Below the pieces are notes generated by a model. The model worked only from the letters and a program-made list of their open reading frames with translations, made no database searches and had not been told where the DNA came from. Made by a program: the position numbers and the translations under genes. From the NCBI GenBank assembly GCA_035556555.1, contig DATMES010000034.1, positions 1-35,787 of the forward strand: a stretch of DNA of 35,787 bases. The letters are read 5' to 3'. Of this stretch, positions 1 to 35,787 are shown one piece after another; the first letter of the stretch is position 1, and every line of letters begins with the position of its first letter. Source of the DNA: Frankiaceae bacterium. Lineage in GTDB: Bacteria; Actinomycetota; Actinomycetes; BP-191.

Positions 1-1
1 G

Positions 2-2407
2 AAGGCGCTGGAGAGCATCGACGTCTCGCTCGACGGCGTGCGCCGGCAGGTCGAGGAGATCATCGGTCCCGGGCAGCAGGACCCGGGCGGCCACATTCCC
101 TTTACGCCACGGGCGAAACGGGTGCTGGAGCTGTCGCTGCGCGAGGCGCTGCAGCTCGGCCACAACTACATCGGCACCGAGCACATCCTGCTCGGCCTGA
201 TCCGCGAGGGCGAGGGCGTCGCGGCGCAGGTGCTCGTCAAGCTCGGGGCCGACCTCAACCGGGTGCGCCAGCAGGTCATCCAGCTGCTGTCGGGCTACCA
301 GGGCAAGGAGAGCGCGCCGGCCGGCGGGCCCGCCGAGGGCAGCACGAGCGGCCGCGGCGAGGGCACCCCGTCGTCGTCGCTGGTGCTCGACCAGTTCGGG
401 CGCAACCTCACCCAGTCCGCCCGCGAGGGCAAGCTCGACCCGGTCATCGGCCGGGAGAAGGAGATCGAGCGGGTCATGCAGGTGCTCTCCCGCCGCACCA
501 AGAACAACCCGGTGCTGATCGGCGAGCCCGGCGTCGGCAAGACCGCCGTCGTCGAGGGGCTGGCCCAGATGGTCGTCAAGGGCGAGGTTCCCGAGACGCT
601 CAAGGACAAGCAGCTCTACACGCTCGACCTGGGCTCCCTGGTCGCGGGCTCGCGCTACCGCGGTGACTTCGAGGAGCGCCTGAAGAAGGTGCTCAAGGAG
701 ATCCGCACCCGCGGTGACATCATCCTGTTCATCGACGAGATGCACACGCTGGTGGGTGCGGGGGCGGCCGAGGGCTCGATCGACGCCGCGTCGATTCTCA
801 AGCCGATGCTGGCCCGCGGTGAGCTGCAGACCATCGGCGCCACCACCCTGGACGAGTACCGCAAGCACCTGGAGAAGGACGCCGCGCTGGAGCGCCGCTT
901 CCAGCCGATCCAGGTCGGTGAGCCGTCGGTCGCGCACACCATCGAGATCCTCAAGGGCCTGCGCGACCGGTACGAGGCGCACCACCGGGTGTCCATCACC
1001 GACGGCGCGCTCGTGGCCGCGGCGACCCTCGCCGACCGCTACATCTCCGACCGCTTCCTGCCGGACAAGGCGATCGACCTCATCGACGAGGCGGGCTCGC
1101 GCATGCGCATCCGCCGGATGACGGCGCCGCCGGACCTGCGCGAGTTCGACGAGCGCATCGCCGGCGTACGCCGCGAGAAGGAGAGCGCGATCGACGCGCA
1201 GGACTTCGAGAAGGCGGCCAGCCTCCGCGACAAGGAGAAGAACCTCCTCCAGGAGAAGGCGCAGCGCGAGAAGGAGTGGAAGGCCGGCGACATGGACGTC
1301 GTCGCCGAGGTCGACGAGGAGCAGATCGCCGAGGTCCTCGCGACGTGGACCGGCATCCCCGTCTTCAAGCTGACCGAGGAGGAGACGCAGCGGCTGCTCC
1401 GCATGGAGGGCGAGCTGCACGAGCGGGTCATCGGCCAGGAGCAGGCCATCAAGGCCGTCTCCCAGGCGATCCGGCGCACGCGCGCGGGCCTCAAGGACCC
1501 GAAGCGTCCCGGCGGCTCGTTCATCTTCGCCGGTCCCTCGGGCGTCGGTAAGACGGAGCTGTCGAAGACCCTCGCGCAGTTCCTGTTCGGCGACGAGGAC
1601 TCGCTCATCCAGCTCGACATGAGCGAGTTCATGGAGAAGCACACGGTCTCCCGCCTCGTCGGCTCGCCTCCCGGCTACGTCGGCTACGACGAGGGCGGCC
1701 AGCTCACCGAGCGGGTCCGCAGGAAGCCGTTCAGCGTCGTGCTCTTCGACGAGGTCGAGAAGGCGCACCCGGACGTCTTCAACACGCTCCTCCAGATCCT
1801 GGAGGACGGGCGCCTGACCGACTCGCAGGGCCGTACGGTCGACTTCAAGAACACCATCTTGATCATGACGACCAACCTCGGCACCCGCGACATCGCCAAG
1901 GGCATGAACCTCGGCTTCTCCAAGGCCCACGACAAGGCCGGCAACTACGAGCGGATGAAGGGCAAGGTGCAGGAGGAGCTCAAGCAGCACTTCCGGCCTG
2001 AGTTCCTCAACCGCATCGACGACATCATCGTGTTCCACCAGCTGAGCGAGGAGGAGATCGTCCAGATCGTCGACCTCATGCTCAACCGCGTGGAGACGCA
2101 GCTGAAGAACAAGGACATGGCCCTCGAGGTCACGCCCGCCGCCAAGATGCTGCTCGCGGTCAAGGGGTACGACGCCGTCCTCGGCGCCCGCCCGCTGCGC
2201 CGCACCATCCAGCGGGAGATCGAGGACTCGCTGTCCGAGAAGATCCTCTACAAGGAGCTCGGCCCCGGCCAGATCGTCGTGGTCGACGTCGAGGGCGAGG
2301 ACGCGGAGGCGAAGTTCACGTTCCGCGGCGAGACCAAGCCCGACGCCGACGCGGTGCCGGACGCGCCGCCGGTCGACATGGCGGGCTCCACGGGCGACAC
2401 CGCGTAG
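2..2407 (+). CDS. clpC: ATP-dependent Clp protease ATP-binding subunit ClpC (5' truncated)
   Basis: Class I Hsp100/AAA+ unfoldase that feeds substrates to the ClpP peptidase in the cytoplasm. The frame is open from the first bases of the window, so the true start and roughly the first 50 residues lie upstream; the internal GTG at 38 is not the start. Visible in order: the rest of the Clp N domain ([29 protein letters not shown]), a first AAA module with Walker A GEPGVGKT and Walker B LFIDEMH, a UVR-type middle region rich in Lys/Glu ([13 protein letters not shown]) that separates ClpC from ClpA/ClpB, and a second AAA module with GPSGVGKT and the [12 protein letters not shown] segment. The C-terminus is a short acidic tail. 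It ends just before a strong hairpin, so it is probably the last gene of its transcript. Identification is essentially certain from motif order. Confidence 0.97.
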
Positions 2408-2423
2408 CACGCGCGCACGGACG

Positions 2424-2460
2424 AACGGCCGGGGTCTCGCCACCCCGGCCGTTCTCTTTC
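2424..2460 (+). terminator. Intrinsic-type terminator after clpC
   Basis: Perfect 11-bp inverted repeat: AACGGCCGGGG at 2424-2434 and CCCCGGCCGTT at 2443-2453 with an 8-nt loop, followed by a pyrimidine-rich tract (CTCTTTC). It starts 17 bases after the clpC stop. The tail is not a pure T-run, as is common in high-GC actinobacteria. Confidence 0.8.
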
Positions 2461-2476
2461 TCGGGGTGAGGATTCA

Positions 2477-2496
2477 CCCAAACGGTCACATTTGGG
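2477..2496. promoter_or_regulatory. CCCAAA-N8-TTTGGG dyad upstream of the kinase gene
   Basis: A perfect 6-bp inverted repeat, CCCAAA (2477-2482) and TTTGGG (2491-2496), spaced by 8 bases and abutting the ATG at 2497. It is AT-richer than its surroundings. Position and symmetry fit an operator, but no cognate regulator can be named. If the GTG at 2509 is the real start, the dyad would sit over the promoter or transcription start. Confidence 0.35.
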
Positions 2497-3195
2497 ATGC
2501 TGGGCGGCGTGAGCGACGAGCGGGAGCGGCGGCGCGAGGTCAACGACCTCATGCGCCACGACATGCGCACCCGCGTCGGCATCGGCAAGGGCTACATCAC
2601 GATGCTGCTCGCCCACTACGACCGCATGTCGCCGGAGCAGCGCGCCGCGGCGCTGCACGGGATCGACGACGCGTTCGACCGGCTGGACGAGTTCAGCCGC
2701 CGGGTGCTCATGGACGAGAAGCTCGAGGTGCTCGGCCCCGTCGCGCAGCGCGGCGAGGTGCCGGTCGCGGCGGTGCTGAGGCCGGTCGTGGCGGCGTACC
2801 CGGGCGTGGTCGTGGAGACGGCGCCCGACGTGCCGGAGACGGCGTACGCCGACCCGGTCATGGTGCGGGAGCTGCTCGACAACCTCCTCGCCAACGCCGT
2901 GACCGCCGCCCCGCCGGACACGCCGGTGACGCTGCGGGTGTCGGGCGCGCTGCGCTTCGAGGTACGCGACGCCGGCGACACGATCACCGAGGCCGACGTG
3001 CCGGTGCTGTTCGAGCGGTACGGCCGCACCGAGCACAGCCGCCGTACGCAGGCCCCCGGGCTCGGGCTCGGCCTGTCGATCGTGCGCCGCATGGTGGAGG
3101 CGCACGGCGGGACGTACGGCGTGGACCTCGGCGACGGCACGACCTTTTGGGTGGAATTGCCCGTATCCCCGAACGGCGTTCTGTCGCCTGAGTGA
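2497..3195 (+). CDS. Small sensor-less histidine kinase
   Basis: A 232-residue cytoplasmic protein with the dimerisation and catalytic core of a two-component histidine kinase but no sensor, HAMP or membrane segment. The H-box is LMRHDMRTR with candidate phospho-acceptor His21. The N-box is ELLDNLLANAV (about 125-135), the G1 box RDAGD (about 157-161) and the G2 box GLGLGLSIVRRM (188-199). Only about 20 residues precede the H-box, so signal input must come from a partner or the gene has lost its sensor. No response regulator is adjacent. A GTG at 2509 is an alternative start. Its stop overlaps the next start by GTGA, implying translational coupling with a secreted protein. Kinase-family assignment is firm; substrate and signal are unknown. 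Confidence 0.85.
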   Translation: MLGGVSDERERRREVNDLMRHDMRTRVGIGKGYITMLLAHYDRMSPEQRAAALHGIDDAFDRLDEFSRRVLMDEKLEVLGPVAQRGEVPVAAVLRPVVAAYPGVVVETAPDVPETAYADPVMVRELLDNLLANAVTAAPPDTPVTLRVSGALRFEVRDAGDTITEADVPVLFERYGRTEHSRRTQAPGLGLGLSIVRRMVEAHGGTYGVDLGDGTTFWVELPVSPNGVLSPE

Positions 3196-3575
3196 GCATG
3201 CTGAAGACCATCACCCGTAGCTCCGTCGTGCTCGCGGCCGTCGCCGCGGGCGTTGCCCTGTCTCCCGCCGCGTCCGCCGTGGTGCCGGGGCACGCCAACG
3301 AGGCCGCCGTCGCCGCGACCGCCGACGCGCTGGACACCGTTCCGGTCAAGGGCCACAAGGGCCCCCGCGTCGCGAACGTCACCCATGGCACCGAGGTCTC
3401 CGAGCTCGCGACGACGACCGAGCTGACCGGCGCCGACAAGGGCGCGGCCATCGCGGCCGTGGCCTCCGACGGCCGCAGCGCGGCGCGCGGCGAGAGCGCG
3501 TCGGCGACCGGCACGGCCAAGGCCGCCGAGGCGTCCGCGAAGGGCCAGGAGAAGTCGGCGGGCAAGCGCCCGTAG
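3192..3575 (+). CDS. Small secreted Ala-rich protein of unknown function
   Basis: 127 residues (GTG start; ATG at 3198 is an alternative). The N-terminus is a typical Sec signal peptide: a short basic start (MLKTITR), a hydrophobic stretch to about residue 25, and a likely signal-peptidase site after ASA (about residue 29). The mature part is rich in Ala, Lys, Gly and Thr, has no cysteine and looks disordered toward a Lys-rich C-terminus. I do not recognise the family. The GTGA overlap with the upstream kinase suggests co-expression, so it could be a secreted partner or effector of that kinase, but nothing in the sequence proves it. It ends 7 bases from the convergent PPOX gene. Confidence 0.7.
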   Translation: MSMLKTITRSSVVLAAVAAGVALSPAASAVVPGHANEAAVAATADALDTVPVKGHKGPRVANVTHGTEVSELATTTELTGADKGAAIAAVASDGRSAARGESASATGTAKAAEASAKGQEKSAGKRP

Positions 3576-3582
3576 CGTTCCG

Positions 3583-4392
3583 TTACGCGTTGCGGGTCGC
3601 GGTGGTCACGCCGTCCCACGACGTGACCTTGTCGACCTCGATGGTCGCCGTACCGTCGTCGGCCAGCCTGCCGGTGCCGCGTAGCAGCGTGCCACTCTTC
3701 GCCGCAGGTCCTGGGCGCCCGTAGTCGTCGAGCACGACGCACGCGGGCGCCTCGCGCGGCAGGCCGGCGAGCGCCGCGGCGGAGGCGGGGACGTACGCGC
3801 ATTCCTCGTCCCAGCGCGCGGGCAGCGCGACAGGCCCGTCGGGGCCGAGCCAGCCCACGACGGCGTCCCTGCTGCCGCGCAGCGTCTCCTCGCCCGGCTC
3901 GGGTACGAGCCCTGGCCAGTCGCCGAGCGACGACGCGACGAGGGTGCCGTCGAGCAGTGCCGCGCGCGTGGGGCGGAGCCGGATCAGCACGCGGCGCGGG
4001 GGCAGCCGCCTGCCGAGCCTGCCCGCCAGCACGTCCTTGCCGAACGCCGCGAGGTCGCCCGCGTTGCGCAGCAGGAAGCCGGAGATCGCGCGGGCCGCGT
4101 CCGGGTCGGTGACCGCGCGGCCGACGTCGCCGGGGGAGCGGACGTCGTACGTCCGCACCTGGCCCGCCAGCAGCACCGACCGGCTGCCGGCACGGACCAG
4201 CGCGCTGACGCGGTCGTCGTCGGAGAGCACGCGCGCCTTGAGCGTCGTCGCCGCGACCGCGAACCAGAGGGTGTCGCGGGCGACGGCGTACAGCTCGGGG
4301 GTGACGTGCGGACCGTTCTTGGTGACGATCGCGACGTGAGCCTGGCGTCCCTCGTTGAGGACGCTCTGCATCTCGGGGGTCAGGGAGAGCAT
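3583..4392 (-). CDS. Pyridoxamine 5'-phosphate oxidase-like (PPOX split-barrel) protein
   Basis: 269 residues. The N-terminal about 120 residues match the flavin-binding split-barrel pattern: a short helix (LTPEMQSVLNEGRQAHVAIV), then KNGPHVTPELYAV, then TLWFAVAATTLKARVL and DRVSALV, as in PPOX-class FMN or F420 proteins. The C-terminal half (about 130-269) is unlike the minimal PPOX fold and may add a second domain. The start codon is preceded on the minus strand by AGAAGAGA, a reasonable ribosome-binding site. It lies 14 bases after mutY on the same strand, so the two are probably one transcript, although a functional link is not evident. Cofactor (FMN, F420 or heme) and substrate cannot be told from sequence alone. 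Confidence 0.75.
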   Translation of the reverse strand: MLSLTPEMQSVLNEGRQAHVAIVTKNGPHVTPELYAVARDTLWFAVAATTLKARVLSDDDRVSALVRAGSRSVLLAGQVRTYDVRSPGDVGRAVTDPDAARAISGFLLRNAGDLAAFGKDVLAGRLGRRLPPRRVLIRLRPTRAALLDGTLVASSLGDWPGLVPEPGEETLRGSRDAVVGWLGPDGPVALPARWDEECAYVPASAAALAGLPREAPACVVLDDYGRPGPAAKSGTLLRGTGRLADDGTATIEVDKVTSWDGVTTATRNA

Positions 4393-4406
4393 GCGTCTCT
4401 TCTGCC

Positions 4407-5267
4407 CTACGCGGGGAGAGTGAACCGCCCGTCGTCACCCGGCTCGACCAGACCGTCCGCGACGAGCCCGTCGAGTGCCCGCGCGCGCTGGACCGCGTGG
4501 GGCCAGGCGCCGTCGAGCGCCTCTCTCGGGACAGGCCCGGTGGCGTTGCGGACTATCGCGAGCAGCGCGCCCCTGGCCTGCCTGTCCGTGCCCTCGAACG
4601 CCTGCCGCGGCGCCCTCGGGCCCTCGTACGGCGGGCAGCCCGCGAGCCGCCACGCGCACGCCTCGGCGAGCGGGCAGTCGCCGCAGCGGGGCGTCCGCGC
4701 CGTGCAGACCAGCGCGCCGAGCTCCATGACCGCGACGCCGAACGTCGCCGCCTCGTCGTACGGCAGCAGCGCCTCGACCGCCGCGAGGTCGCGCGTCGTG
4801 CTCGGCGGGCCCGCCTCCGCCTGGCCGGCGACGGCGCGGGCGACGACGCGGCGGACGTTCGTGTCGACGACGGCGTGCCGCTGCCCGTACGCGAACGACG
4901 CCACCGCCCGCGCGGTGTACGCGCCGACGCCGGGGAGGCTCAGCAGGTCGTCCAGGTCGCTCGGGACCGTGCCCCCGTGCCGCTCCGTGATCGCGACCGC
5001 CGCGGCGTGCAGGCGCAGCGCGCGGCGCGGGTAGCCGAGGCGGCCCCACTGGCGTACGCCCTCGCCAGGGGAGTCGGCCGCCAGCGCGGCCGGGGTGGGC
5101 CAGCGGGCCAGCCAGGCGTCGTACGCGGGGAGCACCCGCGCCACCGGCGTCTGCTGCAGCATCACCTCGCTGACGAGCACGGCCCAGGGGTCGTTCGTGC
5201 GCCGCCAGGGCAGGTCGCGGGCGTGCGCGGCGTACCAGGCCAGGACGGCGTCGGCGAACGCGGGCAC
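4407..5267 (-). CDS. mutY: A/G-specific adenine DNA glycosylase MutY
   Basis: 286 residues. It removes adenine mispaired with 8-oxoguanine or guanine in base-excision repair. The HhH-GPD fold is clear: catalytic Glu34 in SEVMLQQT, the helix-hairpin-helix LPGVGAYTA (111-119) and catalytic Asp135 in VVDTNVRR. The [4Fe-4S] loop has the C-x6-C-x2-C-x5-C spacing (Cys188, 195, 198, 204). The protein ends soon after the iron-sulfur loop with a short helical tail and lacks a full C-terminal NUDIX-like 8-oxoG domain, which is usual for actinobacterial MutY of this length. The GTG start is preceded by TACGAT with 6 nt between, which suggests a leaderless mRNA. First gene of a likely two-gene transcript with the PPOX protein. 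Confidence 0.95.
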   Translation of the reverse strand: MPAFADAVLAWYAAHARDLPWRRTNDPWAVLVSEVMLQQTPVARVLPAYDAWLARWPTPAALAADSPGEGVRQWGRLGYPRRALRLHAAAVAITERHGGTVPSDLDDLLSLPGVGAYTARAVASFAYGQRHAVVDTNVRRVVARAVAGQAEAGPPSTTRDLAAVEALLPYDEAATFGVAVMELGALVCTARTPRCGDCPLAEACAWRLAGCPPYEGPRAPRQAFEGTDRQARGALLAIVRNATGPVPREALDGAWPHAVQRARALDGLVADGLVEPGDDGRFTLPA

Positions 5268-5273
5268 CGGGGC

Positions 5274-5283
5274 ATCGTAGGCT
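5274..5283. promoter_or_regulatory. Overlapping divergent -10 elements (mutY / membrane protein)
   Basis: The 26 bases between the two divergent starts hold TACGAT on the minus strand (5279 to 5274; 6 nt before the mutY GTG) and TAGGCT on the plus strand (5278-5283; 10 nt before the ATG at 5294). The two hexamers share the TA step at 5278-5279, so RNA polymerase could not occupy both at once. Assignment rests on hexamer match and spacing only; no clear -35 is seen. Confidence 0.5.
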
Positions 5284-5293
5284 CGCTCACGAC

Positions 5294-5929
5294 ATGGACT
5301 CCGACGCCCTCCTCCATCCGCGCGGCCCGCTGCCGCCCGGCGTCTACTGGCGCCGCCGCGGGCTGACGCTGCTCGGCGTCGTGCTGCTGGTCTTCCTGGC
5401 GTCGCGGTCGTGCGGCTCCGACGGCTCGCCGCGCGCGGGTGTCTCCCAGTCGCCGGCGCCGTCGGTGACGCCGTCGGCGACCAAGACCGCCGCGCCGCCG
5501 AGGAGGACGCCGTCGAAGTCGCCCACGCCGACGAGGACCGGGCCGTGCACGAAGGCAGACCTCGTCCTCAACGCCCGCGCCGACGCGGACACGTACCCTG
5601 CCGGCCGCCGCCCCGTGCTCGTCATCGGGATCCGCAACGGCGGCGCGGCCCCGTGCACGTACGACGTCGGCCAGGCCAACCGCGAGATCCTCGTCACGAG
5701 CGGCAACGACCGCGTCTGGTCGAGCGACGACTGCTCGCCCGGCGGCGGGGCGCAGATCGTGACGCTGCCGCCGAACGCGAAGCCGATGGAGTTCAGCGTC
5801 ACGTGGTCGCGGCAGCGTTCGCGACCGGACTGCGCCGGTGAACGGCGGGAGGCCGCGGTGGGGACGTACCGCGTCGTAGGCCGCTTCGGCGACCAGACCA
5901 GTGCGCACGACTCGTTCACGTTGAGGTGA
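5294..5929 (+). CDS. Membrane-anchored protein with extracytoplasmic domain
   Basis: 211 residues. A short cytoplasmic N-terminus (PPGVYWRRR) leads into one transmembrane helix (about 24-38, LTLLGVVLLVFLA). A Ser/Thr/Pro/Lys-rich linker (about 48-82, many TP and SP repeats) follows, then a compact beta-rich domain (about 85-211) with four cysteines that could form disulfides. The domain alternates beta-strand-like segments (RPVLVIGIRN, GTYRVVGRF) and resembles the BsuPI/Ig-like sandwich class, which is inference. Topology is type II, with the domain outside the cell. It is divergent from mutY and 4 bases upstream of the VOC gene, so probably cotranscribed with it. No specific function is recognised. 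Confidence 0.7.
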   Translation: MDSDALLHPRGPLPPGVYWRRRGLTLLGVVLLVFLASRSCGSDGSPRAGVSQSPAPSVTPSATKTAAPPRRTPSKSPTPTRTGPCTKADLVLNARADADTYPAGRRPVLVIGIRNGGAAPCTYDVGQANREILVTSGNDRVWSSDDCSPGGGAQIVTLPPNAKPMEFSVTWSRQRSRPDCAGERREAAVGTYRVVGRFGDQTSAHDSFTLR

Positions 5930-5933
5930 GGCC

Positions 5934-6338
5934 ATGGCGAACGGCGTGCAGGTGACGTTCGACTGTTCGGACCCGGGGAAGCTGGCGGCGTTCTGGGCGA
6001 GCGCGCTCGGCTACGTCATCCAGCCGCCGCCGGAGGGCTTCGAGTCGTGGCCGGCGTTCCTGACGTCGATCGGCGTGCCGGAGTCGGCGTGGAACTCGCG
6101 CTCGGCCTGCGTGGACCCGGACGGCAGGGGGCCGCGGCTGTTCTTCCAGCAGGTGCCCGAGGGCAAGGCGGCCAAGAACCGCGTGCACCTCGACGTCGAC
6201 GTCGGTCGCGACCGGGTGGCGGCCGAGGTCGAGCGCCTCGTCGGCGAGGGCGCGACCAGGGTCGGCGAGCACGACGAGATGGGCAGTCAGTGGGTCGTCA
6301 TGGCCGACCCCGAGGGCAACGAGTTCTGCCTCCAGTGA
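5934..6338 (+). CDS. VOC-superfamily (glyoxalase-like) protein
   Basis: 134 residues, a single vicinal-oxygen-chelate unit. It opens with VTFDCSDPGKLAAFWASALGY, typical of the Glyoxalase_6-like group. A basic acidic mid-section follows (NRVHLDVDV, a usual metal-ligand His strand), and it ends with WVVMADPEGNEFCL, where Glu of the GNEF motif is a usual metal ligand. Length fits a one-domain VOC protein that dimerises to form its active site. The ATG follows a good ribosome-binding site (AGGTGAGG) 4 bases after the preceding gene, suggesting one transcript. Family assignment is firm; the substrate (dioxygenase, isomerase or resistance-type) is unknown. Confidence 0.85.
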   Translation: MANGVQVTFDCSDPGKLAAFWASALGYVIQPPPEGFESWPAFLTSIGVPESAWNSRSACVDPDGRGPRLFFQQVPEGKAAKNRVHLDVDVGRDRVAAEVERLVGEGATRVGEHDEMGSQWVVMADPEGNEFCLQ

Positions 6339-6343
6339 CACCC

Positions 6344-6371
6344 TCAAGCCGTTAGGCCAAACGGCCGAAGC
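6344..6371 (+). promoter_or_regulatory. Putative FliA/WhiG-type (sigma-28) promoter of the chemosensory operon
   Basis: TCAAG at 6344-6348, a spacer of exactly 15 bases, then GCCGAAGC at 6364-6371. The known motility-sigma consensus is TAAA(G)-N15-GCCGATAA, so five-base cores agree at both elements with the right spacing. The predicted start would leave a leader of roughly 25 nt before the ATG at 6404, which holds the purine-rich GGGGTGG. A short CCGTT/AACGG dyad also lies within the spacer. Confidence 0.55.
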
Positions 6372-6403
6372 CTCTAAGCAGGGTCCAAGCTTCGGGGTGG
6401 TAC

Positions 6404-6754
6404 ATGGCCGGACGGGCGTTGCCCGAGCGTGCGGTCGCGGCGTTGCGCGACGCGTTCGCGGGAGAGGTCGCGACGCGGCTGCCCGGCATGCAGTCCGCCT
6501 GCGCCGAGGTGCTCTCGACGGGCGGTCTCGACGCCGCGCGCGCGCTGGTCACCCACGCGCACACGCTCGCGTCCAGCGCCGCCGTGCTCGGGGAGGCGCT
6601 CGCCTCGCGGTACGCCCGGCACTGCGAGGAGCTGATCGTCAACGCCCTGCGCGACGACGCGGCGAGCGTTCCGCACGACGTCGCCGAGGACGCCGCCGCC
6701 GACGTGGAGACCGTCTCCCTGCTGCTCGCGCCGTGGCTCGCGGGAGCCGCCTGA
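6404..6754 (+). CDS. Stand-alone HPt-domain phosphotransfer protein
   Basis: 116 residues, predicted all-helical. Segment 50-63 (THAHTLASSAAVLG) matches the HPt signature H-x-L-(K/x)-(G/S)-S-(A/S)-x3-G, making His53 the probable phosphorylated residue (His51 is the neighbour). The usual Lys after HTL is Ala here. It is the first gene of the operon and its TGA overlaps the cheB ATG by one base. In canonical chemotaxis the HPt domain is the P1 domain of CheA. Here it stands alone with no CheA in view, so it may shuttle phosphate from an unlinked kinase to CheB or another regulator; this role is inference. Confidence 0.65.
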   Translation: MAGRALPERAVAALRDAFAGEVATRLPGMQSACAEVLSTGGLDAARALVTHAHTLASSAAVLGEALASRYARHCEELIVNALRDDAASVPHDVAEDAAADVETVSLLLAPWLAGAA

Positions 6755-7902
6755 TGGCAAGCCCGTCCACCGAGCCGCCCGCGATCACGACCCGCGAGCC
6801 CGCCACGCTGCTGCTCGTCGACGACTCGCCGGTGCAGCGCCGCTTCCTGCGCAGCGCGCTGGAGGCGTCGCCGGAGTTCACGATCGTCGGCGAGGCGCGC
6901 AACGGCCGCGAGGCCGTCGCGATGGTCGAGCGCCTCCGTCCCTCCGCCGTCCTCATGGACCTCGACCTGCCGATCATGAACGGCATGGAGGCCATCGAGC
7001 GCATCATGGCCAGCCGCCCGACGCCGATCGTCGTGTACTCGGCGTTCGTCGACGGCCAGCACTCGACGAACGCCATCGACGCGCTCGCCGCCGGCGCCGT
7101 CGACGTCGTCGCGAAGCCCCAGTGGGGCGAGGGCGGTCAGCTCGACGCGTACGCCGACGAGCTCCGCCGCCGCATGCGCGTCGCGTCCCGCGTCCGCGTC
7201 ATCACGCACCCGCGCGGCCGTCTCAAGACGACGGCTCCGGCGCTGGTGCGCTCCGACCGCGTCCGCGCCGAGGGGATCGACGCGACACCCGTCACCGCGG
7301 AAGCCGCGGCGGCGACCGCGCGCAGGCCGGGCACCGTACAGCTGCTCGCCATCGGCGCCTCCACCGGAGGCCCGCAGGCGCTCGCGACGCTGCTCGGCTC
7401 GCTGCCCGCCGACTTCGCGCCCGCGGTGCTCGTCGTGCAGCACATGGCCGACGGCTTCATCCCAGGGCTGGTCTCCTGGCTCGACGGCATCTGCGCGCTG
7501 CCTGTGGTGCAGGGCGAGACGGGCCGCCGCCTGCTGCCCGGCTCGATCACCGTGGCGCCGTCCGGCCTGAACCTCCTCGTCCGCGACCACCTCCGCGTCG
7601 TCTGCGAGCCGGCGCCGGAACGCCAGTTCCACGTGCCGGGCATCGACGCGTCGTTCGAGTCGGTCGCGGCGACGCTCGGCGCCGAGGCGATCGGCGTCGT
7701 GCTGACCGGCATGGGCCGCGACGGCGCGGCCGGGCTCAAGGCGATGCGCGAACGCGGCGCGGTGACGATCGGCCAGGACGAGGCGACGTGCGCGGTGTAC
7801 GGCATGCCGGCCGCCGCCTGGGCCGCGGGCGCGGTCGAGCACCAGCTCCCGCTGCCGGAGATCGCGCCGTTGATCCTCGCGCTGCTCGCGGAGCAGTCAT
7901 GA
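6754..7902 (+). CDS. cheB: Chemotaxis response regulator protein-glutamate methylesterase CheB
   Basis: 382 residues. Hydrolyses methyl-glutamates on chemoreceptors and can deamidate glutamines; phosphorylation of the receiver activates it. Receiver domain about 17-135: acidic pair in LLVDDSP, phospho-acceptor Asp69 (LMDLDLPIMNG), Ser96 at the Thr/Ser switch position and conserved Lys121 (AKP). A linker of about 60 residues follows, then the methylesterase domain from about 193. Its catalytic triad is visible: Ser203 (GASTGGPQA), His230 (VVQHM) and Asp323 (GMGRDGAAGL). The start is the ATG at 6754, which overlaps the HPt stop by one base. An in-frame open run extends further upstream but only reads through the HPt gene in another frame. 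Confidence 0.94.
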   Translation: MASPSTEPPAITTREPATLLLVDDSPVQRRFLRSALEASPEFTIVGEARNGREAVAMVERLRPSAVLMDLDLPIMNGMEAIERIMASRPTPIVVYSAFVDGQHSTNAIDALAAGAVDVVAKPQWGEGGQLDAYADELRRRMRVASRVRVITHPRGRLKTTAPALVRSDRVRAEGIDATPVTAEAAAATARRPGTVQLLAIGASTGGPQALATLLGSLPADFAPAVLVVQHMADGFIPGLVSWLDGICALPVVQGETGRRLLPGSITVAPSGLNLLVRDHLRVVCEPAPERQFHVPGIDASFESVAATLGAEAIGVVLTGMGRDGAAGLKAMRERGAVTIGQDEATCAVYGMPAAAWAAGAVEHQLPLPEIAPLILALLAEQS

Positions 7903-7951
7903 GAACGCACCCCACGACCGCGCTGCGCGCGCCTGCGGGGACCCCGCGGCG

Positions 7952-9409
7952 GTGGTCGTCTTGAGGATCGACCTGAACGAGGCAGACTTCGGCCGGGTGC
8001 GCGACCTGCTGGCCGCGACGGCCGGGCTGGTCTTCGACGACTGCCGGCGCGACTCGCTGGCGTACTCGCTGGGCGAGCGGTTCTCGATGCGCGGCGTGAC
8101 GACCGTCGACGACTACCTCGAGCTGCTCGACGGCGACGCCGAGGAGCTCCAGGCGCTGCTCAACGAGGTCACCATCCAGGAGACCCACTTCTTCCGGAAC
8201 CCGCCGCAGTTCCGCGCGCTGCGCCAGCACGTGCTCCCGCAGCTGCTGCGCCGCGCGGCGACGGGGTCGAAGAAGCTGCGCGTGTGGAGCGCCGGGTGCT
8301 CGACCGGCGAGGAGCCGTACAGCATCGCGATGCTGCTCCGCGAGCTGCTGCCGCTGACCGACGGCTGGGACGTCAAGGTCGTCGCGACCGACGTCTCGAC
8401 CCGTGCGCTGGCCGCGGCGCGGACCGGCCGCTACGGCGCCCGCGCACTGCAGGCGGCGCCGCCGGAGGACGTGGCGCGGTGGTTCGTGCAGTCGGGCGAC
8501 GAGTACGTCGTACGCCCCGAGGTGCGCGAGCTCGTGGAGTTCCGCCACCACAACCTCGTGGCCGAGCAGGTGCCGTTCGGCAAGGACGAGCCGATCGACC
8601 TGCTGCTCTGCCGCAACGTCACGATCTACTTCAGCCGCGAGACGACGCGGCGGCTCATGGCGCAGTTCCACGAGGCGCTGTCGGAGGGCGGCTACCTCTT
8701 CCTGGGCCACTCCGAGACGCTGTGGCAGGTCAACGACGCGTTTCGGCTGGTGACCCTCGGCGACGCGTTCGTCTACCGCAAGGACGTGCCCGGCGAGGAG
8801 CGGCGGACGGTGCTGCCGGACCGGCGTACCGGCGACGACGGGCTGCCCGCCGACGGCGAGCGGCGCACCTCGAAGAACGATCGCCGCGCCGCCCGGTGGG
8901 AGGCGCTGACCAAGCCCCGTACGCTGCCGTTCCCGCGCCCTTCGTCGTCGCGCGGTGGGGGTGGCCGGACGCTGGAGTCGGTGTCGGTCGCGGCGACCGC
9001 CCCGGCGTACTCGGACCCGATCGAGGAGGTGCGCGCGGCGCTGCGCGAAGGCCGTTACGCCGACGCCGCGTCGCTGGCGCGCGCGGTCACCGTGGCGGAG
9101 CCGCTGCGCGCGGACGCGTACTACCTGCACGGCCTGGCCCTGGCCAACCAGGGCCTCGACAGTGACGCGCTGGTCGAGCTGCGCAAGGCCGTCTACGTCG
9201 ACCCGATGGCCGGCTTCGCGCACTTCCTGCTGGCCGGCGTGCTGGCGCGACTAGGGGACGCGCAGGGGGCGGCGCGGTCGTACAAGGCGGCGGCCGAGAC
9301 CCTCGGGCGCACCGCGGACGACCACCTCGCGACCGAGCTCGGCGGCCGTAGCGTCAGCGAGCTCGTGGACCTGTGCCGGCAGCTGGCCGGCGGACGGAGC
9401 ATGGGATGA
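7952..9409 (+). CDS. cheR: Chemoreceptor methyltransferase CheR with C-terminal TPR-like region
   Basis: 485 residues from GTG 7952 (TTG at 7961 is equally possible). S-adenosylmethionine-dependent glutamate O-methyltransferase acting on chemoreceptors. The N-terminal helical CheR domain contains TIQETHFFRNP, followed by the SAM-binding motif WSAGCSTGEEPYSI, the ATDVST strand, and LLLCRNVTIYF with FLGHSETL at the end of the catalytic domain (about 275). A charged, low-complexity linker of about 70 residues follows, then two to three TPR-like helix pairs (about 345-470, e.g. ADAYYLHGLALANQGLDSDA). TPR-tailed CheR proteins are known in non-canonical chemosensory systems. It starts 49 bases after cheB and its TGA overlaps cheW in ATGA, so all are likely one operon. 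Confidence 0.9.
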   Translation: MVVLRIDLNEADFGRVRDLLAATAGLVFDDCRRDSLAYSLGERFSMRGVTTVDDYLELLDGDAEELQALLNEVTIQETHFFRNPPQFRALRQHVLPQLLRRAATGSKKLRVWSAGCSTGEEPYSIAMLLRELLPLTDGWDVKVVATDVSTRALAAARTGRYGARALQAAPPEDVARWFVQSGDEYVVRPEVRELVEFRHHNLVAEQVPFGKDEPIDLLLCRNVTIYFSRETTRRLMAQFHEALSEGGYLFLGHSETLWQVNDAFRLVTLGDAFVYRKDVPGEERRTVLPDRRTGDDGLPADGERRTSKNDRRAARWEALTKPRTLPFPRPSSSRGGGGRTLESVSVAATAPAYSDPIEEVRAALREGRYADAASLARAVTVAEPLRADAYYLHGLALANQGLDSDALVELRKAVYVDPMAGFAHFLLAGVLARLGDAQGAARSYKAAAETLGRTADDHLATELGGRSVSELVDLCRQLAGGRSMG

Positions 9410-9816
9410 GCGAGTACGTCACCTTCCGGCTCGACGGCCGCGACTTCGCGACGCGGATCGAGCTGGTGCGCGAGGTCGTGCGGCTGTCGGAGCTGGTCAC
9501 GCTGCCCGGCATGACGGCGCCGCTCGCCGGCGTGCTCGACCTGCGCGGCGTGTCGCTGCCGGTCGTGGACGTGCGGGTGTCGCCCGGCGGTCCAGGCGAC
9601 GTGCTGGTCCTCAACGAGGACACAGAGACGACGTACGGCTTCGTCTGCGACGCCGTCTCCGCCGTCGTCGGCACCGAGGTGCTGGCGGTCGAGGAGTCGC
9701 GGGCGCGCGAGTCGCTGCCTGGCTACGTGGAGGCGGTGCTGCGCGGCGACGCGGGGCCTGTCTTCCTCGTGGACGTCCGGCTGATGGCCGGGCCCGTCGC
9801 CTTGCCCGCCGCCTAG
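9406..9816 (+). CDS. cheW: CheW-like chemotaxis coupling protein
   Basis: 136 residues from the ATG at 9406 that overlaps the cheR stop (ATGA). CheW links receptors to the CheA kinase. The fold signature is present: EYVTFRLDGRDFATRIELVREV at the N-terminus, then the conserved VTLPGMTAPLAGVLDLRG loop with the invariant RG, then LPVVDVRV and YGFVCDAVSAVV. The C-terminus is LVDVRLM. Last gene of the HPt-cheB-cheR-cheW operon. Its TAG stop (9814-9816) is shared palindromically (CTAG) with the stop of the convergent DUF2071 gene. The CheA, CheY and receptor partners are not in the window. Confidence 0.9.
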   Translation: MSEYVTFRLDGRDFATRIELVREVVRLSELVTLPGMTAPLAGVLDLRGVSLPVVDVRVSPGGPGDVLVLNEDTETTYGFVCDAVSAVVGTEVLAVEESRARESLPGYVEAVLRGDAGPVFLVDVRLMAGPVALPAA

Positions 9817-10484
9817 CGTCTCGGCAGGCCGATGAGCACCTCGGTGCCGTCGGCGAAGTGCGTGATCGGCTGTGCTGTCGGCTGCGTGAGCCCCGCTGCC
9901 GTGAGCAGGCCGGTGTCGAGGGCTTTGACCGTGGCGCGACGCAGCTGCCACGGCGGGTGATGCGCCTGCATCCGTACTGGTCTCCCGGCGATGACCGTCC
10001 AGAGCCGGAAGCGCGCGGTCAGCCAGTGGTCGAAGTCGGTCAGCTCGCCGGGCGCGTACGGGGCGCCGGCCTCGACCTCGGTGACGTTGCGGGCCTTCCG
10101 GGGTCCTGGCCAGCGGCGCGTGCTGACGTAGCGGACGACGTCGCCGCAGCGGCCCAGACGCATGCGGGACCAGCAGTAGCGGATGTTCAGCGCGCGGCCG
10201 CCGAGGACGGCGGGCAGCCGCGACGCGTCGAGCGAGAAGAACCACACGCCCGTCACGCCGCCGGGGCCGGTGACGTAGGTGCGGACGTTCGTCTCGGGGA
10301 ACCGCGACAGCCACGGCAGCGGCGGGATGCCGGGCGCGCGGACGGTCATGTGGAACGGCACGAGCCCGACCCACGCCCGGCCTTCGTAGGTCTCCACGGT
10401 CAGCCCGTCAGGGAGGAGCGCCTGAACCTCGGCGGGGTCGTACGGCCAGTGCAGGAACGTCAGCTGCTCCCACCGGTGCACCAT
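9813..10484 (-). CDS. DUF2071 (YqjF-like) family protein
   Basis: 223 residues from the ATG at 10484. Family hallmarks: WEQLTFLHWPYDPAEVQALL at the N-terminus, LTVETYEGRAWVGLVPF, then the MTVRAPGIPPLPWLSRFPETN region and WFFSLDA. In-frame residues upstream of the ATG (PIDPPPRPAL) also look like the family, but only a CTG, not ATG/GTG/TTG, lies before the disA stop, so the start is uncertain by about 15 residues. Biochemical function of the family is unknown. It follows disA on the same strand after 44 bases and may be cotranscribed. It converges with cheW, sharing a CTAG stop palindrome. Confidence 0.82.
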   Translation of the reverse strand: MVHRWEQLTFLHWPYDPAEVQALLPDGLTVETYEGRAWVGLVPFHMTVRAPGIPPLPWLSRFPETNVRTYVTGPGGVTGVWFFSLDASRLPAVLGGRALNIRYCWSRMRLGRCGDVVRYVSTRRWPGPRKARNVTEVEAGAPYAPGELTDFDHWLTARFRLWTVIAGRPVRMQAHHPPWQLRRATVKALDTGLLTAAGLTQPTAQPITHFADGTEVLIGLPRR

Positions 10485-10528
10485 CAGCGCCGGGCGCGGC
10501 GGCGGGTCGATCGGGGCGGCGGGGACCG

Positions 10529-11608
10529 TCAGACGTACCGCTCCAGGATCGACGACTCGGCGAGGCGCGACAGGCCCTCGCGGACGGTCTTGGCGCGCGT
10601 CTCGCCGACGCCCTCGACGACCTGGAGGTCGTCCACGCCGGCGGCGAGCAGCTTCTGCAGGCTGGCGAAGTGCTCGACCAGGCGGTCGACGACGAGGCGC
10701 GGCAGACGCGGGACCTTGGCGAGCAGGCGGTACCCGCGCGGCGACAGCGGCGCCTCCATCGCGTCGGCCCCGGCGGCGAAGCCGATGACCCGCGCGACCG
10801 CGGTGACGTCGAGCATGTCCTCGGGGCTGAGCGCGTCGAGGTCGGTGAGGATGTCCTCGACCGAACGCGCGCGGCGTCCCGTGGGCGCGTAATCGCGCAC
10901 CACGAGCTCGCGGTCGGTCTCGACGCCGGCCATCAGCTCGTCGAGCTGGAGGTTGAGCAGGCGGCCGTCGGCGCCGAGCTCGACGACGTACCCCTCGATC
11001 TCCCCGGCGATCCGGCGCACCATCTCGATGCGCTGGCTCACGGTGACGACGTCGCGGACCGTCACGAGGTCCTCGACCTCGAGCGCGGACAGCGTGCCGG
11101 CCACTTCGTCGAGGCGCAGCTTGTACCGCTCCAGCGTCGCGAGCGCCTGGTTGGCGCGGGAGAGGATCGCGGCGCCGTTGTCGAGCACGTGGCGCTTGGA
11201 GTCGACGTACAGCGCGATGATCTTCATCGACTGGCTGACGGAGATCACCGGGTAGCCGCACTGCTTCGCCACACGCTCGGCGGTGCGGTGGCGCGTGCCG
11301 GACTCCTCGGTCGCGATCGTCGGGTCGGGGACGAGGTGGACCGCGGCGCGGACGATCTTCGTCATGTCGTCGGAGAGGACGACCGCGCCGTCCATCTTCG
11401 CCAGCTCGCGCAGGCGCGTGGACGAGAAGTCCACGTCCAGCACGAACCCGCCCGTGCAGAGCGACTCGACGAGCTTGTTGTAGCCGCACACGATGAGCGC
11501 GCCGGTGTTGCCGCGCAGGATCCGCTCGAGGCCGTCGCGCAACGGCGTGCCGGGGGCGACCGCGGCGAGGGTGGCGAGCATCTGCTCGTCACGGTCGGGG
11601 GTGGCCAC
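10529..11608 (-). CDS. disA: DNA integrity scanning diadenylate cyclase DisA
   Basis: 359 residues. Condenses two ATP to cyclic di-AMP and scans DNA for lesions or branched structures. The DAC domain carries the catalytic DGA motif ([11 protein letters not shown]) and RHRTAER, preceded by [11 protein letters not shown] helical linker follows, and then a C-terminal helix-hairpin-helix domain ([16 protein letters not shown]) that binds DNA. Start choice: the GTG at 11608 has the strong ribosome-binding site AGAGGAG on the minus strand and gives the usual family length (about 358-360). An in-frame ATG at 11707 would add 33 Pro/Val-rich residues that look non-coding. It lies downstream of radA on the same strand, the usual actinobacterial pairing. 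Confidence 0.95.
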
Positions 11609-11876
11609 CGTGCTCCTCTGGTCGGGCGGACCGTCGCCGGCGGTGCCGACGGCGACCAGTGCCGTACGTGGCGGCACCGGGCTGTCCGGTAAGGGTACGG
11701 CGCTCATCGTCCGGTATGACGCCTTCGCGTGCCGGAAGGTTGCACGCGTCGCGTGTTTGTGCGCGTTTCGTCATCTCCCGCGGGGGACCGGGGCGGGGCG
11801 CGTACGGCGCCGCTGCGCGCGCGACGCGAGGTCGCGGCACGACGGCGTACGGCGTACGGCGTCCGGGCGGTCCAGG
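11609..11876 (-). other. radA-disA intergenic region (268 bases)
   Basis: No gene supported. The segment contains a short tandem array near 11840-11865 in which GGCGTAC units repeat about three times, plus several other GTAC-centred words. Toward disA it contains the AGAGGAG ribosome-binding site (about 11613-11620). No clear promoter hexamer pair or terminator hairpin could be assigned, so it is open whether disA is cotranscribed with radA. Confidence 0.5.
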
Positions 11877-13232
11877 TCAGCGGGCGGCGGCGAGCGCGCG
11901 GCCGAGGGTGTCCACCTCCGTCACGGTCAGGCCGGCGGGCGTTGCGGCGCCACTCCCGGCGGGGACGAGTGCCCGCGTGAACCCGAGCCGTGCCGCCTCC
12001 GCGAGGCGGCGGCCCACCCCGCTGACGCGGCGGACGTCACCGGCGAGCCCCACCTCCCCGATGGCGACGAGGCCGGAGGGTCCGGCGAGGTTGGTCTTGG
12101 CGCCCGCGAGCGCCAGGGCGAGGGCCAGGTCGACCGCCGGCTCGGTGAGGCGTACGCCGCCCACCGTGGAGGCGTAGACGTCGTAGTCCTTGAGGACGGT
12201 GCCGGCGCGGCGTTCGAGGACGGCGAGCAGCATCGCGAGGCGGCTGGTGTCGAGGCCGCTGGCCGTACGGCGCGGATAGCCCGCGGTGGACGGCACGGCG
12301 AGGGCCTGGACCTCGGCGACGAGCGGGCGGCGGCCCTCGAGCGAGATCGTCACGCAGGTGCCGGGCACCGGCTCGGAGGCGTGGGAGAGGAACAGCCCGG
12401 ACGGGTCGGGCAGGCCGACGATGCCGGCGTCGCCGAGCTCGAAGCAGCCGACCTCGTCGGCGGGGCCGAACCGGTTCTTCACGGCGCGGACGAGGCGCAG
12501 TGAGGCGTGCCGGTCGCCCTCGAAGTGCAGGACGACGTCGACGAGATGCTCGAGGACGCGCGGGCCGGCGATGGTGCCGTCCTTGGTGACGTGGCCGACG
12601 AGGACGGTCGCGATGTTGCGCTCCTTGGCGAGCTTGATGAGCGCGGCGGCGCAGTCGCGCACCTGCGTCACGCTGCCCGCGCCGCCGTCCACGTCGGGGT
12701 GGGCGACGGTCTGGATGGAGTCGACGACGAGCAGCGTGGGCTCCACGGTGTCCACGTGCCCGAACACCGCGGAGAGGTCGGTCTCCGCCGCGAGGTAGAG
12801 GTCGGGCGAGAGGGCGGCGGTGCGGCCCGCGCGGAGACGTACCTGCGAGGTGGACTCCTCGCCCGACACGATGAGCGCGCGCGAGCCTGGCCGCGCCCAG
12901 CGGTGGGCGACCTCCAGGAGCAGCGTCGACTTGCCGACGCCCGGCTCCCCGGCGAGCAGGCAGACGGCGCCGGGGACGAGCCCGCCGCCGAGGACGCGGT
13001 CGAGCTCGGCGACGCCGGTGGGGCGTACGGCAGCGGCCGTGACGTCGATGTCACCGATGGGCAGCGCCGGCGCGGAGACCGGCCCCGCGCGGACCGCGCG
13101 CACGACCGCCGCGCCGACCTCGGACACAGACCCCCACGCCTGGCACTCGGGGCAGCGGCCGACCCAGCGCGTGCTCTGCTGGCCGCACTCGGTGCAGCGG
13201 TAGGCCGGCTTGGCGGCGGTCTTCGAAGCCAT
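11877..13232 (-). CDS. radA: DNA repair protein RadA (Sms)
   Basis: 451 residues. RecA-related ATPase helicase that processes recombination intermediates and stalled forks. N-terminal zinc finger with Cys13, Cys16, Cys27, Cys30 (CTECG ... CPEC). RecA-like core with Walker A GEPGVGKST and the RadA-specific KNRFG motif (VKNRFGPADE). The C-terminal Lon-protease-like domain contains GGVRLTEPAVDLALALAL and GEVGLAGDVRRV. The ATG at 13232 fits the family start (MASK...YRCTECG). The open frame further upstream is translated intergenic DNA. TACCGT lies 7 nt before the ATG, implying a leaderless transcript. Confidence 0.96.
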   Translation of the reverse strand: MASKTAAKPAYRCTECGQQSTRWVGRCPECQAWGSVSEVGAAVVRAVRAGPVSAPALPIGDIDVTAAAVRPTGVAELDRVLGGGLVPGAVCLLAGEPGVGKSTLLLEVAHRWARPGSRALIVSGEESTSQVRLRAGRTAALSPDLYLAAETDLSAVFGHVDTVEPTLLVVDSIQTVAHPDVDGGAGSVTQVRDCAAALIKLAKERNIATVLVGHVTKDGTIAGPRVLEHLVDVVLHFEGDRHASLRLVRAVKNRFGPADEVGCFELGDAGIVGLPDPSGLFLSHASEPVPGTCVTISLEGRRPLVAEVQALAVPSTAGYPRRTASGLDTSRLAMLLAVLERRAGTVLKDYDVYASTVGGVRLTEPAVDLALALALAGAKTNLAGPSGLVAIGEVGLAGDVRRVSGVGRRLAEAARLGFTRALVPAGSGAATPAGLTVTEVDTLGRALAAAR

Positions 13233-13239
13233 GCCGAGG

Positions 13240-13245
13240 ACGGTA
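13240..13245 (-). promoter_or_regulatory. radA -10 element, leaderless-type
   Basis: Reading the minus strand, TACCGT occupies 13245 to 13240 and is followed by 7 nt and then the ATG at 13232. The spacing puts the transcription start at or next to the start codon. No convincing -35 is seen. Confidence 0.5.
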
Positions 13246-13335
13246 GGGGAGGGGTGTGACAGAAATCGTTCGCCGCGCCGTGGCGGGCTCGGCGCGGGGC
13301 TTCGGGGTGCGTTTTGCGCTTTTTCGCCGCACGAG

Positions 13336-13352
13336 GCGCAACCGGGTTGCGC
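13336..13352 (-). terminator. Hairpin downstream of the UbiA gene
   Basis: A near-perfect palindrome, GCGCAACC-G-GGTTGCGC, lies 11 bases past the stop of the minus-strand prenyltransferase gene. As RNA it would fold with a 7-bp stem and a 3-nt loop. There is no T-run, so it may be a weak terminator or instead an operator in the radA upstream region. Confidence 0.4.
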
Positions 13353-13362
13353 AGGGGCAGGG

Positions 13363-14175
13363 TCAGGCGAGGGAGGCGCCGTTGGCGAGGAGCAAGGCCA
13401 CCGCGAGAACGGCGGCGGCGAGGGTGAGCGTCCAGGACGCGCGTTCGCGGCCGAGGCGCGCGGTGACGACGACACCGAGCACCGCGGCCACCTGGACGGC
13501 CGCCAGGGCCAGCGCGAGGGGCGACGGGGCGCCTGGCGGGGCGGCGGCGAGCACGAGGCCGGCCCCCACTAGCAGGACCGCGCCGGTGACGAGCGAGGGA
13601 GTACGCCCGATGCGCTGCGGGAGCCCACGGACGCCGAGGCGTACGTCGTCGGCCTGGTCGGGCAGCGTGTTGACGAAGTGCGCGCCGACGCCGAGCAGCG
13701 CGGCGGCGGCGTACGACCACCACGGCGGCGCCGGTCGTCCGGGCAGCCCGAGCGTCACGAACCACGGCAGCGAGCCGAACGAGAACGCGTACGGCACCGG
13801 CGACGCCACCGTCCGCTTGAGGAACGCGTTGTAGAGCCCGGCGCTCGCCACCGCCGCGAGGTGCACGAGGCCGGCGACCGCGCCGTTGAGGAGGGAGAAC
13901 GGCACGCAGAGGGCGACGGCGAGCAACGCCGCCACCCCCACGGCCCGGCGCGAGACTGACCCCGCCGCGACGGGCTTGTCCGTACGCCCCGCCGCCACGT
14001 CGCGCGCGGAGTCGAGCCAGTCGTTGCTCCACCCCACGAACAGCTGCCCGGTCAGCATCGCGAGGCAGAGCCAGACCGCGGACCCGCCGCGCCCCGCGGC
14101 GACGCCGAGCGCGCTCGTCATCGCCGTCACCGCGACCGCGGGCTGGATGTGCGCGGCGCGTGCCAAGGCGATCAC
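13363..14175 (-). CDS. UbiA-family membrane prenyltransferase
   Basis: 270 residues, integral membrane, with about eight hydrophobic segments. UbiA enzymes transfer an isoprenoid chain to an aromatic or sugar acceptor. The first Asp-rich motif is N51-D52-x2-D55-x3-D59 (NDWLDSARD). The second, in NTLPDQADDVRLG, places Asp173, 176 and 177. Both are needed to bind the Mg-diphosphate of the donor. The GTG at 14175 has CAGACT 7 nt upstream, a leaderless-type promoter; longer upstream reading is non-coding. It is divergent from the UbiG-like methyltransferase, with 38 bases between start codons. Acceptor and donor are unknown. The adjacent type III polyketide synthase suggests a polyketide phenol or quinone as acceptor, which is inference. 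MenA or another housekeeping role is less favoured by context. Confidence 0.87.
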   Translation of the reverse strand: MIALARAAHIQPAVAVTAMTSALGVAAGRGGSAVWLCLAMLTGQLFVGWSNDWLDSARDVAAGRTDKPVAAGSVSRRAVGVAALLAVALCVPFSLLNGAVAGLVHLAAVASAGLYNAFLKRTVASPVPYAFSFGSLPWFVTLGLPGRPAPPWWSYAAAALLGVGAHFVNTLPDQADDVRLGVRGLPQRIGRTPSLVTGAVLLVGAGLVLAAAPPGAPSPLALALAAVQVAAVLGVVVTARLGRERASWTLTLAAAVLAVALLLANGASLA

Positions 14176-14182
14176 GCGGGGC

Positions 14183-14207
14183 AGTCTGCCCGCGTTTGGG
14201 ACAGGAT
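14183..14207. promoter_or_regulatory. Divergent leaderless promoters (UbiA / UbiG-like)
   Basis: CAGACT on the minus strand (14188 to 14183) sits 7 nt before the UbiA GTG. CAGGAT on the plus strand (14202-14207) sits 6 nt before the methyltransferase GTG at 14214. The two -10-like elements face away from each other 13 bases apart, so the genes likely share one regulatory region. Confidence 0.5.
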
Positions 14208-14213
14208 GCTGGT

Positions 14214-14903
14214 GTGCCGGTCCTGACGCGCCCGAGGAACGACCCCGGGCAGTACGACGACCTCGCCGCCGAGTGGTGGCGCCCCCGGGGGGCGTTCGAG
14301 CCGCTGCACTGGCTGGCCAAGGCGCGCGCGGCCCTGATCCCCGCCGGCACCGGCGTCCTCCTCGACGTCGCCTGCGGCGGCGGCCTGCTCGCACCGCACG
14401 TCAAGACCTACCGGCACGTCGGCGTCGACATCGGCGAGTCCGCCGTGCGCATCGCGCGCGAGCACGGCATCGCGACGGCGCGCGGCGACGTCCTTCGCCT
14501 GCCGATAGCCGACGAGGTCGCCGACGTCGTCGTCGCGGGCGAGGTGTTCGAGCACGTGTACGACCTCGACGGCATGGTCGCCGAGATCACCCGCGTCCTG
14601 AAGCCCGGCGGCACGCTCGTCTGCGACACGCTCGCCGACACGTGGCTCTCCCGCTTCGTCATGGTGACGATCGCCGAACGCCTGCCGTTCGTGCCCGCCG
14701 GCATCCACGACCCCGCGCTCTTCGTCGACCCGACAAGGCTCCAAACCATCTGCAAGAAGAACGGCATCGACCTCAAGGTGCGCGGCCTCCGCCCCGCGAT
14801 CTCCGACGCGCTGCTGCACCGCGTCCGCCTCCGCGACGAGGTCCGCATGCTCCCCACGAGGTGGACCGGCGTCGTCTACCAGGGCCTGGGGGTGAAGCGG
14901 TGA
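14214..14903 (+). CDS. UbiG-like SAM-dependent O-methyltransferase
   Basis: 229 residues. Class I methyltransferase with motif I LLDVACGGGLLAP, post-I VGVDIGESAV, VVVAGEVFEHVYD and LKPGGTLVCDTLAD. The N-terminus (QYDDLAAEWWRP ... FEPLHWLAKAR) closely follows the UbiG/COQ3 pattern of enzymes that O-methylate catechol-type intermediates of ubiquinone synthesis. Actinobacteria make menaquinone, not ubiquinone, so a true UbiG role is unlikely. Methylation of a hydroxy-aromatic product of the neighbouring type III PKS is a reasonable inference. The GTG start has CAGGAT 6 nt upstream. Its stop overlaps the next start by GTGA. Confidence 0.85.
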   Translation: MPVLTRPRNDPGQYDDLAAEWWRPRGAFEPLHWLAKARAALIPAGTGVLLDVACGGGLLAPHVKTYRHVGVDIGESAVRIAREHGIATARGDVLRLPIADEVADVVVAGEVFEHVYDLDGMVAEITRVLKPGGTLVCDTLADTWLSRFVMVTIAERLPFVPAGIHDPALFVDPTRLQTICKKNGIDLKVRGLRPAISDALLHRVRLRDEVRMLPTRWTGVVYQGLGVKR

Positions 14904-16027
14904 CGTACGAGTCGTTCCGCGAACGCGCCGAGCAGCACGACCGCGAGGCGTCGTTCCCCAAGGCCGACTTCGACGACCTCCGCGCCGCCGGCCTGCTCGG
15001 GCTCATGGTCCCCGAACGCCTGGGGGGCAAGGGCTCCGGCTTCGCGGGTTACGCCCAGGTGGCGTACGACATCGCGCAGGGCAGCCCCGCGACGGCGCTG
15101 TTGTTCAACATGCACTGCTCGGTCACCGGCGCCCTCGCCGCGACGCCCGACGAGCTCGCCAGGGCGCTCGGCGCGCCGGACGAGTTCTTCGCGTTCCGCG
15201 ACCGCGTGCTGGCGGACGCGGCGAACGGCGCGCTCTACATGGTCGCGGGCAGCGAGCGCGGCGCGGGCAGCCGCTTCTCCGCGATGACGACGACGTACGA
15301 GCCCGAGGGTGACGGCTGGCGCATCCGCGGCTCGAAGACGTTCTGCAGCGGCGCGGGGCACGCCGACGCGTACCTCGTCGTGGCGCGCCGCGACGACAAG
15401 GTGAGCCAGTTCCTCGTCCCCGCCTCCGACGGGCTGACCATCGAGCAGACGTGGGACCCGCTCGGCATGCGCGCGACCGCGAGCAACGACCTGCACGTCG
15501 ACGTCCGCGTCCCGCGCGACACGCTGCTCGGCGGCGTCGAGGGACTCGGCCTGCTGCTCGCGCGCGTCAGCCCGCAGTGGCTGGTGGCGTCGTACGCCGC
15601 CGTCTACGCCGGCACCGCGCGCGCCGCCATCACGGAGGCGGCCACCCAGCTGACCGAACGCGGCCTGGCCGGCCTGCCCCACGTGCGAGCACGTCTCGGC
15701 AGGGCGGACGCCGCCGCCGAGGGTGCCTGGCTCGCGGTCCGGGATGCGGCGCGCCTCGTCGACGAGAAGCCGGGCGACCCCGAGACGAACAAGGCGGTCT
15801 ACCGCGCCAAGCTGCTCGCCGGCGACACCGCGCACGAGGTCACGGCGAGCATGCTCGAAGCGTGCGGTACGAGCGCCACGAGGCGGGGTAACCCGCTGGA
15901 ACGGCTGTTCCGCGACGCGCGGTGCGGAGCGTTGCAGCCGGCCACGAGCGACGTCTGCGCCGACTGGCTCGGCGTGGCCGCGCTGGGGCTGGACCCGGAC
16001 GAGGAGACGGCGGTGCCGAGATGGTGA
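14900..16027 (+). CDS. Acyl-CoA dehydrogenase-like flavoprotein
   Basis: 375 residues from the GTG that overlaps the methyltransferase stop (GTGA). Domain order fits the ACAD fold: N-terminal helices (FDDLRAAGLLGLMVPERLGG), a beta domain (SERGAGSRF, GWRIRGSKTFCSGAGHADAYLV, VPRDTLLGG) and a C-terminal helical domain with the RLFRDARCGALQ segment. In classical ACADs the catalytic Glu lies in an EGT-type motif just after this RDAR helix; here the stretch reads LQPATSDV and no Glu is seen. Such variants often act as flavin-dependent monooxygenases or oxidases or on other substrates, so simple beta-oxidation is doubtful. The context suggests tailoring or starter supply for the polyketide pathway. 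The apparent open frame upstream of 14900 is out-of-frame read-through. Confidence 0.83.
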   Translation: MTYESFRERAEQHDREASFPKADFDDLRAAGLLGLMVPERLGGKGSGFAGYAQVAYDIAQGSPATALLFNMHCSVTGALAATPDELARALGAPDEFFAFRDRVLADAANGALYMVAGSERGAGSRFSAMTTTYEPEGDGWRIRGSKTFCSGAGHADAYLVVARRDDKVSQFLVPASDGLTIEQTWDPLGMRATASNDLHVDVRVPRDTLLGGVEGLGLLLARVSPQWLVASYAAVYAGTARAAITEAATQLTERGLAGLPHVRARLGRADAAAEGAWLAVRDAARLVDEKPGDPETNKAVYRAKLLAGDTAHEVTASMLEACGTSATRRGNPLERLFRDARCGALQPATSDVCADWLGVAALGLDPDEETAVPRW

Positions 16028-17062
16028 GAACGGCGCGGATCGCGGGGGTCGCGACGGCGGTCCCCGCCCCGATGGACCAGCAGGCGTTGTGGGACGGCTT
16101 CTTCTCGAAGCACTACGACGGCTCCCGGCTGGCCGAGCGCGTCTGGGCGTCGTCGGGCGTCGTCACCCGGCACGGCGTGGCTGACCCGCTGACCGAGGAC
16201 GTCAGCCAGTGGGGCACGGGCGCGCGCATGCGGCGGTACGTCACCGAGGCGCTGCCGCTCGGCAAGGACGCCGTGGCCGGCGCGCTCGCGAAGGCGGGTG
16301 TCAGCGCCGAGGAGGTCGGCCTGTTCGCGGTCGTCTCCTGCACCGGCTACGCCACCCCCGGGCTCGACATCCTGCTGGCCCGCGACCTCGGCATGCCGGC
16401 GGACGTGCAACGGCTCTTCGTCGGCCACATGGGCTGCTACGCGGCCATTCCCGGTCTCTCGACGGTCGCCGACGCGGTCGTCGCGCGCGGCCTCACGGCG
16501 GTGCTGCTCTGCGTCGAGCTGACGAGTCTTCATGTGCAGCCCGCGACCGACGAGGCGCAGCAGATGGTGGCGCACGCCCTGTTCTCCGACGCCGCGACGG
16601 CGGTGGTCCTCACGCCGCACAGCAACGGCCTCGAGGTCGTCGACACCATCGCGCGCCGACGTCGCGCACCAGTCGTACATGACGTGGGACGTCACCGACC
16701 TCGGCTTCCGGATGGGGCTCTCGCCGCAGGTGCCGGACATCCTGCAGCGCCACGTCCGCAGCGTCACCGAGGACCTGCTCGCGAAGCACGACCTGACCCT
16801 TGCCGACGTCAAAGCCTGGGCCATCCACCCGGGCGGGCCGCGCATCCTCGACGTCTGCCGCGACGAGCTCGGCCTCGCCGAGTCCGACGTCGCGGCGTCG
16901 AGGGACACGCTGCGCGACTACGGCAACTGCTCCTCGCCCACCGTCCTCATCGCGCTCGACGAGGTGCGGCGCCGTACGCCGCTCGCGTCCGGCGACCATG
17001 TCGTGGCGCTCGCGTTCGGGCCGGGCCTGACGCTGTACGGCACGCTGCTCCGCCAGGCGTGA
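16021..17062 (+). pseudogene. Type III polyketide synthase, frameshifted in this sequence
   Basis: Chalcone/stilbene-synthase-like homodimeric ketosynthase that extends an acyl-CoA with malonyl-CoA and cyclises the product. Frame 1 (16021 to about 16653, about 211 residues) has VSCTGYATPGLDILLARDLG and the catalytic Cys139 in GHMGCYAAI. The rest of the protein (DVAHQSYMTWDVTDLGFRM onward) lies in the +1 frame from about 16655 to 17062. It includes catalytic His (AIHPGG, codon 16826-16828) and Asn (YGNCSSPT, codon 16925-16927). Joined, it gives about 346 residues, the usual family size, and all three catalytic residues are kept. The break is within GCGCGCC near 16651-16657: either one extra base or two missing. 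Frame 1 stays open past the break and merges by chance with the downstream CPBP gene. A sequencing error or recent mutation is likelier than programmed shifting. GTG 16024 is an alternative start. Confidence 0.85.
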
Positions 17063-17799
17063 CGCTTCGGCAGGCGGTCGCGCTCGCCGCGATCGCGGTG
17101 CTCGCGTACCTCTTCGGCGTCGTCCTGCCGCGCCGTACCGAACGACTCATCGAGGCTCTCCGCGAACGCATCCGGCTCGACCCGACCGTGCGGTGGGCGT
17201 TCTACCAGCGGTACCTCCGGCTGACCGTCGTCGTCGTGGCGGGTTTCGCCGTGACGGTCGCCCTCGGGGGTGAGGGAGCGGGGTCCGCGGGCGTCGGCTG
17301 GCCGCCGTACGCGAGCAGGCAGTTCCTGCCGGGGCTCGTCGCAGGCCTCGCCGCGGCGGCGCTCGTGCTGGCGCTGGCGTACGCCTACGGCAGCAGACGC
17401 GACCCCGGCGCGCTCGACACGGCGCAGCAGTACGCGCGCGTGGAGTTCCTCGTCCCGCACGCCCAGCGGGAGCGCACGATCTGGCCGCTCGTCTGCGTCG
17501 CGATCGCGGTCATCGAGGAGTGCGTCTATCGAGGACTCTTCGTCCTCTACGCCGCCACGCTGCTCGGCATCGACCCGTGGTGGCTGGTGCTGCCGGTGTC
17601 GGTGCTGTTCGGTCTCGGCCACCGGTACCAGGGCTGGCTCGGCGTCGTCGGGACGGGCGGCCTCGGGCTGATGTTCGGCATCGTCACCGTCGCGACGGGC
17701 AGCCTCTGGCCGGCGATCGCGCTGCACGCGGCGTTCGACGTCCGGCTGATGTTCGTCAGGCCACCAGCGCCCGCAGCGCCGGAGCCAGCCGGAGACTAG
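17059..17799 (+). CDS. CPBP-family intramembrane metalloprotease-like protein
   Basis: 246 residues from the GTG that overlaps the PKS stop (GTGA). Multi-pass membrane protein with hydrophobic segments near residues 5-20, 56-75, 95-115, 140-155, 170-190 and 200-230. It has the CPBP/Rce1-like motifs in order: EExxxR (IEECVYRGLF), FxxxxH (LFGLGHRYQG) and HxxxD (LHAAFDVR). Family members are putative prenyl-protein or peptide-processing glutamic proteases, and many have unknown substrates. It is the last gene of the divergent operon. Its 3' end overlaps the convergent thioredoxin-like gene by 44 bases. Whether it has any role in the polyketide pathway is unknown; self-protection or membrane insertion of lipid products are guesses only. 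Confidence 0.83.
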   Translation: MTLRQAVALAAIAVLAYLFGVVLPRRTERLIEALRERIRLDPTVRWAFYQRYLRLTVVVVAGFAVTVALGGEGAGSAGVGWPPYASRQFLPGLVAGLAAAALVLALAYAYGSRRDPGALDTAQQYARVEFLVPHAQRERTIWPLVCVAIAVIEECVYRGLFVLYAATLLGIDPWWLVLPVSVLFGLGHRYQGWLGVVGTGGLGLMFGIVTVATGSLWPAIALHAAFDVRLMFVRPPAPAAPEPAGD

Positions 17800-18295
17800 G
17801 CGCGATCGCGGCGACGACGGAGTGCACGACGCCGTCGCTGCGCACGAGGACGAGCGCGGCGTCCGTCCGGAGCCGGTACGCCGCCGCCAGCGCACCCTCC
17901 GGGTCGGCGAAGCCGCCCGCCTCGCCGCCCGACTGCGCGGCCAGCGACGCCGCGAACGCGAACGACGCACCGGCCTCGACCACGTAGGTCGCGAGCCGCA
18001 GTGGCGCCGTCTCCGCGACGACCTGGCGGATCGCCGCGACGCAGTCGCAGCCGGTGCGGACGAGCATGACGACCGCGGGGCGCAGCCGGCGCGCGGGCGT
18101 GACGCCGAGGCGGCCGCGCAGCGGCACGTCGGGCAGCAGCCCGCCGACGGCGCCGGGGGTGACGACGGGCGAGGCGAGCGGGCCGGGCAACGGCCGGGCC
18201 GACGGCGTAGGCGACGTACGCAGGAACACCAGCGCCGCCACCGCGACGCCCAGCACGACGACGACCGCGAGCCAGGCGCGCGAGCGTTCGGTCAC
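17756..18295 (-). CDS. Membrane-anchored thioredoxin-like protein with CxC
   Basis: 179 residues from the GTG that overlaps the transglutaminase stop (GTGA). One N-terminal transmembrane helix (about 7-25) precedes a Pro-rich linker. A compact alpha/beta domain follows (about 55-179): a strand RPAVVMLVRTGCDC ends in Cys83-x-Cys85 at the position of a thioredoxin CxxC, then LRLATYVVEAG and DAALVLVRSDGVVHSVV. The fold is inferred as thioredoxin/AhpC-like. The domain should face outside the cell. It is the last gene of the ATP-grasp/alpha-E/transglutaminase operon and its coding end overlaps the CPBP gene tail to tail by 44 bases. I know of no set function for this family; a redox or sensor role in the operon is inference. 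Confidence 0.68.
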   Translation of the reverse strand: MTERSRAWLAVVVVLGVAVAALVFLRTSPTPSARPLPGPLASPVVTPGAVGGLLPDVPLRGRLGVTPARRLRPAVVMLVRTGCDCVAAIRQVVAETAPLRLATYVVEAGASFAFAASLAAQSGGEAGGFADPEGALAAAYRLRTDAALVLVRSDGVVHSVVAAIAPSLRLAPALRALVA

Positions 18296-19221
18296 TGCTG
18301 CTGCTGGACCTGCGCGTGCAGGGGCCGTACGTCGCGTGGCGGCACCGCGACCTCCTCCGGCACCGGCTTCGACGGCGCGACCATCGTCACCGACACGTCG
18401 AGGCTGCTCGCGCCGCCGCCGGCGTGCAGGCCCTTGATCGGCGCGATGTCGCCGTAGTCGCGGCCGACCGCGACGACGACGTGCCGCTCGTCGGCGAGGC
18501 AGGCGTTCGTCGGGTCGGCCTCGATCCAGCCGAAGCCCGGCACGAACGCCTCCACCCACGCGTGCGACTCGACGTCGATCGCGACGTCGGGCGCGGGCTC
18601 CGGGTCGGCGAAGAAGTAGCCGCTGACGTAGCGCGCGGGGACGCCGAGGTCGCGCAGCGTCGAGATGAGCAGGTGCGCGAAGTCCTGGCAGACGCCGCGC
18701 CCGCGTTCGAGCAGGTCGTCGACGGTGGAGGTCACGTACGACGCGCCGGTCGCGTACTCGAAACGCCGGTGCACCTCGTTCGACGCGCCCATGACCAGCT
18801 CGACGACGGACTTCGGCTGGACCACGCGGCGTACGTGCTGCGCGAACGTGTCGAGGTGGTCGCCGCCGGCCGCCAGCGGAGACACGTGCAGCCACTCGGC
18901 ATGCGCGTCGCGGAAGAGAGGGTCGTCCAGCATCGCGAGGTCGCCCGCGTCGCGCGGCACGTCGCGGCGGGGCGCGCTGACGACGACCGACTCGCCGACG
19001 ATGGAGAGCGAGTCGTGCGGCGGCAGGATGTTGAACGCGTGCACGCGGGTGCCGAAGTGGTCGCGGTACTCCGTCGTCCGCGCCTTCGGCGTCAGGGTCA
19101 GGCGGAACGACAGGAGGTTCTGCCGCTCGTCGTTGCGCGGCGTGATGCGCAGCTCGTTGAACGACGCGCTGGCCGGCTGCTCGTAGCGGAACGTCGTCGT
19201 GTGCCGGATGCGGACCCTCAC
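18292..19221 (-). CDS. Transglutaminase-like cysteine peptidase/transferase
   Basis: 309 residues from the GTG overlapping the alpha-E stop (GTGA). The N-terminal region (about 1-140, RIRHTTTFRYEQPASASFNELRI) is the bacterial transglutaminase N domain. The core has the papain-like triad: Cys178 (RGVCQDFAH), His220 (ESHAWVEAF) and Asp236 (EADPTN). Such enzymes hydrolyse or form amide bonds. No signal peptide is seen, so it probably acts in the cytoplasm. The C-terminus ends in a short Gln run. Neighbours alpha-E and ATP-grasp form a widely conserved trio predicted from comparative genomics to build and cleave or attach a peptide-like product or tag; the actual substrate is not established. Upstream open frame beyond 19221 is another reading of the alpha-E gene. 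Confidence 0.9.
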   Translation of the reverse strand: MRVRIRHTTTFRYEQPASASFNELRITPRNDERQNLLSFRLTLTPKARTTEYRDHFGTRVHAFNILPPHDSLSIVGESVVVSAPRRDVPRDAGDLAMLDDPLFRDAHAEWLHVSPLAAGGDHLDTFAQHVRRVVQPKSVVELVMGASNEVHRRFEYATGASYVTSTVDDLLERGRGVCQDFAHLLISTLRDLGVPARYVSGYFFADPEPAPDVAIDVESHAWVEAFVPGFGWIEADPTNACLADERHVVVAVGRDYGDIAPIKGLHAGGGASSLDVSVTMVAPSKPVPEEVAVPPRDVRPLHAQVQQQQ

Positions 19222-20159
19222 GAGACCGCCTTCCCCTGGGTCGCGCCGCGCGCGAAGCACTCGGCGACCAGCCCCTCGTGGACCTCGGCGCAGGCCGCGG
19301 TGACGCGCGCGACGAAGGCAGGGATGCCCTCCTCGAACACCTCGCCCACCTGCCGGAACTCCAGCTCGGCGCGCAGCCGTCCCGCCGTACGCCGCGACGG
19401 CGAGTCGAGCCGCGGCGCCGTCACGCGGACGACGCACTCCTCGACGTGCTTCGCGCTGTAGAGCGCGCTGCGAGGGAAGTCGCGGTCGAGCAGCAGGAAC
19501 TCCGCCACACGGCGCGGCTCGACGACCGTGCGGTAGGTCTTGCGGTACGCCTCGTACGCCGACAGCGACCGCAGCAGCACCGTCCACCCGAACGTCTCCG
19601 CCGGCGTCGCGCGTTGAGTCGCGGGGATGTGCAGCAGGCCGGACCGGACGTCGAGGACGCGGCACGTGAACACGACCCGCTCGACGTACCTCCCGATCGT
19701 CAGCCAGTCCCAGCCCTCCTCGCGCAGCATGGTGCCGTCGGCCGTGCCCGCAAAGAGGAAGGCCCGCGCCTTCATCGACGAGAAGAACCGGTGCGCCCCA
19801 GCGCCTTCGAGGTCGCCCGCGCCGGTCGCGGCGACCGCGAGGTGCCACGTGTTGAGCGCCTCCCACATCTCGCTCGTGACGGCGTCGCGGACGGTCCGCG
19901 CGGACTCGCGCGCGGTGCGTACGCACGACGCGATCGACTCGGGCGCGTCGCGGTCGAGGGCGTACGACGACAGCACTTCCGCGCTGCTCCGCGGCGCGCC
20001 GCCGAGGATCGCGGCGATCGACTCGCGGCCCGCCTCGTCGTCGCCGCCGCGGCCTTCGAGGGACGCGCGGTGCGCGACGTCGAGGAGTCTTGCGGTGTCC
20101 TCGGCGCGCTCGGTGTAGCGCCCGACCCAGTACAGCGACTCGGCGATCCTCGACAGCAT
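19218..20159 (-). CDS. Alpha-E domain protein (DUF403)
   Basis: 313 residues, predicted almost entirely helical. The family signature opens the protein: MLSRIAESLYWVGRYTERAEDTARLLDV, in which paired Arg/Glu residues are invariant. Later conserved stretches are FLFAGTADGTM and LTIGRYVERV (about 145-175) and LLLDRDFPRSALYS (about 235-250). The biochemical role is unknown; by association it is thought to assist the ATP-grasp ligase. Its ATG directly follows the ATP-grasp stop (TAGATG, no gap) and its stop overlaps the transglutaminase GTG. The three genes are therefore a single translationally linked unit. Confidence 0.92.
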   Translation of the reverse strand: MLSRIAESLYWVGRYTERAEDTARLLDVAHRASLEGRGGDDEAGRESIAAILGGAPRSSAEVLSSYALDRDAPESIASCVRTARESARTVRDAVTSEMWEALNTWHLAVAATGAGDLEGAGAHRFFSSMKARAFLFAGTADGTMLREEGWDWLTIGRYVERVVFTCRVLDVRSGLLHIPATQRATPAETFGWTVLLRSLSAYEAYRKTYRTVVEPRRVAEFLLLDRDFPRSALYSAKHVEECVVRVTAPRLDSPSRRTAGRLRAELEFRQVGEVFEEGIPAFVARVTAACAEVHEGLVAECFARGATQGKAVS

Positions 20160-21620
20160 CTAGTCGTCCCCTTCGAGGACCCACGTGTCCTTGGAGCCGC
20201 CGCCCTGCGACGAGTTCACAACGAGCGAGCCCTCCGGCAGCGCGACCCGCGTGAGCCCGCCGGGGACGATCGTGATGTCCTCGCCCATGAGCACGAACGG
20301 CCGCAGGTCGACGTGCCGGGGCCGGAACGCGCCGTCGATCATCGTGGGGTGCCGGGACAGCGCGATCGTCTCCTGCGCGATGTACGCGCGCGGCTTGGCG
20401 AGCAGCCGCCGCCGGCAGTCGGCGAGCTCGCTCTCGGTGGCGGTGGGGCCGATCGTCATGCCGTACCCGCCGCTGTCGGAGACGGTCTTGACGACGAGGC
20501 TCGGCAGGTTGCGCAGGACGTGGTCGAGCTGGTCGCGCTCGCCGGGGAGGTACGTCGGCACCTGGTCGAGCAGCGGCTTCTCGCCGAGGTAGTACTCGAC
20601 CATCGCGGGGACGTACGCGTAGACCGCCTTGTCGTCGGCGATGCCGGTGCCGACGGCGTTGGCGAGGGCGACGTTGCCAGCCCTGGCGGCGAGCATGAGC
20701 CCCGTCACGCCGAGGACCGAGTCGGGCCTGAAGGCGAGCGGGTCGAGGTAGTCGTCGTCCACCCGCCGGTACACGACGTCGACGCGGCGGCGGCCGCTCG
20801 TCGTCTTCATGTAGACGACCGCGTCGTCGACGAACAGGTCGTCGCCCTGCACGATCTCCACGCCCATCTGCCGGGCGAGGAACGTGTGCTCGAAGTACGC
20901 GCTGTTGTACGACCCCGGCGTCAGCAGCACGACGGTCGGGTCACCGTCGCCGCGCGGCGCGATGTGCCGCAGCACGTCGAGCAGCGCCTGCGGGTAGTGG
21001 TCGACGGGGCGTACGCGGTGCCGGTTGAACAGCTCGGGGAAGCCGCGGACCATCGACGCGCGGTTCTCGAGGACGTACGACACGCCGCTCGGCGTCCGGC
21101 AGTTGTCCTCCAGCACGAGCCACCGGCCGGTGTCGTCGCGGATCAGGTCCACGCCGGAGACGTGCGTCCAGATGCCCTGCGGCGGGTGCAGCCCCGTGGC
21201 CTGGCGGGTGAAGTGGCGGCCGGTGACGACGAGCTCGTTCGGGACGATCCCGTCGCGGACGATGGCGCGGGTCGAGTAGACGTCGGCGAGGAACGCGTTG
21301 AGCGCGGTCACCCGCTGCACGAGGCCAGCCGACAGCGCCTCCCACTCCAGCGCGGTCACCAGGCGGGGGACCAGGTCGAGGGGGAACGTCCGCTCCACGT
21401 CGTCGCCGTCCGAGTAGACGGTGAACGTGATGCCCTGCGCCCGCAGCGACAGCTCGATCGCCTCGGCCTTGGCCGCCAGCTCCCGCGGGTCGAGGCCCGC
21501 GAGGTACGTCACCAGGCGGCGGTACGCCGGCCGCACCCGCCCGTCGGCGTCGAAGCACTCGTCGTGCATGCGGGCGTCCAGCGGGTAGTCGCTGAACCCC
21601 CCGCCCGCCTCGACGTTCAT
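20160..21620 (-). CDS. Circularly permuted ATP-grasp protein
   Basis: 486 residues. Family of circularly permuted ATP-grasp ligases (DUF404/DUF407-type, COG2308) predicted to form amide bonds between carboxylates and amines using ATP. Diagnostic stretches: VSGVDLIRDDTGRWLVLEDN, then the conserved NCRTPSGVSYVLENR, PGSYNSAYFEH, the metal/ATP segment VVKTVSDSGGYGM, AYIAQETIALSRHP, and the C-terminal SSQGGGSKDTWVL. The ATG at 21620 has TACGCT 7 nt upstream, a leaderless-type promoter. It is the first gene of a four-gene minus operon (ATP-grasp, alpha-E, transglutaminase-like, thioredoxin-like) that is divergent from carD. Substrate unknown. Confidence 0.92.
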   Translation of the reverse strand: MNVEAGGGFSDYPLDARMHDECFDADGRVRPAYRRLVTYLAGLDPRELAAKAEAIELSLRAQGITFTVYSDGDDVERTFPLDLVPRLVTALEWEALSAGLVQRVTALNAFLADVYSTRAIVRDGIVPNELVVTGRHFTRQATGLHPPQGIWTHVSGVDLIRDDTGRWLVLEDNCRTPSGVSYVLENRASMVRGFPELFNRHRVRPVDHYPQALLDVLRHIAPRGDGDPTVVLLTPGSYNSAYFEHTFLARQMGVEIVQGDDLFVDDAVVYMKTTSGRRRVDVVYRRVDDDYLDPLAFRPDSVLGVTGLMLAARAGNVALANAVGTGIADDKAVYAYVPAMVEYYLGEKPLLDQVPTYLPGERDQLDHVLRNLPSLVVKTVSDSGGYGMTIGPTATESELADCRRRLLAKPRAYIAQETIALSRHPTMIDGAFRPRHVDLRPFVLMGEDITIVPGGLTRVALPEGSLVVNSSQGGGSKDTWVLEGDD

Positions 21621-21627
21621 GGGTCGC

Positions 21628-21633
21628 AGCGTA
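21628..21633 (-). promoter_or_regulatory. -10 element of the ATP-grasp operon, leaderless-type
   Basis: On the minus strand TACGCT (21633 to 21628) is followed by 7 nt and then the ATG at 21620, the same spacing seen upstream of radA, ubiA and cysS. Confidence 0.5.
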
Positions 21634-21680
21634 GGTCACACGGGTGCCCGGACGTTCGCAGAGGGGGTCTTGGAGGGCGC

Positions 21681-21689
21681 TGGTAGACT
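21681..21689 (+). promoter_or_regulatory. Extended -10 promoter of carD
   Basis: TGG-TAGACT matches an extended -10 element (TGN-TANNNT). No good -35 lies at the right distance, as expected for an extended -10 promoter. The leader of roughly 24 nt carries AAGGGG (21703-21708) 11 nt before the ATG at 21720. Confidence 0.6.
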
Positions 21690-21719
21690 GGGACTCCACA
21701 CGAAGGGGTTCAAACGCAT

Positions 21720-22202
21720 ATGTCTTTCAAGGTCGGCGAGACTGTCGTGTACCCGCACCACGGTGCGGCGCTCATCGAGGCGATCGAGAAGCGCACCGTC
21801 GGAGGGGTCGAGCGGGTGTACCTCGTGCTGAAGGTCGCTCAGGGCGACCTCACCGTGAAGGTGCCCGCGGACAACGCTGAGATCGTCGGTGTCCGTGACG
21901 TCGTCGGGCAGGAGGGCCTCGAGAAGGTCTTCGACGTGCTCCGCGCGCCGCACACCGAGGAGCCGACCAACTGGTCGCGCCGCTACAAGGCCAACCTCGA
22001 GAAGCTCGCCTCCGGCGACGTCAACAAGGTCGCCGAGGTCGTCCGCGACCTCTGGCGCCGCGACCGCGAGCGCGGTCTGTCGGCGGGCGAGAAGCGGATG
22101 CTCTCCAAGGCGCGGCAGATCCTCGTGAGTGAGCTGGCTCTCGCCGAGGGCACCAACGAGGACAAGGCCGAAGCAGTCCTCGACGAGGTCCTGGCTTCCT
22201 GA
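21720..22202 (+). CDS. carD: CarD-family transcriptional regulator
   Basis: 160 residues. Binds RNA polymerase beta subunit and promoter DNA to stabilise the open complex; essential in mycobacteria. N-terminal RNAP-interaction Tudor-like domain (about 1-55: [20 protein letters not shown]). C-terminal helical DNA-binding domain (about 65-160) with the conserved tryptophan in NWSRRYKAN and [20 protein letters not shown]. Length equals the family norm (about 160). It has its own extended -10 promoter and heads the carD / PIN-TRAM / ispD / ispF block on the plus strand. A large inverted repeat follows it. Confidence 0.97.
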
Positions 22203-22210
22203 GCGACGCC

Positions 22211-22292
22211 CCAGCGTCCCCCTGGCCGCGTTCTCGGTCGCTCGCGTGCGGAGCACGCGTCGCTCCCTGCGGCCTTGCCAGGCGAACGCTGG
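22211..22292. repeat. Nested inverted repeat downstream of carD
   Basis: Three tiers of symmetric arms. Outer CCAGCGT (22211-22217) pairs with ACGCTGG (22286-22292). Middle CCTGGC (22221-22226) pairs with GCCAGG (22277-22282), or alternatively GGCCGC (22224-22229) with GCGGCC (22269-22274). Inner CGCGTGC (22243-22249) pairs with GCACGCG (22253-22259) around a 3-nt loop. It begins 8 bases after the carD stop and probably ends or attenuates its transcript, but its layered form also fits a palindromic repeat element. Confidence 0.65.
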
Positions 22293-22351
22293 AACGCCGC
22301 TGCCCCTAGACTTCTCACTCCCTGGGGGAGACAGCGCGAGGAGGCTAGCCG

Positions 22352-23479
22352 TTGTCCGAACGCCGACCGGCTAGCGGTGTGGTCGAGGCGCTGCGGCTGC
22401 TCTCCGTCGTCTTCTTCGCGGGCGTCGGCTTCGAGGTCGCGCGCATCGTCGCGCCCTCGGGCGACGAGATCCTCGGGACGTTCAACGGCGTCGCGGTCGG
22501 CGTCATCGTCGGCGCGGGCCTGGGCTACGTGCTCGGCGGCGTCCTCGGCCGTACGACGGTCACCACCGTCGACCGCGTCGAGGTCGGCCTCCGTGAGACC
22601 TCGGCCGAGTCGCTCGTAGCGGGCGCCATCGGGACGGTCTGCGGCGTCTTGCTCGCGGCGGGGGTGGGCTGGCCGCTGTTCCTGATCCCGGAGCCGTACA
22701 TCGCGTTCTCGCTGTTCGGCTTCGTGCTGGTGCTGTTCGGGTTCCTCGGGCAGCGCATCGGCCAGGCCAAGCGCGACGGCGTCCTCGCGATCTTCGGTGC
22801 CCGCGCGGGCGTCGCGCCGCGGGAGAGCGCCGCGTCCGCGCTGCCCAAGCTCGTGGACTCCTCGGTGGCGATCGACGGGCGGGTGCTCGACGTCGTACGC
22901 GCGGGCTTCCTGCACGGCTCGATGCTCGTCTGCCGACCCGTGCTCGACGAGCTGCAGGGGCTCGCCGATGCGGGCGACGACCTGCGCCGCGCGCGCGGCC
23001 GCCGCGGGCTGGAGCTGCTGGAGACGCTGCGCCGCGAGCCAGGGGTCGAGCTGGAGGTCGTGGACGACGAGGCGCCCGGCGTACCCGAGGTCGACGCCAA
23101 GCTCGTGCGCATCGCGCTCGACCGCAACGCCGCCCTCCTCACCCTCGACACCAACCTCGCCAAGGCCGCCGCGCTGGCCGGCGTCCGCGTCCTCAACCTG
23201 CACGCGCTCGGCCTCGCGCTGCGTCCGCCGGTGCAGGCCGGCGACGAGGTGACGGTGCTGCTCATCAAGCCGGGCAAGGAGGCGGGCCAGGCCGTCGGCT
23301 ACCTCGACGACGGCACGATGGTCGTCGCCGAACGCAGCCGGGCCAAGGTCGGCAGCGAGGCGCAGGTCCTCGTCACGAGCGTTCTCACGACCGCGAACGG
23401 CCGCATGGTCTTCGCCCGCCCCGCCGGCGAGCCCGCCGAGGTCGCCGCGCGTCCGGGGCCGAGACGGCGGGCCGAGTGA
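22352..23479 (+). CDS. PIN/TRAM-domain membrane protein (YacL-like)
   Basis: 375 residues from a TTG start supported by GAGGAGG (22338-22344) 7 nt upstream. Four hydrophobic segments fill residues about 12-30, 47-65, 88-106 and 112-135. A cytoplasmic PIN nuclease-like domain follows: acidic residues in LVDSSVAIDGRVLD, PVLDELQGLAD and LLTLDTNLAKAA, the expected Mg-ligand positions. A C-terminal TRAM domain (about 295-360: VQAGDEVTVLLIKPGKEAGQ) usually binds RNA. The same architecture occurs in Bacillus YacL, also next to ispD. The RNA target is unknown. Its stop overlaps the ispD start by GTGA. Confidence 0.93.
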   Translation: MSERRPASGVVEALRLLSVVFFAGVGFEVARIVAPSGDEILGTFNGVAVGVIVGAGLGYVLGGVLGRTTVTTVDRVEVGLRETSAESLVAGAIGTVCGVLLAAGVGWPLFLIPEPYIAFSLFGFVLVLFGFLGQRIGQAKRDGVLAIFGARAGVAPRESAASALPKLVDSSVAIDGRVLDVVRAGFLHGSMLVCRPVLDELQGLADAGDDLRRARGRRGLELLETLRREPGVELEVVDDEAPGVPEVDAKLVRIALDRNAALLTLDTNLAKAAALAGVRVLNLHALGLALRPPVQAGDEVTVLLIKPGKEAGQAVGYLDDGTMVVAERSRAKVGSEAQVLVTSVLTTANGRMVFARPAGEPAEVAARPGPRRRAE

Positions 23480-24177
23480 GGGTCGCGGCGATCGTCCCCG
23501 CGGCGGGACGCGGCGAACGCCTCGGCCCCGGCGCCCCCAAGGCGCTGCGGCTGCTCGGCGGCGTACCCATGCTCGTCCACTCCGTACGAGCGCTCGCGCG
23601 GGCCCGGCTCGTCGACGTCGTCGTGGTGGCGGCGCCGCCGGGGGACGAGGCCGAGGTACGCGGCGTCCTCGACACCTATCAGGCGCCCACCGAGGTCCGC
23701 GTCGTGACGGGCGGGGAGACGCGGCAGGACTCCGTACGGCTCGCGCTCGAGTCGCTGGACCCCGACGTGGACGTGGTGCTCGTGCACGACGCCGCGCGGC
23801 CGCTGGCGCCGAGCCAGCTCGTCGACGACGTCGTGCAGGCCGTCGCGCGCGGCGCTGAGGCCGTCATCCCCGCGCTGCCCGTCGCGGACACCGTGAAGCG
23901 CGTCGAGGACGGGCGGGTGGTGGAGACCGTACGGCGCGAGGGCCTGTACGCCGTCCAGACCCCTCAGGGCTTCACGCGCGAGCTGCTCACCAAGGCGCAC
24001 GACGCGGCGGTCATCGACGGCTTCGCGGGCACCGACGACGCCTCGCTGGCCGAGCGGATCGGGGCGACCGTGGCGGTCGTACCCGGGCACCCCGAAGCCG
24101 CGAAGGTGACCCGCCCGCACGACCTCGCCACCGCCGAGCACGTCCTCCAGGAACGCCTCGCCCGCCGTGAGCACTGA
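23476..24177 (+). CDS. ispD: 2-C-methyl-D-erythritol 4-phosphate cytidylyltransferase IspD
   Basis: 233 residues. Third step of the MEP isoprenoid pathway: CTP plus MEP gives CDP-ME and diphosphate. Nucleotide-binding motif [17 protein letters not shown] at the N-terminus, the [13 protein letters not shown] signature (about 76-88), [11 protein letters not shown] and [10 protein letters not shown]. The GTG start overlaps the PIN/TRAM stop. It is followed by ispF across a small tandem duplication. Supplies precursors for quinones, undecaprenyl phosphate and possibly the prenyl donor of the nearby UbiA enzyme. Confidence 0.96.
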
Positions 24178-24192
24178 CGTTGAGCACTGACC
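24167..24192 (+). repeat. 13-bp tandem duplication at the ispD-ispF junction
   Basis: GTGAGCACTGACG (24167-24179) is followed directly by TTGAGCACTGACC (24180-24192); 11 of 13 positions agree. The first copy encodes the end of IspD including its TGA, and the second encodes the first codons of IspF. Confidence 0.8.
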
Positions 24193-24656
24193 TCCGGACG
24201 GGCATCGGGGTCGACGTGCACCCGTACGACGCCTCGCGCCCGCTGTGGCTGGCCGGACTCGAGTGGCCGGGCGAGCCGGGACTGGCCGGGCACTCCGACG
24301 GCGACGTCGCGGCGCACGCCTGCTGCGACGCGCTGCTGTCGGCGGCGGGGCTGGGGGACCTCGGGTCGCAGTACGGCACCAGCGCCCCCGAGTGGGCAGG
24401 CGCGGCCGGGGCCGCCTTGCTGGCCGAGACTGTACGCCGCGTCGCCGAGGCGGGCTGGACCGTCGTCAACGTCGCCGTGCAGGTCGTCGGTGAACGCCCC
24501 AAGGTCGGCCCGCGTCGTACGGAGGCCGAGTCGGTGCTGAGCGAGGCGGCCGGCGCGCCGGTGTCCGTGAGCGCGACGACGACGGACGGGCTCGGCTTCA
24601 CGGGCAGGGGCGAGGGGCTGGCCGCGGTCGCGACGGCCCTGCTGACCCGAGACTGA
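24180..24656 (+). CDS. ispF: 2-C-methyl-D-erythritol 2,4-cyclodiphosphate synthase IspF
   Basis: 158 residues. Converts CDP-ME 2-phosphate to MEcPP in the MEP pathway; trimeric zinc enzyme. Metal ligands Asp12 and His14 in GVDVHPY and His46 in [13 protein letters not shown]. Other signatures are [19 protein letters not shown] and [15 protein letters not shown]. The start is TTG at 24180, with no clear ribosome-binding site, placed by the tandem duplication. Reinitiation after IspD, whose stop is 2 bases upstream, is likely. The gene ends 27 bases before a long inverted repeat. Confidence 0.95.
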
Positions 24657-24683
24657 CGCCCGCGCCTGACGCACGCGCAGAAC

Positions 24684-24741
24684 TCGTGATCTTGGCTGCG
24701 TTTGTGACGGCCGAGCAGCACGAACGCAGCCAAGATCACGA
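24684..24741. repeat. Long inverted repeat between ispF and the EPS operon
   Basis: A perfect 19-bp arm pair (24684-24702 and 24723-24741; left arm begins TCGTGATCTTGGC) extends inward to a 23-bp stem (24684-24706 with 24719-24741, one G-T pair) around a 12-nt loop. It is AT-richer than its flanks. Located at a convergent gene junction it could end transcription both ways, and an AAAA tract follows on the plus strand (T-run on the minus). Its length and composition also suggest a REP- or MITE-like unit. Confidence 0.8.
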
Positions 24742-24777
24742 AAAGCGGGGCAGGCTACGCCGCCGGCACCGCCCGAC

Positions 24778-26034
24778 CTACGCCGTCGGGTCGCCGCCGA
24801 TCAGAACGGCGCCGGCCACGCGCGCGTTGACCACCCGCAGCGACGCCGACACCTCGCGCAGCGTGCGCGGCGAGGACTTGCCCGCGGGCACCGACAGCAG
24901 GATCGCGCCGGCCACGGCCATGACCCGCGCGTCGTCCGACTCGGTGACGGCGGGCGCGTCGACGAGCACGACGTCGTACTCCCGCGTCCACCCCTGGAGC
25001 ACCTCGCCGAAGCGCGTCTCCACGAGCTCGGCGGCCTGGGTCGGGGCGTTGCCCGCGGGGAGCACGGACAGGTTGGGCACCGGCCCGGCGATCAGCAGCG
25101 ACTCGGTCGACGCCCCGGCCAGCACCTCCGCCAGCCCTCCGGCGCCGGGGCGGGACAGGGCGGGGTGCGTACGCGGCGAGGCGAGGTTGCCGTCCACGAG
25201 CAGGACCCGGTGCTGCACCTGGGCGAGCGCGACGGCGAGGTTGGCGGCGAGCCACCCCTCGGCCTCGTCGGGCACCGCCGACGTCACGACCAGCGCGGGC
25301 AGCGGCTCGCGCGCGGCCACGAACTCCAGCGCGATGCGCAGCGCGCGGAACGCCGCCGACGTCCGCGCCTCCGGATCAGCGGCATCGAGGGCGTTGCGGT
25401 CGCGTGGACGAGGCAGCCGGGCCAGCACGCCGAAGCCGGTCGTCTCCTGTACGTCCTCCGCGGTGTCGGCACGGCGCGCGGCGTTGTCCTGCAGCAGTGC
25501 CGCGGTGACGGCCAGCGCGAGGCCGAGCACGACCCCGATGACGATGATGAGCCGGGTGTTGGGGGAGACCGGGGCGGTGCCGGGCCGCGCGGTGTCGACG
25601 GTCGCGAACGTGAACACGCCGTCGCTCGGGTCGTGCCGCGGCAGCTCGGCGGCGACGGCGTTCGCGATCCGTGCCGCCAGCGCCGGGTCGGTGTGCCGCG
25701 CGGTGATGCGGACGAGCACCGTGCCCTCGACGAGGTTGCCGGAGACGGCCTCCTTCATCGTCGCGAGCGAGGGCACCGGCGCGATGCGCGTCCGGGCGGC
25801 GTCGAGCACGTCGCCCGTCGTGACCAGCCTGGCGACCGTCGCCTGCAACGTCGTGAGGTTGCCGGTCGACCGCAGCGCCTCCTGGCTCGGCGACGCGGAG
25901 ATCGTCGCCGTCGACTCGTAGATCCGCGGCGCCATCGTCAGGAACCCGGCGGTCGCACCCAGCTCCACGAGCAGCACGAGGAACGCGATGAGCTTCCTGC
26001 GCCACACGGCGCCGAGCAGCTCGCGGAGGTCCAC
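24778..26034 (-). CDS. Wzz / BY-kinase fusion with degenerate ATP site
   Basis: 418 residues. Polysaccharide co-polymerase of the Wzc/CapAB type. Wzz domain: first transmembrane helix about 13-33, external region to about 160, the Pro motif APVSPN (154-159), second helix about 161-181. The cytoplasmic kinase-like domain (about 185-418) keeps the fold, but key residues are gone. The Walker A stretch (about 251-263) reads TSAVPDEAEGWLA with no Gly-Lys-Ser/Thr, Walker A' is VLLVDGNL instead of a DxD form, and there is no Tyr-rich tail. Walker B VVLVDA is kept. It is probably a pseudokinase that scaffolds chain-length control. Last gene of the EPS operon, 4 bases after the GT4 gene. Confidence 0.85.
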   Translation of the reverse strand: MDLRELLGAVWRRKLIAFLVLLVELGATAGFLTMAPRIYESTATISASPSQEALRSTGNLTTLQATVARLVTTGDVLDAARTRIAPVPSLATMKEAVSGNLVEGTVLVRITARHTDPALAARIANAVAAELPRHDPSDGVFTFATVDTARPGTAPVSPNTRLIIVIGVVLGLALAVTAALLQDNAARRADTAEDVQETTGFGVLARLPRPRDRNALDAADPEARTSAAFRALRIALEFVAAREPLPALVVTSAVPDEAEGWLAANLAVALAQVQHRVLLVDGNLASPRTHPALSRPGAGGLAEVLAGASTESLLIAGPVPNLSVLPAGNAPTQAAELVETRFGEVLQGWTREYDVVLVDAPAVTESDDARVMAVAGAILLSVPAGKSSPRTLREVSASLRVVNARVAGAVLIGGDPTA

Positions 26035-26038
26035 GCGG

Positions 26039-27082
26039 TCACCGTACCGACAGGGAGGCGTACACCGCGTCGTACGCGCCGCGCATCGCCGCCACCGAGA
26101 ACCGCTCCGCCACCCGCTCCCGGCCCGCCGCCGCCAGCTCGGCGCGGCGTTCCGGCGAGCCGAGCAGCTCCGTCAACGTCGCCGCCAGCGCCTCCACGTC
26201 CCCCGGCGGTACGAGCCGCGCCGCGCCCGTGCACCCCGCCACCAGACCGCCCACGCCGGTCGCGACGACGGGCACTCCCGCCGACATCGCCTCCAGGACC
26301 GCCATCGGCATGCCCTCGGAGTCGGACGCGAGGCAGTAGACGTCGGCGGCCGCGAGGAGGCGGGGTACGTCGGACCGCTCACGGAGCACCCGTACCCGCG
26401 CGTCACCCGCCACGACCAGGGGGCCGCCGCCCGCCACGAGCAGCACCGCGGGCTCCGGCACCGAACGCCACGCCTCCACGAGCAGGTCGGGCCGCTTCGG
26501 CGGCGCGAGCCGCGCGACCCAGAGCGCGACCGGCACGTCCGGATCGAGCCCGAGCTCGCGCCGCGCGACCGACCTGTCGTACGGCGCAGGCGGCGCGACG
26601 GCGTTGTCCACGACGGTCACGCGGTCGGCGGGGAGGCCGCCCGCGACGAGCTTCTCCCGCTCGGTCTCCGAGACCGCGACGACGAGGTCGGCGGTACGCC
26701 GCAGCAGTCCCGCCGCGCGCGGGTAGTCGGCTGCGGGGAGGCCGTGGACGGTGACGACGAGCGGAGGCCGCCGCCGCGGCCAGCGGGTGGCGAGGTGCGC
26801 GACGAGCGCGGCCCCGACGTTGTGCGCGTGGACGACGTCCGCCTGGCCCCGCAGCGACCGCGCCGCGCCGGCCGCGCCCAGAACGGCCTTCGCCACGGAA
26901 CGCCGGTGCAGCGCCACAGGCACGAGCCGTACGCCCTCCGCGGCCAGCGCATCGGCCCGCCGCCCGCCCGCGCTCGCCACGGTCACCGCGTCGCCACGAG
27001 AGAGGCGGTGCCGCGCGAGGTCCTCGACCAGCGCCTCCGCGCCGCCGGAGCCCATCTCGGCGATGACGTGCGCGATCCTCAC
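26039..27082 (-). CDS. GT4-family glycosyltransferase
   Basis: 347 residues from the GTG at 27082, which overlaps the previous stop in GTGA; GTG 27088 is an alternative. GT-B fold retaining transferase that adds a sugar from a nucleotide donor to a lipid-linked acceptor on the cytoplasmic face. N-terminal HVIAEMGSGGAEALVEDLA is the acceptor-domain glycine loop, followed by DVVHAHN. The C-terminal donor domain has ALWVARLAPPKRPDLL, the E-x7-E-type SEGMPMAVLEAMSAGVPVV and a closing GGL loop. Donor and acceptor sugars cannot be told. Fourth gene of the EPS operon. Confidence 0.92.
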   Translation of the reverse strand: MRIAHVIAEMGSGGAEALVEDLARHRLSRGDAVTVASAGGRRADALAAEGVRLVPVALHRRSVAKAVLGAAGAARSLRGQADVVHAHNVGAALVAHLATRWPRRRPPLVVTVHGLPAADYPRAAGLLRRTADLVVAVSETEREKLVAGGLPADRVTVVDNAVAPPAPYDRSVARRELGLDPDVPVALWVARLAPPKRPDLLVEAWRSVPEPAVLLVAGGGPLVVAGDARVRVLRERSDVPRLLAAADVYCLASDSEGMPMAVLEAMSAGVPVVATGVGGLVAGCTGAARLVPPGDVEALAATLTELLGSPERRAELAAAGRERVAERFSVAAMRGAYDAVYASLSVR

Positions 27083-28146
27083 GAGCACGCCTCGGTGTAG
27101 ACGGCGGCGAGGCCGGCGGCGCAGCGTTCGATGCCGTACGCCTCCTCGACCCGTTGCCGCCCCGCCACCCCCATCGCCGGCGTCACCGAGGACAGAGCAG
27201 CGGCCAGTGCCGCCGCGTCGCCCGGCGGCACGAGCAGCCCGTCCACGCCGTCGCGCACGACCTCCGGGATGCCGCCCACGCGCGTCGCCACGACCGGCAG
27301 CCCGCAGGCCATCGCCTGGAGCAAGGCGAGCGGCATGTTCTCCGCGGCCGAGCAGAGCACGAACGCGTCCGCCGCCGCGAACAGCGGCACCGGGTCCGCC
27401 ACGAACCCCGGCAGCGACACCCGCCCGCCCAGCTCGTCCGCCCGCGCGGCCACCATCGGCAGCAGCGGCCCGTCGCCCGCGAGCACGGCCCGACCGTCGT
27501 ACGACGCCAGCGCGTCCAGGAGCACGTCCAGCCGCTTCACCGCACCCATCAGCCCGAGCCAGAGCACGCCCTCGCCGCCGGTGTGCCCCGCGGGGGAGAA
27601 GCGTTCGAGGTCGACGCCGTTCGGGACGACCCTGACCTGCGCGTCGGGGAGGCGTACGTGCCTCGCCAGGAACTCCGCGATCGCCTCGCTCGGCGCGACG
27701 ACGAACGCGCCGGTCCGGCCGAGCCAGCGCTCCATGTGGAGGTAGTAGAGGCGGTCGCGGCTGCGTTCGGGGGCGGCGCGGAGGTTGCCGCGGACGAGGT
27801 ACGACAGCCCGTCCGGCGCGCCGTGCAGCGTGAACACCACGGGCACGCCCGCCGCCTTCGCCGCGAGCCGCCCGACGAGCCCGGCGCGCCGGTCCTGGCA
27901 GTGCAGGACGTCGGGGCGTTCGCGCCGCAGCAGCGCGGCGAAGCGCAGCGCCCCCGCCGCGTCGGTCTTGGACGAGACCGACAGGGGAAGCAGCCGTACG
28001 CCCGCCGCCGTCACGCGGTCGGCCGCCGCGCCCGGCGGCATGACGACCGTCACCTCGTGCCCGAGCGCGGCCAGCACCGGGGCGACGTCGGCGACGTGGT
28101 CGGCGGGGCCGCCTGCCGGCTGGGTCAGCAGGTGCCAGACCCTCAC
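27079..28146 (-). CDS. GT4-family glycosyltransferase
   Basis: 355 residues from the GTG at 28146, overlapping the upstream stop in GTGA. The longer open frame upstream is a different reading of the ligase gene. GT-B fold: HLLTQPAGGPADHVADVAPV at the N-terminus, PDVLHCQDRRAG, VFTLHG, then VVPNGVDLERFSP. The donor domain has LWLGLMGAVKRLDVLLDAL, the SAAENMPLALLQAMACGLPVV E-x7 segment (second acidic residue replaced by Gln) and GGIPEVV. The missing second Glu of the usual E-x7-E is worth noting but occurs in active members. Third gene of the operon, coupled to both neighbours. Confidence 0.92.
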   Translation of the reverse strand: MRVWHLLTQPAGGPADHVADVAPVLAALGHEVTVVMPPGAAADRVTAAGVRLLPLSVSSKTDAAGALRFAALLRRERPDVLHCQDRRAGLVGRLAAKAAGVPVVFTLHGAPDGLSYLVRGNLRAAPERSRDRLYYLHMERWLGRTGAFVVAPSEAIAEFLARHVRLPDAQVRVVPNGVDLERFSPAGHTGGEGVLWLGLMGAVKRLDVLLDALASYDGRAVLAGDGPLLPMVAARADELGGRVSLPGFVADPVPLFAAADAFVLCSAAENMPLALLQAMACGLPVVATRVGGIPEVVRDGVDGLLVPPGDAAALAAALSSVTPAMGVAGRQRVEEAYGIERCAAGLAAVYTEACS

Positions 28147-29444
28147 GCCGTGGCCCGCCGCAGCTCCAGCCCGATGCCCATGGCCGGGAAGAGCCACACG
28201 GGCAGGTAGTACTGCTCGGTCAGGAACATCGCCGCCACCGCCATCCCCAGCAGCGCCCCCTGCACGCCGACCGCGAGCGCGCGGTCAGGGCCTCGGGCGC
28301 GGACCACCCGCCGCGCGGACGTCCATCCCGTGATGCCGATGAGGAGGAACGCCGTCAGCCCCACGAAGCCGAGCTCGGCCGCCACCTCGAGGTACATCTG
28401 GTGGGCGACCTTGAGCTGGTGGGTCGGGTTGAAGTCGCGGTCGCCGACGTACTCCTCGTACCGCGTCTCGAAGCCGCCGGGGCCGATGCCGAGCACCGGG
28501 TGGTCGGCGGCCATCTCCGTGGTGACGAGCCAGCGGATCTTGCGCTCGTCGACGTTCGTGGCCGCGACCTTGTTCTTGGCGTCGAGCTTCTCGCTGACCA
28601 GCGCCGGCACGAGGACCGCGACGACGACGAGCGAGGCCACGACGAACGCCGCCGACCACGCCGCCGTCCGCGGCCTGATGTGCCCGACCGCGACGGCCCA
28701 GAGCACGACGACGACGAGGCCCAGCGCGGCGCCGCGCGAGAGGCTGCCCGCGATCGCCGCGAGCGAGACCGCCGCGCAGGCGAGCCAGAGACGGCGGCGG
28801 CCGTACGTCCGCAGCGCCAGCGCGATCGGCACCGCCGCGACGAGGAAGAACGCGAAGTCGTTGGCGTCGCCGAGCGGCCCGGCGGCGCGGTAGTCGCCCT
28901 GCACCAGCGACTCGAACAGCCCGCAGACCGCGGCCAGCGCGCACGAGATCACGTACACCTCGGCGCAGCGCCGCGGCGCGACGGTCCCGCGCAGCACGTC
29001 GGCGAGCACGACGAACGCGCCGATGAACGACACGTACCGCACGACGACGCTCGTCCCCGCCGGCGGGTTGGTGTGCATGAGCGCCGACGCCATGACGACG
29101 AAGAGCAGCACGACCGCGGCGCGGACGCCTGGATGGCGGAGGCGTTCGCGGGTGCGGTCGGTGAGCAGCCGCAGCCCCCACGCCGCGAACAGCAGCAGCC
29201 CGGCGAGCTTCACCGACGCGCCGCTGACCGCGCTCGCGTAGTCCTCGAACGGCGCCAGCCCCACGAACACCAGCACCGCCGCGTCGAGTCGCAGCAGGAG
29301 GAACGCCGCCCCCACCGCCGCGCCGAGCGCCGCGACCGACAGGAGCGGGGCACGGACGACCGCCGCCGGCAGCGCCGCCGCGACCGCCAGCGCCAGCGCG
29401 GGGACCCAGCGGCCCCGCCGGTCGTGGGCGCCTACGGCTGCCAT
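28143..29444 (-). CDS. O-antigen ligase / Wzy-type polymerase family membrane protein
   Basis: 433 residues from the ATG at 29444, which overlaps the deacetylase stop by 13 bases. About 10-12 transmembrane helices. The large external loop between about residues 285 and 365 carries the family Wzy_C features: ADHPVLGIGPGGFETRYEEY with the key Gly/Pro-Gly turn, and the His in NPTHQLKVAHQMYLEVAAELG. Family members either ligate polymer to an acceptor or polymerise repeat units. In a Gram-positive with a Wzz-like partner, a polymerase or wall ligase role is likelier than LPS ligase. Second gene of the EPS operon. Confidence 0.9.
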   Translation of the reverse strand: MAAVGAHDRRGRWVPALALAVAAALPAAVVRAPLLSVAALGAAVGAAFLLLRLDAAVLVFVGLAPFEDYASAVSGASVKLAGLLLFAAWGLRLLTDRTRERLRHPGVRAAVVLLFVVMASALMHTNPPAGTSVVVRYVSFIGAFVVLADVLRGTVAPRRCAEVYVISCALAAVCGLFESLVQGDYRAAGPLGDANDFAFFLVAAVPIALALRTYGRRRLWLACAAVSLAAIAGSLSRGAALGLVVVVLWAVAVGHIRPRTAAWSAAFVVASLVVVAVLVPALVSEKLDAKNKVAATNVDERKIRWLVTTEMAADHPVLGIGPGGFETRYEEYVGDRDFNPTHQLKVAHQMYLEVAAELGFVGLTAFLLIGITGWTSARRVVRARGPDRALAVGVQGALLGMAVAAMFLTEQYYLPVWLFPAMGIGLELRRATA

Positions 29445-30259
29445 GCCGGGCCGTTCCGCGTACGCCACGAGTCGAGCGGCCGGAGGAACGTGTACGCGCC
29501 GCCGAGGATGCGGGTCACGTCGGCCGCGTCCGGCGGCGCGAACGCCCGCCGGAGCGCGTAGACGTCGGTACGCGCGGTGTTGCGGCCCCGGTCGACGGTC
29601 ACCGCGGCGTCGTACCCCGCCGCGACCACCGCGTGCCGGATCCGGGCGTCCCAGCCGCCCATCGGGTACGCGAACGTGGTCACGGAGCGTTGCAACAGGT
29701 CCTCCAGCGCCGCTTTGGAGTCCCGCAGCTCGGCCCCCACGGCGGCCGCGTCGAGGTGCGGGAGCCAGCGGTGCGTCACCGTGTGTGACCCGATGTCGAG
29801 CCCGTCGTCGGCCACGGCGCGCAGCTCGGCGGCCGTGAGGAGCCGAGCCGAGGCGGCTGACGGGTCGTCCCAGGGGAACGTCCTGCCGCCGTCGAGGTAG
29901 CCGGAGACCGCGAAGAGCGTGGCCGGCCAGCCGCGCGACTTCAGCTCGGGCCAGGCCAGCTCGGCCACGCCGGCGTAGCCGTCGTCGAACGTCAGCACCA
30001 CCGCGCGCGGCGGCAGCGAGCCGTCGCGTAGCCCCGAAATCCCTTGGTCCAGACGGACGACCGTGCCCCAGTCACCGATCGCGTCGAGGTGCCGGCGGAG
30101 CTCGTCGAACGTCGTCACGAGCCCGCTACCGGTCTTGTCCACGGCGTGCCAGCCGAGGAGCAGCAGCCCGCCGCGGGGACCGGCGACGCGGTCGCGCGCG
30201 GCGAGCACGGCGGACGTGGCACGGCCGGCGGCGACCACGGCGGGGTTCACGGAAAGCAT
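29432..30259 (-). CDS. Polysaccharide deacetylase (NodB / CE4 family)
   Basis: 275 residues from the ATG at 30259. Metal-dependent deacetylase of N- or O-acetyl sugars. Motif 1 LTFDDGYAG gives the catalytic and metal Asp pair. Motif 2 SHTVTHRWL gives the two metal His residues. Motif 3 is AYPMGGWDAR and a later YDAAVTVDRGRN follows. No signal peptide or clear N-terminal helix is seen, so either it acts in the cytoplasm or export uses another route. First gene of the minus-strand EPS operon and divergent from the GHL15-like gene, sharing an 87-base regulatory region. The long antisense open frame beyond 30259 is not coding. Confidence 0.9.
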   Translation of the reverse strand: MLSVNPAVVAAGRATSAVLAARDRVAGPRGGLLLLGWHAVDKTGSGLVTTFDELRRHLDAIGDWGTVVRLDQGISGLRDGSLPPRAVVLTFDDGYAGVAELAWPELKSRGWPATLFAVSGYLDGGRTFPWDDPSAASARLLTAAELRAVADDGLDIGSHTVTHRWLPHLDAAAVGAELRDSKAALEDLLQRSVTTFAYPMGGWDARIRHAVVAAGYDAAVTVDRGRNTARTDVYALRRAFAPPDAADVTRILGGAYTFLRPLDSWRTRNGPAWQP

Positions 30260-30277
30260 TCTGCTACCAGCGAGGGG

Positions 30278-30329
30278 TTCAAGCACGCTCCGTGTTCGCC
30301 GATAACTCTCCGTGACAGCCACTGAGAGT
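30278..30329 (+). promoter_or_regulatory. Promoter and dyad upstream of the GHL15-like gene
   Basis: TTCAAG (30278-30283) and GATAAC (30301-30306) are separated by 17 bases, a plausible -35/-10 pair. A dyad ACTCTC (30305-30310) and GAGAGT (30324-30329) overlaps the downstream side and could be an operator. The leader contains GAGGAC (30333-30338) 8 nt before the ATG. The region also serves the divergent deacetylase, for which no clear promoter was found. Confidence 0.45.
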
Positions 30330-30346
30330 AACGAGGACTGAGCCGA

Positions 30347-32035
30347 ATGACGCGCTGGACCCCCCGCCTGACCCTGGGAGCCGTAGCAGCCTCCGTGCTC
30401 GTCGCGCTCGCTCCCGGCGCCCAGGCGCAGGCCGCGACCGGCACCGTCAACCCCCCGGCGCTCTGGTACAAGATCGCCGGCGAGATCACCGACGCCGAGG
30501 CCACCGTCGCCGCGAGCCGCTACCGCGTCGTCATCCTCCAGTCGTGGCAGACCCGCGCCGCCTCGATCATCAAGTCGCTCAACCCCGCCGTCACCGTGCT
30601 GGCGTACAAGGACCTCTCCTCCGCCTCCTACGCCGAGGCGGCGCTCGACAACGAGCGCAACGGCCGCCCGATGGCGACCGGCGTCGGCTACATCGACGCG
30701 ACCGCGAACGGCTGGCTGGCCAAGGACACCCTCGGCAACGACGTCGGCTGGAAGGGCTACCCCAACCTCTGGCAGACCGAGGTGTGGAACCCCGCGTACC
30801 AGCAGCGCTGGGTCGACAACGTGACCAAGGAGATCAACGGCAGCGTCTGGGACGGCGTGTTCGGCGACGACGCGCTGACGACGCTGAAGTACTACTCCAC
30901 CGCGACGCTCGCCGAGGCGCCCACCGACGCCGACCTGCAGGCCGGCGAGGAAGCGCTCATCAAGAAGGCGTCCGACGCGCTGCACGCCCTCGGCAAGAAG
31001 CTCGTCGTCAACATCTCCGGCGCCACCGACAACCTCGCCGTCTGGACCCGCTGGTCGCAGATGACCGACGGCGCGATGCTCGAGCACTACGCGCACTGGG
31101 GCACCGACCCGAACTCGCCCAGCAACTACCTCTGGGACTGGGGCTCGCGGGGCTGGACCGCCGGCGTGCAGGCCCTGGCCACCTCGCCCGGCAACGTCGC
31201 CGTCACGACCTCCGCCGACACCGACGACCGTTCGTACCGGTACGGCCTCGCGTCGTTCCTCATCGCGAACGCCGGGCACGGCGCGTTCACGGCCGTCGAC
31301 TCGTACAAGAAGGCCCCGTGGCGCCCCGAGCAGGCCTGGAACCTCGGCTACGCCACCGCCCCCATGGTCAAGGTCGGCGCGGCGTACACCAGGGTCTTCC
31401 CCGCCGGCTTCGCCGCGGTGAACCCCTTGAAGGACCAGACCGTCACCGTGCCGCTGCCCGCGCCGCTGCAGGACGTGACCGGCGCGACCGTCTCCTCCGT
31501 GACGCTGCCGCCGCTGACCGGCGCGGTGTTCAAGGGCACCGTCGACGCGCCCGTCGTCCCGCCGGTGACGGACACCACGACGACCACGCCGACCAAGAAC
31601 AAGGGCAAGTGGCGCCACTACGCGCCGACGCCCGTCGCCGCCCCGACCGCGGGCACGACGACCGAGCCCGCGCCGGCCACTGCCCCGGTGACCCCGGCGA
31701 CCCCGGTCCGTACGGCGCCCGGTGCCGCCACGGCCGCCACCCACGTGCCGACCGCGGCCCGCCAGGGCACCCGCGCCGCCGCCACGACGGCTCGGACGGC
31801 TCCGGTCACCCGCTCCGCCGCCCAGGCCGCCACCGTGGCGACAGCCCCGGCCGCCACCACGACCCGCCGCGCCACTACGACGACGACGGGCACCGCGCTC
31901 CGTACGGCCGCCGGTCCGCTCGCCGCCATGACGACCGCCGCGACGTCGGCGCCGACGAGCACCGACGCCCCGCTCGCCGCCGTCGCCCTGCTGCTCGTCG
32001 CGGGCACCGCCGCCGTCCGCCGCCGCGTCGCGTAG
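30347..32035 (+). CDS. Secreted GHL15-like glycoside hydrolase with C-terminal anchor tail
   Basis: 562 residues. Sec signal peptide at the N-terminus with cleavage near residue 27-28 (after AQA). Residues about 35-390 resemble the hypothetical glycosyl-hydrolase 15 (GHL15) family: WYKIAGEITDAEATVAASRY, TVLAYKDLSS, WQTEVWNPAYQQRWVDNV and the acidic VWDGVFGDDAL, which could supply catalytic carboxylates. A Thr/Ala/Pro-rich linker of about 130 residues follows (about 405-535). The end is a hydrophobic helix (about 541-557) and RRRVA. This hydrophobic-plus-Arg tail resembles sorting-enzyme or membrane-anchor signals but lacks an LPxTG motif. Beside the EPS operon it may trim or modify the polymer at the surface, which is inference. 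Confidence 0.8.
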   Translation: MTRWTPRLTLGAVAASVLVALAPGAQAQAATGTVNPPALWYKIAGEITDAEATVAASRYRVVILQSWQTRAASIIKSLNPAVTVLAYKDLSSASYAEAALDNERNGRPMATGVGYIDATANGWLAKDTLGNDVGWKGYPNLWQTEVWNPAYQQRWVDNVTKEINGSVWDGVFGDDALTTLKYYSTATLAEAPTDADLQAGEEALIKKASDALHALGKKLVVNISGATDNLAVWTRWSQMTDGAMLEHYAHWGTDPNSPSNYLWDWGSRGWTAGVQALATSPGNVAVTTSADTDDRSYRYGLASFLIANAGHGAFTAVDSYKKAPWRPEQAWNLGYATAPMVKVGAAYTRVFPAGFAAVNPLKDQTVTVPLPAPLQDVTGATVSSVTLPPLTGAVFKGTVDAPVVPPVTDTTTTTPTKNKGKWRHYAPTPVAAPTAGTTTEPAPATAPVTPATPVRTAPGAATAATHVPTAARQGTRAAATTARTAPVTRSAAQAATVATAPAATTTRRATTTTTGTALRTAAGPLAAMTTAATSAPTSTDAPLAAVALLLVAGTAAVRRRVA

Positions 32036-32051
32036 GGCGGCCCCGCTGGGG

Positions 32052-32057
32052 CAGGAT
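32052..32057 (+). promoter_or_regulatory. -10 element of the F420-type oxidoreductase, leaderless-type
   Basis: CAGGAT at 32052-32057 is followed by 7 nt and then the ATG at 32065, the same spacing as at the other leaderless candidates. No obvious ribosome-binding site precedes the ATG. Confidence 0.45.
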
Positions 32058-32064
32058 GCCCCGC

Positions 32065-32460
32065 ATGAGCGCACTGCCGGACAAGGCCCGCGAGCTTCTC
32101 GACGCGCCCAACCACGTCACCCTCGCCACGATCAACGCCGACGGCTCGCCGCAGACGACCGTGCACTGGGTCGCCCGCGACGGAGACGACGTCCTCATGT
32201 CGACCGTCAAGGGCCGCAGGCACGCCCGCAACCTCGAACGCGACCCTCGCGTCTCCGTCCTGCTCATCGCGCCGGACGACCCGTACTCCTACCTGGAGGT
32301 CCGCGGCACCGCCACCCTCACCGAGGAGGGTGGCCGCGAGCTCATCGACGCGCTGGCGCTGAAGTACCGGGGCGTGACGCCGTACCCGTGGGACAAGCCG
32401 GAGAACGTCCGCGTCGTCATCCGCGTCCCACCCGAGCACGTCGTCTTCCACGGCGCCTGA
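32065..32460 (+). CDS. PPOX-class (F420-dependent type) oxidoreductase
   Basis: 131 residues, a single split-barrel domain. The N-terminal LLDAPNHVTLATINADGSPQ and TTVHWVARDGDDVLMSTVKG are typical of the F420H2-dependent PPOX subgroup, and GRRHARNLERDPRVSVLL follows with the basic residues that usually hold the cofactor phosphate. The C-terminal DKPENVRVVIRV and HVVFHG close the barrel. The length fits this subgroup. An in-frame ATG at 32056 would add three residues. F420 rather than FMN is inferred from family resemblance. Substrate unknown. It follows the GHL15-like gene by 29 bases but has its own candidate promoter. Confidence 0.85.
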   Translation: MSALPDKARELLDAPNHVTLATINADGSPQTTVHWVARDGDDVLMSTVKGRRHARNLERDPRVSVLLIAPDDPYSYLEVRGTATLTEEGGRELIDALALKYRGVTPYPWDKPENVRVVIRVPPEHVVFHGA

Positions 32461-32515
32461 CCCGGCCGGCCGGCCGAACGCCGCCGTAGGGCGTACGCCG
32501 CCCCGGGCGTGCGGT

Positions 32516-32580
32516 TACTGGTGGGTAGCGGCAACGGCCGGGCACGAACCGGTGAACGGCGACGTCGCTACTCACCAGTA
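32516..32580. promoter_or_regulatory. Inverted repeat with paired operator-like boxes upstream of cysS
   Basis: Arms of 15 bases at 32516-32530 and 32566-32580 are complementary at 14 of 15 positions, 35 bases apart. Each arm is itself semi-palindromic: TACTGGTGGGTA (32517-32528) and TACTCACCAGTA (32569-32580), the second with perfect TACT/AGTA ends. This resembles a pair of TetR-type operators. It could also form a long RNA hairpin, possibly a terminator for the upstream gene. Confidence 0.5.
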
Positions 32581-32647
32581 GCTTCCGGCGCGCCCCGCCG
32601 TGCGAACGGATCCGCCGCTCGCCCGCGAGCCCGTACGCGGCCCCGCG

Positions 32648-32653
32648 TACGAT
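32648..32653 (+). promoter_or_regulatory. -10 element of cysS, leaderless-type
   Basis: TACGAT is followed by 7 nt and then GTG at 32661. The alternative ATG at 32652 would overlap this hexamer and so could not be on the same transcript. Confidence 0.5.
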
Positions 32654-32660
32654 GCGCGGC

Positions 32661-34021
<1,361 letters not shown>

Positions 34022-34043
<22 letters not shown>

Positions 34044-35185
34044 GCGGCGGCAAGGCGATCGCCAAGGGCGGCCAGGGCGGCAGGGCGGGCAAGGCCGGCT
34101 CGCACCGCAAGGGCGCGCCCGTCGGCTCCGGCGGCCACGGCAAGGACCGCCTGCAGGGCAAGGGCCCCACGCCGCCCGCCGAGGCGCGCAAGGGCCACCC
34201 CGCCGCGCGCAAGGCCGCCGCGGCCGCCAAGCGCGCCGCGCCCGGCGCCAAGGCGGGCGCCAAGCCCAAGGGCGAGCGCGGCCAGGTCGACGCCCCCGGC
34301 CCCTGGCCGTCGTCCCGCCCCACCGCGCGGCCCCGGCGTACGCCGGTCGGCATCACCGTCCCGCGCGGCGACGGCCCGCGCCGCGCCTCCGCGCCTGCCA
34401 AGCGCGCGCCCGCGCCCAAGCGCGGCATCCTCGCCGACGTCGACGAGGTCGTGGCCGGGCGCAACCCCGTCGTGGAGGCGTTGCGCGCTCGCGTGCCCGC
34501 CCGCACGCTCGTCGTCGCGCTCGGGCTCGACCACGACGACCGCGTCGCCGAGGCCCTGACCACCGCGGCCAGGCTCAAGGTGCCGATCCGCGAGGCGAGC
34601 CGTACCGAGGTCGACCGGCTCACCAACGGCGCGCTGCACCAGGGGCTGGCGCTGGTCGTGGCGCCGTACGACTACGCCCACCCCGACGACGTCCTCCGCC
34701 GCGCGCTGGAGCAATCCGAGGCTCCGCTCTTCGTGGCGCTGGACGGCGTCACCGACCCGCGCAACCTCGGCGCCGTGGTCCGCTCCGCGGCGGCGTTCGG
34801 CGCGCACGGGGTGATCGTTCCCGAGCGCCGCGCCGCCGGCCTCACCGCCGCCGCCTGGAAGGCGTCCGCGGGCACCGCCGCGCGGCTGCCCGTCGCGCGC
34901 GCCACCAACCTCGTCCGGACCCTCAAGTCGTACGCCGACGCCGGCGTCTCGATCGTCGGCCTCGCCGCCGAAGGGGAGCTGTCGCTCGATGACCTCGAGC
35001 TCGCCACCGAGCCGCTCTGCGTCGTCGTCGGATCCGAAGGAAAGGGCCTCGGGCGGCTCGTGGGGGAGACGTGCGACGTGCTCGTCCGGATCCCCATGGT
35101 CAACGACACCGAGTCGCTCAACGCGTCCGTGGCGGCCGCGGTCACGCTCGCCGAGGTCGCGAGACGGCGCAGGACGACCCCGTAA
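34022..35185 (+). CDS. rlmB: 23S rRNA 2'-O-ribose methyltransferase RlmB (SpoU/TrmH family)
   Basis: 387 residues. Methylates G2251-equivalent of 23S rRNA; SPOUT knot fold. The N-terminal about 130 residues are a disordered Lys/Ala/Gly/Pro-rich extension, likely RNA-binding and typical of actinobacterial members. Then an L30e-like substrate-binding domain ([14 protein letters not shown]) and the SPOUT domain: motif 1 [17 protein letters not shown], motif 2 [13 protein letters not shown], motif 3 [19 protein letters not shown]. The GTG start lies within the last codons of cysS (22-base overlap). Function is firm from motifs and the cysS pairing. Confidence 0.93.
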
Positions 35186-35234
35186 CCCCCTTGCCAGCGG
35201 GTCGTTACTCCATGTGGGCGAAGGAAACAAGGTC

Positions 35235-35264
35235 TGGTCAAGGTAGGGCAAAACGTCCTACGAT
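35235..35264 (+). promoter_or_regulatory. Putative promoter upstream of sigH
   Basis: TGGTCA (35235-35240), 18-base spacer, TACGAT (35259-35264). The leader of roughly 50 nt carries GGGAAGGG (about 35304-35311), 11 nt before the GTG at 35323. The -35 match is weak. Confidence 0.4.
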
Positions 35265-35322
35265 TGCCGGACCCGTTGCTTCACCCGCCGCGCCTGTTCA
35301 CCCAGGGAAGGGCGATCCTCAC

Positions 35323-35787
35323 GTGCGACGTCACCGCGACCACTACGACGACGAGCTCCGTACCGACGACGAGCTCGTCCTCGCCGCCCGCGCGGGCGAC
35401 GACGTCGCGCTGGCCGAGCTGCTGACCAAGTACCGCAACTTCGCCCGGGTGAAGGCGCGCTCGTACTTCCTGGTCGGCGCGGACCGCGAGGACATCGTCC
35501 AGGAGGGCATGATCGGCCTGTACAAGGCCATCCGTGACTTCAACACGGAGATGCAGACGTCGTTCCGGGCGTTCGCCGAGCTCTGCGTGACGCGCCAGAT
35601 CATCACCGCGATCAAGACCGCGACCCGGCAGAAGCACACGCCGCTCAACTCGTACGTGTCGTTCAACCGCCCCGTCGTCAGCGACGAGGACGGCGACCGC
35701 ACGCTCGGCGACGTGATCCCGACCGTCGCCATCACCGACCCCGCCGACCTCGTCATCTCCTCCGAGCGCATCCGCGCCCTCCAGCGC
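35323..35787 (+). CDS. sigH: Sporulation-type RNA polymerase sigma factor SigH (3' truncated)
   Basis: First 155 codons only; the frame is still open at the window end. Sigma-70 family, sigma-30/SigH-like. Region 1.2/2.1 is ELVLAARAGDDVALAELLTKY. Region 2.2, the core-binding helix, is DREDIVQEGMIGLYKAIRDF. Regions 2.3/2.4 follow in SFRAFAELCVTRQIITAIKTA and RQKHTPLNSYVSF, which read the -10 element. The remaining region 3/4 lies outside. The GTG at 35323 is preceded by a purine-rich ribosome-binding site. Actinobacteria that never sporulate often keep this gene after rlmB; its regulon in them is not well defined. Confidence 0.92.
   Translation, partial: MRRHRDHYDDELRTDDELVLAARAGDDVALAELLTKYRNFARVKARSYFLVGADREDIVQEGMIGLYKAIRDFNTEMQTSFRAFAELCVTRQIITAIKTATRQKHTPLNSYVSFNRPVVSDEDGDRTLGDVIPTVAITDPADLVISSERIRALQR

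Follow-up and report, generated by a model that had tools for sequence, protein, structure and literature searches.

Given the grouping of a type III polyketide synthase (PKS) with a methyltransferase, a flavoprotein and a membrane prenyltransferase in the DNA analyzed here (a 35,787-nucleotide stretch, contig DATMES010000034.1 of a Frankiaceae bacterium, hereafter the window), we asked which pathway these genes would serve and whether a characterized counterpart exists. A preliminary description had proposed a phenolic-lipid pathway built from these four enzymes and could name no characterized cluster with exactly this set. The proposed pathway is supported in part, by a match to published loci, and the same four-gene set is found in the agq cluster of Actinoplanes missouriensis and in the loseolamycin locus of Micromonospora endolithica. 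The locus is very probably an agq/loseolamycin-type phenolic-lipid pathway, in which an alkylresorcinol-forming PKS would act together with a hydroxylating flavoprotein, an O-methylating methyltransferase and an O-prenylating UbiA-family enzyme, with the adjoining CPBP protease uninvolved. The previously unnamed cluster is thereby assigned to a type that is widespread, ordinary and already characterized, and the range of that type is extended to the present actinobacterial lineage.

Gene layout of the locus

The cluster is composed of a UbiA-family membrane prenyltransferase gene in an AgqD-like position (13363-14181, reverse strand; Pfam UbiA, E 1.8e-20), divergent from a forward-strand operon that encodes a UbiG-like SAM-dependent methyltransferase (MT; 14214-14903; Pfam Methyltransf_11, E 9.7e-20), an ACAD-fold flavoprotein (14900-16027; Pfam ACAD domains), the type III PKS (16021-17062), which is split over two frames, and a CPBP/Rce1-like intramembrane protease (17059-17799; Pfam Rce1-like, E 3.1e-17). 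The matches of all of these proteins exceed the Pfam gathering scores. Along the operon the genes overlap by 4 bases (MT/ACAD), 7 bases (ACAD/PKS) and 4 bases (PKS/CPBP), which can be read directly from the sequence and agrees with the 4- to 7-base overlaps first described. The divergent UbiA/MT pair had been described as sharing 38 bases, an overlap that needs far-upstream start codons. Starts set by homology to the two same-genus relatives (L032 and L033), GTG 14181 for UbiA and GTG 14214 for MT, leave a 32-bp gap instead, and a 33-bp gap is found at the same place in both relatives; the pair most likely diverges without overlap.

The cluster is flanked on one side by RadA (11877-13232, reverse strand), which holds the same position in 38 of the 42 full-set loci among the matches listed, and DisA (10529-11707, reverse strand), and on the other by CarD (21720-22202, forward strand), with IspD (23476-24177) and IspF (24180-24656) downstream of CarD. 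Between the cluster and CarD, a transglutaminase, a circularly permuted ATP-grasp protein and a third gene, which we take to be alpha-E-like, are grouped at 18292-21620 on the reverse strand. A small protein encoded at 17756-18316 (reverse strand) has no Pfam match; its position is kept in both same-genus relatives and in a few Frankiales MAGs.

Comparison with the agq and loseolamycin loci

In the loseolamycin locus of M. endolithica (losA; MIBiG BGC0002362), the published gene order is DisA-RadA-hypothetical-UbiA-MT-ACAD-losA (the type III PKS)-two hypotheticals-CarD-IspD-IspF (Lasch et al. 2020, PMC7587189). The likeness to the window thus extends from DisA to IspF, and the link to losA is made by this gene order and by Micromonospora orthologues; the two loci differ in that two hypotheticals are listed where the window has the CPBP gene and the transglutaminase/alpha-E/ATP-grasp trio. 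In A. missouriensis, agqA is described as a type III PKS with agqB-D adjoining, the products being alkyl-O-dihydrogeranyl-methoxyhydroquinones (Awakawa 2011, as relayed in PMC7692728), and a second summary has the agq alkylresorcinols prenylated and hydroxylated (PMC10896814). The genome of A. missouriensis 431 has one type III PKS only, placed within the order disA-radA-UbiA-MT-ACAD-PKS-carD, and the four proteins of this locus are 54-66% identical to the four cluster proteins of the window. Because this is the sole type III PKS of the genome, stands in that order and shows that identity, we infer that the agq cluster is the A. missouriensis disA-radA/carD locus. The window shares with it the UbiA-MT-ACAD-PKS order between RadA and CarD and differs by the extra CPBP gene after the PKS and by a frameshift within the PKS.

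The window carries the four genes in the agq/loseolamycin order, with UbiA divergent, and carries them in the same chromosomal place, between disA-radA and carD-ispD, as M. endolithica and, with respect to disA, radA and carD, A. missouriensis. Clusters of the agq type have also been reported by other groups from genome mining of Phytohabitans, Micromonospora and Salinispora, according to summaries that include PMC7692728.

Looser likenesses are seen to other phenolic-lipid clusters. The srsABC cluster of Streptomyces griseus includes a methyltransferase; its hydroxylase is of a different type, and it is not known to contain a UbiA. Its likeness to the window lies in a phenolic lipid that is made by a type III PKS and oxidized to a quinone (PMC10896814). 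The hierridin cluster hidABC and planctomycetal alkylresorcinol operons likewise combine a methyltransferase, an oxidoreductase and an alkylresorcinol type III PKS in one operon, but no UbiA is described for them and their oxidoreductase is FAD-dependent instead of ACAD-fold (PMC10896814).

The type III PKS and its frameshift

The PKS belongs to the agq/loseolamycin clade, with its frame broken by 2 bp. The N-terminal part (16021-16655, forward strand, frame 1; Chal_sti_synt_N, E 4.1e-16), supported also by an alignment of orthologues, is 83% and 80% identical to the intact orthologues of the two same-genus relatives and 62-63% identical to that of A. missouriensis. It contains the active-site cysteine in the motif GHMGCYA, while the C-terminal part (16656-17062, forward strand, frame 2; Chal_sti_synt_C, E 8.8e-23) contributes the histidine (HPGG) and asparagine (GNCSS), so that the Cys-His-Asn triad is complete across the two frames. 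The preliminary description had overlooked the frameshift. When its DNA is aligned to the genes of both same-genus relatives, which are intact, the window proves to be 2 bases short at 16651-16656; frame 1 runs up to about 16655 and frame 2 thereafter, and this deletion accounts for the split. Programmed frameshifting was rejected, since the relatives' genes are intact.

Against the two same-genus relatives, pN/pS is 0.34 and 0.31 before the deletion and 0.34 and 0.47 after it, and the relatives compared with each other give 0.39. These ratios indicate that purifying selection has acted on the C-terminal part much as it has on the N-terminal one, so the PKS would be either freshly broken or mis-assembled. 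That the inactivation is real and recent, leaving the pathway dead in this organism, is possible though on balance doubtful: the deletion stands against both same-genus relatives and the genome holds no other type III PKS that might take over, but the assembly is a draft of 71 contigs, the pN/pS of 0.34-0.47 past the deletion is taken to be the same as the 0.31-0.39 of the intact part and the relatives, and the remaining pathway genes are open.

The flavoprotein and the methyltransferase

The flavoprotein had been called ACAD-like. This stands for its fold and Pfam domains, but not for the catalytic residue: with the register set by alignment to human SCAD, the column of the ACAD catalytic glutamate (MCAD E376; YEG in SCAD) is occupied by proline (Pro347) in 67 of 67 aligned sequences, which makes the dehydrogenase reaction unlikely. 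The protein also scores far below the cut-offs of the NCBIfam dehydrogenase equivalogs, and among sequences in the PDB it best matches 5gj7 and 5z8t, the latter titled as a flavin-containing monooxygenase. A true acyl-CoA dehydrogenase that introduces a double bond into the acyl starter or the side chain, with no hydroxylation of the ring, would be consistent with the presence of all Pfam ACAD domains and with the predicted structure, in which fold searches score acyl-CoA dehydrogenases and DszC-type monooxygenases alike; given the proline, the equivalog scores and the PDB matches, we regard it as very unlikely. The flavoprotein is probably a flavin-dependent ring hydroxylase. No homologue of it was found on plasmids in PLSDB at E<=1e-40.

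The MT scores 92.5 bits against the NCBIfam UbiG equivalog, below the cut-off of 102.95, and is thus UbiG-like without being assigned as UbiG.

The UbiA-family prenyltransferase

The two Asp-rich motifs of the UbiA protein, NDxxDxxxD (N53-D61) and DxxxD (D175-D179), are kept in 95% or more of the 68 sequences aligned. The genome encodes two other UbiA-family proteins, both on other contigs: a haem O synthase (CtaB) adjoining CtaA, and an MqnP-type protein adjoining UbiD/UbiX-like genes, the name of which is borderline at 419.9 bits against an MqnP cut-off of 420. The window protein resembles these two only faintly (E 0.003-0.009) and is 46-74% identical to PKS-linked UbiAs. It passes no NCBIfam housekeeping equivalog cut-off (UbiA, MenA, MqnP or CtaB), the best score being 41 bits against 269. 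The neighbourhood of the cluster is itself housekeeping (DisA, RadA, CarD, IspD), which might suggest that the enzyme is a housekeeping prenyltransferase for quinone or haem synthesis and happens to adjoin the polyketide gene; with separate CtaB and MqnP-type enzymes beside their own partner genes, and with the similarities and scores just given, this reading is hardly tenable. The expectation that the enzyme falls outside the housekeeping quinone and haem clades was borne out, and a MenA-like or haem-type identity was ruled out by the paralogues elsewhere in the genome together with the NCBIfam scores. A search for solved structures close to the window protein returned none at E<=1. The MqnP-type enzyme (L132, at C59:64791-65558 of the same genome), with its UbiD- and UbiX-like neighbours, suggests menaquinone synthesis by the futalosine route.

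Predicted pathway and product

The type III PKS would add three malonyl-CoA units to a fatty acyl-CoA starter and cyclize the chain to a 5-alkylresorcinol, as shown for the Micromonospora locus. The ACAD-fold flavoprotein, acting as a flavin-dependent monooxygenase, is predicted to hydroxylate the ring, the UbiG-like MT to O-methylate a ring hydroxyl, and the UbiA-family enzyme to transfer a prenyl group of geranyl size onto a ring oxygen, the last in keeping with the published agq product class; the three ring modifications are given here without implying their order. CPBP would stand outside these steps. A flavin reductase, which a class D flavin monooxygenase of the DszC/HpaB-like kind would need, and a reductase for the dihydrogeranyl group are both absent from the locus.

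In M. endolithica, activation of losA yielded 5-alkylresorcinols, the loseolamycins, in Streptomyces albus; the study activated losA only and obtained no methylated or prenylated product (PMC7587189). The pathway might by analogy end at a simpler product, a methylated or plain alkylresorcinol, with UbiA and the flavoprotein acting on another, linked substrate. The 24-kb fragment on which losA was activated also carried UbiA, MT and ACAD and gave unmodified alkylresorcinols only, and many related loci are without ACAD, UbiA or both. However, the new promoter was placed on losA only, which may have left UbiA, MT and ACAD unexpressed, the same four genes in A. missouriensis are linked to a prenylated methoxyhydroquinone, and the four genes co-diverge (see below). 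We consider the simpler product unlikely and favor the hydroxylated, methylated and prenylated alkylresorcinol.

The CPBP protease

The preliminary description had grouped the CPBP gene with the pathway. It is carried by none of the 80 related loci listed in named genomes and by none of 14 relatives, an absence that rules out its membership of the pathway. Despite its overlap with the PKS stop, the gene appears from this comparison to be a local neighbour outside the conserved module. In the same-genus relative L032, the corresponding place (10365-12359) holds a long open frame, about 660 aa in length, and the spot is thus variable. The annotation of the locus is corrected with regard to CPBP, which is no member, to the “acyl-CoA dehydrogenase,” which is unlikely to be one, and to the PKS, which is frameshifted in the assembly.

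Distribution, co-divergence and possible role

A PKS of this clade is found in 14 of 118 relative genomes (E < 1e-60), in one of them twice, and two of the 14 are of the same genus. At least 80 related loci are found in named genomes, among them Micromonospora, Actinoplanes, Dactylosporangium, Geodermatophilaceae, Frankiales and other MAGs. The gene set was counted in the 67 loci, among the matches listed, with enough upstream DNA. All four genes occur in the same order and orientation in 42 of these 67, with both RadA and CarD also detected in 38 of the 42. ACAD alone is missing in 8 of the 67 (e.g. Dactylosporangium), UbiA alone in 6, and the PKS occurs with MT only, outside the RadA/CarD context, in 10 (e.g. 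Geodermatophilaceae). The UbiA-MT-ACAD-PKS arrangement, recurring in 42 of 67 long loci listed, is far beyond chance. The gene set thus recurs together, and the pattern named beforehand as speaking against the pathway, orthologues scattered among genomes apart from each other, is not seen.

Across the 42 full loci among the matches listed, UbiA, MT and ACAD each diverge in step with the PKS (correlation of pairwise distances, r 0.88-0.93), and for all four proteins the distances also correlate with the DisA and RadA distances (r 0.64-0.87). Because the four genes correlate with one another and with these housekeeping neighbours, the pattern is consistent with mainly vertical inheritance of the cluster as one unit.

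PKS orthologues are present in 330 of 355 Micromonosporaceae genomes. Together with the fixed place beside disA-radA and carD-ispD and the co-divergence with housekeeping genes, this raises the suggestion that the prenylated alkylhydroquinone belongs to the core lipids of the membrane, where it would serve in structure or in redox chemistry, instead of being a dispensable secondary metabolite, a reading that we put forward tentatively and hold to be rather improbable. The pathway has been filed as secondary metabolism, yet in the Micromonosporaceae it is near-universal and fixed in place, and the reason for this is the point of wider interest. In the Geodermatophilaceae Klenkia and Geodermatophilus (L084, L090, L100, L105, L114 and L125), the set is reduced to MT and PKS; UbiA and ACAD are missing, and the pair lies away from the RadA/CarD context.
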